64,000 nt of DNA, from contig NZ_CP071870.1 of assembly GCF_017569205.1 (NCBI RefSeq), positions 1,426,001 through 1,490,000 on the forward strand. Direction: 5' to 3'. Within the stretch, counting starts at the first letter, position 1; every line of letters begins with the position of its first letter. Of this stretch, positions 1 to 64,000 are shown in pieces. Source of the stretch: Propioniciclava sp. MC1595 (GTDB taxonomy: Bacteria > Actinomycetota > Actinomycetes > Propionibacteriales > Propionibacteriaceae). The position numbers were made by a program, and so were the translations under genes. Below the pieces are notes generated by a model that was not told the origin of the DNA, made no database searches, and saw only the letters and a program-made list of their open reading frames with translations.

Positions 1-462
1 TTCCGCGAACGTGCGGCGCCCGGCCAGCGTGTGCGCGGTCATCATGTTGCCGGCGACGATCCCGCCCAGGGCGACGATGGTGATGCCGTTGAACGGCGCG
101 GCCCCGGTGAGGAACACGATGAGCAGCACCGGCAGTACCCCGGCGGCCATCGCGAGCGCGGTCCACGGCCAGCGGTCCCGGACGCCCACCCGCCCGGTCG
201 TCGTCCACACGCCGATGGCGAACATGACCAGCGCGAAGGCCAGCCCGCCCCACCAGGTCTGCACGGCCACGGTCACCACACCGGCGATCAGCGCGAGCTG
301 CACCACAGCGCGCAGGGCCGCGACCACCTGCTCCCGGGCCAGCGGACGGGCCCGGCCCTGGGCGTCCGGGGCCCCGAGCCGGCCCAGCCGGGCCGCCACG
401 ACGCCGAGCGCCACCAACAGCACGAGAGCGACGGCCAGGCCCCACCCGATGGTCACGGTCAT
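1..462 (-). CDS. FetB/YbbM (UPF0014) family permease, N-terminal part
   Basis: A reading frame starts at an ATG at 462 and runs off the left edge of the window, giving about 154 residues with no stop. It opens with a hydrophobic segment, then the stretch ALRAVVQLALIAGV, further hydrophobic segments, and GGIVAGNMMTAHTLAGRR near the clipped end. The charged arm before AALR..VQL and the later G-x2-xGN-M motif are typical of the UPF0014/FetB membrane subunit of iron-export-type ABC transporters. The ATP-binding partner would lie outside the window. It is divergent from dnaG with 55 bp between the starts, so the promoters are probably back to back. Family assignment is from recalled motifs; substrate is not provable here. 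Confidence 0.7.
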   Translation of the reverse strand, partial: MTVTIGWGLAVALVLLVALGVVAARLGRLGAPDAQGRARPLAREQVVAALRAVVQLALIAGVVTVAVQTWWGGLAFALVMFAIGVWTTTGRVGVRDRWPWTALAMAAGVLPVLLIVFLTGAAPFNGITIVALGGIVAGNMMTAHTLAGRRTFAE

Positions 463-517
463 GCGCCTCACCCTACGCCCGAGCCCGGGCGCGGCCCGCG
501 CGGCTAGACTGCGCGCC

Positions 518-2380
518 ATGGCCGGCCTGATCCACCCCGAGGACCTCGAGACGGTCCGCGAGCGGAGCCGGATCGACGACATCGTCAGCTCGTTCGTGAT
601 GCTCAAGCCCGCCGGCGGCGGCGCGCTGGTGGGGCTGTGCCCATTCCACGACGAGAAGACCCCCAGCTTCCGGGTGACGCCCAGCAAGGGCTTCTACTAC
701 TGCTTCGGTTGCGGCGAGGGCGGCGACGTCATCAAGTTCGTCCAGCAGGTCAACAACATGGGCTTCACCGAGGCGGTGGAGTTCCTGGCCGACCGGTGCG
801 GGATCCAGCTGCGCTACACCGAGGGCGACGGCGGTCCGCGGCACGAGCCCGGCCTGCGCATGCGCATCCTGGAGGCCAACCAGGCCGCCGCCGAGTTCTT
901 CGCGGCCCAGCTGACCAGCCCCGACGCGCTGGCCGGGCGCGTGTTCCTCGACCAGCGCGGCTTCACCCGTGAGCACGCCGAGCACTTCGGGATCGGCTAC
1001 GCCCCGCGCGGCGGCCGCGACCTGCTCAACCACCTGACGGCGAAGAAGTTCACTCGTGACGACCTGGTCAAGGCCGGCCTCGTGCGCGAGCAGGGCTGGG
1101 ACTTCTTCCAGGGCCGCCTGCTGTGGCCGATCCGCGACGCCGGTCGATCGACGCTCGGCTTCGGCGCGCGCAAGCTGTACGAGGACGACCGGATGCCGGC
1201 CAAGTACCTCAACACCCCCGAGACGCCGGTCTACAAGAAGTCGCACGTGCTCTACGGCCTCGACCTGGCCCGCAAGAACATCGGCAAGAAGAACCAGGCC
1301 GTCGTCGTCGAGGGCTACACCGACGTCATGGCCTGCCACATTGCCGGCGTCGACACCGCCGTCGCCTCCTGCGGCACCGCGTTCGGCCCCGACCACAGTC
1401 GGATGATCGCCCGCCTAATGACCTCCGACGCCCTCGCAGGCGAGGTCGTGTTCACCTTCGACGGGGACGCCGCCGGGCAAGCCGCCGCGCTCAAGGTCTT
1501 CTCGTCGGACTCCACCTTCTCGTCGCAGACCTACGTCGCCATCGAGCCCACCGGGATGGACCCCTGCGACCTGCGCATCCAGTCCGGGGACGCCGCCGTG
1601 CGCGAGCTCGTCGCCCGCCGGGTGCCGCTGTACCGGTACGTGATGAAGAACACGCTGGGCCAGTTCGACCTCGACCGGGCCGAGGGACGCCTCGGCGCCG
1701 TCCGCGCCGCCGCCCCCCTCGTGGCGTCGGTGCGCGACCGGTCGCTGGTCTCGGAGTACCTGCGCGAGCTCGCCGGCATGGTCGGCATGGACACCGACAC
1801 CGTCCGCGCCGAGGTGCAGCGGGTCAACAACCGCAAGGTTGCGCCCGAGCCGGAGCGCCACCCGCGGCAGGAGGCCACGGCCGAGCCCGCGGCGTCCGGG
1901 CAGGTGGCGATGATGCTGCTGCCCGACGCGGGGGACCGACGGCTGGCCACCGAGCGCGGCCTGCTCAAGCTGGTGGTGCAGCACCCGAGCCTGTTCCCCG
2001 ATGACTGGGGCGGCGTGGTCGCCGACGACTTCCAGCACCCCAGCTACCGGCACGTCTTCGAGGTGGCCGCGGCCGCCGACCGCAGCCAGACGGGCTTCGC
2101 GCAGGCGATCGTGGACGCCATGCCCGACCCGGTGGGGGAGCAGCTCGTCGTCGCCCTCTCGGTCGAGCCGTTGCTGGCCGAGCCGTCGGGCGCCTACGCC
2201 CGCGAGTACGCCGCGCGCCTGCGCCTGGCCCGCGTGGTGCGGGACATCAACGACCTCAAGTCGCGCATGCAGCGCACCAACCCCGTCGAGGAGCAGGCCG
2301 ATTACAACCGGATGTTCGCGCGCCTCCTCGAGCTCGAGACCCAGCGCCGCACCCTCGAGCAGCACGCGGTCGGCTCGTAG
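518..2380 (+). CDS. dnaG: DNA primase DnaG
   Basis: Replicative primase that makes RNA primers at the fork, 620 aa from the ATG at 518. This start is chosen because the protein begins MAGLIHPEDLETVRERSRID, the usual DnaG N-terminus; the longer upstream extension is low-complexity. The CHC2 zinc-binding domain is at about residues 40-75 (CPFHDEKTPSF, then YYCFGCGEGGDV). The catalytic core follows, and the TOPRIM acidic motif VVEGYTDVMA is at about residue 265 with FDGDAAGQAA downstream. The C-terminal third is helical and matches the position of the DnaB-helicase interaction domain. Length is normal for actinobacteria. It is followed by a palindrome and then a sigma-factor gene. Confidence 0.97.
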   Translation: MAGLIHPEDLETVRERSRIDDIVSSFVMLKPAGGGALVGLCPFHDEKTPSFRVTPSKGFYYCFGCGEGGDVIKFVQQVNNMGFTEAVEFLADRCGIQLRYTEGDGGPRHEPGLRMRILEANQAAAEFFAAQLTSPDALAGRVFLDQRGFTREHAEHFGIGYAPRGGRDLLNHLTAKKFTRDDLVKAGLVREQGWDFFQGRLLWPIRDAGRSTLGFGARKLYEDDRMPAKYLNTPETPVYKKSHVLYGLDLARKNIGKKNQAVVVEGYTDVMACHIAGVDTAVASCGTAFGPDHSRMIARLMTSDALAGEVVFTFDGDAAGQAAALKVFSSDSTFSSQTYVAIEPTGMDPCDLRIQSGDAAVRELVARRVPLYRYVMKNTLGQFDLDRAEGRLGAVRAAAPLVASVRDRSLVSEYLRELAGMVGMDTDTVRAEVQRVNNRKVAPEPERHPRQEATAEPAASGQVAMMLLPDAGDRRLATERGLLKLVVQHPSLFPDDWGGVVADDFQHPSYRHVFEVAAAADRSQTGFAQAIVDAMPDPVGEQLVVALSVEPLLAEPSGAYAREYAARLRLARVVRDINDLKSRMQRTNPVEEQADYNRMFARLLELETQRRTLEQHAVGS

Positions 2381-2388
2381 GCAAGGGC

Positions 2389-2412
2389 TCCGGACAATCG
2401 TTGTTGTCCGGA
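2389..2412. terminator. Perfect 9-bp palindrome after dnaG (weak terminator or operator)
   Basis: TCCGGACAA, a 6-nt loop, then TTGTCCGGA. The stem is perfect and starts 9 bases after the dnaG stop. There is no T-run, so it is not a classical intrinsic terminator. It may end dnaG transcription weakly or act as an operator for the sigma-factor gene whose ATG is 65 bases downstream. Confidence 0.45.
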
Positions 2413-2476
2413 TGTTGCAGGCGGAACAACTCCCGGGGGGTCTTGCGGGTACCCCTCGCCCACGAGGCTCGGGTGC

Positions 2477-3334
2477 ATGCCAGACAGCACCCCCACCGTC
2501 GTCGCCGACCTCGACACCCCGCCCACCCACGCCACCGAGAACGACCGCCTGCTGCGCCTCATCGAGGCCGGGACGATCGCCGAGGCCGCCCTCCGCGGCT
2601 GGTTCACCGGGTCACGCGCAGCGACCACCGCCGAGCTCGACACCCTCGCCGCGGACGGCCGGCGCGCCCGGGCGCAGTTCGCCGAACTGAACGCGCCGCT
2701 GGTCACCTGGGTGGCGCGGCCCATCGCCCGGTCCACCGGCCACGACCTGGACGAGCTGGTCCAGGAGGGGGCGATCGGACTCCTGGAGGCGATCGACCGC
2801 TTCGACCCCACCCGGTCGCGGTTCGCGACCTATGCCGTCCCGCGCATCCGCATGCGGGTGTGGGACGCGGCGGTCACCTCGCTCGGCAGCCTCGGGATGT
2901 CCCCGCGGCGGGCCCGCGAGTGGCGGCGAGCCCGCGCCGCCTCGGCCCGGCTCACCATGACGCTGGCGCGGCGACCACTCGCCGAGGAGGTCGCCGGCGA
3001 GCTGGGGGAGAGCGTCTCGGTGGTCCGGACGCTGCTTGCCTTCGCGCCGCCCGTCACCCTCGCCCCGGACGCCGCGGGCTGGCGCCTGCTGGCCGCCGAG
3101 GCCGAGCCCGAGGCGTCCGACGGGGTGGACCGAGCCGCCGTGAGACGGCTGTTGCGGCGGCTCGTCGACACGGACCGGTGGATCGTCAGCCAGCTCTACG
3201 GTCTGGACGGGCCCGCCCGGTCGCACGCCGAGGTGGCCGGTGACCTGGGTTGCAGCCCGTCGACGGTCCGGCGGCGGGAGCGACAGGCGCTGGAACTGCT
3301 CCGGGCGGGCACGGACGACCTGCTGGCCGCGTGA
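2477..3334 (+). CDS. Sigma-70 family RNA polymerase sigma factor
   Basis: A 285-residue sigma factor. Region 2 is clear at about residues 95-130 (DLDELVQEGAIGLLEAIDRF followed by FATYAVPRIRMRV), the core-binding and -10-recognition helices. A degenerate region 3 follows (ARRPLAEEVAGELGES), and region 4 is at the C-terminus (ARSHAEVAGDLGCSPSTVRRRERQALELLR), a helix-turn-helix for the -35 element. Region 1.1 is absent and the spacing suits a group 3-type alternative factor rather than the housekeeping sigma. No anti-sigma gene is adjacent. The gene next to dnaG in this position recalls the rpoD-dnaG macro-operon, but this protein is too short to be RpoD. Confidence 0.85.
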   Translation: MPDSTPTVVADLDTPPTHATENDRLLRLIEAGTIAEAALRGWFTGSRAATTAELDTLAADGRRARAQFAELNAPLVTWVARPIARSTGHDLDELVQEGAIGLLEAIDRFDPTRSRFATYAVPRIRMRVWDAAVTSLGSLGMSPRRAREWRRARAASARLTMTLARRPLAEEVAGELGESVSVVRTLLAFAPPVTLAPDAAGWRLLAAEAEPEASDGVDRAAVRRLLRRLVDTDRWIVSQLYGLDGPARSHAEVAGDLGCSPSTVRRRERQALELLRAGTDDLLAA

Positions 3335-3344
3335 GCCGGGCACA

Positions 3345-3860
3345 ATGGGGGCCGTGAAGCTCTTCTCGCGCAATGCCCTGCCCGACGACCTGGCGGCCAA
3401 GGTGTCCGGGTTCCTGGGCCAGCGACCCCGCGTCCTGGCCTGGGGCCGCACCGAGGACGGAGGCCTCGTCGGCCTCCGCGACCGGCTGCTCCGGGTGTTC
3501 GGGGACGAGGTGGTCGAGCTCGGCTGGCACGACATCCTGCGCGGAGGGTGGGACGGCGAGAACCAGTCCATGCGCTGGGTGCAGATGTCGACCGGGGAGA
3601 CGACCCGTGTCGAGCTGGTCGAGCCGGGGTCCTTCCCCGAGGTGTTCAAGGAGCGCGTCGAGGCGACCTTCCTGTTCCAGACGGCGATCCACCCCAAGCC
3701 CGGCAAGACCATCACCATCAGCGCGCGACGCAACCTGATGGACGAGGGAGCCCGCGTGCTGTGGACCGCCCACCCCGCCCCCGGGGTGAAGATGGACGAG
3801 GAGACAGTCGCGTTCACCGAGGCCGAGCTGGGGCGACTGCGCGCGGAGTACGACTTCTGA
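3345..3860 (+). CDS. Conserved hypothetical protein, 171 aa
   Basis: Starts at ATG 3345 (MGAVKLFSRNALPDDLAAKV) or the in-frame GTG at 3354, 11 to 20 bases after the sigma-factor stop. It is a soluble protein with no signal peptide or membrane segment. It contains WGRTEDGGLVGLRDRLL, a beta-rich middle and a C-terminal FTEAELGRLRAEYDF helix. It resembles small conserved actinobacterial proteins of unknown function that often sit beside tRNA-Asn; no catalytic motif can be seen. Possibly co-transcribed with the sigma factor. Confidence 0.75.
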   Translation: MGAVKLFSRNALPDDLAAKVSGFLGQRPRVLAWGRTEDGGLVGLRDRLLRVFGDEVVELGWHDILRGGWDGENQSMRWVQMSTGETTRVELVEPGSFPEVFKERVEATFLFQTAIHPKPGKTITISARRNLMDEGARVLWTAHPAPGVKMDEETVAFTEAELGRLRAEYDF

Positions 3861-3901
3861 GGCTGCTGGCGCGCCGGGCGTCCGAGGGAGATGGGCCAAC
3901 T

Positions 3902-3929
3902 TTGCGTTCATCTGCCCGGCTGGTAGTGT
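3902..3929 (+). promoter_or_regulatory. Candidate promoter for tRNA-Asn
   Basis: TTGCGT at 3902-3907 and TAGTGT at 3924-3929 with a 16-bp spacer, ending 20 bases before the mature tRNA start. The match to the actinobacterial housekeeping consensus is moderate and the position is right for a stable-RNA promoter. Confidence 0.45.
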
Positions 3930-3948
3930 TCCTTCTCGCGCACAGCGG

Positions 3949-4024
3949 TCCCCTGTAGCTCAATTGGCAGAGCATCTGACTGTTAATCAGAGGGTTACTG
4001 GTTCGAGTCCAGTCGGGGGAGCCA
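3949..4024 (+). tRNA. tRNA-Asn (anticodon GTT), CCA encoded
   Basis: The acceptor stem TCCCCTG pairs with CGGGGGA. The D arm is present, the anticodon loop reads CTGTTAA with anticodon GTT, the T arm carries GGTTCGAGTCC, the discriminator is G and CCA is encoded at 4022-4024. Its 3' half is the attachment site of the island that follows, and the gene remains intact at this junction. Confidence 0.95.
3987..4018 (+). repeat. Island attachment repeat inside tRNA-Asn (attL)
   Basis: This 32-bp segment, from the base after the anticodon stem region through the T arm into the acceptor stem, is identical to 38040-38071. Flanking bases differ on both sides (a versus g on the left, g versus c on the right). 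It is a classical tRNA-borne core site for a tyrosine recombinase. Confidence 0.9.
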
Positions 4025-4080
4025 ACACTCCTAGTCACGGCCCTGTTGATCGTTCCGAATGGCTGGCTGAAACCGCCAGA

Positions 4081-4101
4081 TTACCCAGTTTGTTACCCAG
4101 T
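4081..4101. repeat. Short direct repeat, possible integrase arm sites
   Basis: TTACCCAGT occurs at 4081-4089 and again at 4093-4101, a 12-bp period, between the attachment site and the integrase stop. Tyrosine recombinases often bind short spaced direct repeats beside the core site, so these are candidate arm sites. Function is inferred from position only. Confidence 0.35.
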
Positions 4102-4197
4102 AACGATTTTCGGCGACATCTAGAACCTTCTTGGGGACACCCGTGGACACCCGCCGCACGGGGCGATCCCGAGCCCTCAGCCGGACTCGACTCCCGG

Positions 4198-5466
4198 TCA
4201 CAACACGGCCGCCAGATCCGACTTGTCACCTTCCAGGTCGCGTCCGAGGTAGACGCTCATGGTCATGGTCGGGTCGGCGTGCCCGAGCTGGTCGGCGATG
4301 GACGCCAGTGGGATGCCGGCCTCGTGGAGCAGGGTGGCAACCGTGCGACGGAAGGTGTGGGGGATCGCCCAGGGGAAGCCTGCGTCGTCGAGGACCTGGC
4401 GGACCCAGTGGGCGAGATTGGTGGCGTCGATCGCCACGTTGGACCCTGGGTAGGCGAGTTGGCCGTCGGACAGTTCCACCTCGAGAGGGCGGCCCATCGA
4501 GAACACGTAGGGAGTGTTGTACTCCCAGGTCGCCATGAAGCGGCGACGGCGGAGCAGCCGATCGGCGAGCCAGTCGGGCAGGTTGTTCATCCGGTCCGAC
4601 CCAGTGGTCTTGGTGCCTCGGACTCGCACCCGTTGCTTGGTGAGGTCCACATCGTCCCACGTAACCATTCGAGCCTCGCCGATGCGGCATCCGGTGCCGG
4701 CCATGAACGCCATCAGGTCGGCGGTGAGCTGCCACTTGCGAATGGAGCGTGGGTTGGTCGCCTGTTCCACCTTGCGATCTGCCACGTGGAGGACCGTGTC
4801 CCGTTCGGCACGGGTGAAGGCGCGACTGCGGTCGCGCCCTGTGTCCGTGGGAGTCGCCGAAGCAACGGCCCCGATCGCGTGGGCGACGTTCACCTTGATC
4901 ACCCCCCGGCGTAGGCACAGTTTCAGGATGCTCGCCAGTACCGTCCGGCAAGTCTTGGCAGTCGTTGTGCCCTTGCGATCGGCGATCCCCTGCAGGAACA
5001 GAATCAGGCGCTGGGGGTCGTTGACCTGAGCGATCGTGCGTCCGCGCAACGGTGACCCTGGCGCATCGATGTACCGTTCGTAGGTCCCTCTGTAGAGGCG
5101 CAGCGTCTGCTGGGACAACCCCCCGCGCGATGCGCGGGCCTCAGGGCGCTTGATCCACTCAAGCCAAGCAGCCCCCGCCTCCGTGAATGGAGATGTTGAG
5201 GTGAGCATGTCCTCGCCGTCGGCGGAGTCTTGGATCACCAGTTCCTTGAGGGCTTCCTGCACTGCTGTGATCGCTGCCCGTTGGGTCTTGGCCCAGCGGG
5301 TCACCTCTCGTAGGCGCCCGTCTAGGGTGCGCTGGTAGCACCGGGCCCGCCATACGGTTGCCTGGCGACGGTTCTCCACCCGCGATCGCTTTCCATTCGA
5401 GTCGATGCGGTAAGGGAAGGCCTCGATCGGGGAGTGCTCGCCCGGCTCCATGCGTGGCCGTGGCAT
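4198..5466 (-). CDS. int: Tyrosine recombinase/integrase of the island
   Basis: A 422-residue site-specific recombinase that would integrate and excise the island at tRNA-Asn. An N-terminal SAM-like core-binding domain lies at about residues 95-190. The catalytic domain shows the first Arg in GTGCRIGEAR, then HTFRRTVATLLHEAG (H-x-x-R) and LGHADPTMTMSVYLGR with the nucleophilic Tyr near the C-terminus. All key residues are present and the length is typical of actinobacterial element integrases. It reads toward the tRNA and ends 174 bp from it, the usual orientation for tRNA-targeting integrases. The HTH gene lies just upstream on the same strand. Confidence 0.93.
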   Translation of the reverse strand: MPRPRMEPGEHSPIEAFPYRIDSNGKRSRVENRRQATVWRARCYQRTLDGRLREVTRWAKTQRAAITAVQEALKELVIQDSADGEDMLTSTSPFTEAGAAWLEWIKRPEARASRGGLSQQTLRLYRGTYERYIDAPGSPLRGRTIAQVNDPQRLILFLQGIADRKGTTTAKTCRTVLASILKLCLRRGVIKVNVAHAIGAVASATPTDTGRDRSRAFTRAERDTVLHVADRKVEQATNPRSIRKWQLTADLMAFMAGTGCRIGEARMVTWDDVDLTKQRVRVRGTKTTGSDRMNNLPDWLADRLLRRRRFMATWEYNTPYVFSMGRPLEVELSDGQLAYPGSNVAIDATNLAHWVRQVLDDAGFPWAIPHTFRRTVATLLHEAGIPLASIADQLGHADPTMTMSVYLGRDLEGDKSDLAAVL

Positions 5467-5507
5467 GACTCACACGTCCCTGGTGCGCTGGTTCGCCATG
5501 ACATCCC

Positions 5508-5687
5508 TCAAACTGGGTTGACCGCGCACATCAGACGGTCCACCTCCTGGGGTTCGACGCGGATGAGCCGGGGGCCGTAACGGAAGGCGGGCAGCCGACC
5601 GCTGGCGACCCACCGGCGCAGGGTCTTGACGGTGATGCCGGTCCGCTCGGCGGCTTGGGCGAGGGTCTCATAGGTCTTGGGGTACAT
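5508..5687 (-). CDS. Excisionase-like helix-turn-helix protein, 59 aa
   Basis: From the ATG at 5687, preceded by an AGGAGA ribosome-binding site, the product reads MYPKTYETLAQAAERTGITV then KTLRRWVASGRLPAFRYGPR. This is the winged MerR-like fold shared by excisionases and small mobile-element DNA-binding proteins. It lies 41 bp upstream of the integrase on the same strand, the normal place for a recombination directionality factor. It could instead be a small repressor. Confidence 0.75.
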   Translation of the reverse strand: MYPKTYETLAQAAERTGITVKTLRRWVASGRLPAFRYGPRLIRVEPQEVDRLMCAVNPV

Positions 5688-5826
5688 GGATGTCTCCTCT
5701 CGGTACCCCACAAGTGGTGTGGCAGCGCTTGGCGGACATCGCATTGTTTGACGGGAGGGGTGTCGACAACGCTCGAATATGAGGCCGATCCGACGCTCGA
5801 AAACGAGGCCACCGGTTCGTCGAGTC

Positions 5827-5996
5827 CTAGTCTGCCGCGTCTTGGGTTCTGATGCTGGGCAGGGTGTCGATCCCGCGGTTGCGTAGCCGGTAGCTGGCGC
5901 CCTTCAGGGTGAGGACGTCGGCGTGGTGGACGACCCTGTCGATCATCGCGGCGGCGACGGCCTGGTCGCCGAATACGCCGCCCCAGCCGCTGAAGG
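5827..5996 (-). pseudogene. IS21 istB C-terminal fragment
   Basis: The last ~57 residues of an IstB-type IS21 helper ATPase: FSGWGGVFGDQAVAAAMIDR, then VVHHADVLTLKG and SYRLRNRG, ending at a stop at 5827. The upstream part has been replaced by the left end of the IS256 copy at 5997. It may belong to the same element as the istA remnant at 29302-30411, which is on the same strand and in the expected order. Confidence 0.75.
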
Positions 5997-6795
5997 GAGC
6001 AATGATCAGAACCTGTGGATGGTCTTCGGCGGGGTGACGTGAAGGAGCGCACCTCCCCGTGGATGATCTGAAGTCCGAGTAGCTCTGATCAGGACCGGCG
6101 TTGACGCGCTGGTTCGGGAAGGTACGCCCATGCTTACGGTAGTCCACGACGAGAACGAGTCCAACGAGCACGCCCCGGCCGCGGTGGGTGGGTCGATGCT
6201 GGACGAGTTGGCCCGGGAGGGTGCCCGGCGGATGCTGGCTGCGGCGTTGCAGGCTGAGGTCGCCGCCTACATCGAGCAGTGCGCCGACGAGCTCGACGCC
6301 GACGGCCGGCGGCTGGTGGTCCGCAACGGCTACCACCAGCCGCGGGAGGTGGCCACTGCCGCGGGTGCGGTACCGGTCCGGGCGCCGCGGGTCAACGACA
6401 AGCGCGTCGATGAGGCCACGGGTGAGCGGCGGCGGTTCTCGTCGGCGATCCTGCCGGCGTGGGCGCGGAAGTCGCCGCAGGTGGCCGACGTGCTGCCCTT
6501 GTTGTACCTGCACGGGTTGTCCAGCGGGGACTTCGTGGCCGCCCTGGAGCAGTTCTGCGGGTCGGCGGCGGGGTTGTCGGCGGCGACGATCACCCGGCTC
6601 ACCCGGCAGTGGCAAGACGAGGCCCGCGCGTTCCACGACCGGTCGCTGGCGGGGGTCGATTATGTGTACCTGTGGGTGGACGGCATCCACCTGAAGGTGC
6701 GGCTGGAGGCCGATAAGGTGTGCCTGCTGGTGATGATCGGGGTCCGTGCCGATGGCAGCAAGGAACTCGTCGCGCTCGCCGACGGGTACCGCGAG

Positions 6796-8278
6796 GAGCC
6801 TGTCAAGTTGTCTGTGTGTGAGTGGGTCGGTTCACTTTCAGTTGATGTGGTTGTCGAGTCGGTCGGGGAAGGCGATGAGGAGGGCGCCGAGGGCAGCCTT
6901 CCAGCCTTGGGTGGTGGCGCCTTCTACGAGGTAGCCCGGTGCGGTGCGGGGCTCTCCCTTGGGTTTGCCGGCCTCCTTGGCTCGGGCGCGGGCCCGCTTG
7001 TCCTCGATGTCGCGGATCGCCAGCCACAACAGCTTGACCACGGAGTCGTCGTTGGGGAAATGGCCGCGGTTCTTGATGATCTTGCGTAGCTGGTAATTCA
7101 GCGACTCGATCGCATTCGTCGTGTAGATGATCCGTCTCACTTCGGGTGGGAATTCCAGGAACGGGATGAAGCGTTCCCACGCGTTCTCCCATGTCGCGAC
7201 GGTCGCGGGATACTTCTTGCCCAAATCACTGGCAGCGAACTCGAGCAGGGCGGTCTCGGCGGCCTCCACGGTCGGTGCGGTGTAGACCGGCCGCAGCGCC
7301 GCGGCGACCCGCCTGCGGTCGGTGTAGGACACGAACCGCATCGACGCGCGGATCAGGTGCACCGTGCACGTCTGCACGATCGCGCGCGGCCAGGTGGCTT
7401 CGATGGCCTCGGGGAACCCGGTCAGCCCATCGCAACACACGATCAGGGTGTCGGTGATGCCGCGGTTACGGAGCTCGGCCAGCACGCCGGCCCAGAACTT
7501 CGCGCCCTCGCTGGTCTGAACCCAGATCCCGAGTACGTGTTTCACTCCGTCCAGGTCGATACCGACCGCGATGTGGGCGGCCTTGTTGCGGACCTGGTGG
7601 CTGTCGCGGACCTTGACCACCAGCGCGTCGAGGTAGATGACCGGATAGACCGGGTCCAACGGCCGGGACTGCCACGCCTTGACCTCGTCGAGGACCGCGT
7701 CGGTGATCTTGCTGATCGTCTCGTGCGACAGCTCGGTGCCGATCGTGCGCGCGAGGTGGGCCTGGATGTCACGGATCGTCATCCCGCCCGCGTACAGGCT
7801 GATGATCATGTCAGCCAGCCCGCCGACCTGCCGTTCGCCCTTGGGCACCAGCCGGGGCTCGAAGGTCGAGTGCCGGTCCCGCGGAATGTCCAACGGTATC
7901 GACCCGACCTCGGAATGCACCGTCTTCGGGGTCGTCCCATTCCGGGAATTCGGCAACACCCGACCCGCCGGGTCGCCTTTCCGGTAACCCAGATGCGAGG
8001 TCAACTCGGCGCCCAACCCACGCTCGAGAACGGCCTTGATCATTTCCGGGATGAAACCGCCATCCCCGGTCAGCTGCAGGTCGCCGTCGTCGATCCGGCC
8101 CATCAAGTCGTCCAGCAGGCCGGCGTCCAACATGTCCTGGATCGCCTCCCGCGCCGACGGGCGAGCACCCTCCAGCGGCCCGAACGGCCCCGACACAGTC
8201 TCGTCGTTCGTCGTCATCGTCACAGTCTCTACTCCCTTGAGTCAGGGACCCCTCCCACACAGACCATCTGACACCCCC
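6796..8278. mobile_element. IS256-family element nested inside IS256 copy 1
   Basis: 1483 bp flanked by an 8-bp target duplication ACCGCGAG (6788-6795 and 8279-8286). Ends are imperfect inverted repeats sharing TGTCA and GTCTGTGTG. It belongs to a different IS256 subgroup from the host copy. Confidence 0.9.
6838..8223 (-). CDS. IS256-family transposase of the nested element
   Basis: A 461-residue mutator-type DDE transposase. The catalytic Asp lies in VIYLDALVVKVRD, the second in VCCDGLTGFPEAI with the conserved C/H pair in QTCTVHLIR, and the Glu in TTNAIESLNYQLRKI. All are present and the frame is open over normal length, so it may be active. The start MTMTTNDETVSGPFG is 55 bp inside the element's right end. 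It reads opposite to the host transposase it interrupts. Confidence 0.93.
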   Translation of the reverse strand: MTMTTNDETVSGPFGPLEGARPSAREAIQDMLDAGLLDDLMGRIDDGDLQLTGDGGFIPEMIKAVLERGLGAELTSHLGYRKGDPAGRVLPNSRNGTTPKTVHSEVGSIPLDIPRDRHSTFEPRLVPKGERQVGGLADMIISLYAGGMTIRDIQAHLARTIGTELSHETISKITDAVLDEVKAWQSRPLDPVYPVIYLDALVVKVRDSHQVRNKAAHIAVGIDLDGVKHVLGIWVQTSEGAKFWAGVLAELRNRGITDTLIVCCDGLTGFPEAIEATWPRAIVQTCTVHLIRASMRFVSYTDRRRVAAALRPVYTAPTVEAAETALLEFAASDLGKKYPATVATWENAWERFIPFLEFPPEVRRIIYTTNAIESLNYQLRKIIKNRGHFPNDDSVVKLLWLAIRDIEDKRARARAKEAGKPKGEPRTAPGYLVEGATTQGWKAALGALLIAFPDRLDNHIN

Positions 8279-9072
8279 ACCGCGAGTCGGCTGAGTCGTG
8301 GGCCGACCTGCTGCGGGACTGCAAGCGCCGCGGCATGCAGGCCCCGGTCCTGGCGGTCGGGGACGGCGCGCTGGGCTTCTGGAAGGCGCTCCATGACGTG
8401 TTCCCCCAGACACGGGAGCAGCGGTGTTGGTTCCACAAGCTCGGCAACGTGCTGGCCGCCCTGCCGAAGTCGGCCCACCCCGCCGCGAAGAAGGCGCTCG
8501 CCGAGATCTATGCCGCCGAGGATGTCGACCATGCCCGGGCCGCCGCCAAGGCGTTCGCCGCCGAGTACGGCGTCAAGTGGCCCAAAGCCGCCGCGAAGAT
8601 CACCGACGACCTCGACGTGCTGCTCGCGTTCTTCGAGTTCCCCGCCGAGCACTGGGTCCACCTGCGGACGACCAATCCGATCGAGTCGACGTTCGCGACC
8701 CTTCGGCTCCGACAGCGGGTCACCAAGGGACCCGGGTCCCGGGCGGCGGGGATCGCGATGGCGTTCAAGCTGCTCGAGTCGGCCCAGGCCCGCTGGCGAG
8801 CGGTGAACGCTCCCCATCTGGTCGCCCTCGTCCGCGCCGGCGCCCGCTTCAAGAAGGGCAGACTCGTCGAACGACCCGCCGAATCAGCAACCGACGAGCA
8901 AGCCGCCTGACACGCCCATCCACAGGTCTTGACGATTCCTCGAGCCACCGCAGCAGGGTTCCGTCGACGCCACCGCTTCATCACCACCGCACGTGTCTTG
9001 CGTCAGGGATCGTGTCGCATTTCGGGGTTTGAATCAGACCACACTGTGGGGGTCTGGCTGACCCGAGAGTGA

Positions 9073-9441
9073 GTGTCGATGTCCTCGACGAACAAGGATG
9101 CCGGGGCGAGCCCGGCGAGCCCTACGCGGCGCGCGAAGAAGTTGTTGGCGCCGTCGGTGAAGTACGAGATCTTCCTCCAGCTCGTGCGTGGCGAGACGAC
9201 CATCAACGCCGCCGCGGAGGCGGCGGGGGTGGACCGTTCGACGATCATGAAGCTCCGCCAGGTCGCCAAGGAGGGCGCGATGGCGGCCTTGTCGGCGTCG
9301 AAACCCGGGGTGGGCAAGACCCCCCGGGATGTCGAGTTGGAGGCCGCGAACGCCGAGGTCGCCCGGCTGTCGGAGGCGGTGAAGGAGTTGGCGGTCAAGC
9401 TCACCTTGCTGGAGGGAAAAGGGGGCTCCGGATGGCGGTGA
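9073..9441 (+). CDS. IS3-like orfA, helix-turn-helix subunit
   Basis: 122 residues: an HTH at about residues 28-60 (VKYEIFLQLVRGETTINAAA, EAAGVDRSTIMKL) followed by a heptad-rich helix (DVELEAANAEVARLSEAVKE) likely to dimerise. It overlaps orfB by 10 bases in the -1 frame. Confidence 0.85.
   Translation: MSMSSTNKDAGASPASPTRRAKKLLAPSVKYEIFLQLVRGETTINAAAEAAGVDRSTIMKLRQVAKEGAMAALSASKPGVGKTPRDVELEAANAEVARLSEAVKELAVKLTLLEGKGGSGWR
9417..9425 (+). promoter_or_regulatory. Candidate -1 ribosomal frameshift slippery site
   Basis: The sequence GGAAAAGGGGGC lies just before the orfA stop and exactly where orfB opens in the -1 frame. A AAA GGG is a known type of slippery heptamer in IS3-family elements, so an OrfAB fusion is expected. 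Confidence 0.55.
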
Positions 9442-10523
9442 CCGAGCCTGTTCCGGTGCGTGTCGACGCCGTCGGCAAGGCCGGCCTCCTCGGTCTGGTG
9501 GACCACGCGGTCGGCGAGGGCTGGAGCTTGCAGGCCGTGTGCGAGGTGCTCAAGATCAGCCGGCGGCGGGTCGAACGCTGGCAGGCCCGGCGCACGGACC
9601 TGGCCGACCGGAAGCCCGGCGGGGTCGCAGTCAACGGTCTCCTCGACGATGAGGTTCAGCAGATTCTGGCGGTGTTCAACGAGTGGGGCGAACGGGACCG
9701 CTCCCACCGGCGGCTGGCGCATCGGGGCTCGTATGTGGGCCGGTTCTGGGCATCACCGTCCACCGTGCGCAGGGTGTTGATCGAGTCTGACAAGCACTTT
9801 CGTCCGCTGCCGCGGCCGGTCCGTGGGGAACGCAAGCCGTTCCCGGACTGGGCGTCCTACAAGCCGAATTCCCTATGGATCTACGACACGACCCACTTCA
9901 CCCGCTGCGGGGCGAAGGTGCTGATCATCGAGGACCTCGTGTCGCGGAAGTGGCTCACCCACCTGGTATCCAGCGAGGAGACCACCACCCAAGTGCAGGC
10001 CGCGTTCACCACGGCCCTGGAATCCGAGGGCCTGCTGAAGGAAGCCCTGGCTCGGGCGGCGACCGGCCGGGTCGACCCCGACGCCGACGACGGCCTCACC
10101 CCGCTACTGCTGGCGGTATCGGACAACGGGTCGCAGATGATCGCCACCGGCACCCGCCGGTTCATGGCCCTGGTCGCGATCGCGCAACACTTCGGCCGGC
10201 CCTCCACCCCGACCGATCAGGCGTGGATCGAGTCGTTGAACGGCACCCTGAAGGCCGAATGGCCGCACCTGCTGGCGATCACCGACCCGGCCGTCCTGCG
10301 GGCCGAGCTCGACCGCATCCAGATCGAGTACAACACCGTCCGCCTGCACTCCAGCATCGGCTACGTGACCCCCGACGATGAACACCAAGGCAGGGGCGAG
10401 GCCATCCGCGCCGCCCGCCGCAAGGGCCTGCACGACGCCCACCAGCGTCGTCTTGCTCACCACCGCCAACAGCGGAACAATCAGATCCACAACCACCGTC
10501 CAGACCCGCCAGGGGTGGACTGA
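9432..10523 (+). CDS. IS3-like orfB, DDE integrase-core transposase
   Basis: 363 residues from ATG 9432. An N-terminal HTH-like part is followed by the rve fold: Asp in LWIYDTTHFTRCG, Asp in LLAVSDNGSQMIA, and Glu in DQAWIESLNGTLKAEWPHL. The C-terminus is basic. All catalytic residues are present and the frame is intact, so the element may be functional. Confidence 0.9.
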   Translation: MAVTEPVPVRVDAVGKAGLLGLVDHAVGEGWSLQAVCEVLKISRRRVERWQARRTDLADRKPGGVAVNGLLDDEVQQILAVFNEWGERDRSHRRLAHRGSYVGRFWASPSTVRRVLIESDKHFRPLPRPVRGERKPFPDWASYKPNSLWIYDTTHFTRCGAKVLIIEDLVSRKWLTHLVSSEETTTQVQAAFTTALESEGLLKEALARAATGRVDPDADDGLTPLLLAVSDNGSQMIATGTRRFMALVAIAQHFGRPSTPTDQAWIESLNGTLKAEWPHLLAITDPAVLRAELDRIQIEYNTVRLHSSIGYVTPDDEHQGRGEAIRAARRKGLHDAHQRRLAHHRQQRNNQIHNHRPDPPGVD

Positions 10524-10544
10524 TCAAAGCCGCGAAATGCGACA

Positions 10545-10660
10545 TTTGAGCTGAAACAGGTCACACGCACCGACCGCCCCACCAGCTCGGCCACCTCAAC
10601 ATCACTCGCAGGGCCGTCCAAGAGGGCAAGCTCGTCGGGGGTCCACCTCTGGCGACTCAC
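10545..10660 (-). pseudogene. N-terminal fragment of a SANT/Myb-like small protein
   Basis: A GTG at 10660 opens a frame reading VSRQRWTPDELALLDGPASD then VEVAELVGRSV, which is cut by the IS3-like element at 10544. The RWTPDE-ALL-x-GP-x-D-x-EVAELVGRSV pattern resembles short Myb/SANT-type DNA-binding proteins. A possible tail (MKRWRRRNP) lies beyond the IS at about 8950-8990 on the same strand, but it cannot be joined exactly. The GTG overlaps the stop of the upstream gene as GTGA, so the two were translationally coupled. Confidence 0.5.
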
Positions 10661-10908
10661 AGCAACACCCGCCGGACGAACAGACGCACTGCACAGCGGA
10701 CCACGGTCGGCTCCTCGGAATTGGGGGCGTCAGCCAGAAGAGACACCAACAGGGTAGGCCCATCAACGAGAACGCCGCGCGAGACTGGGTGCGAGCCAAC
10801 ACTGACCGTCAGTCGCTCATCGCGGCATGACCGGATGTATCTGATGACCGAAGCGGACAGTTCAACACCTGCTCGGGCGGGCCTCCCTCGGGGCGGCTCC
10901 CAGGCCAC
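10657..10908 (-). CDS. Hypothetical protein, 83 aa
   Basis: Not recognised. The product MAWEPPRGRPARAGVELSAS followed by VIRYIRSCRDERLTVSVG is rich in beta-branched residues with an Arg-rich tail. Its TGA overlaps the GTG of the following SANT-like fragment, so it belonged to a two-gene unit. Reality of the gene rests on that overlap and on amino-acid composition. Confidence 0.45.
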   Translation of the reverse strand: MAWEPPRGRPARAGVELSASVIRYIRSCRDERLTVSVGSHPVSRGVLVDGPTLLVSLLADAPNSEEPTVVRCAVRLFVRRVLL

Positions 10909-10965
10909 GGGAGCAAGGCGCAGTCCGAGTGGCCCACCGCGTGGAGCGCCACTCGGACCTCGCTG

Positions 10966-11460
10966 TCAGCGTTGCTGGAACCCTGCCCGGGTGTAGAGCG
11001 CGAGAGCCGCTGGGGAAGTGCCCTCGCCGACGCGCAGCGAGAGGGTGGCATCCTCGGCCCGCGCGCAGGCGTGCACCGCGTCGTCGAGCAGGGCTCGGCC
11101 GACGCCCATGCCTCGTACGTCGGGATGCACGAAAAGGTCGATGATGAAGGGCCCGTGCAACTGGGGGTCCCAAATCGACTTACCTACCACCAGGATCGCA
11201 CCGACGGGTCGGTCCTCGAAGGTGGCGACCCGGGTGAGATCGTGGCGCAGTGCGCCGAACTCTCCAGTGAAGGTGTCGTCCATCTCCTGCCGGGCGTCGT
11301 TCAGGCTGGTGGCCGCGACACCTGGCGGGTATGCCGCGAGATAGGCGGTGGCGAGGGCGTCGCGATCAGAGGTCTGGATGCCTCGGAGCTCGACGGCGTC
11401 GATGTTGGCGGGAGTGGTTGTGCGACGGGTAAGTGAGAGGGTCATCAGGTCAGAGGGCAT
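10966..11460 (-). CDS. GNAT-family N-acetyltransferase
   Basis: From ATG 11460 (MPSDLMTLSLTRRTTTPAN), 164 residues. The acetyl-CoA-binding motif A is HPDVRGMGVGRALLDDAVHA at about residues 110-130 (consensus R/Q-x-x-G-x-G/A), preceded by the beta strand FIIDLFV and followed by LSLRVGEGTSPAALALYTRA GF-type motif B near the C-terminus. A longer start at 11532 adds an unconserved-looking leader. Substrate unknown; such GNATs are common cargo on mobile islands. Confidence 0.85.
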   Translation of the reverse strand: MPSDLMTLSLTRRTTTPANIDAVELRGIQTSDRDALATAYLAAYPPGVAATSLNDARQEMDDTFTGEFGALRHDLTRVATFEDRPVGAILVVGKSIWDPQLHGPFIIDLFVHPDVRGMGVGRALLDDAVHACARAEDATLSLRVGEGTSPAALALYTRAGFQQR

Positions 11461-11739
11461 GGTTGTTCCGTTCGTGTCGATGGGCGTTGGTGATCTGTCC
11501 TCAGGAGCGGAACATGAGCCCATAGTAGGCACGGGTGACGAGCTTCACGGAGAAATCAGCTGTCGAAGATCTGGGTGCCGCACGGAGCATTTTGCCCGCC
11601 GAACTTGGGAACACCACTCGCAGCGGCATGAGAGTGAGTGCGCGAAGCGTGCCGATAGAGGGCCAGACCAGGGCGCCGGCCGCGCTCAGGCCCTGCGGAT
11701 AATCAATATGTGTCAGTGGTCCCTGCCATCATGCTGGGC

Positions 11740-12435
11740 ATGGGAACTCCAACATGGGCCGACCAACTCGTCGCTTGGTCCGCGCTGTTCTCGGCCCTAC
11801 TGACGCTTGGCCTATTGGTCTTCGCGGTGTTCGCTTGGCGAACGGCACACAGCACGTTGGAGGAGTCGCGCAAAGCCAGTCTCGCAGCGCAGAGGGCGGC
11901 GGAAGCCGCGGAGGCGGCCAACGAACAGCTACGGCGCGATAGCGTCGAGCAGACGAGGCCGTATGTGTTCGCCGAGGTTATCCCAGGGCTGGCCGGTGTG
12001 ACATCGTGGGATCTCCGAATCACCAACGCCGGCAAGACGTCCGCCCGTGAGTTGACGTTGACTCCGTCGAAGTGGTCAGACCGCGAAGACACGGTGACGC
12101 AGTCGTTACGGGAACTGCTGGAAACGCCACGCACGCTTCCACCCGGATGCTCAATCCGCGCCCTGTGGCGGATCGGTCCTCCTGAGCCGGGCCACCACAC
12201 CGACGGACCCCACGAGATGGGCATGGACGAGCGCGGGCAAGTCCGGGTCGAGTACCGAAGCGACGACCCGCAGCATGCGCCTTACGTAGATGTCTTTGAC
12301 GTGAATACTCATGGTGCTGGGCTGTGGCCCGTCCCCGAGGCAGGTCCAACGCCAGACGGCCTCAACGGGGATTTGCGCAAGTTCTACAGGCTGGGTCAGA
12401 CACTCGTTCGCCGAGTCGGCGAACTGGGCCGTTGA
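11740..12435 (+). CDS. Membrane-anchored hypothetical protein, 231 aa
   Basis: From ATG 11740 (MGTPTWADQLVAWSALFSAL); an earlier ATG at 11731 and GTG at 11710 are in frame. One transmembrane helix spans about residues 13-33 (ALFSALLTLGLLVFAVFAW). A coiled-coil-like stretch follows (STLEESRKASLAAQRAAEAA EAANEQLRRD), then a beta-rich C-terminal domain beginning RPYVFAEVIPGLAG and TSWDLRITNAGKTSARELTL. This single-TM, coiled-coil, immunoglobulin-like layout recurs in unknown proteins of mobile regions. No function is assigned. Confidence 0.75.
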   Translation: MGTPTWADQLVAWSALFSALLTLGLLVFAVFAWRTAHSTLEESRKASLAAQRAAEAAEAANEQLRRDSVEQTRPYVFAEVIPGLAGVTSWDLRITNAGKTSARELTLTPSKWSDREDTVTQSLRELLETPRTLPPGCSIRALWRIGPPEPGHHTDGPHEMGMDERGQVRVEYRSDDPQHAPYVDVFDVNTHGAGLWPVPEAGPTPDGLNGDLRKFYRLGQTLVRRVGELGR

Positions 12436-12457
12436 TCTGGTAGCCGACAGTAGGCAC

Positions 12458-13911
12458 GAGGAATAGTCAAGACCTGTGGATGGGCGTGTCACGCGACGTG
12501 TTGATCGCCTCCTGATTCGTGGGTCGGTTCGTCGGGTCGTTCGACGAGGATGCCTTTGTCGAAGGTCGCGCCGGCACGGACCAGAGCGACGAGATGGGGC
12601 GCGTTGACTGCTCGCCACCTGGCTTGTGCGGACTGGATGAGCTTGAATGCCATCGCGATCCCCGCGGCCCGGGAGCCGGGCCCCTTGGTGACGCGCTGAC
12701 GTAGCCGTACGGTAGCGAAGGTGGACTCGATCGGGTTCGTCGTGCGCAGGTGGACCCAGTGCTCGGCCGGGTAGTCGTAGAAGGCCAGAAGCACGTCAAG
12801 GTCGTCGCTGATCTTGGCGGTGGCCTTGGGCCACTTGACCCCGTAGTCGGCGACGAACACTTTGGCAGCCTTCTGGGCGTGCTCTTTGTCCTGGGCGTTC
12901 CAGATCTCGGCCAGGGCGGTCTTCGCGCCGCGCTGGACCGACTTCGGCAACGCATTGAGGACGTTGGCGATCTTGTGGAACCAGCAGCGTTGCTCCACGG
13001 TCTCAGGGAAGACCTCCCGCAGGGCGGCCCAGAACCCGAGCGCGCCGTCGCCGACCGCGAGCACCGGCGCCCGCATGCCACGCCGCTTGGCCGAGCGGAG
13101 CAGGTCCAGCCAGGACTCGGTGGACTCCCGGTGCCCGTCGTCGAGGGCGATCAGCTCCTTGGTGCCGTCCGCGCGGACGCCGATCATGACCAGCAGGCAC
13201 ACCTTATCCTGCTCGAGGCGAACCTTGAGGTGGATCCCGTCGACCCACACGTACACGTAGTCGGTGCCGGCCAGGGAGCGGGTGTTGAACGCGGCCGCCT
13301 CGTCCTGCCAGTCCTTGGTCAACCGCGTGATCGTCGCCGGCGAGAGGCCCTGCGCCGAGCCCAGGAACTGGGTCAGCGCCGGACCGAAGTCCAAGGAGGA
13401 CAAACCGTGCAGGTACAGCAGCGGCAACACCTCCGCAACCTTCGGCGACTTCCTCGCCCACGCCGGCAGGATCGCCGAAGCGAACCGCCTACGTTCTCCG
13501 GTGGCCTCATCGATGCGCTTGTCGTTGACCCGCGGGGCTCGCACCGGCACCCGGCCCGCCGCGGTCAGGACCTCGCGTTCGTTGTGGTGACCGTTGCGCA
13601 CCACCAAGCGCCGACCGGCATCGTCAAGCTGGTCGGCAGCGGAGTCGATGTAGGCGGCGACCTCGGCCCGCAGCGCAACCGCGAGCATCTGACGGGCCGC
13701 GTCGCGGACCAGCCCGTCCAACAGCGACGCACCGCCTGGCTCGTTGGACTCCTCAGCGTTGTGAACTACTTTGAGCATGGGCGTACCTTCCCGAGCCGGC
13801 GCGCCAACGCCGACCCTGATCAGAACTTGCATGGGCTTCGATCTTGCTCGGGAGGTACGCCCGTTTCACGTCACCTCGCCGAGAGCCATCCACAGGTTCT
13901 GATCATTGCTC
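12458..13911. mobile_element. IS256-family copy 2 (inverted relative to copy 3)
   Basis: 1454 bp with imperfect inverted-repeat ends (GAGGAATAGTCAAGACCTGT / GAGCAATGATCAGAACCTGT). The encoded transposase is identical to that of copy 3 at 20284-21737 but on the opposite strand, giving a pair of ~1.45-kb inverted repeats 6.4 kb apart. No clear target duplication. Confidence 0.92.
12489..13778 (-). CDS. IS256-family transposase (copy 2)
   Basis: 429 residues from ATG 13778 (MLKVVHNAEESNEPGGASLL), behind GGAAGG; a longer frame adds 18 residues that come from the IS end. DDE residues are in VYVWVDGIHLKVRLEQ, AVGDGALGFWAALREV and NPIESTFATVRLRQRVTKG, with the C/H motif EQRCWFHKIANVL. Intact and probably active, given an identical second copy. 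Confidence 0.94.
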   Translation of the reverse strand: MLKVVHNAEESNEPGGASLLDGLVRDAARQMLAVALRAEVAAYIDSAADQLDDAGRRLVVRNGHHNEREVLTAAGRVPVRAPRVNDKRIDEATGERRRFASAILPAWARKSPKVAEVLPLLYLHGLSSLDFGPALTQFLGSAQGLSPATITRLTKDWQDEAAAFNTRSLAGTDYVYVWVDGIHLKVRLEQDKVCLLVMIGVRADGTKELIALDDGHRESTESWLDLLRSAKRRGMRAPVLAVGDGALGFWAALREVFPETVEQRCWFHKIANVLNALPKSVQRGAKTALAEIWNAQDKEHAQKAAKVFVADYGVKWPKATAKISDDLDVLLAFYDYPAEHWVHLRTTNPIESTFATVRLRQRVTKGPGSRAAGIAMAFKLIQSAQARWRAVNAPHLVALVRAGATFDKGILVERPDEPTHESGGDQHVA

Positions 13912-14012
13912 CTGACTAAGCGACTGACGGGGAGTATGCGGGCGGACGCGCCACGAGCGTCGTGCAGCGGCATATCCGGATTTTCAGCGCGGAGCCCGGT
14001 ACCGTGCCGGGT

Positions 14013-14139
14013 ATGGGCAGGGAAACCAGCGACGAATTCTACGTCCGTGACCTGTGCGACCGGGCCCTGGGAGAGAATGGCCTGCGTCAGCAACCGATTC
14101 GACTGGCTTCGCGGCGATCCAGGGGAGAGCGGTCTGGGC
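14013..14139 (+). pseudogene. Truncated, frameshifted gene remnant
   Basis: From ATG 14013: MGRETSDEFYVRDLCDRALG ENGLRQ, then the match continues one frame over as RFDWLRGDPG. Small actinobacterial proteins beginning this way (E-x-FYV-x-DLCD, then R-x-HRFDWL-x-GDP) are known as uncharacterised proteins. Here a one-base shift near 14093 and the IS at 14140 destroy it. Recognition is from pattern memory, so moderate. Confidence 0.5.
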
Positions 14140-14217
14140 TGACCCCGTTTCGTAGGTCCGGTCGTTATGCGAGTCGTCCTGTTGCCCGCGGTGGCGGGCA
14201 GGGAGACTGGTCAGATC

Positions 14218-14502
14218 ATGACGAACAGTAGGAAGCGTCACACTCCGGAGCAGGTCGTCCGTAAGCTCGGGCAGGCCGACAGGATGCTCACCGATGGTCA
14301 GGATGTCGCGGCGGTGTGCCGGGAGCTGGGGGTGTCCGAGCAGACGTACTACCGGTGGCGGAACCAGTACGGCGGCCTCAAGGCCGACGACGCAAAGCGC
14401 CTGAAGGAGTTGGAGAAGCAGAACGCGACCCTGAAGCGTCTGCTCGCGGAAGCGGAGCTGGAGAAGGCCGCGCTCAAGGAGCTGGCTGAGGGAAACTTCT
14501 AA
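14218..14502 (+). CDS. IS3-family orfA
   Basis: 94 residues from ATG 14218: MTNSRKRHTPEQVVRKLGQA, an HTH at QDVAAVCRELGVSEQTYYRW, and a leucine-zipper-like helix (DDAKRLKELEKQNATLKRLL). OrfB opens in the -1 frame at its end. Confidence 0.85.
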   Translation: MTNSRKRHTPEQVVRKLGQADRMLTDGQDVAAVCRELGVSEQTYYRWRNQYGGLKADDAKRLKELEKQNATLKRLLAEAELEKAALKELAEGNF

Positions 14503-15369
14503 GCCCGGACAGGCGCCGCGCCGCCGTCGATCACCTCAAGCGCAAGTTGCGGGTGAGCGAACGGATGGCGTGCCGTCTGGTCGGGCTCTCCCGCTCCGCG
14601 TACCGGCGACCGCTCAAGGGCGACACGGTCACGGACCCGGATCGGGCGCTGCGGGAGTGGCTGCGCGCCTGGGCGAAGGACCATCCCCGCTACGGGTATC
14701 GGCGGGCGTATCACGACGCCCGCGCGGAGGGGTGGGTGGTGAACCACAAGAAGGTCCAACGCCTGTGGCGTGACGAGGGGCTCCGGGTCCCGCAGCGGCG
14801 TCGACGCAAGCGCGTCGGGTCCTCGACCGTCGACGCGCCGACGGCGGACGCGCCGAACGTGGTGTGGGCGGTGGACTTCCAGTTCGACGCCGACGAGCAC
14901 GGACGATTGATCAAGATCTGCTCGATCGTCGACGAGCACACCCGGGAGTGCATCGGCGGCCTCGTGGAGCGCTCGATTACCGCGGACCGGCTCACCGCCC
15001 ACCTCGAGGACCTCGTCGCCGCCCGGGGCGCCCCGGCGGTGCTCAGGTCGGACAACGGGCCGGAGTTCATCAGCGAGGCGATGGCCGACTGGGTCGGCAC
15101 CCGCACCGGCCTGTCCTACATCCGTGCGGGCTCGCCGTGGCGCAACGGGTACGTCGAGTCGTTCAACAGCCGGATCCGCGACGAGTGCCTCAACATCAAC
15201 AGCTTCTACTCGCTGCTGCACGCACAGGGTCATCATCGGCGACTGGAAGGACGAGTACAACCATCACCGCCGGCACTCCTCGCTCGGCTACCTAACCCCA
15301 GCCGAGTACGTTCGGCAGTGCACCCATCAGATGGAAACCGACGACTCACAGAACGTCCGGACCGAATGA
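14499..15369 (+). pseudogene. IS3-family orfB, frameshifted near 15225
   Basis: The -1 frame after orfA encodes RRAAVDHLKRKLRVSERMAC, then an rve core with Asp in VVWAVDFQFDADEHG, Asp in VLRSDNGPEFISEAM and Glu in NGYVESFNSRIRDECLN. After NSFYSLLHA the frame changes: the conserved tail VIIGDWKDEYNHHRRHSSLG and YLTPAEYVRQC is in a different frame ending at 15369. A single-base change around 15225 separates the Glu from the C-terminal helix. Confidence 0.85.
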
Positions 15370-15412
15370 CGGGGGCGGCCCAGGTCGGCGTGCGCGTTTG
15401 CCTCGCTCCAAA

Positions 15413-16483
15413 TCATTCGCCGCTGTCCTTCCTACTCGCCAGGAAGCGCTCGTGGTCCTCCCTCAGCTCCATGTCCACCTCCGCCCCAGTCCAGGCAGTG
15501 ATGTGCTCCCGAGTCACTTCAGGCGCAAACCCGCTGATCGTGTGTACTCCTGGCCGATCACAAGCACGTTCGAAGACGGAGTCATTCGAGAAGAACTCGT
15601 AGCGGCACGTGGTCGGGTCGTCCCCCGCGCGGATCCGAAGGAAGGAGACGATGTTGGTGATTGACGCCGCCATGATGTGAAGACTGTGCACCATGGCCAC
15701 GGGCAACCAGTTGCGGCTCACGGTTCGTGAGGTTTGGTGGAGTCGACCTTGCAGCTTGACGGGCACTGCAAAGGTGGAACCGAACTCACTGGCGCCCAAG
15801 GTCCTCATCGTCGCCAGATCTGCCGCGACACCGGGTGCGGTTTCGTAACCGATGGAGAATGAGAAACCGCCAAGTTGGGTCCGAGTCCCGTGCTTCATTG
15901 CGTTGAACTCGGCTTTGGAGATCTCGTCCAGGAATTCATGGCACCATCGGGACCACGCTTGGCTGAAGAGCAGTGCTCTGCGGTTGAGTTCATCCGCGGG
16001 CCAGCCGGCAGGCTCCAACACCGCCCCTGCAAGTCTGAGGAGGGGCTTGCTACCCAGATCCCAGGTCGTATGCGACAGACCTGACGGAGAAGTGACGAGA
16101 TCCTCGATGACCTGGCGCAGCTCGTTGTTCTGATAGGACACCATCCAGCCGAGGGGGCACCCTGGCGCCTGAAGGGTGGCACCCAGCACCGCCATGAGGG
16201 TCTCTAGCGCTTGGCCGTAGGCGACTCGGATGGTCGCGGCGGCATACTGTCGGGATTCGGTTTCGAGCAGCGGCGCCTGCGTCTCCGCGATGTGCACGAA
16301 GTAGTGAGGGTCGAGGCCTCGCAGGAAGGTGAGGTTCCTCTCACCCATCTCGGCACCCCAAGTCACCTGTGGTCTGCGTCCCAAGTAGTGCTTGTAGCAC
16401 TCCACCGGCACGCCCTGATCGTCCTCGGCTCCCATGGTCATCGATTGTGCTCCACTAACTAACCGTCCCACGATCATCCTCAA
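15413..16483 (-). CDS. Hypothetical protein, 356 aa
   Basis: Not recognised. A soluble protein without signal peptide; the start may be 16483 (MRMIVGRLVSGAQS) or the ATG at 16441 (MTMGAEDDQGVPVECYKHYL). It has an N-terminal half rich in aromatic residues (LTFLRGLDPHYFVHIAETQA), a middle helix set (RRALLFSQAWSRWCHEFLDE) and EFNAMKHGTRTQLGGFSFSI. It sits in the island between IS elements, upstream of nothing obvious. Because it is intact among wreckage and next to an OLD nuclease on the same strand, a defence or mobile-element role is possible but unproven. Confidence 0.7.
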   Translation of the reverse strand: MRMIVGRLVSGAQSMTMGAEDDQGVPVECYKHYLGRRPQVTWGAEMGERNLTFLRGLDPHYFVHIAETQAPLLETESRQYAAATIRVAYGQALETLMAVLGATLQAPGCPLGWMVSYQNNELRQVIEDLVTSPSGLSHTTWDLGSKPLLRLAGAVLEPAGWPADELNRRALLFSQAWSRWCHEFLDEISKAEFNAMKHGTRTQLGGFSFSIGYETAPGVAADLATMRTLGASEFGSTFAVPVKLQGRLHQTSRTVSRNWLPVAMVHSLHIMAASITNIVSFLRIRAGDDPTTCRYEFFSNDSVFERACDRPGVHTISGFAPEVTREHITAWTGAEVDMELREDHERFLASRKDSGE

Positions 16484-16689
16484 CTCCTTGCGGCAACGCA
16501 GAGAAGGAACTCGCCGAGTTACTCAACAGCCTGCGCGTCGTTCCCGTCACGCACGGAGTGACCTTCGATGAGTGGTGCGACGTCAGCCCGATGCTCGCGC
16601 CGCACGCTGGACTCAACACAGCGGAGTCTTCGCTTGACGACGTGGCCGCCAAAATCGCCGCCGCGGCTGCTGCGCTCCCGCCCGTCTAG
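16459..16689 (+). pseudogene. C-terminal fragment of an unknown gene
   Basis: An open frame without a start codon reads NAEKELAELLNSLRVVPVTH, then GVTFDEWCDVSPMLAPHAGL and an Ala-rich end before a TAG at 16687-16689. Composition is protein-like and unlike the overlapping opposite frames. The 5' part is missing and it overlaps the end of the 356-aa gene on the other strand. Probably a truncated gene at an old junction. Confidence 0.5.
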
Positions 16690-16904
16690 GCTGGGCTGCC
16701 ACATCAGGGGTAGGTCCCCTTTGCGGGAATCACTTGAAGGCCCTGTTCAGGCGGCGCTCATAGATGAACCCTGGCCCTGTCATGTCAGCCCGTGGTGAGG
16801 GCCGTTCAGGTTCGGGGTGCCGACGGTGAGGCCGCTACGACTCGAGGGCGGCCGAGGCTAACGCCACTGCTAAAGCTCTGGTTGACGCTTCGGGTTGTGG
16901 TGTC
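16690..16904. other. Intergenic stretch, nothing recognised
   Basis: Between a gene fragment and an IS remnant. No convincing coding pattern, RNA or strong hairpin was seen. It may contain the end of the IS3-type remnant that follows. Confidence 0.4.
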
Positions 16905-16998
16905 TCAGTCCGGGTGAGTGCTCATGTGGACCGCTTCGAACTCTACTGGGGTGAGCTTGCCGAGGCGGCGTTGTCGTCGTGGGCGGTGGTAGGTCCGC
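16905..16998 (-). pseudogene. C-terminal scrap of an IS3/IS481-type transposase
   Basis: Minus-strand frame reading YHRPRRQRRLGKLTPVEFEA VHMSTHPD before a stop at 16905-16907. The R-x-R-x-RLGKLTPVEFE ending is characteristic of IS3-type transposase tails. Only about 30 residues survive, immediately beside the OLD-nuclease stop. Confidence 0.65.
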
Positions 16999-17009
16999 TG
17001 GTTCGATGA

Positions 17010-18893
17010 TCACTTGGACAAGGTCCATACGGCCTCAAGAAGTGATCGGAGGTCGCCCTCTGGTGGGGTAGCGCACTGGCTGGCAGCGAGCGCGTAAGTG
17101 GAACTGTTCTTCCCCTCGACGCCCTGACCTTGTTCCACGAGCTCTGCCCTGGTCTCCTCCCAGGCCGGCCAGTCGCGCTCAAGCATCTTCTCGAGGCGAT
17201 CGTCGACAAACATGAGGCGCTGGTTCACCAGGCCTTTCGGAAAGTCCTGTTCAGGCTCCCCGAAGTAGCGGAGAATCCTGCGGTTGAGGGAAGTAGTGGA
17301 AAGAACGGCGCTTTCGATGTCGAGTGGGTCACTCGACTTGCGTCGCGCGCGTTCCTCGCAGCCCACGTCGCTGTCAACGATCGTCAGCACCGGGATGCCG
17401 AGTTGCTCTAGGATCACGAGGGGCAGAAGTATCTTTGGCTTCCCTTGGGAGGCAGCGACACAAATGCCGGCGAGGGCGAGGTCGCCCCCTTGCTGCGCCA
17501 ATCCCTCCAAGATCGCCCTGTCATTGTCACCCTCAACGAGGAGGACGCCGGTTGCGAACACCGCTTCTCCCAGCCCCTGGAGGCATACCTGCTCCCATCT
17601 GGCCCGGATGGCCCGATCGTTCTCGAAACTGGCCAGCCGCGCGCAGACTCCATCCAGGGATGCCTGACGTATCTGGACGGCGGATCGTGCGCCGCTCGCG
17701 ATCCGAGTTACCCGCCGGACCTGATCAAAGAAGCGCGGCTCGATGAAGTAGGGACTATGGGTGGCATACATCACCTGCATTTGGTTGGTCTGTTCGTCAG
17801 CCAGGGCCCGTAGTACCGTGGCGAAGGCGCGCGCCTGCGTTGGGTGTTGATATAGTTCTGGTTCCTCAATAGCGAGGCAAAGGGTGCCACGTTCCGCGTC
17901 GCCAGGACCGCGATCAGCAAGCATCTTCAACGCTGCAATCAGCACCGTCCGTTGAAAGCCGTGACCCTGCCGCGAGACGTCTGTCTCTACCAGGCTGTCG
18001 GCAACCGCTACCTCAACACGGGCAGCGGCAGGCTTGACCTCCGTCGGCGCGGCTCGAAGGTGGATCACCTTGCCAGGCGCCAGACTACCCACCTCCCGTG
18101 TCAAGGCCTCCGCTAGCGACGCAAGTTGTGGGCCGAGATGCTTGTCTTGGAGCTGCCGCTCTTCGCGGCCAAAGGCCTCAAGAAGCAAGCCCACCTCCTT
18201 GCTGACCTCCGTTCGATCGATGGCTCTCGCGAGGATTCGACCGATCAGGGCACTCTTGGTGTCAGCAGTCTCCTCGGGTGCGCGAAGGTCAGCTCGAACC
18301 AGGGCGAAGTCGAACAGCCCTGAGAGTTTTGCCTGGCCATTGAACCCGAAGAAGTGGGTATCCGAAACCCAGGCTGGCTTCAACTCCTCTGGATGGGCGC
18401 GTTCCCAGTCACTCATCGCGGCATCTGTTGCGGCGATGGAGCTGCCCCACTTCGGAATACCGAGGTCGGGATGCTGGAGGGCAGCTTCAAAAAGCGCTTC
18501 CTTCTTGGCACTCACGCCGCTGGCTTCACGAACTTTCTCGAACGGTTCGAATGCGAGCGCCTTAGCGGTGATCTTCTCGGTGCCGGAGCGCCAAACCCTC
18601 CATGCCGAGAAGGAGGTAGTGGTCGGATCAGCGTATCGAGTCCCCAGAGCTTCACGGTCGCGGTCAGTTAATCGATCGAATTCGACCCGAACAGATATCT
18701 CGGCATCCTCCCCTTCGCCGCCAGTAAGGTCTTCCTTGGTCAAAACTCCGCCGTTGAAGAACCAATCGAGAGCGTACAGGATGGAGGACTTTCCCGAGCC
18801 GTTCGGACCCAGAAAGGTCGTTACGTCGTCGAATCCAATCTCGACGTCGGAAAGCGCTCGGAAGTTCTTGATGTGGGCGGCCTTGATGTGCAA
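17010..18893 (-). CDS. OLD-family ATP-dependent endonuclease (AAA ATPase plus TOPRIM)
   Basis: 627 residues, an SMC/RecF-like ABC ATPase joined to a TOPRIM nuclease, the architecture of overcoming-lysogenization-defect proteins used in phage defence (OLD, GajA of Gabija, retron effectors). Walker A is LGPNGSGKSS at residues 28-37. The signature-like region is SRQGHGFQRTVLIAAL, Walker B is LCLAIEEPELYQHPTQARAF, and the switch His is in YATHSPYF. TOPRIM acidic motifs are LLVEGDNDRAIL and LTIVDSD near residues 455-510. All core residues are present. No UvrD-like helicase or reverse transcriptase is adjacent, so it looks like a stand-alone class 1 OLD. It would cleave DNA in the cytoplasm; trigger unknown. 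Confidence 0.88.
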   Translation of the reverse strand: MHIKAAHIKNFRALSDVEIGFDDVTTFLGPNGSGKSSILYALDWFFNGGVLTKEDLTGGEGEDAEISVRVEFDRLTDRDREALGTRYADPTTTSFSAWRVWRSGTEKITAKALAFEPFEKVREASGVSAKKEALFEAALQHPDLGIPKWGSSIAATDAAMSDWERAHPEELKPAWVSDTHFFGFNGQAKLSGLFDFALVRADLRAPEETADTKSALIGRILARAIDRTEVSKEVGLLLEAFGREERQLQDKHLGPQLASLAEALTREVGSLAPGKVIHLRAAPTEVKPAAARVEVAVADSLVETDVSRQGHGFQRTVLIAALKMLADRGPGDAERGTLCLAIEEPELYQHPTQARAFATVLRALADEQTNQMQVMYATHSPYFIEPRFFDQVRRVTRIASGARSAVQIRQASLDGVCARLASFENDRAIRARWEQVCLQGLGEAVFATGVLLVEGDNDRAILEGLAQQGGDLALAGICVAASQGKPKILLPLVILEQLGIPVLTIVDSDVGCEERARRKSSDPLDIESAVLSTTSLNRRILRYFGEPEQDFPKGLVNQRLMFVDDRLEKMLERDWPAWEETRAELVEQGQGVEGKNSSTYALAASQCATPPEGDLRSLLEAVWTLSK

Positions 18894-19277
18894 CGGAACT
18901 CCTAGGGGTAAGTGTCCCCATCGTCGCAGTAAGCCATGCTAGACGGTAGGCGAAACGCCGGGCTCGACCGTACGAACTGGGCAGAGTCCCGGGCGGCCTG
19001 CGAGCGCCCACTGTCGTCGCGAACGTGGTGTGATCGGCGTGTACGCCATCTCCGGCCCTCCGCTCGTCGACGTCCCCAACTGGGCAGTTGAGTAACCACA
19101 CGCCCGTCGGCAGAGTCGAGCACACCCGATGGGCGCCCAAGGGGATGAGGGCCGCTTGGCCGCTCGCTCGGACGTCCAGCAGGGTGTACTCCATGGACGG
19201 CTGAAACAGCTCCCAGCCTGACCGTAAACCCAAGCCACGCATGCAACACTTTGACCAATGCGACGGAAGGTCTAGAC
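18894..19277. other. Intergenic region between divergent OLD and recombinase genes
   Basis: About 380 bp without a recognised gene. Reading frames exist on the minus strand but have Ser/Arg-rich shadow composition. It presumably holds the promoters of the divergent OLD nuclease and serine recombinase genes, and may hold the recombinase's target site; no clear palindromic res/hix site was identified by eye. Confidence 0.4.
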
Positions 19278-19850
19278 GTGGGTGGACGGGTGTACGGATA
19301 TGCGCGAGTCAGCTCGAAGGACCAGAACCTGGAGCGCCAACGTGAAGCGCTCGCCGGCGTCGACGTGCTGGTCGAGGAGCAGCTCTCTGGGAAGAATGTC
19401 GCCGATCGCGAGAAGCTCCGCACGCTCATGGCATTCGCGCAGGCGGGGGACACCATCCGGGTGAAGTCGATCGACCGGCTCGCCCGTGACACCCGGGACC
19501 TGCTGCGGATCGTGGACGAGCTCCAGGCCAAGGGCGTCGCGATCGAGTTCCTGGACTCACCCATGCTCAACGTGACCACCAAGGAAGGGCGCGCGATGCT
19601 GACGGTCTTCGCAGCCTTCGCCGAACTCGAGCGCGAGGCCATCCGCGAGCGTCAGGCCGAAGGGATAGCCCTCGCGAAGGCCGCAGGCAAGTACCGCAAG
19701 GCCCGAAGGCTCACCACTGAGGAGATCGCTGCCGCGCGGTTGCGCATCGAGGTCGGGGTGCCCAAGGCGCGGGTGGCCAAGGACCTTGGCGTGAGCCGCC
19801 AGACCCTCTACTCGGCGCTGGAGGGCAGGGGCAGCTACTCGGCGGTCTAA
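19278..19850 (+). CDS. Serine recombinase (resolvase/invertase family)
   Basis: 190 residues from GTG 19278, chosen because GGAAGG precedes it by 8 bases; a TTG at 19251 is also in frame. The N-terminal catalytic domain starts VYGYARVSSKDQNLERQREA with the nucleophilic Ser, then SIDRLARDTRDLLRIVDEL and the E helix (GRAMLTVFAAFAELEREAIR ERQAEGIALAK). A C-terminal HTH (VPKARVAKDLGVSRQTLYSA L) binds DNA. Small Hin/Tn3-type enzyme; it could resolve or invert DNA in the island. It converges with the 93-aa gene, overlapping it by 4 bases at the stops. Confidence 0.93.
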   Translation: MGGRVYGYARVSSKDQNLERQREALAGVDVLVEEQLSGKNVADREKLRTLMAFAQAGDTIRVKSIDRLARDTRDLLRIVDELQAKGVAIEFLDSPMLNVTTKEGRAMLTVFAAFAELEREAIRERQAEGIALAKAAGKYRKARRLTTEEIAAARLRIEVGVPKARVAKDLGVSRQTLYSALEGRGSYSAV

Positions 19851-20128
19851 GTGGTGGCGGTTCCGGACTGGCAGCAGCTGCAATCGGAAGGACGCAGCCG
19901 GCCGGCCCCCAGATCCACGAGGGCGGCGTCATAGTCGCCGTCGAGCATCGCGACGCGCCCCCACCAGCGGTCCTGAGCGCGAAACCAGCCAACCAGGAGC
20001 GCTGGCTGCCACAAGCCCGCATCATTCCGGGCCAGAACGTGACGGACCGTCCTAGCTGGCTCGGTGGCGCGCGTCCGGGCAATGCGGTCGCCCAGAGTGC
20101 CCAGCTCCGAGGTGACGCGTGAGGACAT
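19847..20128 (-). CDS. Hypothetical protein, 93 aa
   Basis: From ATG 20128: MSSRVTSELGTLGDRIARTR, then RHVLARNDAGLWQPALLVGW and FRAQDRWWGRVAMLDGDYDA ALVDLGAGRLRP. Short proteins of this Trp-rich pattern occur in many actinobacterial mobile regions, often beside a recombinase, but have no known function. The protein-like composition stands out against other frames. Transcribed toward the recombinase. Confidence 0.65.
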   Translation of the reverse strand: MSSRVTSELGTLGDRIARTRATEPARTVRHVLARNDAGLWQPALLVGWFRAQDRWWGRVAMLDGDYDAALVDLGAGRLRPSDCSCCQSGTATT

Positions 20129-20283
20129 GCGGTCAAGGATACGGACAAATCGGCTATCAGATCTATTGGGAGGGACGGGCGTGCAGAGAGCTGGGTGCGC
20201 CCAGGCCCCGATAGCCTTGAACCGCAGGATGACCAGAGGGGCAGAACTCATGGCAAACGCTGAACTTGGGGCCGCGAAGGGCG

Positions 20284-21737
20284 GAGCAATGATCAGAACC
20301 TGTGGATGGCTCTCGGCGAGGTGACGTGAAACGGGCGTACCTCCCGAGCAAGATCGAAGCCCATGCAAGTTCTGATCAGGGTCGGCGTTGGCGCGCCGGC
20401 TCGGGAAGGTACGCCCATGCTCAAAGTAGTTCACAACGCTGAGGAGTCCAACGAGCCAGGCGGTGCGTCGCTGTTGGACGGGCTGGTCCGCGACGCGGCC
20501 CGTCAGATGCTCGCGGTTGCGCTGCGGGCCGAGGTCGCCGCCTACATCGACTCCGCTGCCGACCAGCTTGACGATGCCGGTCGGCGCTTGGTGGTGCGCA
20601 ACGGTCACCACAACGAACGCGAGGTCCTGACCGCGGCGGGCCGGGTGCCGGTGCGAGCCCCGCGGGTCAACGACAAGCGCATCGATGAGGCCACCGGAGA
20701 ACGTAGGCGGTTCGCTTCGGCGATCCTGCCGGCGTGGGCGAGGAAGTCGCCGAAGGTTGCGGAGGTGTTGCCGCTGCTGTACCTGCACGGTTTGTCCTCC
20801 TTGGACTTCGGTCCGGCGCTGACCCAGTTCCTGGGCTCGGCGCAGGGCCTCTCGCCGGCGACGATCACGCGGTTGACCAAGGACTGGCAGGACGAGGCGG
20901 CCGCGTTCAACACCCGCTCCCTGGCCGGCACCGACTACGTGTACGTGTGGGTCGACGGGATCCACCTCAAGGTTCGCCTCGAGCAGGATAAGGTGTGCCT
21001 GCTGGTCATGATCGGCGTCCGCGCGGACGGCACCAAGGAGCTGATCGCCCTCGACGACGGGCACCGGGAGTCCACCGAGTCCTGGCTGGACCTGCTCCGC
21101 TCGGCCAAGCGGCGTGGCATGCGGGCGCCGGTGCTCGCGGTCGGCGACGGCGCGCTCGGGTTCTGGGCCGCCCTGCGGGAGGTCTTCCCTGAGACCGTGG
21201 AGCAACGCTGCTGGTTCCACAAGATCGCCAACGTCCTCAATGCGTTGCCGAAGTCGGTCCAGCGCGGCGCGAAGACCGCCCTGGCCGAGATCTGGAACGC
21301 CCAGGACAAAGAGCACGCCCAGAAGGCTGCCAAAGTGTTCGTCGCCGACTACGGGGTCAAGTGGCCCAAGGCCACCGCCAAGATCAGCGACGACCTTGAC
21401 GTGCTTCTGGCCTTCTACGACTACCCGGCCGAGCACTGGGTCCACCTGCGCACGACGAACCCGATCGAGTCCACCTTCGCTACCGTACGGCTACGTCAGC
21501 GCGTCACCAAGGGGCCCGGCTCCCGGGCCGCGGGGATCGCGATGGCATTCAAGCTCATCCAGTCCGCACAAGCCAGGTGGCGAGCAGTCAACGCGCCCCA
21601 TCTCGTCGCTCTGGTCCGTGCCGGCGCGACCTTCGACAAAGGCATCCTCGTCGAACGACCCGACGAACCGACCCACGAATCAGGAGGCGATCAACACGTC
21701 GCGTGACACGCCCATCCACAGGTCTTGACTATTCCTC
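20284..21737. mobile_element. IS256-family copy 3
   Basis: 1454 bp, ends GAGCAATGATCAGAACCTGT / GAGGAATAGTCAAGACCTGT. It sits in the methyltransferase gene. The duplicated target CGCGAAGG abuts the right end directly but is 3 bp (gcg) from the left end, a small irregularity. Confidence 0.92.
20417..21706 (+). CDS. IS256-family transposase (copy 3)
   Basis: 429 residues from ATG 20417; amino-acid sequence identical to the transposase of copy 2 (12489-13778) along its whole length. DDE residues present as in copy 2. The identity implies very recent transposition or gene conversion within this island. Confidence 0.94.
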   Translation: MLKVVHNAEESNEPGGASLLDGLVRDAARQMLAVALRAEVAAYIDSAADQLDDAGRRLVVRNGHHNEREVLTAAGRVPVRAPRVNDKRIDEATGERRRFASAILPAWARKSPKVAEVLPLLYLHGLSSLDFGPALTQFLGSAQGLSPATITRLTKDWQDEAAAFNTRSLAGTDYVYVWVDGIHLKVRLEQDKVCLLVMIGVRADGTKELIALDDGHRESTESWLDLLRSAKRRGMRAPVLAVGDGALGFWAALREVFPETVEQRCWFHKIANVLNALPKSVQRGAKTALAEIWNAQDKEHAQKAAKVFVADYGVKWPKATAKISDDLDVLLAFYDYPAEHWVHLRTTNPIESTFATVRLRQRVTKGPGSRAAGIAMAFKLIQSAQARWRAVNAPHLVALVRAGATFDKGILVERPDEPTHESGGDQHVA

Positions 21738-22875
21738 CGCGAAGGCGGCGAAGGACGATGAGTTCTACACCCAGTGGGCTGACATCGAACGCGAGATGAA
21801 CGCCTACTTGGAGTTCGACCCCGACGTTTTCCGCGGCAAGACGATCCTCCTACCCTGCGACGACCCGGAGTGGAGCAACTTCACCAAGTTCTTCGCCCTC
21901 CACTTCGCTGACTTCGGGCTGAAGAAGCTCATCTCCACCAGCTACGCGCCCAACAGCAACGCTGAGGCCGCGTTCTACACGCCCACGCTGTTCGATGACC
22001 CGCAGTTTGATGAGGTGCTCGACAGGGAGCGCGGCAAGATCTTCACCCTTACCGCCCAGGACGTCTCTGGCGATGGCCGGATAGACGTGGATGATCTCCG
22101 CTGGGAGTACCTCAGCGGTGATGGCGACTTCCGCTCTGCCGAGGTGACCGCGCTGCGTGGTGAGGCTGACTTCGTCATCACCAACCCACCGTTCAGCCTC
22201 TTTCGGTCCTTTGCGACCTGGCTCATCGAGGGCAAGAAGCGGTTCTCGGTAATTGGGAGCAACAATGCGATCACCTACGCCGAAGTGTTCCCTCACATCC
22301 GCGAGAACAGGGTTTGGCTCGGAGCGACAGGGAACAGCACCGACATGGTCTTCGCCGTTCCGAGAGATGCCACGGTGTCCGACGCCGACAGGCTCAAAGC
22401 GGAGAGGCTCGGCTACCCAACAGATGCTCAGAGGAAGTACACCCGTCTTGGCAACTCATGCTGGTTCACCAACATCGATCATGGTCGGCGTCACGAGCCC
22501 ATGCAGCTCATGACAACGGCAGAGAACCTCAAGTACAACCGGCGGTTGATGAAGAAGCTCGGCGGCGAGACCAACTATCAGCGCTACGAGAACTTCGATG
22601 GGATCGACGTGCCCTACGCGGATGCGATCCCCTCGGACTTCGCAGGAATCATGGGTGTTCCAATCACGGTCCTCGACCGTTACAACCCCGAGCAGTTCGA
22701 GATCATCGGTGTTGGGGAGGGTCGTTTGGCCGCCTCGATCGGCGTCGCTCCGCTGGGCCCTGAGTTCGTCGGCAGCGAGGGGCGCACCAAGCTAGGCATC
22801 GCAAGCACCAAGCAGGCCGTGTTCAAGCGCATCCTCGTCCGCCATCGCAATCCCGAGCCGAAGAAGGGCTGACCC

Positions 22876-24054
22876 GTGGATACCGACCTGAAGCAGTTCA
22901 CGGTGGCCGAGGTCACCAAGGGGTTCGTCTACAACGAGCTGGAGGGCAAGGGCCTGTTCGGTCTCGACGGCGACCTTGTTATCCAGCCTGAGTATCAACG
23001 GCACTACATCTACGGCGACGGTAAGCGCGACGTCGCCGTGATCGACTCCCTTCTGAAGGGCTACCCGCTGGGACTGATCTACTTCGTCAACAACGGCGCG
23101 GCTGAGGGCCCGCATCTCGAGGTCCTGGACGGCCAGCAGCGCATCACCAGCGTCGGACGGTTCGTGACCGGCAAGTTCGCCATCGTGCGTAACGGCAAGG
23201 AGCAGACATTCTCCTCGCTGGCCACCGAGGACCGTGAACGCATCCTTGGCAGCACGCTCCTGGTCTACGTGTGCACGGGCACCGAGGGCGAGATAAAGGA
23301 GTGGTTCGAGACGATCAACATTGCTGGCGTGCCGCTGAACAAGCAGGAGCTGCGCAACGCGATCTACTCCGGCCCGTTCGTGACCGCAGCCAAGGCCGAG
23401 TTCTCCAACTCGCAGAACGCGCTGCAGCAGAAGTGGTCACACTTCGTGAAGGGTGACCCCAAGCGTCAGGAGGTGCTCCAGGAGGCGCTGGACTGGGTTG
23501 CCAGCTCGAAGGCCCAGAGCATCGACGGGTACATGGCCGCGCACCGCACCGACACGAACATTAACGAGCTGAAGACCTACTTCACCAGCGTGATCGACTG
23601 GATCGACAGCGTGTTCATCGCCCCGCCTGACCCGGCCATGAAGGGCTTGGACTGGGGTGCGCTGTACGAGGAACACAAGGGCACCGCCTACAAGGCCGAC
23701 AAGCTCGACGCGCGCCTGCAGGAGTTGCTGGGTGACCCTGCGGTGCGTGACCGGAAGGGCATCTACCCCTACCTGCTGGGCGGGGAGGACGACCCTCGGC
23801 TGCTCAACGTGCGCCTGTTCGAGGAGTCGGTCAAGAGGGCTGCCTACAAGGCGCAGACCGACAAGGCCACCGCCGACGGGGTGTCGAACTGCCCGCTGTG
23901 CGCGGTGGGCGGCAACGCCAACAAGGCGCGCATCTACAAGCCCAAGGAGATGGAGGCCGACCACGTCTCGGCCTGGTCAAAGGGCGGGCTGAGCACTTTG
24001 GACAACTGCGAAATGCTCTGCATCCCGCACAACCGTTCCAAGGGCAACCGCTAG
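22876..24054 (+). CDS. DUF262 (GmrS/ParB-like) protein with C-terminal HNH nuclease
   Basis: 392 residues from GTG 22876, 3 bp after the methyltransferase stop. The N-terminal DUF262 domain shows IQPEYQR at 36-42 and the DGQQR nucleotide-binding motif at 85-89, followed by a helical middle ([28 protein letters not shown]). The C-terminus is a Cys-type HNH nuclease: CPLCAVGG, then [20 protein letters not shown] and IPHNRSKGN from about residue 338. DUF262-HNH proteins are related to GmrSD type IV restriction enzymes. Pairing with an adenine methyltransferase suggests a restriction-modification-like unit in which methylation protects the host. All visible catalytic residues are intact although its partner is interrupted. 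Confidence 0.88.
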
Positions 24055-24079
24055 ACCGGTCGGCGTCCCGGCATCTCGG

Positions 24080-24313
24080 CTAGAACGTCCTGCCGCCCCT
24101 GCGTCGCTGAACCATGTCGCGGAAGTCGTGGACGTTCCATCCCTCCGCACGGAGCTCCTCGAGGAGGTCGTCGCTGGGGACATCCCGGCAGTGGCAGGTG
24201 ACGACCACCACCGCCTCGGCGTCATCATCATGCGACGGCAGCCCGGGCGCGTGCTCGACGTAGCCCACGATCGGTGTCAGCTCAGACTGAGGGATGCCGT
24301 ACAACGAGCGCAC
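24080..24313 (-). CDS. Hypothetical protein, 77 aa
   Basis: Starts MRSLYGIPQSELTPIVGYVE; acidic centre, C-terminal helix ELRAEGWNVHDFRDMVQRRR. Not recognised. It follows the 131-aa membrane-protein gene with 6 bp between them, so the two are likely one unit. It converges on the DUF262-HNH gene. Confidence 0.55.
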   Translation of the reverse strand: MRSLYGIPQSELTPIVGYVEHAPGLPSHDDDAEAVVVVTCHCRDVPSDDLLEELRAEGWNVHDFRDMVQRRRGGRTF

Positions 24314-24319
24314 TCCAAC

Positions 24320-24715
24320 CTAGACGGTCCCCAATTCCTCACCCTGGCCTGAGTCATCCAGCGGGGGCTTCTCCTTGGGCTGAAGCAAGATCGACACGTC
24401 CGCTTGACCCAAGAAGGCGCCAGCGAGTGCGCCGACCATCATCATTGTCATGACTGTGACTATGCTCACTGTCCATTCGGCAGGTGGAGTCCACAGGACG
24501 TTCGCTCCCACGTGACGTGACAGAGCGGCGAGAACGAAGTACTCACCACCCACGCCGAGTACCAAGTTGAGACGCACGACGTTTCGGATGAACCTCGCGT
24601 CCTTCTTGCTGTAGTGACCAATCCGCGACGGCATCGTTGCGATGGCCAAACCCAACCAGATAGTCGGAATCACTCCGGCGAGTGTAAGCAGATAGGCGAA
24701 TTGGTCGGGCGTCAT
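24320..24715 (-). CDS. Small membrane protein, 131 aa
   Basis: From ATG 24715. Three hydrophobic segments: FAYLLTLAGVIPTIWLGLAI, FIRNVVRLNLVLGVGGEYFV and a long one at WTVSIVTVMTMMMVGALAGA F. A cytoplasmic acidic tail follows (PPLDDSGQGEELGTV). Not assignable to a family. It is the middle gene of a three-gene minus-strand run. Confidence 0.65.
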   Translation of the reverse strand: MTPDQFAYLLTLAGVIPTIWLGLAIATMPSRIGHYSKKDARFIRNVVRLNLVLGVGGEYFVLAALSRHVGANVLWTPPAEWTVSIVTVMTMMMVGALAGAFLGQADVSILLQPKEKPPLDDSGQGEELGTV

Positions 24716-24727
24716 GCGGCGATTCTG

Positions 24728-24935
24728 TCAGACAGTCCCCAGCTGGGCGCCCAGGAGTGCTTGGCTCAGCTGGCCGGGGATAAAGGTGTCTCCCTTGTGC
24801 GGGGGGAGCGCGAAGACGAGGCCCTCACGGATCGCTGCTGCCTCGAGGTCCGGGTTGGGCTCGGTGTCAGGATCGGGGGCGTGGAGCAGATGGACGCGGA
24901 CGGTGGCGGTGAAGGCGGCCGTCCGAGGGGGTGTT
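24728..24935 (-). pseudogene. Hypothetical gene lacking a visible start
   Basis: A minus-strand frame reads VRVHLLHAPDPDTEPNPDLE, AAAIREGLVFALPPHKGDTF and IPGQLSQALLGAQLGTV before a TGA at 24728. Composition is clearly protein-like. No ATG, GTG or TTG start lies in the open frame (a stop precedes it near 24936), so it is either 5'-truncated, frameshifted, or uses a rare start. It ends 12 bp before the membrane-protein gene. Confidence 0.5.
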
Positions 24936-25118
24936 TAGCCAGTCATGTCCCGAGGATAGGTCGGTGAGCGGGCCGGGGCAGGTTTGTGAGGTTCCTACAA
25001 CCGACGTGAACCGCCTCAGGTTTGGTGCCGCTTCCTTTTGAGTTGAAAGGATGGCGTCATGCCAAAGATGATCGATCTGGGCTGCGGGATGGAATCCGGA
25101 CCGCTTGATATTCATGTT

Positions 25119-26006
25119 TCAGGCTGCCTTGTTGGTTTCGTACCAGTCCTGCTCTGCTTCGTTCGGGGTACGATATTGAAGCGCGGAATGCAACCGTTTC
25201 TGATTGTAACGCAACTCGATGTAGCGTGCAATATCCCGGATAGCATGCCGCCGAGTCGGATACACGGTCCGATGAACCCGCTCCACTTTCAAGGTCGCAT
25301 TGAACGACTCAGCCCACGCATTGTCATAGCAGATCCCAGTCCGTCCGACCGACCGAACAATCCCAGCCGCGCGCGTGAACTCGGCAAACTCGGCCGACAT
25401 GTATTGAGTCCCGCGATCCGAATGGAAAATCGTCTCCCCGCTGCGGACATGGCCATTACTGATCGCCATGGCCAGGGCGTCGGTGACCAGCTCGGTTCGC
25501 ATGTGCTCGGCCATCGCGTACCCGACGACCTTCTTCGTCGTGCAGCAGTCCAGCACGGTGGCCAGATACACCCACCCCTGCCAGGTCGGAATGTAGGTGA
25601 TGTCGCCGACCAGCTTGAGCCCGGGCTCGTCGGCGGTGAAGTCCCTGTTGACCAGATCCGGCAGATCCTTCGCGTCAGCCGGGATCGTGGTCCTGGGCCC
25701 GCTGCGGCGCGGCTGACAAGCCACCAAGCCACGCTCGGCCATGATCGCACGCACCGTCTGCGGGTCACACGGCCTGCCTGCCCGCACCAAGGCGGCATGG
25801 ATCCGTCGGTAGCCGTAGGTGGCGTCGGAGTCGGCGAACAGGACCTCGATGATGTCGCCGAGCTCGTCGCGCCACCGCTGGGTCACCGAGACCGGCCGGT
25901 TGAGCCACTCGTAGTAGCCGGCCCGCGACACCCTCGCCCACCGACACATGCTCCGGATCGAGTAGTTGCCTTCTTCGCTGTTGATGAACGCGTACTTCGC
26001 GGTCAC
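25119..26006 (-). CDS. IS3 element A orfB transposase
   Basis: 295 residues from a GTG that overlaps the orfA stop (GTGA). HTH_21 domain at RVSRAGYYEWLNRPVSVTQR, rve core with Asp in LKLVGDITYIPTWQG, Asp in IFHSDRGTQYMSAEF and Glu in NAWAESFNATLKVERVHR, ending RLHSALQYRTPNEAEQDW. Intact. Confidence 0.93.
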   Translation of the reverse strand: MTAKYAFINSEEGNYSIRSMCRWARVSRAGYYEWLNRPVSVTQRWRDELGDIIEVLFADSDATYGYRRIHAALVRAGRPCDPQTVRAIMAERGLVACQPRRSGPRTTIPADAKDLPDLVNRDFTADEPGLKLVGDITYIPTWQGWVYLATVLDCCTTKKVVGYAMAEHMRTELVTDALAMAISNGHVRSGETIFHSDRGTQYMSAEFAEFTRAAGIVRSVGRTGICYDNAWAESFNATLKVERVHRTVYPTRRHAIRDIARYIELRYNQKRLHSALQYRTPNEAEQDWYETNKAA

Positions 26007-26287
26007 CGGAACTCTTTGGCGAAGAAGGCCGCCGCTTTTCCCAGGAACTCCCGCTCGGCCTTCAACTCGCGGACCTCTTTACGCAACCGTGCCAGTTCAG
26101 CACGCTCCGGTTCGCTGATCTCCGGTAACTCATCCGGGTGGTCCCGCCGATACGCATTCACCCAATTCCTGAGTGTTTCCGAGCCGATACCATGATCACG
26201 CGCGACCTCGGCAACAGTCCGCGACGACTCAATCACCGCACGAACCGCCTCCGCCTTGAATTCCGGGCTGAACTTCTTCCGGGTCAT
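26003..26287 (-). CDS. IS3 element A orfA
   Basis: 94 residues, MTRKKFSPEFKAEAVRAVIE, HTH at TVAEVARDHGIGSETLRNWV, and a leucine-zipper-like end ELARLRKEVRELKAEREFLG KAAAFFAKEF. Pairs with orfB by a 4-base overlap. Confidence 0.93.
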   Translation of the reverse strand: MTRKKFSPEFKAEAVRAVIESSRTVAEVARDHGIGSETLRNWVNAYRRDHPDELPEISEPERAELARLRKEVRELKAEREFLGKAAAFFAKEFR

Positions 26288-26411
26288 TCGATCCCTTCCA
26301 TTTCTCCCACGGATTCTACCGGTGGGGGCTCTTGGTCCGGAAACAATCCCTCACCTCAATCCCCAGGTGCGTGAGCGGGCCGTGCGGCTCGTGCTGGAGC
26401 ACCGGTCTGAG

Positions 26412-28049
26412 CCCTGATCCACCGGTGTCGTGGCGGGTGTGGGCGTGGCATGGGGCGAGGTGACCGTTCTGAGCAGGGAGGATGGTGATTGCTGAAGTCG
26501 CCGTCCACCGCGTCGAAGGGTCACCTCGTAAGTGAAAGCCTCTCATACGATCCGTCCCGTGTTCGATGACCCGAACCTGGTGTCTGCTGCCGGTCTGGTG
26601 CCGGCGTTGCGGTTGGCTGAGTCTGCTGGCCTGTATGACCTGCTGGAGGAACGGTTGAGCGTGCCGTCGGCGAACGCGACCGTGAAGGCGGCCAGCGTGG
26701 TGGGCGGGATGCTCGCCGGCGCGGACAGTATCGATGACCTCGACGTGTTGCGGCACGGGGGCATGGAACGGGTGTTCACCGGGGTGCGGGCGCCGTCGAC
26801 GTTGGGCACGTTCCTGCGCTCGTTCACGCACGGCCACGTGCAGCAGCTCGACGCCGTCGGCGCAGGTCTGCTAGCCGGCCTTGCCGGCAGGGTGCCCGGC
26901 GTCCTGGCAGGCGCCGACATCGAACAGGGGCTGGCGTTCCTCGATGTCGACGACACCATCCGGGAGGTCCACGGGTACCGCAAGCAGGGCGCCGGCTACG
27001 GGTACACGAGGGTGCGGGGATTGAACATCCAAATTGCTGCCCTGTCGACCCCGTTGGCAGGCCCGGTGATCGCCCGCGCCCGGCTCCGCAAGGGCAACAC
27101 CGGCTCCGCGCGGGGCGCCGGCAGGATGGTGGCCCAAGCCGTCACCACCGCCCGTGCTGCTGGCGTGCGGGGTCGGATCCTGTGCCGGGCGGACTCGGCG
27201 TACTACGGGTGGGCGTTCGTGGGGGCCGCGCTGCGAGCGAACGCGTGGTTCTCGGTCACCGCCCGGATGACCAAGACCGTCACCCGAGCAATCGCCGGCC
27301 TGGCCGAGGACGCCTGGCAGACCATCAAGTACCCCCACGCCGTCTGGGAGGAAGCCGAACAACGCTGGATCTCGGATGCGGAGGTTGCCGAAGTCGAGTT
27401 CGTGGCGTTCACCGGCCGACGCCAGCACCAGCACGTGCCCTGCCGGCTGGTCGTGCGCCGGGTCAAACGGATCCAGCCGCTCGCCTCCGATGGCAGTGAG
27501 CAGGGGGAACTGTTCGCCGCCTACCGGCACCACGCGTTCATCACCAATTCCTCTTTCACTACGGTCGAGGCCGATCAGCTCCACCGCGACCATGCGATCG
27601 TGGAACAGGTCATCGCCGAACTCAAGGACGGCCCCCTGGCCCACCTGCCGTCGGGGAAGTACGCCGCCAACGCCGCCTGGGTGAGCCTGGCGGTGATCGG
27701 GTTCAACATCGCCCGAGCCGCCGCGGTCGCCGCCGGCCTGGCCAAGGCCCGATGGGCCACCCTGCGCCGTCAGATCATCCAGGTCCCGGCACGGATCGCC
27801 GCCACCGGTCGACGACTCGTCCTGCACCTACCCACACACTGGCCCTGGGCCCACGCCTGGAGAGCGCTCCACGCCCGCGCGACCAGCCCACCCCAGCCGG
27901 TCACTCCCTGACCACCCAGCCCCAGCAGGCGCAACCAAGGACCCCCAGTGGAGAAGCCGGACAGACCGGCAGGACCACCACGCCCACACCCGAAATGCCG
28001 TCAACAACGACGCGAACCATCCCCAAGAATCACAATCGGTGGATCAGGG
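26412..28049. mobile_element. IS1380-family element nested in IS3 element B
   Basis: 1638 bp; ends CCCTGATCCACCGGTGT and, inward from the right, CCCTGATCCACCGATTGTG; 5-bp target duplication CTGAG. Restoring the target re-joins the host orfA frame exactly. Confidence 0.92.
26532..27911 (+). CDS. IS1380-family transposase
   Basis: 459 residues, DDE transposase of the IS1380/IS4 group. Catalytic Asp in LAFLDVDDTIREVHGYRKQG, Asp in ILCRADSAYYGWAFVGAA, and Glu in the C-terminal IVEQVIAELKDGPLAHLPSG region (Y/H-x-x-R-x-x-x-E-x-x-x-x-x-x-K pattern, here DHAIVEQVIAELK). Intact with normal length. Confidence 0.93.
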   Translation: MKASHTIRPVFDDPNLVSAAGLVPALRLAESAGLYDLLEERLSVPSANATVKAASVVGGMLAGADSIDDLDVLRHGGMERVFTGVRAPSTLGTFLRSFTHGHVQQLDAVGAGLLAGLAGRVPGVLAGADIEQGLAFLDVDDTIREVHGYRKQGAGYGYTRVRGLNIQIAALSTPLAGPVIARARLRKGNTGSARGAGRMVAQAVTTARAAGVRGRILCRADSAYYGWAFVGAALRANAWFSVTARMTKTVTRAIAGLAEDAWQTIKYPHAVWEEAEQRWISDAEVAEVEFVAFTGRRQHQHVPCRLVVRRVKRIQPLASDGSEQGELFAAYRHHAFITNSSFTTVEADQLHRDHAIVEQVIAELKDGPLAHLPSGKYAANAAWVSLAVIGFNIARAAAVAAGLAKARWATLRRQIIQVPARIAATGRRLVLHLPTHWPWAHAWRALHARATSPPQPVTP

Positions 28050-28296
28050 CTGAGTATCCGTCGAACGCGAAGGCGATCGCGGCCGTTGCCCGTCAGGAAG
28101 GCGTGGGTGCGGAGTCGCTGCGCCGGTGGGTAGTCCAGGCCGAGATCGACGCCGGCGACAGGGGCGGGCAGACCAGCGAAGAACACGCGGAAATCCGCCG
28201 CCTCAAGGCGGAGAACAAGCGGCTGCGTGAGGACGTCGCGATCCTGAGAGCGGCGACGACTTTCTTCGCGGGGGAACTCGACCCCCGCAACCGCTG

Positions 28297-29274
28297 ATGA
28301 TGGAATTCATCGACCAGATGCGAGCTGAGGGTCACGCAGTCGAGTCGATCGTCCGCGTCCTGCGAGAGCAGGGCGTGAAGATCGCTGCGCGCACCTATCG
28401 GGCCTGGCGTCGGCCTCGCATCTCGGCCCGGACGGTCACCGATGCTCAGGTGGTCGACGCGGTGCGTGAGGCCGCGTGGACGACCGTGGTGATGCCCGAC
28501 GGGACGACACGGCGGAAGATGACGCCGGAGGGTCTGTATGGGCGGCGGAAGATGACCGCCCTGATTCGCCGCACCGCACTCCCGGACGCGTCCTGGGGCG
28601 CCGTAGACCGCGCCATGCGGGCGCTCGGGCTGTCGGGCATCACGAGGGCGAAGGGCATCCGCACGACGATCCCCGCCAAGGACGGGGTCCGTGCCGGTGA
28701 CCTGCTGAACCGGGACTTCACCGCCCCGCGGCCCGATCACACCTGGGTCACGGACTTCACCTATGTGCGCACCTGGGCAGGCTGGGTGTATGTCGCGTTC
28801 ATCCTCGACGTGTTCTCGCAACGCATCGTGGCCTGGCATGCGCAGACCAGCAAGCACGTCGACTTGGTGATGATCCCGCTGCGGATGGCGCTGTGGGAAC
28901 GCGATCGTCAAGGCCACCGTGTCGGCCCGGATCAGCTCATTCATCACAGCGATGCGGGCTCCCAGTACACATCGATTGTGCTCACCGATCACCTCGCCCT
29001 GGAGCAGATCGCCCCGTCGATCGGGACGGTCGGGGACGCGTATGACAACGCCTTGATGGAGACGATCAACGGGCTCTACAAGGCCGAGTGCGTGCGCACC
29101 ACGATCTTCCACGACGGCCCGTACAAGACGATCGCCGACGTCGAATTCGCGACCGCCGGATGGGTCGACTGGTACAACCACCGCAGGCTCCACGGTAGCC
29201 TCGGAATGGTCAGCCCCGACGAGTTCGAGGCTGCCTACTACGAGACCTCACACCAGAGTTCTCTCCCCGCATAG
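28297..29274 (+). CDS. IS3 element B orfB transposase
   Basis: 325 residues; its ATG shares a base with the orfA stop (TGATG). Catalytic Asp in HTWVTDFTYVRTWAGWVYVA, Asp in LIHHSDAGSQYTSIVL and Glu in YDNALMETINGLYKAECVR; tail RRLHGSLGMVSPDEFEAAYY. Intact, but its orfA is destroyed. Confidence 0.93.
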   Translation: MMEFIDQMRAEGHAVESIVRVLREQGVKIAARTYRAWRRPRISARTVTDAQVVDAVREAAWTTVVMPDGTTRRKMTPEGLYGRRKMTALIRRTALPDASWGAVDRAMRALGLSGITRAKGIRTTIPAKDGVRAGDLLNRDFTAPRPDHTWVTDFTYVRTWAGWVYVAFILDVFSQRIVAWHAQTSKHVDLVMIPLRMALWERDRQGHRVGPDQLIHHSDAGSQYTSIVLTDHLALEQIAPSIGTVGDAYDNALMETINGLYKAECVRTTIFHDGPYKTIADVEFATAGWVDWYNHRRLHGSLGMVSPDEFEAAYYETSHQSSLPA

Positions 29275-29301
29275 AAGCGGCAGAGAACCTGAGGCGGTTC
29301 A

Positions 29302-30411
29302 GGATCTTCGCGGTCGCCCGATGCTGCGGGTCGGTGATCGTGCGTTCCCTGCCCCAGAACCGTTCATGGTTGGCGACCAGCTGGCCGTCACAGGAGACGG
29401 CCACCCGGCCCGGGGTGGCCAGCACGTCGACGAACCGGCCGATACAGCGCGGGTCCACCGAGTAGTCGTTGCTGGCGATCCGCACGTTCCCGACCCAGCC
29501 GGACCCGGTGCGGGATGCCGACCAGTGGCTGGATCGGTGGCAGCCCGACCATCGCGGCCAGGTCGGCAGCGAACAGGTCGGTCGGGCGGGCCTGGATGAC
29601 CCGCATCCGTCGCACGTTCGCGGTCTCGGCCAGCCAGTGGTCGAGCTGGGTGTTGAAGTCGGCCGGCGAGGCGAACCTGCGGCCGGGCAGGAACGAGGTC
29701 TCGAAGTACTGGTTACGGCGCTCGACCATGCCCTTGAACTCCGGATCCACCGCCGGGGCGAAGGTGAGGGAGACACCCAGCGTGCCCGCGAACGACGCCG
29801 CCTCGATCGTGGGCCGGCCGGTCCCCCCGATCGCAGTCTCCCGGTCCCACACCAGCTGCTTGGGCGCCTTGCCCCAGCCAGCGATCAGCTTCCACATCCC
29901 AGCCAGGATGTCCCCAGCCTTCCGCGAGGGGATCATCACCCCTGAGGTCATCTTGGAGTAGCCCAGTGTCATCGCCAGCACCGGCAGGATCTGTTCCTGG
30001 CCGAACCCCAGCGGGATCGGCACCTCCGGGAACCACAGATCACATTGGGCGATATCGCCCGCGGCGTACTCGGTCCGGTCCGACGGATCCAGGCCCACAT
30101 ACTGAGGACGGACCAGGGTCAGCCACTTCTTCAACGGCGACAGCGAGTACGGCCAGTTGATCCGCGAGGCGATCTCCGGCGCCGTCATCCGCGGCGCCTT
30201 CAACAACAGGGCCCGGATCGTCTTCTCGTACGGATCGACGACCGACCCCTTCGATGGCCGCTGGTACCTGGGCGGGCTGTCCGACGCCAACGCGGCCCGA
30301 ACCGTGTTCCTCGCCACCCCCCAACCGTCGAGCGATCTCCTTGATCGCCACACCCTCCGACCGATGCAACCGGCGGATCTCCGCCCAATCCTCCACAGTG
30401 ATCACCCCCAA
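29302..30411 (-). pseudogene. IS21 istA transposase, frameshifted and 3'-truncated
   Basis: Opens at ATG 30411 (MGVITVEDWAEIRRLHRSEG VAIKEIARRLG), shifts frame near 30315 to continue VARNTVRAALASDSPPRYQR, then the rve core QCDLWFPEVPIPLGFGQ with YVGLDPS upstream and LVWDRETAIGG, VDPEFKGMVERRNQYFETSF. A second shift near 29480 leads to NDYSVDPRCIGRFVDVLATP and HRATAKILNRLR, where IS3 element B cuts it. Two shifts plus truncation make it non-functional. Confidence 0.88.
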
Positions 30412-30593
30412 AGCCTCGGGCAGGGGGTCAAGATTCCCAGCCCCGCAAGGGGTCAGTTTTCAGGAAGCGTCAGCAGCCATGGACTGCTTCACCGGGTTCA
30501 ACCGCCACAGATGAGGAACCCCCGCGGCCACCACCGTCCTGGAAGCAGAGTGATCCAATGGTCTCCGGCGGAAACCGCAGGGACGCGGCCGCT

Positions 30594-31508
30594 TCATGTA
30601 GCGGCAGCGTGATCCGCGCGTCGGTCGTCGGTGATGTCCCACAGAATGGCAAGGACCTCATCGGCAGCCGGGTTGCCCGGGATCCAGACGACGTCGAGCG
30701 GGACGAAGCCGGGTGGGTTCAGGCTCAGCGCCGTAAGGTGCCCACCCGTTTCTTGGGCGGCGAAGTCGCGGGGCGCAAGGGCGAAGGCGCGAGCGTCGTC
30801 GAGGAAGAATGACCATGATCCCGAGATTCGCGTCGTTCCGGTGAGGAGGAGTGGATCGAGGCCCCGAGCTCGGCAGATCTCGATGATCGCGTCGTGGTAG
30901 GCGGGGCTTCGTTCGCGGGGCCACATGAGGAGTGGAACTTGGGTGAGTCCGCCAAGATCCAGCGGGGTGCCTGCCTTGGGAGCAAGCGATCTGCTGATGA
31001 CTACTTGGAGCTCGTCCTCGCCCAGGCGTCGCTTGGTCGCTCGTCTCGGTCGTGTGAGGTGGTGACCAACACCGATGTCGGCTCGACCACTGTCGACGGC
31101 GGCGACAACCTCCCCGGTCTCAACTTCAATCGCGACGAGGGTGATCCCCAGGTCGCGATCATCGAACTTGCGAAGCGTTTCGGGCAGGAGTCGGTTGACG
31201 ATGCTCGGGGAAGCAGCGATACGGACTTCGCGACGTGCGTGGCGTTTGACCACCTCGGCTGAAGCCTCGAACTCGGTGACTTGAGTGATGACAGCGCGTG
31301 CGTGACCTTGCAGCGATCTCCCAGCGGGGGTAAGCGTGGTGCCGCCGGACGAGCGGTTCAACAGCTGGATGCCCAACCCCCTCTCCAGGGCCTTGATCTC
31401 CTTGCTGATCGTCGGCTGGGAAACCGAGAGCGCCTCCGCAGCCCGGGTGAAGTGCAAAGTGTCGCTCAGGGCCACGAAGACTTGAAGCTGAGCAAGTGTG
31501 ACCTTCAT
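30594..31508 (-). CDS. LysR-family regulator of the nucleoside operon
   Basis: 304 residues from ATG 31508 (MKVTLAQLQVFVALSDTLHF). Winged HTH at about residues 17-36 (FTRAAEALSVSQPTISKEIK), then a periplasmic-binding-like effector domain (REVRIAASPSIVNRLLPETL to the C-terminus). It is divergent from psuG with a 108-bp intergenic region holding a perfect TTGGCAA/TTGCCAA palindrome, the expected operator. The effector is likely pseudouridine, a nucleoside or a ribose phosphate; this is inferred from context. Confidence 0.9.
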   Translation of the reverse strand: MKVTLAQLQVFVALSDTLHFTRAAEALSVSQPTISKEIKALERGLGIQLLNRSSGGTTLTPAGRSLQGHARAVITQVTEFEASAEVVKRHARREVRIAASPSIVNRLLPETLRKFDDRDLGITLVAIEVETGEVVAAVDSGRADIGVGHHLTRPRRATKRRLGEDELQVVISRSLAPKAGTPLDLGGLTQVPLLMWPRERSPAYHDAIIEICRARGLDPLLLTGTTRISGSWSFFLDDARAFALAPRDFAAQETGGHLTALSLNPPGFVPLDVVWIPGNPAADEVLAILWDITDDRRADHAAAT

Positions 31509-31545
31509 AGACAAAGGCTATCAACCTATTCCGAAACGATGCTGT

Positions 31546-31564
31546 TTGGCAATGATGTTGCCAA
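31546..31564. promoter_or_regulatory. LysR operator palindrome upstream of psuG
   Basis: TTGGCAA, five bases (tgatg), TTGCCAA: a perfect 7-bp inverted repeat containing the T-N11-A signature of LysR-type regulators. It lies 37 bp from the lysR start and 52 bp from the psuG ATG, so one site could control both directions. Confidence 0.75.
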
Positions 31565-31616
31565 CCTACCTTGATGGCTCGGACTACCGAACTCCCATCC
31601 ATTGAAAGGAAGTCCC

Positions 31617-32531
31617 ATGAGCAACGATGCTCTCCGCGTCGCCGACCAGGTCAAGGACGCTCTCGCCAACGGCACGCCCGTGGTGGCACTTGAGTCCACC
31701 ATCTTCACCCACGGACTCCCGCGCCCCCGCAACGTCGAAGTTGCGCTGCGCGGGGAGGAACAGGTCCGCGAAGCCGGCGGTGTCCCTGCCACGATCGGTG
31801 TGGTCCACGGTCAGCCGGTCGTGGGCCTGAGCCCTCAGGAGATCGAAGAGCTTGCCTACGACGACGGCGTGACCAAGGCCTCGGTTCGTGACCTCGCTTA
31901 CACGGCAGTCACCAAGAAGAACGCCGGCACGACGATCGCCTCCACGGCACTGCTGGCCAAGGCCGCCGGCATCGACGTGTTTGCCACCGGTGGTCTCGGT
32001 GGGGTGCACCACGGTGCCGCCGAGTCGTTCGACGAGTCCGCTGACATCTACTCGTTGGCCGACACCCCCATCGTGCTGGTCAGTTCGGGGGCGAAGGCCA
32101 TCCTGGACATCAGTGCCACGCTGGAGCGATTCGAGTCGCTCAGCATCCCCGTCGTAGGTTATGGCACGGATCGTTACCCCGGCTTCTACGTCGTCGACTC
32201 CGGCCACGACCTGACCGCACGTGTCGACTCGCCCGACCAAGTTGCGACGATGGTGGCCGCCCAGAAGCAGTTGGGGATCAACAGCGCCGTGCTCGTCGCC
32301 AACCCGATCCGGGCCGAGGAACAGCTCGACCCCGAGGAACTCGACGCAGTGCTCGCCCGCGCGTGGGCCGCAGCCGAGGAGCAGGGCGTCCACGGCCAGG
32401 CCTCGACCCCGTTCCTGCTGGACTACATCCGCCAGGCGACCGATGGCCGCAGCCTCGACGCCAACGTCGCGCTCTACTACAACAACATCCGCGTCGCGCT
32501 GGACATCGCGACCGCCCTCGTGAGGCGGTGA
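31617..32531 (+). CDS. psuG: Pseudouridine-5'-phosphate glycosidase
   Basis: 304 residues from ATG 31617, behind GAAAGGA; the start at 31602 lacks a ribosome site. PsuG cleaves the C-C glycosidic bond of pseudouridine 5'-phosphate to uracil and ribose 5-phosphate. Family signatures are VVALESTIFTHGLPRPRNVE at the N-terminus, GGVPATIGVVHGQPVVGLS, the catalytic-Lys region KKNAGTTIASTALLAKAAGI, FATGGLGGVHHGA and LVSSGAKAILDISATLE, ending TPFLLDYI...LDANVALYYNN with metal-binding Asp. Length matches the family. First gene of a tight operon whose next gene is the kinase that makes its substrate. Confidence 0.95.
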   Translation: MSNDALRVADQVKDALANGTPVVALESTIFTHGLPRPRNVEVALRGEEQVREAGGVPATIGVVHGQPVVGLSPQEIEELAYDDGVTKASVRDLAYTAVTKKNAGTTIASTALLAKAAGIDVFATGGLGGVHHGAAESFDESADIYSLADTPIVLVSSGAKAILDISATLERFESLSIPVVGYGTDRYPGFYVVDSGHDLTARVDSPDQVATMVAAQKQLGINSAVLVANPIRAEEQLDPEELDAVLARAWAAAEEQGVHGQASTPFLLDYIRQATDGRSLDANVALYYNNIRVALDIATALVRR

Positions 32532-32537
32532 AGTCTC

Positions 32538-33458
32538 ATGCTCGGCGTTGTAGGCGACGTCGTTCAGGACGTCGTTGTGTGGCAGATGGAGGAAGTGCGC
32601 TACGCCACCGATACCAAGTCTGAAGTCATGATGCAGCGGGGCGGCTCGGCGGCCAATGTGGCCGCCTTCGCCGCACCGCGGTATCCCACGCGGTTCATCG
32701 GGTGCGTTGGTGACGACCTAGGTGGAGTTGTCCTCACCACAGAACTCGAGCAGCGAGGTGTGGATGTCCGGATGCAGGTCCGCGACACGACCGGGATGAT
32801 CGTCGTCCTTATTGACCAACACGGCGAACGACTGATGTTCCCCAGCCGCGGTGCGAGCGCACGACTCGAGGCGGTGGACCCCGCTTGGCTGGACGACCTT
32901 GAGATCCTGCACATCACGGCCTACTCCTTCGAGGGTGGCAGCACCGCCCAGAGCGTGAAGGAAGCAGTGCGTGAGGTGAAGCGTCGCGGCGGCAAGGTGT
33001 CCATGGATGTCTCCTCGACCGGCATGATCGACCACTTCGGGATCCCGGCCTTCTTGGACCTCATGGTCGAGTGCCACCCGGACTTCATCTCGGCCAACCG
33101 TGACGAAAGCCTCTACCTGGGACTTGCCGATGGGGAAACCCCCGGCCCCAACCTTGTGAGGTTCGCTGACGCGGTCTTGCTGGCTCGTCAAGGCAAGCAC
33201 TCGACCAACATCTTCCAACACGGCAAACACCTGGCCAGCGTCCCCGTGAAGCCGGTGGACGACGTGCGGGACATGACAGGTGCCGGTGACGCATTCAACG
33301 CAGGCTTCTTGTCGTCCTACCTCTCCAACGAAGGAGACCTCGTCGCGAGCTGCTTGGCCGGGCATGCCCTGTCAGCGCGTGTGCTCGCCTGCCCGGGGGC
33401 CAATGAGCCCCCCTTCGAACCGCAGGGTGTCGACACCCAGAAGGAGGCGCTGGCATGA
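32538..33458 (+). CDS. psuK: PfkB-family sugar kinase, probable pseudouridine kinase
   Basis: 306 residues. PfkB fold with the substrate motif MQRGGSAANVAAFAA at about 32-46 and the C-terminal ATP/anion-hole motif DMTGAGDAFNAGFLSSYLSN with catalytic Asp. It begins 6 bp after psuG. Adjacency to psuG makes phosphorylation of pseudouridine the best assignment; by sequence alone it could be another nucleoside or sugar kinase. Its stop overlaps the transporter start as ATGA, so the genes are translationally coupled. Confidence 0.85.
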   Translation: MLGVVGDVVQDVVVWQMEEVRYATDTKSEVMMQRGGSAANVAAFAAPRYPTRFIGCVGDDLGGVVLTTELEQRGVDVRMQVRDTTGMIVVLIDQHGERLMFPSRGASARLEAVDPAWLDDLEILHITAYSFEGGSTAQSVKEAVREVKRRGGKVSMDVSSTGMIDHFGIPAFLDLMVECHPDFISANRDESLYLGLADGETPGPNLVRFADAVLLARQGKHSTNIFQHGKHLASVPVKPVDDVRDMTGAGDAFNAGFLSSYLSNEGDLVASCLAGHALSARVLACPGANEPPFEPQGVDTQKEALA

Positions 33459-34891
33459 CGACACAAGCCAACGTCGAACAGAACAAGCTGCCAACCTCGG
33501 CAGTCCTCCCCATCGTCCTGGCGCTGTTGGTGGCGATCTTCGCCTTCCAGCTCAACGCCTCGATGCTGTCACCGGCCCTGGCCACGATGGAACGAGAGCT
33601 CAACGCCACGACGGCCGAGATCGGCCTCACCCAAACCGCATTCTTCACCGCGGCGGCGCTGTTCTCGCTCTTCCTTCCGCGTTGGGGTGACCTGATCGGC
33701 CGTCGCAAGGTCCTGATCGGGATGTTGGCCATCACCGCGATCGGGTGTGCCATCTCCGCGATGGCCCCCTCGGTCACCGTCCTGTTCATCGGCCGGGTCA
33801 TTCAGGGTGTTGCCGGCCCGATCGTGCCGATGAGCTTGATCATGCTGCGCGTCGAGGTTCCCAACGAGCGCCAATACGCCCTCCTGATGGCGGTCTTGAC
33901 CTCCATCAACGGCGGTATCGCTGGCGTCGACGCCCTTGCCGGCGGATGGCTTGCTGCCAACTATGGGTTCCGGTCGATCTTCTGGGTCATGGCTGTGGTC
34001 TGCGCCATCGCAGTGTTCTCGGTGCTGTTCTTCATCCGGGAGTCCACCGCTGAGGAGACCCACCCGATGGACTGGAAGGGCGTCATCCCCTTGGTGGTGG
34101 CGCTCGGCAGCACGCTCGTGGCCCTCAATGAGGCTGGCAAGCTCGGTGCCGCCAACTGGCTCCTCGTCGGTGCACTCCTGGTCGTGGGTGCCATCGGGTT
34201 CGTCGTCTTCTGGAACGTCGAGAAGCGCGTGGCCCACCCGCTGGTGTCGACCACCTACATGAAGCAACGCCGCACGTGGGCACTGCTGCTCACCACGACG
34301 TTGACGATGACCGGTGTGTTCGCCGTCATGAACGGGTTGATCCCCAACCTGGCCCAGGACTCAACGGTGGGTGCCGGACTGTCGGCAGACACCGTCTCGT
34401 GGGTGACCCTCACCCCGTACGCCTTCGCCGGGCTCCTGATGGGGCCAGTCGCAGGCAAGTTGGCAGGACGCCTCGGCTACAACCGAGTCCTCCAGATCGG
34501 CCTGATCGGTACCGCGATCGGCCTGGGCATCACCATGCTCGCGGCCAACTTCCCCCACCAACTGCTGTTCCTGTTCATTTCCATCTTCGTCGGCATCACC
34601 TACGCAGGAATGAGCAACATCATGCTGAACGGACTCGGCATCGTCCTGAGCCCCAAGGACAACCCCGGCTATCTCCCTGGCATGAACTCGGGGGCGTTCA
34701 ACCTCGGTGCCGGCCTCAGCTTCGCGGTGCTGTTCGCCGCATCAACCCTGTTCACCGACGTGGCCGGTGCACGCGCCGGCTACATGGGTGGCATCGCAAC
34801 CGGCGCGGTCATCCTCGTACTGGCCTTCCTGTCCTCACTCCTCATCCCCAAGCCCGCAGAGCTCGACGCCAAGGAGGCGAACCAACCATGA
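33455..34891 (+). CDS. MFS transporter, probable nucleoside/pseudouridine importer
   Basis: 478 residues with about 14 hydrophobic segments, DHA2-like layout. The MFS signature is present between helices 2 and 3 (LPRWGDLIGRRKVLIGMLAI), and a helix-4/5 motif is IGRVIQGVAGPIVPMSLIML. Acts in the cytoplasmic membrane. Transport of pseudouridine or nucleosides is inferred only from its place between psuK and nucleoside hydrolase, with ATGA overlaps on both sides. DHA2 proteins are usually exporters, so efflux or a different substrate remains possible. Confidence 0.85.
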   Translation: MTTQANVEQNKLPTSAVLPIVLALLVAIFAFQLNASMLSPALATMERELNATTAEIGLTQTAFFTAAALFSLFLPRWGDLIGRRKVLIGMLAITAIGCAISAMAPSVTVLFIGRVIQGVAGPIVPMSLIMLRVEVPNERQYALLMAVLTSINGGIAGVDALAGGWLAANYGFRSIFWVMAVVCAIAVFSVLFFIRESTAEETHPMDWKGVIPLVVALGSTLVALNEAGKLGAANWLLVGALLVVGAIGFVVFWNVEKRVAHPLVSTTYMKQRRTWALLLTTTLTMTGVFAVMNGLIPNLAQDSTVGAGLSADTVSWVTLTPYAFAGLLMGPVAGKLAGRLGYNRVLQIGLIGTAIGLGITMLAANFPHQLLFLFISIFVGITYAGMSNIMLNGLGIVLSPKDNPGYLPGMNSGAFNLGAGLSFAVLFAASTLFTDVAGARAGYMGGIATGAVILVLAFLSSLLIPKPAELDAKEANQP

Positions 34892-35829
34892 CCCGAAAGA
34901 CCATCCTTGACTGTGACCCAGGCCACGACGACGCGATCGCGATGATCCTGGCCGCCGGCAATCCCGCCATCGACCTATTGGGAATCACCACGGTGGGCGG
35001 CAACCAAACCCTGAGCAAGGTCACCCACAACACGCTCAGCGTGGCCCGGGTGGCCCGCATGAGCGATGTGCCCGTCCACGCAGGGTGCGCCCGGCCCCTG
35101 GTCCGTGAAGTCGAGGTCGCCGAGGGCATCCACGGCCACAGCGGCCTGGATGGCGTCGAGCTACCCGAACCGATCAGCCAGATCGGCTCCCGCCACGCTG
35201 TCGACTACATCATCGACACCATCATGGAGAACGAGCCCGGCACGGTCACCCTCGTTCCCACCGGACCGTTGACCAACATCGCCCTCGCGGTCCGCAAGGA
35301 ACCCCGCATCGCCGAGCGCGTGCAGGAAGTCGTCCTGATGGGCGGCGGCTACCACACCGGGAACTGGAGCGCCACAGCGGAGTTCAACATCATCGTGGAC
35401 CCCGAGGCCGCCCACATCGTGTTCAACGAGAAGTGGCCGCTCACCATGGTTGGCCTCGACCTGACCCACCAGGCGCTGGCCACCCCCGAGGTGGAGGAGA
35501 AGATCAAGGCGATCGGCTCTGAGTGCAGCGAGTTCGTCCTCGGACTGTTCGCCTTCTTCCGCAAGGCCTACAAGGAAGCCCAGGGGTTCGAGCACCCACC
35601 GGTCCACGACCCCTGCACCGTGGCGTACCTCATCGACCCCACGATCGTCACCACGCAGAAGGTCCCCCTGGACGTCGAACTCCACGGGGAACTCACCCTC
35701 GGCATGACAGTGGCCGACTTCCGCGCGCCCGCGCCCGAAGGCTGCACCACCCAGGTGGCCGTCGACCTCGACCACGAACGCTTCTGGAACCTCGTCATCC
35801 AAGCCATCGAAGCCGTCGAGACCCGGTAA
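34888..35829 (+). CDS. Inosine/uridine-preferring nucleoside hydrolase
   Basis: 313 residues from ATG 34888, which overlaps the MFS stop (ATGA). The N-terminal Ca-binding motif is ILDCDPGHDDAIAMILA (D-x-D-x-G-x-D-D). Further ligands appear in LVPTGPLTNIALAV and VLMGGGYHTGNWSATAEFNI IVDPEAA, and the active-site His in PPVHDPCTVAYLI. It hydrolyses ribonucleosides to base and ribose. The product ribose is taken by the ribokinase encoded next. Subfamily (purine versus pyrimidine) cannot be fixed by eye. Confidence 0.93.
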   Translation: MTRKTILDCDPGHDDAIAMILAAGNPAIDLLGITTVGGNQTLSKVTHNTLSVARVARMSDVPVHAGCARPLVREVEVAEGIHGHSGLDGVELPEPISQIGSRHAVDYIIDTIMENEPGTVTLVPTGPLTNIALAVRKEPRIAERVQEVVLMGGGYHTGNWSATAEFNIIVDPEAAHIVFNEKWPLTMVGLDLTHQALATPEVEEKIKAIGSECSEFVLGLFAFFRKAYKEAQGFEHPPVHDPCTVAYLIDPTIVTTQKVPLDVELHGELTLGMTVADFRAPAPEGCTTQVAVDLDHERFWNLVIQAIEAVETR

Positions 35830-35837
35830 TGAAGGCA

Positions 35838-35868
35838 GGGGGTGCGGCCAGACAGCGGCCGCACCCCC
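35838..35868 (+). terminator. Perfect 12-bp hairpin between nucleoside hydrolase and ribokinase
   Basis: GGGGGTGCGGCC, 7-nt loop, GGCCGCACCCCC, starting 9 bases after the hydrolase stop and ending 24 bases before the ribokinase ATG. No U-run follows. It may be a partial terminator, a processing site or a stabiliser that lowers ribokinase expression relative to the upstream genes. Confidence 0.65.
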
Positions 35869-35892
35869 GACCCGTCCCAAGGAGACCTGCCC

Positions 35893-36834
35893 ATGAACAC
35901 CCAAACGGCCCCCAAACGGATCCTGGTCATCGGATCCATCAATGTTGATGTCACCATCCGTACGCAACGCATCCCCACCGCCGGCGAAACCATCCACGGT
36001 CGAGGCCCAGAAATCTTCCCCGGCGGCAAGGGCGCCAACCAAGCAGTCGCCGCCGCGAAACTCGGCGCAACCGTCACCATGGCCGGGGCCGTTGGCGACG
36101 ATCCCTACGCCGACGCCGCGCTCCAGGGGCTCACCACCTCCGGCGTCGACCTGCACTACCTGCTGAAAGTCCCCGGACCCAGCGGAATGGCATTCATCAC
36201 CGTCGACGATGACGGCAACAACATGATCGTTGTCACCCCAGGCGCGAATGCCACCATGAACGCAATGCGAATGGACCAGCTCAGAACAGAGATCACCACA
36301 TCCGACCTCATCGTCCTCCAAGGAGAAATCCCCATCGACGGCCTCAGCCGAGCCATCGAACTCGCAAACCACCGCGTCGTCCTCAACCTTGCACCAGTCG
36401 TAGACCTGCCCAGCTACCTGCTCAGCAGAGCTGACCCACTCATCGTCAACGAGCACGAAGGCAGACTCGCCCTCGGCGTCATGACCGGAACCGATCCCGA
36501 CGCATCCCTGAGCGACGAGGACGTACTCCAGCGCCTGATCGAGCACGGGGTTCGCTCCGTCATCATGACGCGAGGGGAACAAGGAGCCCTCGTTGCCGAC
36601 CGCGACGGGGTTGCGGCGGTCCCAAGCCCTAAAGTCAAAGTCGTCGACACCACCGGAGCAGGGGACGCGTTCGTGGGCGCAACCGTTGCAGCTTTGGCCG
36701 AGGGAAGCACCCTCATCGATGCGGCCCGATTCGCTGCCCGCGTTGGCGCCTACGCCTGCACCGGACGCGGCGCACAACCCTCCTACCCCGACTCTGCATC
36801 ACCCCTGCCAGACCAGAGACAAGGAGCACTCTGA
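35893..36834 (+). CDS. rbsK: Ribokinase (PfkB family)
   Basis: 313 residues from ATG 35893 with AAGGAG 9 bases before. Ribokinase motifs: ILVIGSINVDVTIRTQRIPT, the substrate-binding FPGGKGANQAVAAAKLGA, GMAFITVDDDGNNMIVVTPG AN, and the C-terminal VVDTTGAGDAFVGATVAALA with catalytic Asp. Converts ribose released by the hydrolase to ribose 5-phosphate, the same product PsuG makes. Last gene of the operon. Codon choice at its 3' end is slightly less GC-rich than the flanking chromosome. Confidence 0.93.
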   Translation: MNTQTAPKRILVIGSINVDVTIRTQRIPTAGETIHGRGPEIFPGGKGANQAVAAAKLGATVTMAGAVGDDPYADAALQGLTTSGVDLHYLLKVPGPSGMAFITVDDDGNNMIVVTPGANATMNAMRMDQLRTEITTSDLIVLQGEIPIDGLSRAIELANHRVVLNLAPVVDLPSYLLSRADPLIVNEHEGRLALGVMTGTDPDASLSDEDVLQRLIEHGVRSVIMTRGEQGALVADRDGVAAVPSPKVKVVDTTGAGDAFVGATVAALAEGSTLIDAARFAARVGAYACTGRGAQPSYPDSASPLPDQRQGAL

Positions 36835-37017
36835 ACTCCAACCAGCCGTGAACGGGACTGTCAGAGAAACGGTGGGTGGCGGTCTGGGGTCTATCGCAGG
36901 AACGGTGTAACTGGCCCTACGGCCCGGTTGGGCAGAAGGGGTCATGAGGGACTGCTGCACGGATAGGTGACACCGAGTCTGTGGTGCTGTGAGGTGCTAC
37001 AGGAGAGGATGTGCACC
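36835..37017. other. Short non-coding stretch after the operon
   Basis: No gene seen. A segment starting GGGACTGTCAGAGAAACGGT resembles an IS256-type end, and a GGCCCTACGGCC palindrome lies near 36913, possibly the operon terminator. Neither is certain. Confidence 0.35.
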
Positions 37018-37275
37018 ATGCCCAAGCCCTATCAGAAGAGTTCCGTGACGATGTCGACCCGGTCGCCCGGCAGCGTGGGGAGGGGGGTGACGATCAGCAG
37101 ATCGCGAAGGACTTCGGGATCTCGGAGCCCTGTCTGACGAACTGGATGGCCCAGGCCGACCGGGACGCCGGATTCACGACGGCCCCGAGCGCGAAGAGCT
37201 GGCCGAGTTGCGCGAGGCCAAACGGCGCATCCGCTTGCTGAAGATCTCAAATGGACGCGTCTTGGCTTTCTGGTG
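37018..37275 (+). pseudogene. IS3-family orfA, multiply frameshifted
   Basis: From ATG 37018 the pieces MPKPY, then in another frame QQIAKDFGISEPCLTNWMAQ ADRDAG, then ELAELREAKRRIRLLK can be joined into a typical OrfA. At least two shifts separate them. Confidence 0.75.
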
Positions 37276-37291
37276 AACTCAGGTTAATGCA

Positions 37292-37828
37292 ATGAGCGAT
37301 CTTGAGAATGGGCATGCGGCGGAGGTGTCTCCAGTCCAGCCGGATCAGTGGGTGATTGATTTTGGGAATCACTCAACTGAAGCTTCGTCGGCTCGGAAGG
37401 TGCTTGATGAGGCATCGGCTCCCCATCCGGTGAGTGGCGTCGGTTCGCCGGTGCCCCCTGAGTTGGTTGACGAGTTGGGGCGAACCTGGCACGTGGAGGG
37501 AGCTGTCGCACAAGTGAGGCGGCTAGGTGTTCAGTGGAGCCCAGCGATGTCGTGGTCACGTCGGCGGAGGGCGAGAGCAGGGCCGTGCCCAGTGTGCGGC
37601 CGGGGGGTGATGCGCACGCGAGTGGGTTGCTGGGTCCCGGTGGTCTGGAGGATTGCCCGATGGCTCCTCCGTAGTGAAGCCTCCGCGTTCGTCGTCGACG
37701 TGTTCACCCGCAGGATCCTGGGGTGGCGGGTCACCATCAGCCGACACGCGCACCTGGTGATCGATGCCATCCACCAAGCCGACCAGATGCGTCGGCTTGC
37801 CGGCGCCACTTGGGAGCGCGGCCAGTGA
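37292..37828 (+). pseudogene. Chimeric frame ending in an IS3 orfB scrap
   Basis: An open frame of 178 codons. The last 50 residues (AFVVDVFTRRILGWRVTISR HAHLVIDAIHQAD) are an IS3-family OrfB segment around the first catalytic Asp. The first ~110 residues (MSDLENGHAAEVSPVQPDQW...) are not recognised and may be a fragment of something else. Not a functional transposase. Confidence 0.55.
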
Positions 37829-38039
37829 CCCATCACTCCGATAGTGAAAGTGGATAGCCTGTAGGCGTTGGTGGCCCCTGTTAGGGTGGCCGGGGCTGTA
37901 CCGACTTTGGTACCGACCATCCCCGAAACAGCGACAGGTGGGGGTGGCTAGGGGTGATGTTCGGTAGGGGGTCTTTTGAGCGTGGCGACTAGGGGAGACG
38001 ACATCCTCCGATGGGTGCTGGGTGGTGTCGACCGTCCAG

Positions 38040-38071
38040 TCAGAGGGTTACTGGTTCGAGTCCAGTCGGGG
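38040..38071 (+). repeat. Island attachment repeat (attR)
   Basis: 32-bp exact copy of 3987-4018 (tRNA-Asn 3' half without the acceptor end). It marks the distal junction of the island. The sequence before it is AT-richer non-coding DNA from 37829 on, as expected for an element end. Confidence 0.9.
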
Positions 38072-38192
38072 CACCCAACCAAAACCGCTACCACAAGGAG
38101 AAACGCCCCTGAGGGGTTGGTAGCGGGGGAGCATTGGGGGAGGATTTCAGCCCCCTTGGTCAAGGTGAGACGCCCGGAAGGGACCGCACGCC

Positions 38193-38987
38193 ATGACCAC
38201 CAACACCTGCACGAACACCCGCTGTGACCGACCGGCCACGCACGCCGTCGAGTTCCTGCGCTCGTCTCCGATTGACCCGACGCCGTTCACCCGGTTGCAG
38301 TGCGAGACGCACGCCCGGAGCAACGTTGAGCAGCTCGGGGCGACCATGACCGACCTGCCCGGCGTCGAGGCGGACGCCCGGCCGGTCGTCGAGGGTGACG
38401 CCTTCCTCGACGCGGCCCGCGCCTATGTGGCTCGCTGGCGCACCGTGTCCCGGTTCACCGGCGCCGAACCCGTCGGCGAGGCGGGTGCCGTCCGGGTCTG
38501 GTACGTCGGCCCGTCGGCCGCTCGGGCCCGTGACGGGCAGCCGATCGAGGCCGAGTTCTGTGAGGTCGTGGGCGCCTGGGAGCTGGCCCGCGAGCTGGCG
38601 CCCGAATCCGGCGGAGTCGAGGCGGTCACCCGGTGCGCTGGGTGCGGGCACGACGTGGATGAGCACCTGAACGGCCGCGCCGAGTGCGTGGTGTGCGACT
38701 GCGGGGGCGTCGAGGTCGAGCCGGACTGGGCTGAACTGCTGCGCCTCACCCGTAACCGCCTGTTGGCCGAGCTCGTGAGCACCGATGTTGCTCGGGTCGG
38801 GCTGTCGGTCGAGCAGGCCGCAGAACGCGCCCGGATCGCCCCTGAGACGCTCGCGCGGCGTCTGGCGGGGGAGACCTTCACCATGTCCGAGTTGGGCGGG
38901 CTGGCGGACGTGTGCGGCGTCCGGGCGTCGACGTGGATCACGTCCGTAGACAACACGCTCGCCGACGCACGTAAGGTGCAGGCATGA
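38193..38987 (+). CDS. Hypothetical protein with Cys clusters and C-terminal HTH
   Basis: 264 residues. N-terminal CTNTRCDRPATHAVEFLRSS and a central CAGCGHDVDEHLNGRAECVV CDCGG look like zinc-binding Cys/His clusters. The C-terminus (RVGLSVEQAAERARIAPETL ARRLAGETFTMSELGGLADV) resembles an XRE-type helix-turn-helix. Such proteins are frequent in actinophages and prophages. No specific function. Its stop overlaps the start of the lipoprotein gene as ATGA. Confidence 0.75.
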   Translation: MTTNTCTNTRCDRPATHAVEFLRSSPIDPTPFTRLQCETHARSNVEQLGATMTDLPGVEADARPVVEGDAFLDAARAYVARWRTVSRFTGAEPVGEAGAVRVWYVGPSAARARDGQPIEAEFCEVVGAWELARELAPESGGVEAVTRCAGCGHDVDEHLNGRAECVVCDCGGVEVEPDWAELLRLTRNRLLAELVSTDVARVGLSVEQAAERARIAPETLARRLAGETFTMSELGGLADVCGVRASTWITSVDNTLADARKVQA

Positions 38988-39574
38988 ACCGCGTCTGTGT
39001 CGGGGCTGTCGTCGGGGCCCTGTTGCTGCTCGGGGGATGCGCGGGTGCCCCCGACAGCGAGCCAACTGTCGCGCCGCCCTCACTCGGCGTAGTCCCCGAG
39101 CAGGACCGAACCCCCGAACCAAGCCCCACGCCTACCGGGGTGTCGCTCGCGCCGTCGCCAACCCCGATCCCCGGCACCAAGCTCTACCCCGGTTCGACGC
39201 CGGGAACCGTCCAGGGGGAAGGCGGTCGACTCGTGCGCTTCGTGCCTGCCGATCCGGCCCAGTCATTCGAGTGTCGGCCACTCACGGACGCCGAACGCTT
39301 CAGGGCGGAAAACTCCGACTCGGGGCAGTCGCCCGTTTGGTCTCGTCGATCGGCCGCGATCGACTTGTCTGAGGAAGGTTTCGCGGTGGTCGCGTACTGG
39401 CACCGGGATTTCGATGGCAAGGTCGTGCCGATGGGGCTGGTGACAGGCGGCGGCCGGTTCTCGAATCTGTACCCCGGTTGGCGTGGGAGCCACACCCTTG
39501 CAGGAGTGGCGTTCGCCGACGGGCCGAAGGTGTTCGACGCGGCCCTCGCCTGCATCGGTGCGCCGCCGCAGTAA
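38984..39574 (+). CDS. Putative lipoprotein, 196 aa
   Basis: Signal peptide MNRVCVGAVVGALLLLGGCA with lipobox LLGG-C at about 16-20, then a Pro/Thr/Ser-rich linker (PEPSPTPTGVSLAPSPTP) and a globular C-terminal domain. It would be a membrane-anchored exported protein. Translationally coupled to the upstream HTH gene. Followed by a strong hairpin. Confidence 0.85.
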   Translation: MNRVCVGAVVGALLLLGGCAGAPDSEPTVAPPSLGVVPEQDRTPEPSPTPTGVSLAPSPTPIPGTKLYPGSTPGTVQGEGGRLVRFVPADPAQSFECRPLTDAERFRAENSDSGQSPVWSRRSAAIDLSEEGFAVVAYWHRDFDGKVVPMGLVTGGGRFSNLYPGWRGSHTLAGVAFADGPKVFDAALACIGAPPQ

Positions 39575-39586
39575 GGCAGGGGACAA

Positions 39587-39625
39587 GAACGCCCCCACCC
39601 CCGAGATTCGAGGGTGGGGGCGTTC
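39587..39625 (+). terminator. Strong 14-bp hairpin after the lipoprotein gene
   Basis: GAACGCCCCCACCC, 11-nt loop, GGGTGGGGGCGTTC, perfectly complementary, followed by GCTTTGCTC. It lies 13 bases after the stop and also close to the stop of the convergent lysin remnant, so it may end transcription from both sides. Confidence 0.8.
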
Positions 39626-39632
39626 GCTTTGC

Positions 39633-39743
39633 TCAGGCGTATCGGAGCTTCTGCCAGGTTGCGTTCCCGACGAGCCCATCGCCGATCAGTCCGACACGGC
39701 TCTGATACCACACGATCGCGGTGTGCGACGCGTTGCCGAGGAT
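39633..39743 (-). pseudogene. C-terminal tail of a phage lysin/peptidoglycan-binding protein
   Basis: Minus-strand frame ILGNASHTAIVWYQSRVGLI then GDGLVGNATWQKLRYA before a TGA at 39633. The V-x-x-YQ-x-x-x-GL-x-x-DG-VG-x-x-TW-x-KL pattern is the end of a PG_binding_1 repeat. The rest is replaced by the IS3 copy at 39744. Indicates prophage ancestry of this stretch. Confidence 0.65.
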
Positions 39744-40545
39744 TGAGATGAGGGATTGTTTCCGGACCAAGAGCCCCCACCGGTAGAATCCGTGGGAGAA
39801 ATGGAAGGGATCGAATGACCCGGAAGAAGTTCAGCCCGGAATTCAAGGCGGAGGCGGTTCGTGCGGTGATTGAGTCGTCGCGGACTGTTGCCGAGGTCGC
39901 GCGTGATCATGGTATCGGCTCGGAAACACTCAGGAATTGGGTGAATGCGTATCGGCGGGACCACCCGGATGAGTTACCGGAGATCAGCGAACCGGAGCGT
40001 GCTGAACTGGCACGGTTGCGTAAAGAGGTCCGCGAGTTGAAGGCCGAGCGGGATTTCCTGGGAAAAGCGGCGGCCTTCTTCGCCAAAGAGTTCCGGTGAC
40101 CGCGAAGTACGCGTTCATCAACAGCGAAGAAGGCAACTACTCGATCCGGAGCATGTGTCGGTGGGCGAGGGTGTCGCGGGCCGGCTACTACGAGTGGCTC
40201 AACCGGCCGGTCTCGGTGACCCAGCGGTGGCGCGACGAGCTCGGCGACTTCATCGAGGTCCTGTTCGCCGACTCCGACGCCACCTACGGCTACCGACGGA
40301 TCCATGCCGCCTTGGTGCGGGCAGGCAGGCCGTGTGACCCGCAGACGGTGCGTGCGATCATGGCCGAGCGCGGCTTGGTGGCTTGTCAGCCGCGCCGCAG
40401 CGGGCCCAGGACCACGATCCCGGCTGACGCGAAGGATCTGCCGGATCTGGTCAACAGGGACTTCACCGCCGACGAGCCCGGGCTCAAGCTGGTCGGCGAC
40501 ATCACCTATGTGCCGACCTGGGCGGGCATGGCGTTCACCGCGTTC
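39744..40545. mobile_element. IS3 element A, second copy, right end missing
   Basis: Left end TGAGATGAGGGATTGTTTCC matches the end of the copy at 25078-26358. It includes a complete orfA and the first ~145 codons of orfB, then diverges and meets the 3' end of the Cds1-like gene. Right boundary approximate. Confidence 0.85.
39815..40099 (+). CDS. IS3 element A orfA (second copy)
   Basis: 94 residues, identical to the protein of 26003-26287 except one residue near the end (RDFLG for REFLG). Intact, but its orfB is truncated. Confidence 0.92.
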   Translation: MTRKKFSPEFKAEAVRAVIESSRTVAEVARDHGIGSETLRNWVNAYRRDHPDELPEISEPERAELARLRKEVRELKAERDFLGKAAAFFAKEFR

Positions 40546-40668
40546 GTCATGCTCCTCCCGCGGAGCGATGACCACCGCGCTCAGGAACGCGGGAACACGG
40601 CCTCCAGCTCGTCCAGCCAGGGCTGCAGGTCCCAGCCCTGGCCCGCCACCCAGTCCCGGTCGAAGTAG
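40096..40668 (+). pseudogene. IS3 element A orfB, chimeric and truncated
   Basis: Same as the protein of 25119-26006 up to GLKLVGDITYVPTW, just past the first catalytic Asp. It then reads AGMAFTAFVM, a sequence typical of a different IS3 subgroup, and from about 40550 reads antisense through the Cds1-like gene. The second Asp and the Glu are absent. Confidence 0.85.
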
Positions 40669-41690
40669 GAGTGCCCGTACCGCTCGCCGGAGTCGCACAG
40701 CAGGGTGACGATCGAGCCGGTCTCGCCGCGGGCCAGCATGTCCTGCACGATCCGGGCCACCGCGATGAGGTTCGTCCCCGTGGACGCCCCGACCCGGCGT
40801 CCGAGGCGCTCGGAGAGGAAGTGGGCACCGGCGACCGAGGCGGCGTCCGGGACCCGGATCATCCGGTCGACGATGGCCGGGATGAAGGACGGCTCGATCT
40901 GGGGGCGTCCGATGCCCTCGATGCGGCTGGAGCCCTCGACCCGACAGCCCGGGTCGTGGTCGGCCCACCCGTCGAAGAACGCCGAGTTCTCGACGTCGGC
41001 CACGCACAGCCGGGTGGCGAGGCGGCGGTACCGGAAGTAGCGGCCCAGGGTCGCGCTGGTGCCGCCCGTGCCGGCCGCCACGACCAGCCACGCGGGCACC
41101 GGGTGCGGCTCGTCGGCCATCTGCCGCAGGATCGACTCGGCGATGTTGTTGTGGCCGCGCCAGTCGGTGGCGCGCTCGGCGTAGGTGAACTGGTCCAGGA
41201 AGTGCCCGCCGAGCTCGGATGCCAACCGTTGCGACGCGGCGCACATCTCGTCGGCGGTGTCGACGAAGTGGCAGGTCCCGCCCTGGGCCTCGATGAGGCG
41301 GATCTTCTCCACGCTCGTGCTGCGCGGCATGACCGCGATGAAGGGCAGCCCCAGCACGCGGGCGAAGTGCGCCTCCGACACCGCGGTCGACCCCGAGGAC
41401 GCCTCCACGACCGGCATGCCCGGCGCCAGCCAGCCATTGACGAGGGCATACATGAACAGCGAGCGCGCCAGTCGGTGCTTGAGGCTGCCCGTCAGGTGGG
41501 TGGACTCGTCCTTGAGGTAGAGGTCGATGCCCCAGCGCTCGGGCAGCGGGATGCGCACCAGGTGGGTGTCGGCCGAACGCTGGGCGTCGGCGTCCAGACG
41601 CCGGATGCTCTCGACCAGCCACGCGCGCAGGGCGGGGTCGTGGCGGTCGAGGTCCTCGAGGTCGTCCAGGTGCGGGGTCCGGGCTGCCAT
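40581..41690 (-). CDS. PLP-dependent cysteine synthase-family protein (Cds1-like)
   Basis: 369 residues, fold type II PLP enzyme. The Schiff-base Lys is in [19 protein letters not shown], the substrate loop in [20 protein letters not shown] and the phosphate-binding Gly loop in [20 protein letters not shown]. The overall pattern matches actinobacterial Cds1-type L-cysteine desulfhydrases, which release sulfide, ammonia and pyruvate from cysteine, rather than CysK/CysM. It lies tail to tail with the IS3 remnant and 22 bp downstream of the GH42 gene's end on the same side. It is intact to the C-terminus ([15 protein letters not shown]). Confidence 0.88.
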
Positions 41691-41711
41691 GACAGGCAGC
41701 CTAGGCCCCGC

Positions 41712-43718
41712 TCAGCCGATGCGGACGACCGCGGTCTGCCAGGCAGGGACGACCAGGCGCGGGCCGACGGGGGTGTCGGTGAGGAGCTCGTGCCCGGCGA
41801 CCTCGACCTCGGCCTCGCCGTCGGAGTGGTTGATCGCGATCACGTGGTCGCCGCGGCGGACCAGCTCGAGCGCCCCCGTCCACGGGGCCACCGGGCCGAT
41901 GCCGGCCTCGGACAGCACCTGCGCGAGCAACGACCGCTGGGTGTCGGCGGCGAGGTCGGCCGAGACGTACCAGGCCCGGCCGACCCCGGCGGGGCGCACC
42001 GTGACGGCCGGCTTGCCGTCGAGCAGTCCGCCCGGGCTGGACGCGTAGGCCAGGACGACCGTCGTCGCGTCGTCGACCACGGTGAGGTCCTCCGCCCAGC
42101 TGCTGACGGTCGACCCGTCGGACAGCGTGACGGACTGCCCCGGCCGCAGCGGCACGAACTCCTCCGACCGGACGCCCACGAGGTCGCGCAACGCCCCGGG
42201 GTAGCCGCCCAGGCGGACGCGGTCGTCCTCGTCGACGATCCCCGAGAACGACGTCACCACCACGTTCGCGCCGCGCTCGGCGGCGTCCGCGATGGCTGTC
42301 GCCGTGGCGTCGGTGACGAGGTACAGCCCGGGCACCACGACGAGGTCGTACCGGCCGAGGTCGGCGTCCGGCCCGACGACGTCCACGCCCACGTTCGACC
42401 GCCACAGGGGCTCGTACCAGGCCAGCACGGCGTCGCGGTAGCGCCAGTCCTGCCGCGGGTGCGCATCCTGCTCGGACGCCCACCAGCTCTGGTAGTCGAA
42501 CAGGACGGCCACCCGGTTGTCGGAGCGCTGGCCCAGCAGGGGCGTGAGCCCGGCCAGCCGGGCGCCCTCCTGGCACACCTCGCGGAACACCCGCGAGTCC
42601 GGGCCCGCGTGGGGGACCATCGCCGAGTGGAACTTCTCCGCCCCGGCCGCGGACGCCCGCCACTGGAAGTACGAGATGGAGTCGGCCCCGCGCGCCACGG
42701 CGGCGAGGCTGTTGCGCCACAGCTGGCCGGGCACCTTCGGGGTGTTGACCCGGCCCCAGTTCACCGCCGACGTGGACTGCTCCATCAGCATCCAGGGCTC
42801 CCCGCGCGCGCACCCGCGGGTGAGGTCGGCGGAGAAGGCGAGGACGACCTCGGGCTCGTCGGACGACTCGTCGAGGTAGTGGTCGTTGCTGACCAGGTCC
42901 TGCTCGGGGCCCCAGCGCCAGTAGTCCATCCACTTCGTGTTGGGTCCGACCATGAAGTTAGTGGTGACCGGGACACCCGGGGTCACCTCCCGCAGGACCT
43001 CCCGCTCGGCGACGTACTGGGCGAGCAGTTCGTCGCTGCTGAAGCGCGCGAAGTCGAGCGCCTGCGTGGGGTTGCCGAACGTCGGGGCCAGGCGCGGCGG
43101 CTCGACCTGGTCGAACGAGGCGTAGCGCTGCGACCAGAAGTCGGTGCCCCACGCCCGGTTGAGCTCGTCGACCGTGCCGTACCGCTGGGTGAGCCAGCGG
43201 CGGAACTCGTTCGCGGAGGTGGGGCAGAAGCAGTGCGCGTTGTGGCACCCGTACTCGTTGCTGACGTGCCAGGCGGCGAGCGCGGGGTGGTCGCGGTAGT
43301 GCTCGGCGATGCGCCGGGCCAGGCGCGTGGCGTACCCCATGAACACGCGCGACGAGGGGCACCACGACTGGCGGGCGCCGAACTCCAGCACGCTCCCGGC
43401 CGCGTCGACGGGGAGCACCTCCGGGTGGGCGCGGACCAGCCACGGCGGCGGGGAGGCCGTCCCCGTCGCGAGGCAGACCGCGATGCCGTGGGCGTGGAGC
43501 AGGTCCATCAGCTCGTCGTACGGGGAGAAGTCGAACCGGCCGTTCTCCGGCTCGACCCGCGCCCACATGAAGATGCCCAGCGACACGATGGTCACCCCGG
43601 CCTTCTGCATCAGGGCCACGTCCTCCTGCCAGACCTCGCGGTCCCACTGGTCGGGGTTGTAGTCGGCGCCGTATCCGAACCGCGGGTGGCCGCCCGGCCA
43701 CTTCACCCAGGACGTCAT
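41712..43718 (-). CDS. Beta-galactosidase, glycoside hydrolase family 42
   Basis: 668 residues. The GH42 barrel begins FGYGADYNPDQWDREVWQED. The acid/base Glu is in LAAWHVSNEYGCHNAHCFCP with the zinc-binding Cys cluster next to it, and the nucleophile Glu in PWMLMEQSTSAVNWGRVN. Trimerisation and C-terminal domains follow (VAVLFDYQSWWASEQDAHP), total length usual for the family. No signal peptide, so it is cytoplasmic and would act on imported galactosides. It stands alone without an adjacent sugar transporter. Confidence 0.95.
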   Translation of the reverse strand: MTSWVKWPGGHPRFGYGADYNPDQWDREVWQEDVALMQKAGVTIVSLGIFMWARVEPENGRFDFSPYDELMDLLHAHGIAVCLATGTASPPPWLVRAHPEVLPVDAAGSVLEFGARQSWCPSSRVFMGYATRLARRIAEHYRDHPALAAWHVSNEYGCHNAHCFCPTSANEFRRWLTQRYGTVDELNRAWGTDFWSQRYASFDQVEPPRLAPTFGNPTQALDFARFSSDELLAQYVAEREVLREVTPGVPVTTNFMVGPNTKWMDYWRWGPEQDLVSNDHYLDESSDEPEVVLAFSADLTRGCARGEPWMLMEQSTSAVNWGRVNTPKVPGQLWRNSLAAVARGADSISYFQWRASAAGAEKFHSAMVPHAGPDSRVFREVCQEGARLAGLTPLLGQRSDNRVAVLFDYQSWWASEQDAHPRQDWRYRDAVLAWYEPLWRSNVGVDVVGPDADLGRYDLVVVPGLYLVTDATATAIADAAERGANVVVTSFSGIVDEDDRVRLGGYPGALRDLVGVRSEEFVPLRPGQSVTLSDGSTVSSWAEDLTVVDDATTVVLAYASSPGGLLDGKPAVTVRPAGVGRAWYVSADLAADTQRSLLAQVLSEAGIGPVAPWTGALELVRRGDHVIAINHSDGEAEVEVAGHELLTDTPVGPRLVVPAWQTAVVRIG

Positions 43719-43758
43719 CGTGTCTGTGTCTCTCCTTCGTGGGTCCGGCGGCCGGGCC

Positions 43759-44637
43759 TCAGGCAGGGCCGACCGAGTTGAGGATGTCGTCGATCGTCGC
43801 GCGCCCCTCGACGTCCTGGGTGCCCACGAGGGTGACCACGACGGAGGGGGTTTCGCCGCCGGCGTCCACGACCACGACCGTCAGTTCGTCGACCGACTCG
43901 TGCAGTCCCACCGTGCCGGTGACCATCCACCCGTCGAGGCCGCCGACGCTGACCGGGGTGGAGGTCTGCGACAGCGGGTGCGGGATCGCCGCGTCGAGGA
44001 GGGCGATCGACCACACGTAGTGGGCGGCCTCCTCCAGGCTCGTGGTGGGCAGGGGCGAGACGCCGAGGGTGACCGACATCGTCTGGTCGACCGAGGTGGC
44101 GGCCTGCGCGCAGGTCAGCCAGGTGAGGCCGTCGACGAGGGTCCAGTCGTCGGGCAGCGCCAGCGTCAGCTGGCCGTCGGTCAGCGACGCGGCGTCGGAC
44201 GCCGGCTCGGGACAGACGTCGTCCACCGCCGGCGGGGTCTCGGGAATGGTGGGGTAGGGCTCCGGCTTCTGCACGGGGGGCGACTCGGGTGCGGCCGTGA
44301 CCGGCGGGAGCTGGGGGAGGGGCGACTGCGTCGTCGGCGACGCGGGCACGGTCATGGGCGTCGAGGGCCGGGGCGAGGGGGCGACCGGCGGGACGCCCGT
44401 CCCCGGCGTGGTCTCGCGGGTGCCGAGCAGCCCGGCGCTGAGGCCGAACCCGACGGCCACCACCAGCCCGGCGACCAGCACGAGGGCCACCCAGGGCCAC
44501 ACGCCGCGGCGCCTGCCACCCGCCGGGGGAACGCTCCCGGCACCGCCGTGGACGTTCTCCGTCCACCGGGTGCCGTCCCACCAACGGAGGCGCTCGGGCG
44601 TCCCGTCGGGGTCGGCGTACCAGCCGGGTTGGGGCAT
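43759..44637 (-). CDS. DUF2510 membrane protein with Pro-rich linker
   Basis: 292 residues from ATG 44637 (MPQPGWYADPDGTPERLRWW DGTRWTE), the DUF2510 signature at the N-terminus. One transmembrane helix follows at about residues 45-67 (WPWVALVLVAGLVVAVGFGL), then a long Pro/Ser/Thr linker and an extracellular domain (LALPDDWTLVDGLTWLTCAQ). Membrane-anchored, function unknown. The IS1634 element begins 57 bp upstream of its start and could separate it from its promoter. Confidence 0.85.
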   Translation of the reverse strand: MPQPGWYADPDGTPERLRWWDGTRWTENVHGGAGSVPPAGGRRRGVWPWVALVLVAGLVVAVGFGLSAGLLGTRETTPGTGVPPVAPSPRPSTPMTVPASPTTQSPLPQLPPVTAAPESPPVQKPEPYPTIPETPPAVDDVCPEPASDAASLTDGQLTLALPDDWTLVDGLTWLTCAQAATSVDQTMSVTLGVSPLPTTSLEEAAHYVWSIALLDAAIPHPLSQTSTPVSVGGLDGWMVTGTVGLHESVDELTVVVVDAGGETPSVVVTLVGTQDVEGRATIDDILNSVGPA

Positions 44638-44693
44638 CGGACTCACTACTTCCTGCTCACGTTGGCACCATCGTAGGTCGGCACGGCAATCCG

Positions 44694-46462
44694 ACCTGAG
44701 TTGGGTCAAGCGGCTTAGTGCCTTGAGCTGGCTTGTTTGAGGTCGTCAAGGACGGCCTGCTCGTCGTCGCCGAGGGCTGGTGGCAGGGTCTGGATAGCGC
44801 CGTTGGCCTGGATCGTTGCTGAACGCAGCGGACGGAGTTGGCGCAGGACTCGACGTAGCGACAGGCCGGTCCGGTCCTGGACGGTGCGGCCGATGGCTAG
44901 GGCGGTGAACACGATGGTCAGGTGCGCCTCGATGGAGTCGCGTCGTCTGGCGAACAGTGGGCGGGCCCTCAGGTCACTCTTGGACATCCTGAAGGAGTGC
45001 TCCACGTGCCACAGGTCGGCATAGGAGCTGATCACCTCGGCAGCGGGCAGCACCGTGGCCGGGATGTTGGTGACCAGGCCTTTGAGTCCTGCCAACCGCC
45101 GGGCTCGGGCCAGCGCGGCTTCGTCCAGGACCAGTCCGTCGGTCTGTGTCTTGACGAACCTGGGCGTCCGGGCTGGTTTGTCCCCCTCGATCGCTGCCCG
45201 GGCCCGGTTCTCCTGGGCGGTGAGGGTCTTGTTGTCCCGGGCGAACCGCTTGGCCGAGTAGGACCACACCGCCCGCCACGAGTTGCGGTGCTGCTCGGGG
45301 TCCCAGACCGGCTCGCGACGCTTGGCGGTGTCGTTGTCGGTGTTCTTGCCGACCTTGGGGGTCAGGGTGTCGATGACCTGGCCGTCGGTGAACACATCCC
45401 CGTGCCAGCGGAAGTGGGAGGCCAGGTCGATCGGGGCCTTGGTGGTCTTGGACCCGACGATGAAGGTGTGCCCGGCCTGATCCAGGGCCTTCAAATTGGC
45501 AGCCGACAGCATCCCGGCGTCAGCGACCACGACCAAGTCCTCGATCTCGTGCCGGGCGGCGAAGGCCTCGATGATCGGCACGATCGTGTGCGTCTCGGCC
45601 TTGTTGCCCTCCCAGCACCCGATCTCCAACGGGAAACCGTGCCGGTCGACCAGCAGACCGACGATGATCTGCGGGTCGACCCGGCGTTCCTTGGAGTAGC
45701 CGACCTTGCGCAGGGCATCTTCCTCAGCGGCTTCGAAGTGCAGCGTGGTCACGTCGTACAGGCACAACGACACATCCCCGCTGGCCCGGGCCTGCTCGAA
45801 GCACAGTTTGGCGACCTGGTCGCGGTAGGCCCCGTCCTGGCATCGGCCCAACGTGCGCTTGCGCGTCGACAGGCTGGCCGCGGTCCGACCCAGGTCTGCC
45901 AGCACCCGGTCCACGTCCAGCAGGCTGGTCGGCTCCACCACCCGCGCGATGACCAGGTCGCGGAACACCTCATCGTCCAGGACGTCGAAACCCAGGTCGG
46001 TGTACACCCCGGCCAACGCCTCATACAGCAACGCCGAGGACGTTCGCAGCACACGAGGCGCGGCCACCACCGGGCGCCGCACCGGGCCCTTGACCTGCTC
46101 CCCGAACAGCGTCTCGGCCGGGGCCGGCACCATCGCGGCCCAAGGAACTGGCAGCGACAGCCCCAGATCCAACTGCCCCTGGGCATCGTCCTGGAGCAGC
46201 TTGCTGGCCTGGGCCATCAGCAGCCCAAGCTCGGCCTCATCGTGCGCCGACCCCACGTGCCGCACGATGCGACGTCGACCACCCACCGACTCAGCGATCT
46301 GCACCGCGGTCGCCCCCGAGGCCGTCCGCACCCGCCGAATCCACGCCATGCCCCGATCCTAGAGTCCCGCTTAGTGCCTAAACGAAGCACCAAGCCACGG
46401 CATCACCGCAAGTCACGGCCCCTACCGATGCAAGAATCGCCGAACGGTGACCCAACTCAGGT
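44694..46462. mobile_element. IS1634-family element
   Basis: 1769 bp with perfect 15-bp terminal inverted repeats (ACCTGAGTTGGGTCA). A 3-bp CCG flanks both sides (44691-44693, 46463-46465), possibly part of a target duplication. The right end stops about 20 bp before the -35 region of the metQ leader. Confidence 0.88.
44715..46349 (-). CDS. IS1634-family transposase
   Basis: 544 residues, DDE transposase. Catalytic Asp in VSLCLYDVTTLHFEAAEEDA, Asp in LVVVADAGMLSAANLKAL and Glu in DLWHVEHSFRMSKSDLRARP. N-terminal MAWIRRVRTASGATAVQIAE is characteristic of the family. Intact, probably active. Confidence 0.94.
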   Translation of the reverse strand: MAWIRRVRTASGATAVQIAESVGGRRRIVRHVGSAHDEAELGLLMAQASKLLQDDAQGQLDLGLSLPVPWAAMVPAPAETLFGEQVKGPVRRPVVAAPRVLRTSSALLYEALAGVYTDLGFDVLDDEVFRDLVIARVVEPTSLLDVDRVLADLGRTAASLSTRKRTLGRCQDGAYRDQVAKLCFEQARASGDVSLCLYDVTTLHFEAAEEDALRKVGYSKERRVDPQIIVGLLVDRHGFPLEIGCWEGNKAETHTIVPIIEAFAARHEIEDLVVVADAGMLSAANLKALDQAGHTFIVGSKTTKAPIDLASHFRWHGDVFTDGQVIDTLTPKVGKNTDNDTAKRREPVWDPEQHRNSWRAVWSYSAKRFARDNKTLTAQENRARAAIEGDKPARTPRFVKTQTDGLVLDEAALARARRLAGLKGLVTNIPATVLPAAEVISSYADLWHVEHSFRMSKSDLRARPLFARRRDSIEAHLTIVFTALAIGRTVQDRTGLSLRRVLRQLRPLRSATIQANGAIQTLPPALGDDEQAVLDDLKQASSRH

Positions 46463-46504
46463 CCGAGGGGCGGACGGATTATGAGTCCTCGTCACCAGTC
46501 GGGC

Positions 46505-46510
46505 TAGCCT
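46505..46510 (+). promoter_or_regulatory. -10 element (TAGCCT) for a leaderless transcript
   Basis: TAGCCT ends 7 bases before the ATG at 46518, the spacing at which actinobacterial promoters start transcription on the A of the start codon. A weak -35 (TGAGTC near 46483-46488) lies about 16 bp upstream. It is the only plausible promoter between the IS1634 end and the metQ operon. Confidence 0.5.
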
Positions 46511-46517
46511 GTGCGCC

Positions 46518-46589
46518 ATGGGTCAGATCATCTCCGCGGCGAACGCCGTCATGATGATGCCCACGTGCTGTCGGCGAATGTGCGCCTGA
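46518..46589 (+). CDS. Met/Cys-rich leader peptide upstream of metQ
   Basis: A 23-codon ORF: MGQIISAANAVMMMP then TCCRRMCA and TGA. It contains three consecutive ATG codons, two adjacent Cys codons (TGC TGT), then Met-Cys; 5 of 23 residues are Met and 3 are Cys. It starts where transcription probably begins, and its stop codon overlaps the 5' arm of a 14-bp stem ending 47 bases before metQ. This is the layout of an attenuation leader that stalls ribosomes when charged Met- or Cys-tRNA is short. Confidence 0.7.
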   Translation: MGQIISAANAVMMMPTCCRRMCA

Positions 46590-46674
46590 CAGCACGGATC
46601 CGGTCGCTCCCCGGGAGGGTCGAGCGAACCTGTCCGGTGAACCCTGCAGCCTTCGCTCGCGGTTCCGTGCTGTC
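46588..46674 (+). promoter_or_regulatory. Attenuator-like RNA structure between leader peptide and metQ
   Basis: An outer stem pairs GACAGCACGGATCC (46588-46601) with GGTTCCGTGCTGTC (46661-46674), one mismatch. Inside, CGAGCGAA (46621-46628) pairs with TTCGCTCG (46652-46659). An alternative hairpin pairs TCGCTC (46604-46609) with GAGCGA (46622-46627), using the same bases, so the two inner forms exclude each other. No U-run follows, so control may act on translation or through Rho. Confidence 0.65.
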
Positions 46675-46720
46675 GGCCTGTGTTCCAGCCAGCCCACGAA
46701 GACGAAATGAGAGAAGAGCC

Positions 46721-47578
46721 ATGTTCCGCCGTGTGACCACCACCGTTGCCACCCTCCTCGCCGCCGGCCTCGTGCTGAGCGGCTGCGGCGCCACCCAGAG
46801 CGGGACGCCGGGTGCCGCCGCCGACACCTCCGAGCCCCTGCGCATCATCGCCGACGTCACCCCCCACGCCGTCCTGCTCGAGGAGGCCGAGAAGCAGGGC
46901 CTGCTCGGCGACGTGGAGATCGACGTCACCGAGATCTCGGGCGACATCGACCCCAACCAGCTCGTCAACGCGGGTGACCTCGACGCCAACTTCTTCCAGC
47001 ACGTGCCCTACCTCAACGACTGGAACGCCCAGCACGACGGCGCCGACCTCGTCGCCCTCGCGCCGGTCCACGTCGAGCCGCTCGGCCTCTACTCCGAGAA
47101 GGTCACGCTCGACAGCGTCCCGGACGGTGCGGTCATCGCCATCCCGGCCGACGCCACCAACCAGGCCCGCGCCCTGTTCCTGATCGCCGACGCCGGCCTC
47201 ATCACCCTCGACGTGAAGGCCGACGACGAGGGCCTCGACTACAGCCAGATCACCCCCGAGACCAACGTCACGGGCAACCCCAAGAACATCTCCTGGCTGA
47301 AGATCGACCGCCCGCAGCTGGCCGCCACGCTGAAGGACCCGAAGGTCACCCTCTCGATCATCAACGGCAACTACGCCCTCGAGGCCGGGCTCACCCCGGC
47401 GTCCGACGCCCTGAAGCTGGAGTCGGCCGACAACAACCCCTACGCCAACGTGCTGGTGGTCAAGGAGGCCCTCAAGGACGACCCGCGCGTGGTGAAGGTC
47501 AACGAGGCGCTGACCAGCCCCGAGCTGCAGAAGTTCATCGAGGACACCTTCAAGGGCTCCGTCCTCCCCGCCAAGTGA
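46721..47578 (+). CDS. metQ: Methionine ABC transporter substrate-binding lipoprotein MetQ
   Basis: 285 residues from ATG 46721, with GAGAGAAGAG ahead of it; the frame is open further upstream but only as part of the leader region. Signal peptide and lipobox: TTVATLLAAGLVLSGCG. The NlpA/MetQ domain follows (PLRIIADVTPHAVLLEEAEK, QLVNAGDLDANFFQHVPYLN, KNISWLKIDRPQLAATLKD, INGNYALEAGLTPA). Exported and lipid-anchored, it captures L- or D-methionine for MetNI. First gene of metQ-metN-metI. Confidence 0.95.
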   Translation: MFRRVTTTVATLLAAGLVLSGCGATQSGTPGAAADTSEPLRIIADVTPHAVLLEEAEKQGLLGDVEIDVTEISGDIDPNQLVNAGDLDANFFQHVPYLNDWNAQHDGADLVALAPVHVEPLGLYSEKVTLDSVPDGAVIAIPADATNQARALFLIADAGLITLDVKADDEGLDYSQITPETNVTGNPKNISWLKIDRPQLAATLKDPKVTLSIINGNYALEAGLTPASDALKLESADNNPYANVLVVKEALKDDPRVVKVNEALTSPELQKFIEDTFKGSVLPAK

Positions 47579-47593
47579 TCGGCTGAACCACTC

Positions 47594-48577
47594 GTGATCG
47601 AGGTCACCTCACTGACGAAGGTCTACGGCACCGGTGACGGCGCCGTGACTGCGGTCGACGACGTCTCGCTGAGCGTCCCGGCCGGCCAGGTCTTCGGGAT
47701 CCTGGGCCGGTCGGGCGCCGGCAAGACGACCCTCATGCGCTGTCTGACGGCGCTCGAGCGCCCCACGTCGGGGAGCGTGACCATCGGCGAGCTCAACCTC
47801 ACCGAGCTGACGGCGTCCGGGCTGCGCAAGGCCCGCCACCGGATGGGCATGATCTTCCAGCACTTCAACCTGCTGGGCAGCCGGACCGCCGCCGACAACA
47901 TCGCCTTCCCCCTCGAGGTGCAGGGCGTGCCCGCCGCCGAGCGGCGCAAGCGGGTCGCCGAACTCATCGAGCTCGTCGGCCTGCAGGGGCGCGAGCACGC
48001 GTTCCCGTCGCAGCTGTCGGGCGGGCAGAAGCAGCGCGTCGGCATCGCCCGCGCGCTCGCGGCCCATCCCGACGTGCTGTTCTGCGACGAGGCCACCTCG
48101 GCGCTCGACCCGGCCACCACCGAGCAGATCCTCGACCTGCTCAAGGAGATCAACCGGAAGACCGGGGTCACGATCGTGCTGATCACGCACGAGTCCGAGG
48201 TCGTGCGCCGCATCTGCGACGCGGCCGCGCTGATGGCGTCCGGTCGCGTCGTCGAGCAGGGGCCGCTGCTGGAGCTGCTGGCCGACCCCGACTCCCAGCT
48301 GGCCGACATCCTCCTGCCGGTCGGCGACGCCTCGCTCGACCCCGACCACACCTCCGTCGTGCTCGGTTTCGCGCACGGCGGCACCACCGAGCCGGTCATC
48401 TCGGGGCTGACCCGCCGCTTCGGGCTCGACGTGTCGATCCTGGGCGGCGCGGTCGAGACCGTGGCCGGGCAGAAGGTCGGACGCCTGCGGGTCGCGTTCT
48501 CGCACCCCGACGGCTCCTACGACAAGGATGCCGTGGCCGCCTACCTCGCCGAGCATGAAGTGAGCGTGCACCTGTGA
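47594..48577 (+). CDS. metN: Methionine ABC transporter ATP-binding protein MetN
   Basis: 327 residues from GTG 47594. Walker A GRSGAGKTTLMRCL, Q-loop MIFQHFNLLGSRTAADNIAF, signature LSGGQKQRVGIARAL, Walker B VLFCDEATSALDP, switch His in VLITHESEVVRRIC. A C-terminal NIL/ACT-like domain (about residues 250-325) is the methionine-sensing domain that trans-inhibits MetNI. Ends overlapping metI by 4 bases (GTGA). Confidence 0.96.
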   Translation: MIEVTSLTKVYGTGDGAVTAVDDVSLSVPAGQVFGILGRSGAGKTTLMRCLTALERPTSGSVTIGELNLTELTASGLRKARHRMGMIFQHFNLLGSRTAADNIAFPLEVQGVPAAERRKRVAELIELVGLQGREHAFPSQLSGGQKQRVGIARALAAHPDVLFCDEATSALDPATTEQILDLLKEINRKTGVTIVLITHESEVVRRICDAAALMASGRVVEQGPLLELLADPDSQLADILLPVGDASLDPDHTSVVLGFAHGGTTEPVISGLTRRFGLDVSILGGAVETVAGQKVGRLRVAFSHPDGSYDKDAVAAYLAEHEVSVHL

Positions 48578-49245
48578 CCCAGAAGACGTGGATCGAAGCC
48601 CTACCCGAACTGCTCGGTGCGCTGGGGGAGACCGCCTGGATGGTCGGCTGGTCCTTCCTCATCGTGGTGCTGCTCGGCACGGCCGTGGGGGTGCTGCTGC
48701 GCCTGTGGGCGTCCGACGGCCTCGTGCCCTCGCGGGGGCTCTACGCCGTGGTGGGCGCCGTGGTGAACATCGCCCGCTCGCTGCCGTTCCTGATCCTGAT
48801 GATCGCGCTCATCGGGTTCACCCGCTGGCTGGTCGGCACCGCCTACGGGCCCACGCCGGCCATCGTGCCGCTGGCCGTCGGCGCCATCCCCTTCTACGCC
48901 CGCGTGGTCGAGGCCGCGCTGCGTGAGGTCGCGCCCGGCAAGATCGAGGCGGCCCAGGTCATGGGCGCCACCACCTGGGACATCGTCCGCAAGGTGCTGC
49001 TGCCCGAGTCGCTGCCCGGGCTGGTCGCGGGCGCGACACTTACCCTGGTCACGCTGATCGGCTACTCGACGATGGCCGGCGTCATCGGCGGCGGCGGCGT
49101 GGGTGACTTCGCCATCCGGTACGGGTACCAGCGCTTCAACGAGCCCGTGCTGCTCATGTCGGTGGTCGTGCTGATCATCATCGTCCAGCTCGTGCAGTCG
49201 ATCGGCGACTGGCTCGTCTCCCGTATGGCCCACCGCCGCGGCTGA
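48574..49245 (+). CDS. metI: Methionine ABC transporter permease MetI
   Basis: 223 residues from GTG 48574. Five hydrophobic segments and the EAA loop AALREVAPGKIEAAQVMGAT TWDIVRKVLLPESLP that docks MetN. N-terminus MTQKTWIEALPELLGALGET is typical of MetI. Last gene of the operon; a tRNA gene starts 43 bp later. Confidence 0.96.
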   Translation: MTQKTWIEALPELLGALGETAWMVGWSFLIVVLLGTAVGVLLRLWASDGLVPSRGLYAVVGAVVNIARSLPFLILMIALIGFTRWLVGTAYGPTPAIVPLAVGAIPFYARVVEAALREVAPGKIEAAQVMGATTWDIVRKVLLPESLPGLVAGATLTLVTLIGYSTMAGVIGGGGVGDFAIRYGYQRFNEPVLLMSVVVLIIIVQLVQSIGDWLVSRMAHRRG

Positions 49246-49288
49246 CGCCGCACCTCGCTCCGGCTGCCGGTAGGGTGGCCCGCGGTCG

Positions 49289-49365
49289 GGGGCGTTAGCT
49301 CAGCCGGTCAGAGCAGGGGACTCATAATCCCTGGGTCGCGGGTTCGAGCCCCGCACGCCCCACCA
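49289..49365 (+). tRNA. tRNA with anticodon CAT, probably tRNA-Ile2
   Basis: Acceptor stem GGGGCGT/ACGCCCC, D arm GCTC...GAGC, anticodon stem GGGGA/TCCCT around CTCATAA, T arm GCGGG-TTCGAGC-CCCGC, discriminator A, CCA encoded at 49363-49365. The body (TTAGCTCAG, AGAGCAGGGGACTCATAATC, GGTCGC) resembles tRNA-Ile2, whose CAT is modified to lysidine, more than elongator tRNA-Met; a tRNA-Met identity is not excluded. Confidence 0.85.
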
Positions 49366-49505
49366 TCCGACGTGTATTGCCTCGGTTGAAGCTTGACGTT
49401 CGAGCTTCGGCTGAGGCTCTACTCGTTTTCGGGTGATGCCTGTCGGCTGTTCCGGTTGATGTCTGACACTGCCTTCGGTGACCCGGCAGACGGTCATGAC
49501 CGAGT

Positions 49506-49990
49506 TCAGGGTCGACTGAGGAACTCCACGGCCAACTGGAACAGCATCCCGTCGGCGCGCGAGCGCGGGTTCAGGCCGGTCACGGCCTGGAGCCGGTCGA
49601 GCCGGCCCCCAAGGGTGTTCTTGTGCATGAAGAGCGCGTCGGCCGCCTGCTGGAGCGCCCCGTCGTGGGCGTAGTACACGCGCAGCACCTCGACCCAGCG
49701 GGGGAGTGCGGTCTCGGGGACACCACGGAACACCCGGGCCAGGAACGCCTGTCGGGCCTCCGGGGTCACCTCGCCGAGGACCAGCTCGAGGGCGATCTCG
49801 CCGTACCAGAGCACGGGCTCGCCCCGGCGTCCGGCGGCCTGCAGCGCCTTCTCGGCCTGGGCGAAGCCGTGGCTGACGTCGTGCGTCTCGTCCGCGACCC
49901 CGCTCACGAGGATGACCCCCAGGGCGCGCCCCAGCTCCTGGTCGAGGGCGCGCAGGTGCTCGGCGACGGCGTCCGCGGGGGTCCCGGCGT
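49506..49990 (-). pseudogene. CdaR/PucR-type regulator, C-terminal part only
   Basis: The reading frame gives EHLRALDQELGRALGVILVS GVADETHDVSHGFAQAEKAL, QAAGRRGEPVLWYGEIALEL, and the C-terminal PucR-type HTH HDGALQQAADALFMHKNTLG GRLDRLQAVTGLNPRSRADG. The N-terminal sugar-diacid recognition domain is missing: upstream, the DNA changes at about 49980-49995 to the 3' end of a membrane-protein gene on the other strand. A start at 49907 is possible but would make only half a regulator. CdaR regulates glycerate/sugar-acid genes such as the kinase that follows. Confidence 0.75.
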
Positions 49991-50051
49991 CACCCTGATC
50001 ATGGGTATGGTGTCGATCATCTTCATCTGGATCCTGTCGCTGATCCTCTGA
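49978..50051 (+). pseudogene. C-terminal scrap of a GntP-type permease
   Basis: Plus-strand frame GVTLIMGMVSIIFIWILSLI L before a TGA at 50049-50051: a single hydrophobic helix at the C-terminus of a membrane protein, ending 17 bp before glycerate kinase. Position between a CdaR regulator and glxK fits a GntP-family glycerate/gluconate permease. The rest of the gene is gone. Confidence 0.55.
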
Positions 50052-50068
50052 GGCCAGGGAGTCCCCGC

Positions 50069-51232
50069 ATGCGCAAGGTCGTCCTCATCCCCGACTCCTT
50101 CAAGGGGACCATGTCCTCGTCCGAGATCTGCTCGATCATGGCCGCGGCGATCGGCCGGCACGTCCCGGACGCCGGGGTGGTCCAGCTGCCCGTGGCCGAT
50201 GGGGGCGAGGGGAGCGTGGACGCGTTCCTCGCCGCCGTCGGAGGGGAGCGGGTCACGACCACGGTCACGGGCCCATTCGCCGGTGAGCCGGTCGAGGCGT
50301 TCTACGGCCGGCTCCCCGACGGCACCGCCGTCATCGAGATGGCAGCCGCCGCCGGATTGCCGCTCGTCGACGGCCGCCAGGCGCCCGACCGCACCACCAC
50401 CCACGGCGTCGGCGGGCTCATGCTCGCCGCCGCCCGGGCGGGGGCCCGGCACCTCATCGTCGGTGCCGGGGGCAGCGCCACCAACGACCTCGGGATGGGT
50501 GCGGCCGCAGCCCTCGGCGTCCGGTTCGTGGACGCCGAGGGCGGGGCCTTCGTGCCCACCGGCGGGACGATCAACAAGATCGCGCGGATCGACGCGAGCG
50601 GCCTCGATCCGGCCGTCGCCGCCTGCCGGGTGACGGTCATGTGCGACATCGACAACCCCTTGCACGGCGAGCGGGGGGCCGCCCACGTGTTCGGTCCGCA
50701 GAAGGGGGCCACGCCCGAGCTGGTGGCCGAGCTCGACCGGCAGCTGGTCCTCGGCGCCCAACTGATCGAGCGCGACCTGGGGGTGTCGATCGCCGACGTC
50801 CCCGGGGCCGGCGCGGCAGGGGGGCTGGCCGGGGGGCTCATGGCCTTCGTCGGGGCCGAACTCCGGCAGGGGATCGACGTGGTCCTCGACGCGGTCGACT
50901 TCGAGGCGGTCCTCGACGGGGTCGACCTCGTCTTCACCGGCGAGGGGAAGATCGATTCCCAGTCCCTGTCGGGCAAGGTCGTGGTCGGGGTCGGGCGGCG
51001 GGCCGCGCCGCTGGGCGTCCCGGTCGTGGCGGTGGTGGGGGACATCGCCGACGGCTTCGAACCGGTCTACGACGAGGGCGTCACCGCCGTGTTCAGCATC
51101 AACAACCTGGCCATCGACTTCCCCCGCGCCAAGCTCCGCGCGCGCCAGGATCTCGCGCTCACCATGGACTCGATCCTCCGGTTCTCGCGGGCCCTCGGCC
51201 GGGTCGCACCCCCGACGGCCGAGCCGGGCTAG
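50069..51232 (+). CDS. glxK: Glycerate 2-kinase (GlxK/GarK family)
   Basis: 387 residues. Family signatures: VVLIPDSFKGTMSSSEICSI, LPVADGGEGSVDAFLAAVGG, IEMAAAAGLPLV, HLIVGAGGSATNDLGMGAAA ALG, VMCDIDNPLHGERGAAHVFG PQKGA, and VFTGEGKIDSQSLSGKVVVG V. Phosphorylates D-glycerate with ATP to 2-phosphoglycerate in the cytoplasm. Intact although its presumed permease and regulator are deleted. Confidence 0.96.
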   Translation: MRKVVLIPDSFKGTMSSSEICSIMAAAIGRHVPDAGVVQLPVADGGEGSVDAFLAAVGGERVTTTVTGPFAGEPVEAFYGRLPDGTAVIEMAAAAGLPLVDGRQAPDRTTTHGVGGLMLAAARAGARHLIVGAGGSATNDLGMGAAAALGVRFVDAEGGAFVPTGGTINKIARIDASGLDPAVAACRVTVMCDIDNPLHGERGAAHVFGPQKGATPELVAELDRQLVLGAQLIERDLGVSIADVPGAGAAGGLAGGLMAFVGAELRQGIDVVLDAVDFEAVLDGVDLVFTGEGKIDSQSLSGKVVVGVGRRAAPLGVPVVAVVGDIADGFEPVYDEGVTAVFSINNLAIDFPRAKLRARQDLALTMDSILRFSRALGRVAPPTAEPG

Positions 51233-51271
51233 GCTGGCGCGCGGTCGGAGCAGCCCACCCGAAGGAGCGCC

Positions 51272-52354
51272 ATGCGACACCACGAGTTCTCGGTCGTCTA
51301 CACCGACCGCGCCCTGCATCACGCCGCCCCCGAGTTCATGGCCGCGCTCAGCGACACCGTCGACATCCTGCGGTCCGCCTACTCCGCGCCCCACGCCACC
51401 GTCGTGCCAGGCACCGGGACCGCCGGCATGGAGTCCGTCGCCCGCCAGTTCGCCACCGGACGCCGGGTGCTGATCCTCCAGAACGGCCTGTTCTCCTACC
51501 GGTGGCGGCAGATCCTGGACGCCTCAGGTGCGGCCGCCGAGTACCGGGTGCTGTGCGCCCGGCAGGGCGACGACCGCGGCTGGTCGCCGGCCCCGCTGGA
51601 CGAGGTGCTCGCCGAGATCGAGGCCTTCGCGCCCGACGTCGTGTGCGCCGCCCAGGTCGAGACATCGGCCGGCATCCTCCTGCCGCCGGAGTACATCGCC
51701 GCCGTGGGTGCCGCCACCCGTGCAGCCGGCGGGCTGTTCGTGCTGGACGCCATCGCCGCCGGCTGCCTGTGGACGGACCTCGGCGCCACCGACGTCGACG
51801 TCCTGATCAGCGCGCCCCAGAAGACCTGGGGCGGCAGCCCCTGCGGTGCGTTCGTCGTGATGTCCGACCGCGCCCGCGCCCGGCTTGCCCCGTCGACCAC
51901 CTTCAGCGGGGACCTGTCCGCGTGGCTGCGGGTGAGCGAGAACGCCGAGAAGGGCGTGGCCGACTACCACGCGACCATGCCGACCGACACCATCGCCAGG
52001 AACGTCGCGGTGATGCAGGAGGTCCGCGCCGAAGGCTTCACCCGCTGCACCGACCTGCAGGGGGAGCTCGGCCGCAAGGCCCGGGCCGCGCTGGAGCAGC
52101 GAGGCTTCGCCTCGGTCGCCGCGGACGGGGCCCAGGCGCCCAGCGTGGTCGTCTCTTACGCCGAGGCCGCCGACATGGTCGCGCGCCTCGACGCCGCCGG
52201 CATCCGCGTCTCCGCCGGAGTGCCGCTGCACTGCGGTGAGGGCGCCGACTTCCGCACCTTCCGCATCGGGCTGTTCGGCCTCACCAAGCTGCGCGACATC
52301 GACGGCACCGTCGCCGACCTGTCGGCTGCACTGGACGCCGCTGCCGCTGGGTGA
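51272..52354 (+). CDS. Class V aminotransferase, serine/alanine-glyoxylate type
   Basis: 360 residues, PLP fold type I. The PLP Lys is in VLISAPQKTWGGSPCGAFVV, the preceding Asp in LFVLDAIAAGCLW, N-terminal VVPGTGTAGMESVARQFATG and C-terminal FRIGLFGL. It starts 39 bp after glxK. A serine:glyoxylate or alanine:glyoxylate aminotransferase gives hydroxypyruvate or glycine; the former, after reduction, yields glycerate for GlxK, so the pair makes a plausible serine-glycerate route. Exact substrates inferred. Confidence 0.85.
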   Translation: MRHHEFSVVYTDRALHHAAPEFMAALSDTVDILRSAYSAPHATVVPGTGTAGMESVARQFATGRRVLILQNGLFSYRWRQILDASGAAAEYRVLCARQGDDRGWSPAPLDEVLAEIEAFAPDVVCAAQVETSAGILLPPEYIAAVGAATRAAGGLFVLDAIAAGCLWTDLGATDVDVLISAPQKTWGGSPCGAFVVMSDRARARLAPSTTFSGDLSAWLRVSENAEKGVADYHATMPTDTIARNVAVMQEVRAEGFTRCTDLQGELGRKARAALEQRGFASVAADGAQAPSVVVSYAEAADMVARLDAAGIRVSAGVPLHCGEGADFRTFRIGLFGLTKLRDIDGTVADLSAALDAAAAG

Positions 52355-52393
52355 CCCCCCGGCGCCTTGATCTCGGGGTGACGAGCCGAAACG

Positions 52394-53191
52394 ATGGAGC
52401 GCATGGCAGACGAGCAACGACGCAGGGTCCTGATCACCGGCGCGACGGGCGGGATCGGGCGCCTCCTTGAGGAACGCCTGGCCGGCGACTACGACGTAGT
52501 CCCCCACGGGCGGACACCGAGGAAGCCCGAGCACGAGCAGACGCTGCGGCGAGCCGACTTGGAGGACTATGGCGAGGTCCTGGCGCTCATGGACGGCATC
52601 GACACCGTGGTGCACCTGGCCGGGGCGGCGTCCCCGGAGTCGACGTGGGACGACGTGCTCGGACCCAACATCATCGGCCTGCGCAACGTGCTGGAGGCCT
52701 GCCGGGAGGCCGGCGTCCGCCGCGTGGTGTACGCCTCGTCGAACCACGCCATGGGCATGTACGACCGTCATGAGGACTGGCCGGTCTACCCGCACCACCT
52801 GCCGCGCCCCGACTCTCTCTACGGGGTGAGCAAGGTGTTCGGCGAGACGCTGGGCCGGTTCTACCACGAGGAGCACGGGCTGGAGTTCATCGCGCTGCGC
52901 ATCGGCTGGGTCACCCCCGACCCGACCGAGACCGACGAGGACATCCTCCACGCGATGTGGCTCAGCGAGGACGACACCGAGCGCGTCTTCCGCCGGGCCA
53001 TCGAGGCCGACTGCCCCTTCGGGCTCTTCTACGCGATCTCCGACAACCCCAACCGCCGGTGGAGCATGACGAACACCATGCTCGACCTCGGCTACCGGCC
53101 CCAGGACGACTGGACCCAGCTGCCCGGCGCCGACGAGGAGGTCGTCGAGGGCGGCGCCGCGGTGCGCGACACCTGGCCCGAGGGTTCGTGA
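52394..53191 (+). CDS. NAD-dependent epimerase/dehydratase family protein
   Basis: 265 residues, extended short-chain dehydrogenase. Glycine motif VLITGATGGIGRLLEERLAG, Asp in RRADLEDYGEVLALMDGI, Ser in VVYASSNHAMGMYDRHEDWP and catalytic YGVSK (YxxxK). This set resembles uronate dehydrogenases. A second ATG at 52403 has a better-placed GGAG. It is followed by a tocopherol-cyclase-like gene whose ATG overlaps its TGA. Confidence 0.85.
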   Translation: MERMADEQRRRVLITGATGGIGRLLEERLAGDYDVVPHGRTPRKPEHEQTLRRADLEDYGEVLALMDGIDTVVHLAGAASPESTWDDVLGPNIIGLRNVLEACREAGVRRVVYASSNHAMGMYDRHEDWPVYPHHLPRPDSLYGVSKVFGETLGRFYHEEHGLEFIALRIGWVTPDPTETDEDILHAMWLSEDDTERVFRRAIEADCPFGLFYAISDNPNRRWSMTNTMLDLGYRPQDDWTQLPGADEEVVEGGAAVRDTWPEGS

Positions 53192-54234
53192 TGGGGGTCC
53201 CGGACGCCGTGCGCTCGATCCTGTCCCGCTACCGGGCCACCGGCGCCGACCTGCCCTTCGGCGACCCGACCCGCGCCCACGGGGTCGACATGGAGGGCTA
53301 CTTCTGGCGGTTCACCGACGTCGGCTCCGGACGTGTCCTGATCGCGCTCATCGGCGTCAACCGTTCCCCACGCGGGCCGTGGGCCACCATCGGGGTGGCG
53401 ACCTCGCCGGGGGACGGCGTCCCGGCACGCCTCGTCACGCACGCCCTCGACGGTGCCTGGGCCGACCCGGACGCCGTGGGCGCGCGCTCCGACGACGCCT
53501 TCGTCGGTGACGACCGCCGCCTGCGCGTGGACGTGCCAGGCGCCCACCTCGACCTGGTCATCTCCGAACCCTGGCGGTGGCCGCACCGGGCCTTCGGGGG
53601 GTCCAGCGTCTTCCAGACGGTGCCCGGCCTGAACCAGTACTGGCACCCGTGGCTCCTGGGCGGGACGGCGTCCGGGTCGGTAGAAGTGGACGGCGACCGC
53701 TGGCAGCTCACCGGTGCCCAGGTCTATGGGGAGAAGAACTGGGGGAGGGGCGGGTTCCCCGAGAGCTGGTGGTGGGGCCAGGCCCAGGGGTTCGCGGACG
53801 CCGACGCCTGCGTCGCCTTCGCCGGCGGCGAGGTGTACGCCGGGCCGCTCCGGACGGAGGTCACCGGGCTCGTCGTGCGCCTGCCCGGCGGGCGCGTCGT
53901 GCGCCTCGGCAACCCCGGCACCTCTCCGGTACGGGCGCGGGTGGCCGACGACACGTGGACCCTGCGCGGCCGCGGCGGGGGCTGGTTCATCGAGGTGGGC
54001 GCCCACGCGCCCCTCGAGCAGGCCCACGTCCTGCCCGTCCCGTTGCCCGCCGAGCACCGGAACACGCCCGGGGCCCTCGAACACCTCTCCGGCGAGCTCG
54101 CCGTGACCGTGCGTCGGCACGGTTCGCTGGTGTGGCAGGGGAGCAGCCGGCTGGCCGGCCTGGAGCACGGCGGGCTGGCCCGCACCGAGGCCGAGCTCGC
54201 CCGCCGCGGAGGGGAGCCCTCACCCCGTCCGTGA
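53191..54234 (+). CDS. Tocopherol cyclase-like protein
   Basis: 347 residues from ATG 53191, which shares a base with the epimerase stop (TGATG). Lipocalin-like double-domain pattern: MEGYFWRFTDVGSGRVLIAL IGVN, WRWPHRAFGGSSVFQTVPGL NQYWHPWLLGGTASGSVEV, YGEKNWGRGGFPESWWWGQA Q. The YGEKNWG...P-x-x-WWWGQA motif is the hallmark of the tocopherol-cyclase/DUF-type family found in plants, cyanobacteria and also actinobacteria, where the substrate is unknown. No isoprenoid genes are adjacent. Confidence 0.85.
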   Translation: MGVPDAVRSILSRYRATGADLPFGDPTRAHGVDMEGYFWRFTDVGSGRVLIALIGVNRSPRGPWATIGVATSPGDGVPARLVTHALDGAWADPDAVGARSDDAFVGDDRRLRVDVPGAHLDLVISEPWRWPHRAFGGSSVFQTVPGLNQYWHPWLLGGTASGSVEVDGDRWQLTGAQVYGEKNWGRGGFPESWWWGQAQGFADADACVAFAGGEVYAGPLRTEVTGLVVRLPGGRVVRLGNPGTSPVRARVADDTWTLRGRGGGWFIEVGAHAPLEQAHVLPVPLPAEHRNTPGALEHLSGELAVTVRRHGSLVWQGSSRLAGLEHGGLARTEAELARRGGEPSPRP

Positions 54235-54259
54235 CGCCCTGACCCCGTAGGGTGCAGCC

Positions 54260-54613
54260 ATGGCGATCGAGATGGGGGCCGACGAGTTCGAGGGCTACGT
54301 CAACGAGGCGCTCGACTCGATCCCCGACGAGCTGATCGACCTGCTCGACAACTGCATCATCGTCATCGCCGACGACGCCCCGCCCGAGGACCCGGAGCTG
54401 CTGGGGCTGTACGAGGGCATCCCGCTCACCGAGCGCGGGGTCAGCTACGGGGGCGTACTGCCCGACACGATCTCGATCTTCCGCAATCCGACCCTCGCGA
54501 TCTGCGACACGGTCGAGGACGTCATCGACGAGGTGCACATCACCGTCGTGCACGAGATCGCGCACTTCTTCGGCATCGACGACGACCGACTGCACGAACT
54601 CGGTTACGCCTGA
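54260..54613 (+). CDS. Zincin-like metallopeptidase family protein
   Basis: 117 residues. The zinc motif VVHEIAHFFGIDDDRLHELG (HExxH plus a third ligand) is at the C-terminus; the N-terminus is FEGYVNEALDSIPDELIDLL and FRNPTLAICDTVEDVIDEV lies between. This is the small actinobacterial metallopeptidase family (HExxHxxGxxD). Substrate unknown. No signal peptide. Confidence 0.9.
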   Translation: MAIEMGADEFEGYVNEALDSIPDELIDLLDNCIIVIADDAPPEDPELLGLYEGIPLTERGVSYGGVLPDTISIFRNPTLAICDTVEDVIDEVHITVVHEIAHFFGIDDDRLHELGYA

Positions 54614-54686
54614 CCCGCAACCTTCCGCGGTGGTGCTGCGTCCGACAAGGTGGGGCACCCCCCCTCCGGAGGACAGGAGGCACCCC

Positions 54687-55731
54687 ATGAAGCTCGTCCG
54701 CACGTTGCTCACCGCCCTGGCCGGCGCGGCCGTCCTGGCCGCCGGCCCCGTTCTCGGCGCCCCTGCCGCAGCCGCGCCCGCGCCCGCCGCCGCAGCCGCG
54801 CCCGCGGCGTCCGGGTTCGTCGACGTGCCGCCCGGCACGGCCTTCGCGGACGCGATCGCGTGGGTCGACCAGCGCGGCATCGCGACCGGCTGGCCTCGGG
54901 AGGAGGGCACCCGTGAGTACCGGCCGCTGTCCCCGGTGAACCGGGACGCCATGGCCGCGTTCCTCCACCGGATGGGACGAGCCGTTCGGCTGCCCGACCT
55001 ACCGGCCACTGGCCCCGACCGCCCGCGACGCGATGGCGGCGTTCCTGTACCGGTTCGTCATGGGCGGGCCGACCCCCGGGGCGAACACCTGTGGCGACCA
55101 GCGCCACGGCCGCGACTGGGAAACCCTGCCCACGACCAAGCGGGTCGTCGCGCTGACCTTCGACGGCGGCGCCTCGAACGCCGCGGTGGATCGGATCCTG
55201 TCGACGCTGCGGGCCAAGGACGTCCCGGCCACCTTCTTCGTCACCGGTGACTTCGCCCGCCGCTACCCGAACTCGGTGCGGGCCATGGCGGCGGCCGGGC
55301 ACCCGGTCGGCAACCACTCGGTGACCCACCCGGAGTTCACCAAGCTCACCGCGGACCAGATCCGTGCCGAGCTCAACGGCGCCGACGCGGCCATCGCGCC
55401 GCTCACCGGGCGGTCGACGCAGCCCCTGTTCCGCTAGCCGTTCGGCTACCGGAACACCACGACGACGACGGTGGTCAACGCCGCCGGCTACGTGCCGTTC
55501 CGCTGGACCGTCGACAGCCTCGGGTGGCAGGGCACCTCCGGCGGACGCTCGGCCGCCTACGTGTGCCAGCGCGTCCTGGGCACGGTGCAGCCGGGCCAGG
55601 TCGTGCTCCTGCACGTGGGGGCCCACCCGACCGACTGCTCGACGCTGGACGCCGACGCGCTGTCCTGCATCATCGACGGCACCCGCGCCCGGGGCTACGG
55701 ATTCTTCTCCTTGGACGCCTTCGCCCGGTGA
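54687..55731 (+). pseudogene. SLH-domain polysaccharide deacetylase, frameshifted and with an internal stop
   Basis: Starts at ATG 54687 with a signal peptide (LVRTLLTALAGAAVLAAGPV LGAP), then an S-layer homology repeat (FVDVPPGTAFADAIAWVDQR GIATGW to MAAFLHRM). About 54975-55000 the frame changes and a second partial SLH repeat follows (TYRPLAPTARDAMAAFLYRF V). The NodB deacetylase domain is VVALTFDGGASNAAVDRILS, FFVTGDFARRYP, GNHSVTHPEF. An in-frame TAG at 55435-55437 interrupts LFR-stop-PFGYRN, after which the same frame continues through DSLGWQG and VLLHVGAHPTDCSTLDADA. Two lesions suggest a dead wall-modifying enzyme. Confidence 0.88.
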
Positions 55732-55735
55732 CCCG

Positions 55736-56884
55736 TCAGGTCAGGACGACCGGCACCCGCGCGTACCCCCCGACCGGGGCGACCTCGCGCTCGGCCGGCT
55801 CGTCCGGCGCCCACGCGATCCAGTCGGTGGCGGCCAGCGCCTCCTGAACGGCGACGCGCAGTTCGAGCGTCGCCAGCGGACGCCCCGGGCACACGTGCGG
55901 ACCGATGCCGTAGACGAGGTTGTGCTCGGCGTTCGCCGCGGGGTCGAACGCGTCGGGATCGGAGAACACCGCGGCGTCGCGGTTGGCCGAGGTCCAGTGC
56001 AACTTCAGGTGGGCGCCCTCGGGGATGTCGACGCCGGCCACGTGCACCGGACAGGTCGTCTTCCGCCGGTTGCTGAGGAACGGGTCGTCGATGCGCAGCA
56101 CCTCGTCGATCGCGGCGTCCAGCTCGGCGTTGCCCACCCCCGCCCGCAGCCGACGCTGCACGTCGGGGTTGTCGGCCAGGAACGCGAACAGGACGCCGAC
56201 GCACAACGCGATCGAGCCCAGGTCGCCGCCGGTCCAGTTGCGCAGGATCGACACGATCTCCTCGTCGGTGAACGGCCGGCCCTCGACGGTGTCGCGCATG
56301 AGCTGGGTGGTGAGGTCATCGGGGGCGGCGTCCAGGTCGGTGCGCCGGGGGTCGGTGATCGAACGGATGATCGCGTCGAAGTCGGACGCCACCACTGCGG
56401 TCCGCGACCGGTCGCCCGAGCGGGTGGCGGCGTGGTTGTCGGCCATCCACGCGAGCAGGTGCGGCTCGTGGTCGGCGGGCCAGCCCAGCCACGCGCTCTG
56501 CGCGCGGACCGCGAACATCGCGCCGACGTCGTGCACGGCCTCCACCGTCCCGCCGCGCGGGAGCGAGGCGAACAGGTCACGCGCGATCCCGCGGAACACC
56601 GGCTCGAACGGGGCCAGCGCCTCGTCGGTGAAGTACCGGTCGAGGGTCGCGCGGGCCGCGCGGTGGGCGTCCCCGTCGAGGCCGTTGGGCACCTGCAGGT
56701 GCTGGGAGACCGCGTTGCTGAACCGCTCGGCGTCCGAGGCGGCCTCGACGACGTCGGCGTGGCGCAGCAGCACCCACTCGCCGCGCGCGTTGCGCACGAC
56801 GCGGTGGTCGGGTCGCAGTTCGTCGGTGTACGCGCGCAGGTCGCGGCCGGACGGGTCCAGTTCGTCGGGGATGTGGTCGCTCAC
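55736..56884 (-). CDS. Cytochrome P450
   Basis: 382 residues. Heme-Cys motif VYGIGPHVCPGRPLATLELR, ExxR in IDEVLRIDDPFLSNRRKT, and I-helix SILRNWTGGDLGSIALCVGV in which the usual acid-alcohol pair is replaced (G-G-D-L-G-S). Monooxygenase or related oxidative enzyme; substrate unknown. No ferredoxin neighbour. Transcribed toward the deacetylase pseudogene, with stops 4 bp apart. Confidence 0.93.
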   Translation of the reverse strand: MSDHIPDELDPSGRDLRAYTDELRPDHRVVRNARGEWVLLRHADVVEAASDAERFSNAVSQHLQVPNGLDGDAHRAARATLDRYFTDEALAPFEPVFRGIARDLFASLPRGGTVEAVHDVGAMFAVRAQSAWLGWPADHEPHLLAWMADNHAATRSGDRSRTAVVASDFDAIIRSITDPRRTDLDAAPDDLTTQLMRDTVEGRPFTDEEIVSILRNWTGGDLGSIALCVGVLFAFLADNPDVQRRLRAGVGNAELDAAIDEVLRIDDPFLSNRRKTTCPVHVAGVDIPEGAHLKLHWTSANRDAAVFSDPDAFDPAANAEHNLVYGIGPHVCPGRPLATLELRVAVQEALAATDWIAWAPDEPAEREVAPVGGYARVPVVLT

Positions 56885-56942
56885 AGCGGTCCTTCTGCTC
56901 GGTGCGGGTCAGTCCCGATCGTAGGCCATGGACGGGCGCAGA

Positions 56943-57008
56943 CAGGCTGTCGGCGGTGGGAGGGCGGGCTCTCGGCGCTGGGAAGGCGGGCTGTCGGCGG
57001 TTCAGACC
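56943..57008. repeat. 22-bp imperfect tandem repeat, three units
   Basis: Three units beginning CAGGCTGTCGGCGGTGGGAG, CGGGCTCTCGGCGCTGGGAA and CGGGCTGTCGGCGGTTCAGA, period 22. The last unit runs into the stop of the HAD gene. Possibly degenerate intergenic repeat; no function seen. Confidence 0.5.
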
Positions 57009-57829
57009 AACAGGCGGCGGACCTGGGCGCCCACGCCCGACTCGGCGTTGCTGCCGATGACGGGGAACCGCTCCCTCAGGGCGGGGTGCCCGTTCGCCAT
57101 GACGAACGGCATCCCGGCGTACTCGAGCATCGCCAGGTCGTTGGGCATGTCGCCGAACGCCGCCACCTCGGCCGGGGTGATGCCGCGCTCGTGGGCCAGG
57201 CGGGCGATCGTCACCGCCTTGGAGACCCCCGGTGCGCTCACCTCGAGCAGGGCCTTGCGGCCGCGGGCCACCGAGTGCGTCACCTCGGCGCGCCCCGCCA
57301 GCACCGCGGACGCCCGCGCCACCAGCTCGTCGGGGTCGGCGTCCTCGTGGGCGGCCAGGAACTTGACCACCTCGCGGGAGCCCGCCAGTACCTCCGCCCA
57401 CACGCCCTGGACCGTGACCGCGGCCTCGTCCTCGGGCGAGCGCGAGGAGTCGGGCACGTGGCCGGTCCAGCTGGGTTCGCTGCGGAAGGTCCGCCCCTCC
57501 TCGAGCGCGAACAGCAGCCCGGGCACCGCGGCGCGCAGGTCCTGGGCGAGGTCGGCGATCAACTCGGGGGCGAGCGGGTGGCTCGTGACGACCCGGTCGG
57601 CGTGAAGGTCGTACACGGCGGCGCCGTTGCTGGCCACCACCAGGGGGTCGGCGTCAGCGATGGGGTCGAGGCAGCCCAGCCAGCGCAGAGGGCGACCGGT
57701 GGCCACCACGATGACGACCCCGGACGCCGCGGCCTCCAGCACGGCGTCGGCGTCGGCGTCGCTGATGCGCCCGGACGGGTCGAGGAGCGTGCCGTCGAGG
57801 TCGGTGGCGATGAGGCGGACCGCGGTCAC
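57002..57829 (-). CDS. HAD-superfamily (Cof-type) phosphatase
   Basis: 275 residues from GTG 57829. HAD motif I RLIATDLDGTLLDPSG, motif II VVIVVATGRPL, motif III Lys in KAVTIARLAHERG, motif IV AAFGDMPNDLAMLEYAG. C2-cap type sugar or nucleotide phosphatase. Overlaps the upstream membrane-protein stop by 4 bases (GTGA). Confidence 0.92.
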   Translation of the reverse strand: MTAVRLIATDLDGTLLDPSGRISDADADAVLEAAASGVVIVVATGRPLRWLGCLDPIADADPLVVASNGAAVYDLHADRVVTSHPLAPELIADLAQDLRAAVPGLLFALEEGRTFRSEPSWTGHVPDSSRSPEDEAAVTVQGVWAEVLAGSREVVKFLAAHEDADPDELVARASAVLAGRAEVTHSVARGRKALLEVSAPGVSKAVTIARLAHERGITPAEVAAFGDMPNDLAMLEYAGMPFVMANGHPALRERFPVIGSNAESGVGAQVRRLLV

Positions 57830-58665
57830 AGGCGCGGGTCCGGTGTGGGGGAGGAGGCCGACGCGCTCGGGCCCGGGCTCTCCGCGGGGGACGCCGGCGA
57901 CGGGGAGGCCGAGTCGGGGGAGGGAGACGCCGAATCCGGCGAGGGCGACCCTGACTGCGGGGACGGTGAGGCAGAGTCGGGGGAGGCCGACCCCCCGCCC
58001 GAGCCGGAGGCCGACGTCGGAACCGGCGGCGGGGGCGACTGCGGCGGGGTGGCCTGGAAGATCAGGATCGCGATCAGCACCGCGAGCGCCATCAGCAGCA
58101 TCATGATCAGCCACGACACCAGGATCGAGAGCCAGCCCGCCCGGTCGTGGCGGCCGGGCCAGGGCAGCGGCCACTGGCGTGCGAGGCCGGGGCGGACCTT
58201 GTCGACCCACGGCAGTTCGTAGTCCGGGCCCGAGGGCGTCCCCTTCGGCGGGAGCCAGCTCAGGTCGACCTCGGCGAGCACGCGCTCGGCCTCGGCGGTG
58301 GCGGCGGTGGTCCCGTCCCAGGCCAGCGCGACCCAGGACGCCTCCGGCGTCGCGTCGGGCGGCTGGGGCGTGTCGGCGGGGGCGACGTACTTGTGCCCGA
58401 GGCGTCCGCCCTGCTGGCCGCGGCCGCCGCGGGCGAGGACGGTGTCGATGTGCATGCGGTCGACGGTTCCGGCGAACCGGTCGACGGCCGCAGCGTCGGC
58501 GGTGGCGCCCTCGCTGAGCATGACCACCATCACGTGCTCGCCGGACTCGGCGTGGGCGGTGTACGCGACGCCCGACGGGGTTGCGGCCAGGCGTGCGTCG
58601 AGCCACCAGTCGCCCACCTTCGGCGGGTCGACCGCGAGGAGCGGGTACAGCAGCGGCTCGGTCAT
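57826..58665 (-). CDS. Membrane protein with Pro/Ser repeat tail
   Basis: 279 residues from ATG 58665 (MTEPLLYPLLAVDPPKVGDW). A soluble N-terminal domain (about 1-150) is followed by one long hydrophobic segment (LSILVSWLIMMLLMALAVLI AILIF) and a low-complexity tail of repeated P-S-P-D-S-A-S units. The N-terminal half resembles no catalytic family I can name; MVVMLSEGATADAAAVDRF suggests a kinase-like or regulatory fold. Divergent from moxR with 97 bp between starts. Function unknown. Confidence 0.8.
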   Translation of the reverse strand: MTEPLLYPLLAVDPPKVGDWWLDARLAATPSGVAYTAHAESGEHVMVVMLSEGATADAAAVDRFAGTVDRMHIDTVLARGGRGQQGGRLGHKYVAPADTPQPPDATPEASWVALAWDGTTAATAEAERVLAEVDLSWLPPKGTPSGPDYELPWVDKVRPGLARQWPLPWPGRHDRAGWLSILVSWLIMMLLMALAVLIAILIFQATPPQSPPPPVPTSASGSGGGSASPDSASPSPQSGSPSPDSASPSPDSASPSPASPAESPGPSASASSPTPDPRL

Positions 58666-58762
58666 CGCCGCCCATTGTGCCTGATGGCTCCGACCCTCCA
58701 GCAGGAGGCCCGGAACGACCGGGTAAGGTTGCCGCGTCCGAGACTGTGAGGAGACAACGCGC

Positions 58763-59818
<1,056 letters not shown>

Positions 59819-59829
59819 GGACCGCTGAC

Positions 59830-60876
59830 ATGGCACGCGCCCAGGCACCCACCCCACCCCAGGGCGACCTGGGGGCGGTGGCGTCCGTCCTGCGCGAGCC
59901 CACCGCCGCGACCCTGCCGCTCGGCAAGCTCGCCCCCGAGCAGGCGCTGAAGCGCCTCGAGCTGACGATCGTGCGCCGCATGGAGGGCTTCCTCCACGGC
60001 GACCACCGCGGCCTGCTGCCCGGCCCCGGCTCCGAGACCAACGACGCCCGCGTCTACGTGCCCGGCGACGACGTGCGGAAGATGGACTGGGCGGTCACCG
60101 CCCGCACCCGGACCCCCCACGTGCGCGACACCATCGCCGACCGCGAGCTCGACGTCTGGGCGCTGCTGGACGTCACCCCGTCCATGAACTGGGGCACCGA
60201 GGGCGTCACCAAGCGCGACCTCGGCATCGCGGCGATCGCGACCATCGGGTTCCTCGGCCAGCAGATGGGCGACCGGTTCGGCGGGCTGATCATGCGGCCC
60301 GACACGATGGTGCGCATCCCGGCCCGCTCGGGGCGGATGGCGCTGTACTCGCTGCTCAGCCGCATGCTGACCGAGCCGATCGTGCCCGACCGTACCGAGG
60401 GCCCGTACACGCTCGAGCGCGGCATCGACCAGCTCGCGCGCACCCAGCGCCGCCGCGGCCTGCGGGTCGTGGTCTCCGACTTCCTCTCCCCGGGCGACAC
60501 CGAGCTCAACCCCGACGTCGAGCCCGAGTGGGAGCGCGCCCTGCGCCGCCTGGCCGTCCGCAACCAGGTGATCGCCGTCGAGGTCGTCGACCGGCGTGAG
60601 GTCGAGTTCCCCGACGTCGGTGACATCCTGATCCGAGACCCCGAGTCCGACTTCGCCCGCTACGTCAACACCTCGGACGCCGGCGCCCGCGCCCGCTTCG
60701 ACGCGGCCTCCTCGGCCCAGCGCGAGCGCATCCGGATCGCCCTGCGCCGCGCCGGCGTCGGGCACATCCAGCTGCGCACCGACCGCGACTGGGTGCAGGA
60801 CATCGCCCGCTTCGTGCTGGCCTACCGCCGCGTCGCCGCCCAGCTGCACCAGCCGCCTCAGGGGGTGACGACGTGA
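59830..60876 (+). CDS. DUF58 domain protein
   Basis: 348 residues. DUF58 core motif RVYVPGDDVRKMDWAVTART, preceded by GLLPGPGSETNDAR, and a VWA-like fold with LDVTPSMNWGTEGVTKRDLG and VVSDFLSPGD. Cytoplasmic partner of MoxR. Starts 11 bp after moxR; ends overlapping the next gene by 4 bases (GTGA). Confidence 0.93.
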   Translation: MARAQAPTPPQGDLGAVASVLREPTAATLPLGKLAPEQALKRLELTIVRRMEGFLHGDHRGLLPGPGSETNDARVYVPGDDVRKMDWAVTARTRTPHVRDTIADRELDVWALLDVTPSMNWGTEGVTKRDLGIAAIATIGFLGQQMGDRFGGLIMRPDTMVRIPARSGRMALYSLLSRMLTEPIVPDRTEGPYTLERGIDQLARTQRRRGLRVVVSDFLSPGDTELNPDVEPEWERALRRLAVRNQVIAVEVVDRREVEFPDVGDILIRDPESDFARYVNTSDAGARARFDAASSAQRERIRIALRRAGVGHIQLRTDRDWVQDIARFVLAYRRVAAQLHQPPQGVTT

Positions 60877-61832
60877 ACCTGTCGGAGATGTTCCTCCAGC
60901 CCGAGCGCCTCTGGGTGCTGCTCGTCGTGCCGTTGCTCATCGCCGCCTACATCTGGGCGACCCTGCGCAAGAACCGCCACGGCATGCGGTTCACCAACAC
61001 CGCCGTCCTGGGTCGCGTCGTGCGCAAGCAGTCGCAGTGGCGCCGCCACCTCGCGGTCGCGCTGTCGCTGGCCTCGCTCGTCACCTTGGTGCTGGCCTGG
61101 TCGCGGCCCAACGGCATCGACCGGGTGCCGCGCGAGCGCGCCACGGTCGTGCTGGTGATCGACGTCTCGCAGTCGATGGCCGCCACCGACGTGAAGCCCT
61201 CCCGTCTGGAGGCCGCCCAGCAGCTGTCGAAGGAGTTCATCCGCCAGTTGCCCGAGCAGTACAACGTGGCCGTGGTCAGCCTCTCGGGCAACCCGGCCAC
61301 CCGCCTCGGACCGACGACCGACCGCGTGTACGCCAACCGCGCCATCGACGCCCTCGCGCTGCAGGACTCCACCGCGATCGGCGACGCCCTCTACACCGCC
61401 CTGAGCGCCATCCAGATGGCCCCGCGCGGCGACGACGGCTCGACCGCTCCTGGCGCGATCGTGATGCTCTCCGACGGCATGAACACCGCCGGCCGGTCAC
61501 CGCTGCAGGGCGCCGCCGAGGCACGCGAGGCCGAGGTGCCGGTCTACACGATCGCCTACGGCACCGAGAACGGGTCGGTCGACCTCGACGGCAAGCGCGA
61601 GCGCGTCCCGCCCGACCGCGACCTCATGCAGTCGATCGCCCAGAGCTCGGGCGGCGCCACCTTCGCCGCCGAGTCGGCCGACGACCTCAGCCGGGTGTAC
61701 GAGAACATCCGCTCCGAGGTCGGCTACGAGGAGGTCAAGAAGGAGACCACCGCCACGTGGGCCGGCTACGGTCTCGCCTTCGCGGTGCTCGCCGCGCTGG
61801 CCGCGGTCTCGCTGGGGGCGAGGTGGCCATGA
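60873..61832 (+). CDS. VWA-domain membrane protein (BatA-like) 1
   Basis: 319 residues. Two N-terminal hydrophobic segments (LWVLLVVPLLIAAYIWATL and HLAVALSLASLVTLVLAW), a VWA domain with MIDAS motif VIDVSQSMAATD and LSDGMNTAGRSP, and a C-terminal membrane helix. Metal-dependent adhesion fold facing the outside or periplasm-like space. Overlaps the next gene as ATGA. Confidence 0.93.
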   Translation: MNLSEMFLQPERLWVLLVVPLLIAAYIWATLRKNRHGMRFTNTAVLGRVVRKQSQWRRHLAVALSLASLVTLVLAWSRPNGIDRVPRERATVVLVIDVSQSMAATDVKPSRLEAAQQLSKEFIRQLPEQYNVAVVSLSGNPATRLGPTTDRVYANRAIDALALQDSTAIGDALYTALSAIQMAPRGDDGSTAPGAIVMLSDGMNTAGRSPLQGAAEAREAEVPVYTIAYGTENGSVDLDGKRERVPPDRDLMQSIAQSSGGATFAAESADDLSRVYENIRSEVGYEEVKKETTATWAGYGLAFAVLAALAAVSLGARWP

Positions 61833-62809
61833 CGGACGCCGTGGGCCTGGTCCCCCTGATCTCGTTCTTCCACCCCCAGCGGCTGTGGCTGCTGGCGGCG
61901 GTGCCCCTGCTCCTGCTCCTGTACTTCGGCCTGCTGCAGCGGTCGCGCACGCGGGCGCGCACCCGGGGAATAGACAACCTCGCCAAGGTGATGCCGAAGC
62001 AGGCCGCGTGGAAACGGCACGTGGCCGTGGTCGCCGCCGTCGTGAGCCTCGCGTCGCTGACCGTGGCGTTCGCCCAGCCCAAGGACGCCGTCGACGTCCC
62101 CCGCGAGCGGGCCACCGTGGTGGTGGCGATCGACGTCTCCCGGTCCATGGAGGCGACCGACGTCGACCCCAACCGGCTCGACGCGGCGAAGGAGGCGGCG
62201 TCCGGCTTCGTCGACATGCTGCCCCGCGGGTTCAACGTGTCGCTGGTCGCGTTCGCGGGCTCGTCGTCCATCATCGCCCCGCCCACGCAGGACCGCGGGC
62301 TGGTCAAGCGCGCCATCGAGAACCTGCAGCTGGCCCCCTCGACCGCGATCGGCGAGGGCATCTACTCGTCGCTGGACGCCATGCAGCTCGTTCCCCCCGA
62401 CCCCGACAAGCCCGACGAGCCGACCCCCGGCGCGATCGTGCTGCTGTCGGACGGCTACACCAACATCGGCCGCTCCTCGACCGTCGCCGCGCGTGACTCG
62501 AAGGAGGCCGGCTTCCCGATCTACACCATCGCCTATGGGACGCCCAACGGCTTCGTCGTCAGCAACGGGCGTCGCGAACCCGTGCCGGTGAACCCCGCGG
62601 AGCTGAACGTCGTGGCCCGCGAGTCGGGCGGCGAGGCGTTCGAGGCCGGCTCGCGCGACGAGCTCGAGCGGGTCTACTCCAGCATCGCCCGCTCGGTCGG
62701 CTTCGAGAAGGTCGACCAGGAGGTCACCGAGTTCTACACCGGCATCGCGTTGGGCTTCGCCGTGTTGGCCTCCCTCGCCGTGCTGTCGCTGGCGGCGCGC
62801 TGGCCCTGA
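61829..62809 (+). CDS. VWA-domain membrane protein (BatA-like) 2
   Basis: 326 residues, a paralogue of the preceding protein with the same layout: membrane segments at LWLLAAVPLLLLLYFGLL and HVAVVAAVVSLASLTVAF, MIDAS AIDVSRSMEATD, VLLSDGYTNIGRSS, and a C-terminal helix. The two arose by tandem duplication. Their MoxR-DUF58-VWA-VWA order is conserved in actinobacteria. Confidence 0.93.
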   Translation: MTDAVGLVPLISFFHPQRLWLLAAVPLLLLLYFGLLQRSRTRARTRGIDNLAKVMPKQAAWKRHVAVVAAVVSLASLTVAFAQPKDAVDVPRERATVVVAIDVSRSMEATDVDPNRLDAAKEAASGFVDMLPRGFNVSLVAFAGSSSIIAPPTQDRGLVKRAIENLQLAPSTAIGEGIYSSLDAMQLVPPDPDKPDEPTPGAIVLLSDGYTNIGRSSTVAARDSKEAGFPIYTIAYGTPNGFVVSNGRREPVPVNPAELNVVARESGGEAFEAGSRDELERVYSSIARSVGFEKVDQEVTEFYTGIALGFAVLASLAVLSLAARWP

Positions 62810-62863
62810 GGGTTCCACGCCTGCCGAGATGCGCCGTCGGGCCGCGCGTGGTAAGGCTTGGGC

Positions 62864-63550
62864 ATGACCGACGTCGCCGCGAACCTGGCCGCAGCTCGAG
62901 CCCGCATCGACGCGGCCTGCGCGCGGGCGGGCCGCGATCCCGGCTCGGTCGAGCTGCTCCCCGTGAGCAAGACCCACCCCATCGAGTTGATCCGGGTCGC
63001 CCACGCCGCCGGTTACGCACGCTTCGGCGAGAGCCGACCCCAGGAACTGGAGGCCAAGGCCGCTGCCGAACCCGACCTGGGCTGGGTCTTCATCGGCCAC
63101 CTGCAGACGAACAAGGCCAAGGTCGTGGCCGAGCTGGCGGCCGAGTTCCAGGCGCTCGACTCGCTGCGGCTTGCCGAGGCGCTCGACCGACGCGTGCAGT
63201 CGCTGGACCGGCGGCTGCCGGTGCTGGTGCAGGTGAACTCCTCGGGCGAGGACACCAAGGGTGGCTTCACCCCCGAAGAGCTGCCCGACGCCGTGCGCGC
63301 GCTGCTGACCCTGGACGGACTCGACGTGCGCGGCTTGATGACGCTCGCGGCCAACAGCCCCGAGGAGTCGGTCGTGCGGGCCTGCTTCACCACCATGACC
63401 GACCTGCAGGAGCGCCTCCGCGATGAGCATGGCGGCGGCTTCGACGTGCTGAGCATGGGCATGTCCAACGACTTCGAGCTCGCCGTCGAGTGCGGCTCCA
63501 CCTGCGTGCGGCTGGGCACGTCCATCTTCGGCGCGCGTACCCAGCCCTGA
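62864..63550 (+). CDS. yggS: YggS/PROSC-family PLP homeostasis protein
   Basis: 228 residues from ATG 62864. PLP Lys in VELLPVSKTHPIELIRVAHA, then RFGESRPQELEAK, WVFIGHLQTNKAKVVAELAA, LVQVNSSGEDTKGGF, GLMTLAAN and LSMGMSNDFELAVECGSTCV RLGTSIFG. No catalytic activity is known; it buffers PLP and affects amino-acid metabolism. Confidence 0.95.
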   Translation: MTDVAANLAAARARIDAACARAGRDPGSVELLPVSKTHPIELIRVAHAAGYARFGESRPQELEAKAAAEPDLGWVFIGHLQTNKAKVVAELAAEFQALDSLRLAEALDRRVQSLDRRLPVLVQVNSSGEDTKGGFTPEELPDAVRALLTLDGLDVRGLMTLAANSPEESVVRACFTTMTDLQERLRDEHGGGFDVLSMGMSNDFELAVECGSTCVRLGTSIFGARTQP

Positions 63551-63553
63551 GTT

Positions 63554-63934
63554 GTGGCGGGTCCGGGGATGGAGCCCATGGAGGTGATCGGCGAGCGAGC
63601 GCGGCAGCTGCCCGCCCCGCAGCACGTCGTCTGGGACGACTTGGTGCACCCCCGGACCGGCGGGCCCCGGTCGTGGCTACTCCTCCTCGACGACGAGGTG
63701 GAGCCGCGCATCCTGGCCGCCGACCGGCCCGATCGCGTGGTGTGGTCGTCGCTGTGGCCGAACCGGCCGGACGACGAGGTGCACCTGAGCCTGGCGCCGG
63801 CCGGCGGCGGCACGCTGCTGCGCTTCCGGTTGCAGACTCCCGACGGGCTGCCCGACGCGAGCAGGACCGGGCACCTGCGCCGACGCCTCAACCAGCTGCT
63901 GTTCGGCGACCTGCGGGCGGCCTACGGCCAGTGA
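63554..63934 (+). CDS. SRPBCC-like hypothetical protein, 126 aa
   Basis: Opens at GTG 63554 or ATG 63569/63578. Pattern VIGERARQLPAPQHVVWDDL, WSSLWPNRPDDEVHLSLAPA GGGTLLRFRLQTP and a C-terminal helix RRRLNQLLFGDLRAAYGQ match the beta-grip/helix layout of START/SRPBCC lipid-binding proteins. Follows yggS by 3 bp or more and overlaps the next start as GTGA. Confidence 0.7.
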   Translation: MAGPGMEPMEVIGERARQLPAPQHVVWDDLVHPRTGGPRSWLLLLDDEVEPRILAADRPDRVVWSSLWPNRPDDEVHLSLAPAGGGTLLRFRLQTPDGLPDASRTGHLRRRLNQLLFGDLRAAYGQ

Positions 63935-64000
63935 TCCGCAGCTCAGCAGCGGTAGCGGTGGTGTTGGCGGGTGGTGCCTTGGCCGGTTCGGTTCTGGGGT
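63931..64000 (+). CDS. N-terminal fragment of a membrane or exported protein
   Basis: From GTG 63931 the frame runs off the window: VIRSSAAVAVVLAGGALAGS VLG. One hydrophobic segment is visible, either a signal peptide or the first helix of a small membrane protein (a CrcB-type fluoride channel is conceivable but unproven). Confidence 0.4.
   Translation, partial: MIRSSAAVAVVLAGGALAGSVLG

Follow-up and report, generated by a model that had tools for sequence, protein, structure and literature searches.

A probable ribosome-mediated attenuator with conserved repeat arms in front of metQNI in Propionibacteriaceae

Among the described systems closest to the one considered here is metL of Streptomyces lividans TK24, a leaderless leader in front of the metNIQ operon, the peptide of which ends in CMCRRMCAF and for which termination is left unclear in the available part of the report (2021; PMC8079986). 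Leaders with runs of Cys codons have also been reported for the cys operons of Mycobacterium spp. and Propionibacterium acnes, as well as for cbs of Bifidobacterium longum (2005; PMC1262725); according to the portion of that study at hand, the other elements of an attenuator are missing there, and no conserved structure precedes methionine operons. Furthermore, leaderless short ORFs (sORFs) encoding polycysteine are known in mycobacteria (Canestrari 2020, as summarised in the accessible parts of PMC9031893 and PMC13236596), and ilvB1 of Mycobacterium tuberculosis is presented, in the part of PMC13236596 available to us, as a classical leader-peptide attenuator.

In this paper, we describe a leader region before metQNI in a 64,000-nucleotide stretch of the Propioniciclava sp. 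MC1595 genome (G000), the whole of which is referred to as the window (Table 1), and we consider it probable, from the layout of codons and predicted folds, that this region is a ribosome-mediated attenuator. As with S. lividans metL, a leaderless ORF stands before a methionine importer operon and no intrinsic terminator is seen, so far as the available part of that report goes; the likeness lies in the position ahead of a metNIQ-type operon and in the ending C, R, (R), M (CCRRMCA here and CMCRRMCAF there), whereas the gene order differs (metQNI here, metNIQ there). In addition, the accessible text on metL depicts several hairpins with unnamed arms, while three arms, A1, A2 and A4, can be named here. 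The leaders in the available part of PMC1262725 likewise have Cys codons near the stop and no intrinsic terminator, but a three-arm set is present in the locus described here. The mycobacterial polycysteine sORFs share the leaderless form and contiguous Cys codons (with the tandem and the -10 spacing of our leaders) and differ, as summarised in the parts of the two papers at hand, in the Met codons beside the Cys tandem here; conserved repeat arms are a feature of our leaders. The initial annotation of this DNA had called a leader with both Met and Cys codons on the methionine importer not a standard description. This holds only in part in view of the published metL leader, at least from the part of PMC8079986 available; a search of open-access literature yielded neither the A1/A2/A4 arms nor a leader preceding metQNI in this family. 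Thus the kind of switch is known, and the conserved RNA layout with the three arms looks new.

Table 1. Features of the metQNI leader region and its surroundings (positions in the window)
Feature	Position	Strand	Remark
IS element	44715-46462		DDE transposase 44715-46349 (minus strand)
-10-like element TAGCCT	46505-46510	+	7 nt 5' of leader ATG; read by eye, tested by spacing
Leader ORF, probably leaderless	46518-46589	+	23 codons, MGQIISAANAVMMMPTCCRRMCA, then stop; from ORF reading and relatives
P0 hairpin	46519-46563	+	46519-46523 + 46527-46532 with 46553-46558 + 46559-46563
ATG ATG ATG	46551-46559	+	codons 12-14; also within P0 3' arm
Arm A1	46565-46572	+	GTGCTGTC, spans the tandem Cys; partner of A2, pairing reaches 46576
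TGC TGT, tandem Cys	46566-46571	+	codons 17-18
Leader stop codon	46587-46589	+	
Arm A2	46588-46595	+	GACAGCAC, overlaps stop codon; pairs with A1 or A4
Segment B1	46604-46609	+	TCGCTC, complementary to B2
Segment B2	46622-46627	+	GAGCGA, complementary to B1 and B3
Segment B3	46653-46658	+	TCGCTC, complementary to B2
Arm A4	46667-46674	+	GTGCTGTC, repeats A1 directly; partner of A2; ends 46 nt before metQ
metQ	46721-47578	+	NlpA/MetQ-type lipoprotein; presumed regulated gene
metN	47594-48577	+	ABC ATPase with NIL domain
metI	48574-49245	+	ABC permease

The stop codon of the leader ORF is separated by 131 nt from the start of metQ, the first gene of metQNI. A Met- and Cys-rich ORF between a -10 element and metQ, starting where a leaderless transcript would begin, had been proposed before; the ORF is confirmed, and its place at the probable transcript start is supported. 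A TANNNT hexamer lies exactly 7 nt 5' of the leader ORF in all 13 family genomes with a MetQ at least 59% identical, and from this fixed distance we infer that the transcript probably starts, leaderless, at the leader ATG. A sigma-70 consensus scan gave no match at the leader, and NCBIfam contained no family for the five leader peptides searched. The 207-nt leader folds modestly better than its shuffles (z -1.80; 10 of 200 shuffles as stable); we regard the leader in the window as more than chance because leader and arms recur in relatives. The same recurrence bears on the notion that the small ORF arose by chance within an N-terminal extension of metQ from the GTG at 46511. The frame is indeed open from 46511 to 47578, but a lipoprotein-type signal begins at 46721, and the open frame has 291 codons in G009 and 287 in G011 vs 356 here; conservation therefore covers the leader but not the extension, and this reading is extremely improbable.

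Between the end of the IS element and the -10 box there are 42 nt, and neither leader nor arms are disrupted by the insertion; the IS end occurs at six sites in the genome, counting that in the window, and the upstream letters of the relative G009 are similar to those of the window but without the IS. On the other side of the operon, 43 nt after metI, there is a tRNA gene with a CAU anticodon (49289-49365); a CAU tRNA after metQ is also present in G009, and in none of the 3.3-3.5 kb regions of eleven other relatives. At 6022-6093 of the window, on the minus strand, Rfam gives a match to Ms_AS-8, an actinobacterial sRNA.

The conservation of the leader was followed in 198 genomes of the family, 78 of which have a MetQ match at E <= 1e-30. 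The cut for metQ orthologues, 59% identity, was chosen after seeing where the leader degrades, and candidate ORFs were initially selected by requiring two or more Cys. The 13 genomes above the cut have 12 distinct leaders, all of which contain the tandem Cys (CC), while the Met triplet (MMM) is present in four. Met makes up 47 and Cys 38 of the 281 leader residues, compared with 1.3% and 0.5%, respectively, in the MetQNI proteins of the window. The last Met is at most two codons from the tandem in 11 of the 12, and G003 has no Met before it. Below the cut, G027 (MetQ 56%) has an ORF that resembles a leader in its two Cys and its 7-nt spacing, but it lacks an inner Met and gives no match to model R1; no leader was found in G014 (MetQ 53%), and one of the three g35 genomes (MetQ 46%), G195, has a Cys/Met leader. 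The pattern TGYTGYCGNCGAATG has seven matches in 13 genomes of the genus, i.e. six metQ leaders and one unrelated site. A pattern match in G012 was rejected as a leader, as it does not precede metQ and the 60-codon frame around it has no fitting -10 box. An alignment with relatives, which the initial annotation had proposed as a check, thus upholds the ORF and its Cys tandem and the recurrence of the arms, but not the Met triplet as a constant element, and the covariation of A2 with A4 is thin (see below).

From the Cys codons onwards, the RNA is predicted to fold in two ways. A1 is an exact repeat of A4, and the pairings A1:A2 and A2:A4 are mutually exclusive. The initial annotation had seen competing hairpins and a leader stop inside the 5' arm of a near-perfect 14-bp stem; in that stem 46588-46601 faces 46661-46674, with 13 of the 14 positions paired, and exclusivity holds for A1:A2 vs A2:A4, an alternative involving an arm, A1, that was absent from that description, and it is conserved with the exceptions of G031 and, weakly, G163. 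Around A2, the window has 11 nt that pair with A1 as well as with A4, which none of 300 dinucleotide shuffles matches. Among the 12 distinct metQ regions, such three-way complementarity is reached by 0-4 of 300 shuffles in seven and by 11 in two; the exceptions are G163 (94 of 300) and G031, where leader and A2:A4 are present and A1 is missing, and in G003 the best set is formed by the B segments (1 of 300). The spacing between A1 and A2 is 23 nt in 11 of 11 metQ leaders. When the 198 genomes were scanned with the metQ form of the pattern, 12 sites were found, of which 11 are metQ leaders and one is a chance site without a leader ORF; the match in G144 has no leaderless ORF. The reversed metQ- and cysK-form patterns have no match in these 198 genomes, and the exact three-way pattern search does not match G031 and G163.

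In energy calculations, the stretch spanning A1:A2 folds so stably that no more than 8 of 300 shuffles equal it in ten of the 12 regions (not in G031 and G107); with A1 left out, A2:A4 is part of the minimum-energy fold in ten of 12 (not in G008 and G105/G106); and enforcing A1:A2 costs 0-3 kcal/mol in ten of 11 and 8.5 kcal/mol in G011. The whole stretch from the leader stop to metQ beats its shuffles (at most 19 of 300) in eight of the 12 regions and is unremarkable in the window (41 of 300), G008, G031 and G163. In the A2:A4 helix, 94.4% of the cells are paired, vs 24-52% when the arms are slid against each other. Two-sided changes occur in one of its 11 pairs, a count reached by 169 of 500 shuffles; the covariation score is reached by 12 and the percentage paired by 18 of 500, the five measures ranging from 12 to 500 of 500. 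The formal evidence of covariation is thin because the helix hardly varies.

The initial annotation had also described two hairpins contesting one GAGCGA segment. Both complementarities (B1:B2 and B2:B3) are present, but 85 of 1000 shuffles reach them in the window, and A1:A2 vs A2:A4 is the better supported competition. The B set is marginal in the three nearest relatives as well (65-85 of 1000, the window included), beats shuffles in G003, G106, G107 and G108 (0-4 of 1000), and does no better than chance in G008, G031, G110, G163 and two cysK copies.

The arms are placed precisely with respect to the codons. Assuming a ribosome footprint of 26 nt, the size given in the accessible part of PMC13236596, a ribosome on one or the other codon of the Cys tandem covers all 8 nt of A1 and none of A2 in all 11 leaders with arms, and at the leader stop it covers none of A1 and all 8 nt of A2, again in all 11. 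At the last Met before the tandem, 7-8 nt of A1 and none of A2 are covered in ten of 11, G003 lacking such a Met. With the ribosome at the first Met codons of the triplet, just 1 and 4 of the 8 nt of A1 are masked, and at a Met after the tandem the footprint covers parts of both arms. It had been suggested that stalling at the Met or Cys codons would change the fold: the placement of the Cys tandem and of the last Met fits this, that of the first Mets of the triplet less so. In the proposed mechanism, the leader would be transcribed from its ATG and translated as a leaderless message. With ample Cys-tRNA, and perhaps Met-tRNA, the ribosome would reach the stop, mask A2 and leave, after which A1:A2 would form, together with B1:B2 where present, and metQNI would be expressed at a low level. 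A ribosome waiting at the tandem Cys, or at a Met zero to two codons before it, would instead mask A1, leaving A2 free to pair with A4, and metQNI would be expressed. This ON/OFF direction is assumed because it is the usual logic of such switches. As in M. tuberculosis ilvB1, to judge from the available part of PMC13236596, a waiting ribosome would mask one arm and a ribosome at the stop the next; unlike there, no T-run terminator was found, and a hairpin lies at the leader start codon.

As in attenuators generally, the leader ORF carries codons of the relevant amino acid and exclusive folds that would depend on ribosome position, again except in G031 and, weakly, G163; as for the intrinsic terminator fold of the transcriptional type, a scan of 46300-46800 found no terminator-like site. 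The output may be Rho-dependent termination or control of the metQ start, the predicted accessibility of which is higher in the A2:A4 fold in nine of 11 regions, in most of them only slightly. From the location before a methionine-pathway operon, one might suspect a riboswitch for SAM or another metabolite, to which the ORF would be incidental. An Rfam search, which the initial annotation had called for in order to exclude a riboswitch, returned no family at the gathering score at the leader; under relaxed settings the matches stay far below gathering, HTT-AS1_3 (E 0.51) overlapping the leader of the window and three more lying in the loci of four relatives. Moreover, few parts of the region are as well conserved as the codons, and a riboswitch is thus very improbable.

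The hairpin at the start codon, P0, is a further feature that the initial annotation did not contain. Its base pairs the start-codon region with the letters just 5' of the Cys tandem. In the window 3 of 300 shuffles equal its stability, and at most 12 of 300 do so in ten of the 12 distinct leaders, the others being G031 (24) and G163 (66). In G003 and G008, where P0 is kept without the ATG run, the GGG/CCC base is replaced by CAC/GUG-type pairing. The 3' side of P0 contains the ATG run of the window, so that some of these Met codons may serve a structural role. P0 would be held open by a waiting ribosome and could close once the ribosome is gone.

The three arms also occur before a second gene. 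Model R1 was searched in the genomes of the family and in 394 genomes of the class. In the family, the match ranking next after the metQ leaders (E 2.4e-4) is in G005 and precedes cysK; the leader there is MTNASGIGAARAAAHVMCRCCRPRA, the arms are GTGTTGTC / GACAACAC / GTGTTGTC, and the layout is the same in G011. Compared with the metQ form, GTGCTGTC / GACAGCAC / GTGCTGTC, all three arms have changed in step. The cysK-form pattern has two sites in the 198 genomes, both before cysK (G005 and G011), and the three-way complementarity is reached by 0 and 1 of 300 shuffles in two of the three cysK regions tested. The A set was found with only two of the eight Cys leaders tested before cysK, being absent from those of G163 and of five genomes of genus g16 (G107, G027, G109, G106 and G110). 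A further 22 family matches are weaker than the cysK one (E 0.001-0.1), and no Cys-tandem leader was seen in the ten that were read; in the 394 class genomes, the model found the locus of the window itself and nine matches at E 0.002-0.009. The two cysK genes of the window genome have no such leader directly upstream in the 330-380 nt read. Other types of Cys-rich leader ORFs, MITMRVATMCRCCASMACPAC and its kin and, in G107, MINAGLVLSAHMSVASMSACPCPCCR, precede cysK in genus g16 (L253, L262, L268, L269 and L271), all without A1/A2/A4.

The cysK occurrence is, in our view, the best pointer to cysteine as a signal, as judged from the letters of two genomes. An attenuator responding to Cys alone, with Met codons present since their letters build P0, is a reading to which we give somewhat less than an even chance. 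In its favour, the tandem is invariant and the Met triplet is not, G003 does without any Met before the tandem, the G027 leader-like ORF has two Cys and no inner Met, the arms recur before cysK, and P0 uses the ATG run and is kept without the run in G003 and G008. Against it, Met amounts to 17% of the leader residues, the last Met is almost always within two codons of the tandem and from there masks nearly all of A1, leaders rich in Met and Cys but different in sequence are found some 2 kb upstream of metQ in other genera, and the initial ORF filter favoured Cys over Met, though not the tandem. These Met codons, enriched and well placed, together with a target that is a methionine-type importer, speak for a dual sensor, in which a shortage of Met or of Cys would each stall the ribosome in the zone that masks A1. 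However, the Met position varies and none precedes the tandem in G003, and a lack of Met would be expected to slow translation initiation on the leader ORF as well; the dual sensor is likewise a serious candidate that falls short of being the probable one.

Leaders of related kind were also sought at more distant metQ loci, for which the best 80 named among the matches listed were considered, 37 of them taken as actinobacterial by name. A regular expression for a leader with a Cys/Arg/Met ending matched in 29 of these 37 (L138 being doubtful) and not in eight (L121 offering 61 nt upstream only). These leaders lie about 2 kb before metQ, in front of an ABC ATPase gene where readable. In 12 aligned Streptomyces-type loci an almost invariant hairpin follows the leader stop; no A1/A2/A4 repeats were seen in such loci by eye, and Rfam gave no match up to E 1 on three of them. 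At L088:2024-2080 and similar sites, the hairpin after the leader has the form CTCGCG-CCCC-GAAGCGAG, with a GGGCC stretch able to pair with its loop, and in L088, L089, L098 and L111 a palindrome, CTGTCC-N-CGGACAG, seen by eye 5' of the leader promoter, is perhaps a regulator site. Other genera of the family (L175, L185, L191, L198, L203, L204, L207 and L211) have another Met/Cys-rich leader, e.g. MFTTACRIARLHCAAPAMMCMRMCCC, probably leaderless, about 2 kb before metQ. A different leader, H-(I/L)-(D/E)-M-M plus at least one Cys near the stop, identified partly by eye, precedes a distantly related MetQ in the same genus (L022, L026 and L027).

A more far-reaching version of the attenuator, which we put forward tentatively and hold to be rather unlikely as a whole, is an OR gate: a single leaderless leader would read the supply of both Met and Cys, codons of both types lying in the zone where a waiting ribosome masks A1; P0 would turn the leaderless start codon into a switch of its own, which stays open only as long as a ribosome is held on those codons; and the same repeat-arm cassette would be used before an importer and before cysteine synthase. 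For the attenuator in its simpler form, the family offers candidate switching arms in an exact geometry with respect to the codons, so that a handful of point mutations could put the mechanism to the test. Should P0 act in the way suggested here, it would be a case of a leaderless start codon gated by its own coding sequence.
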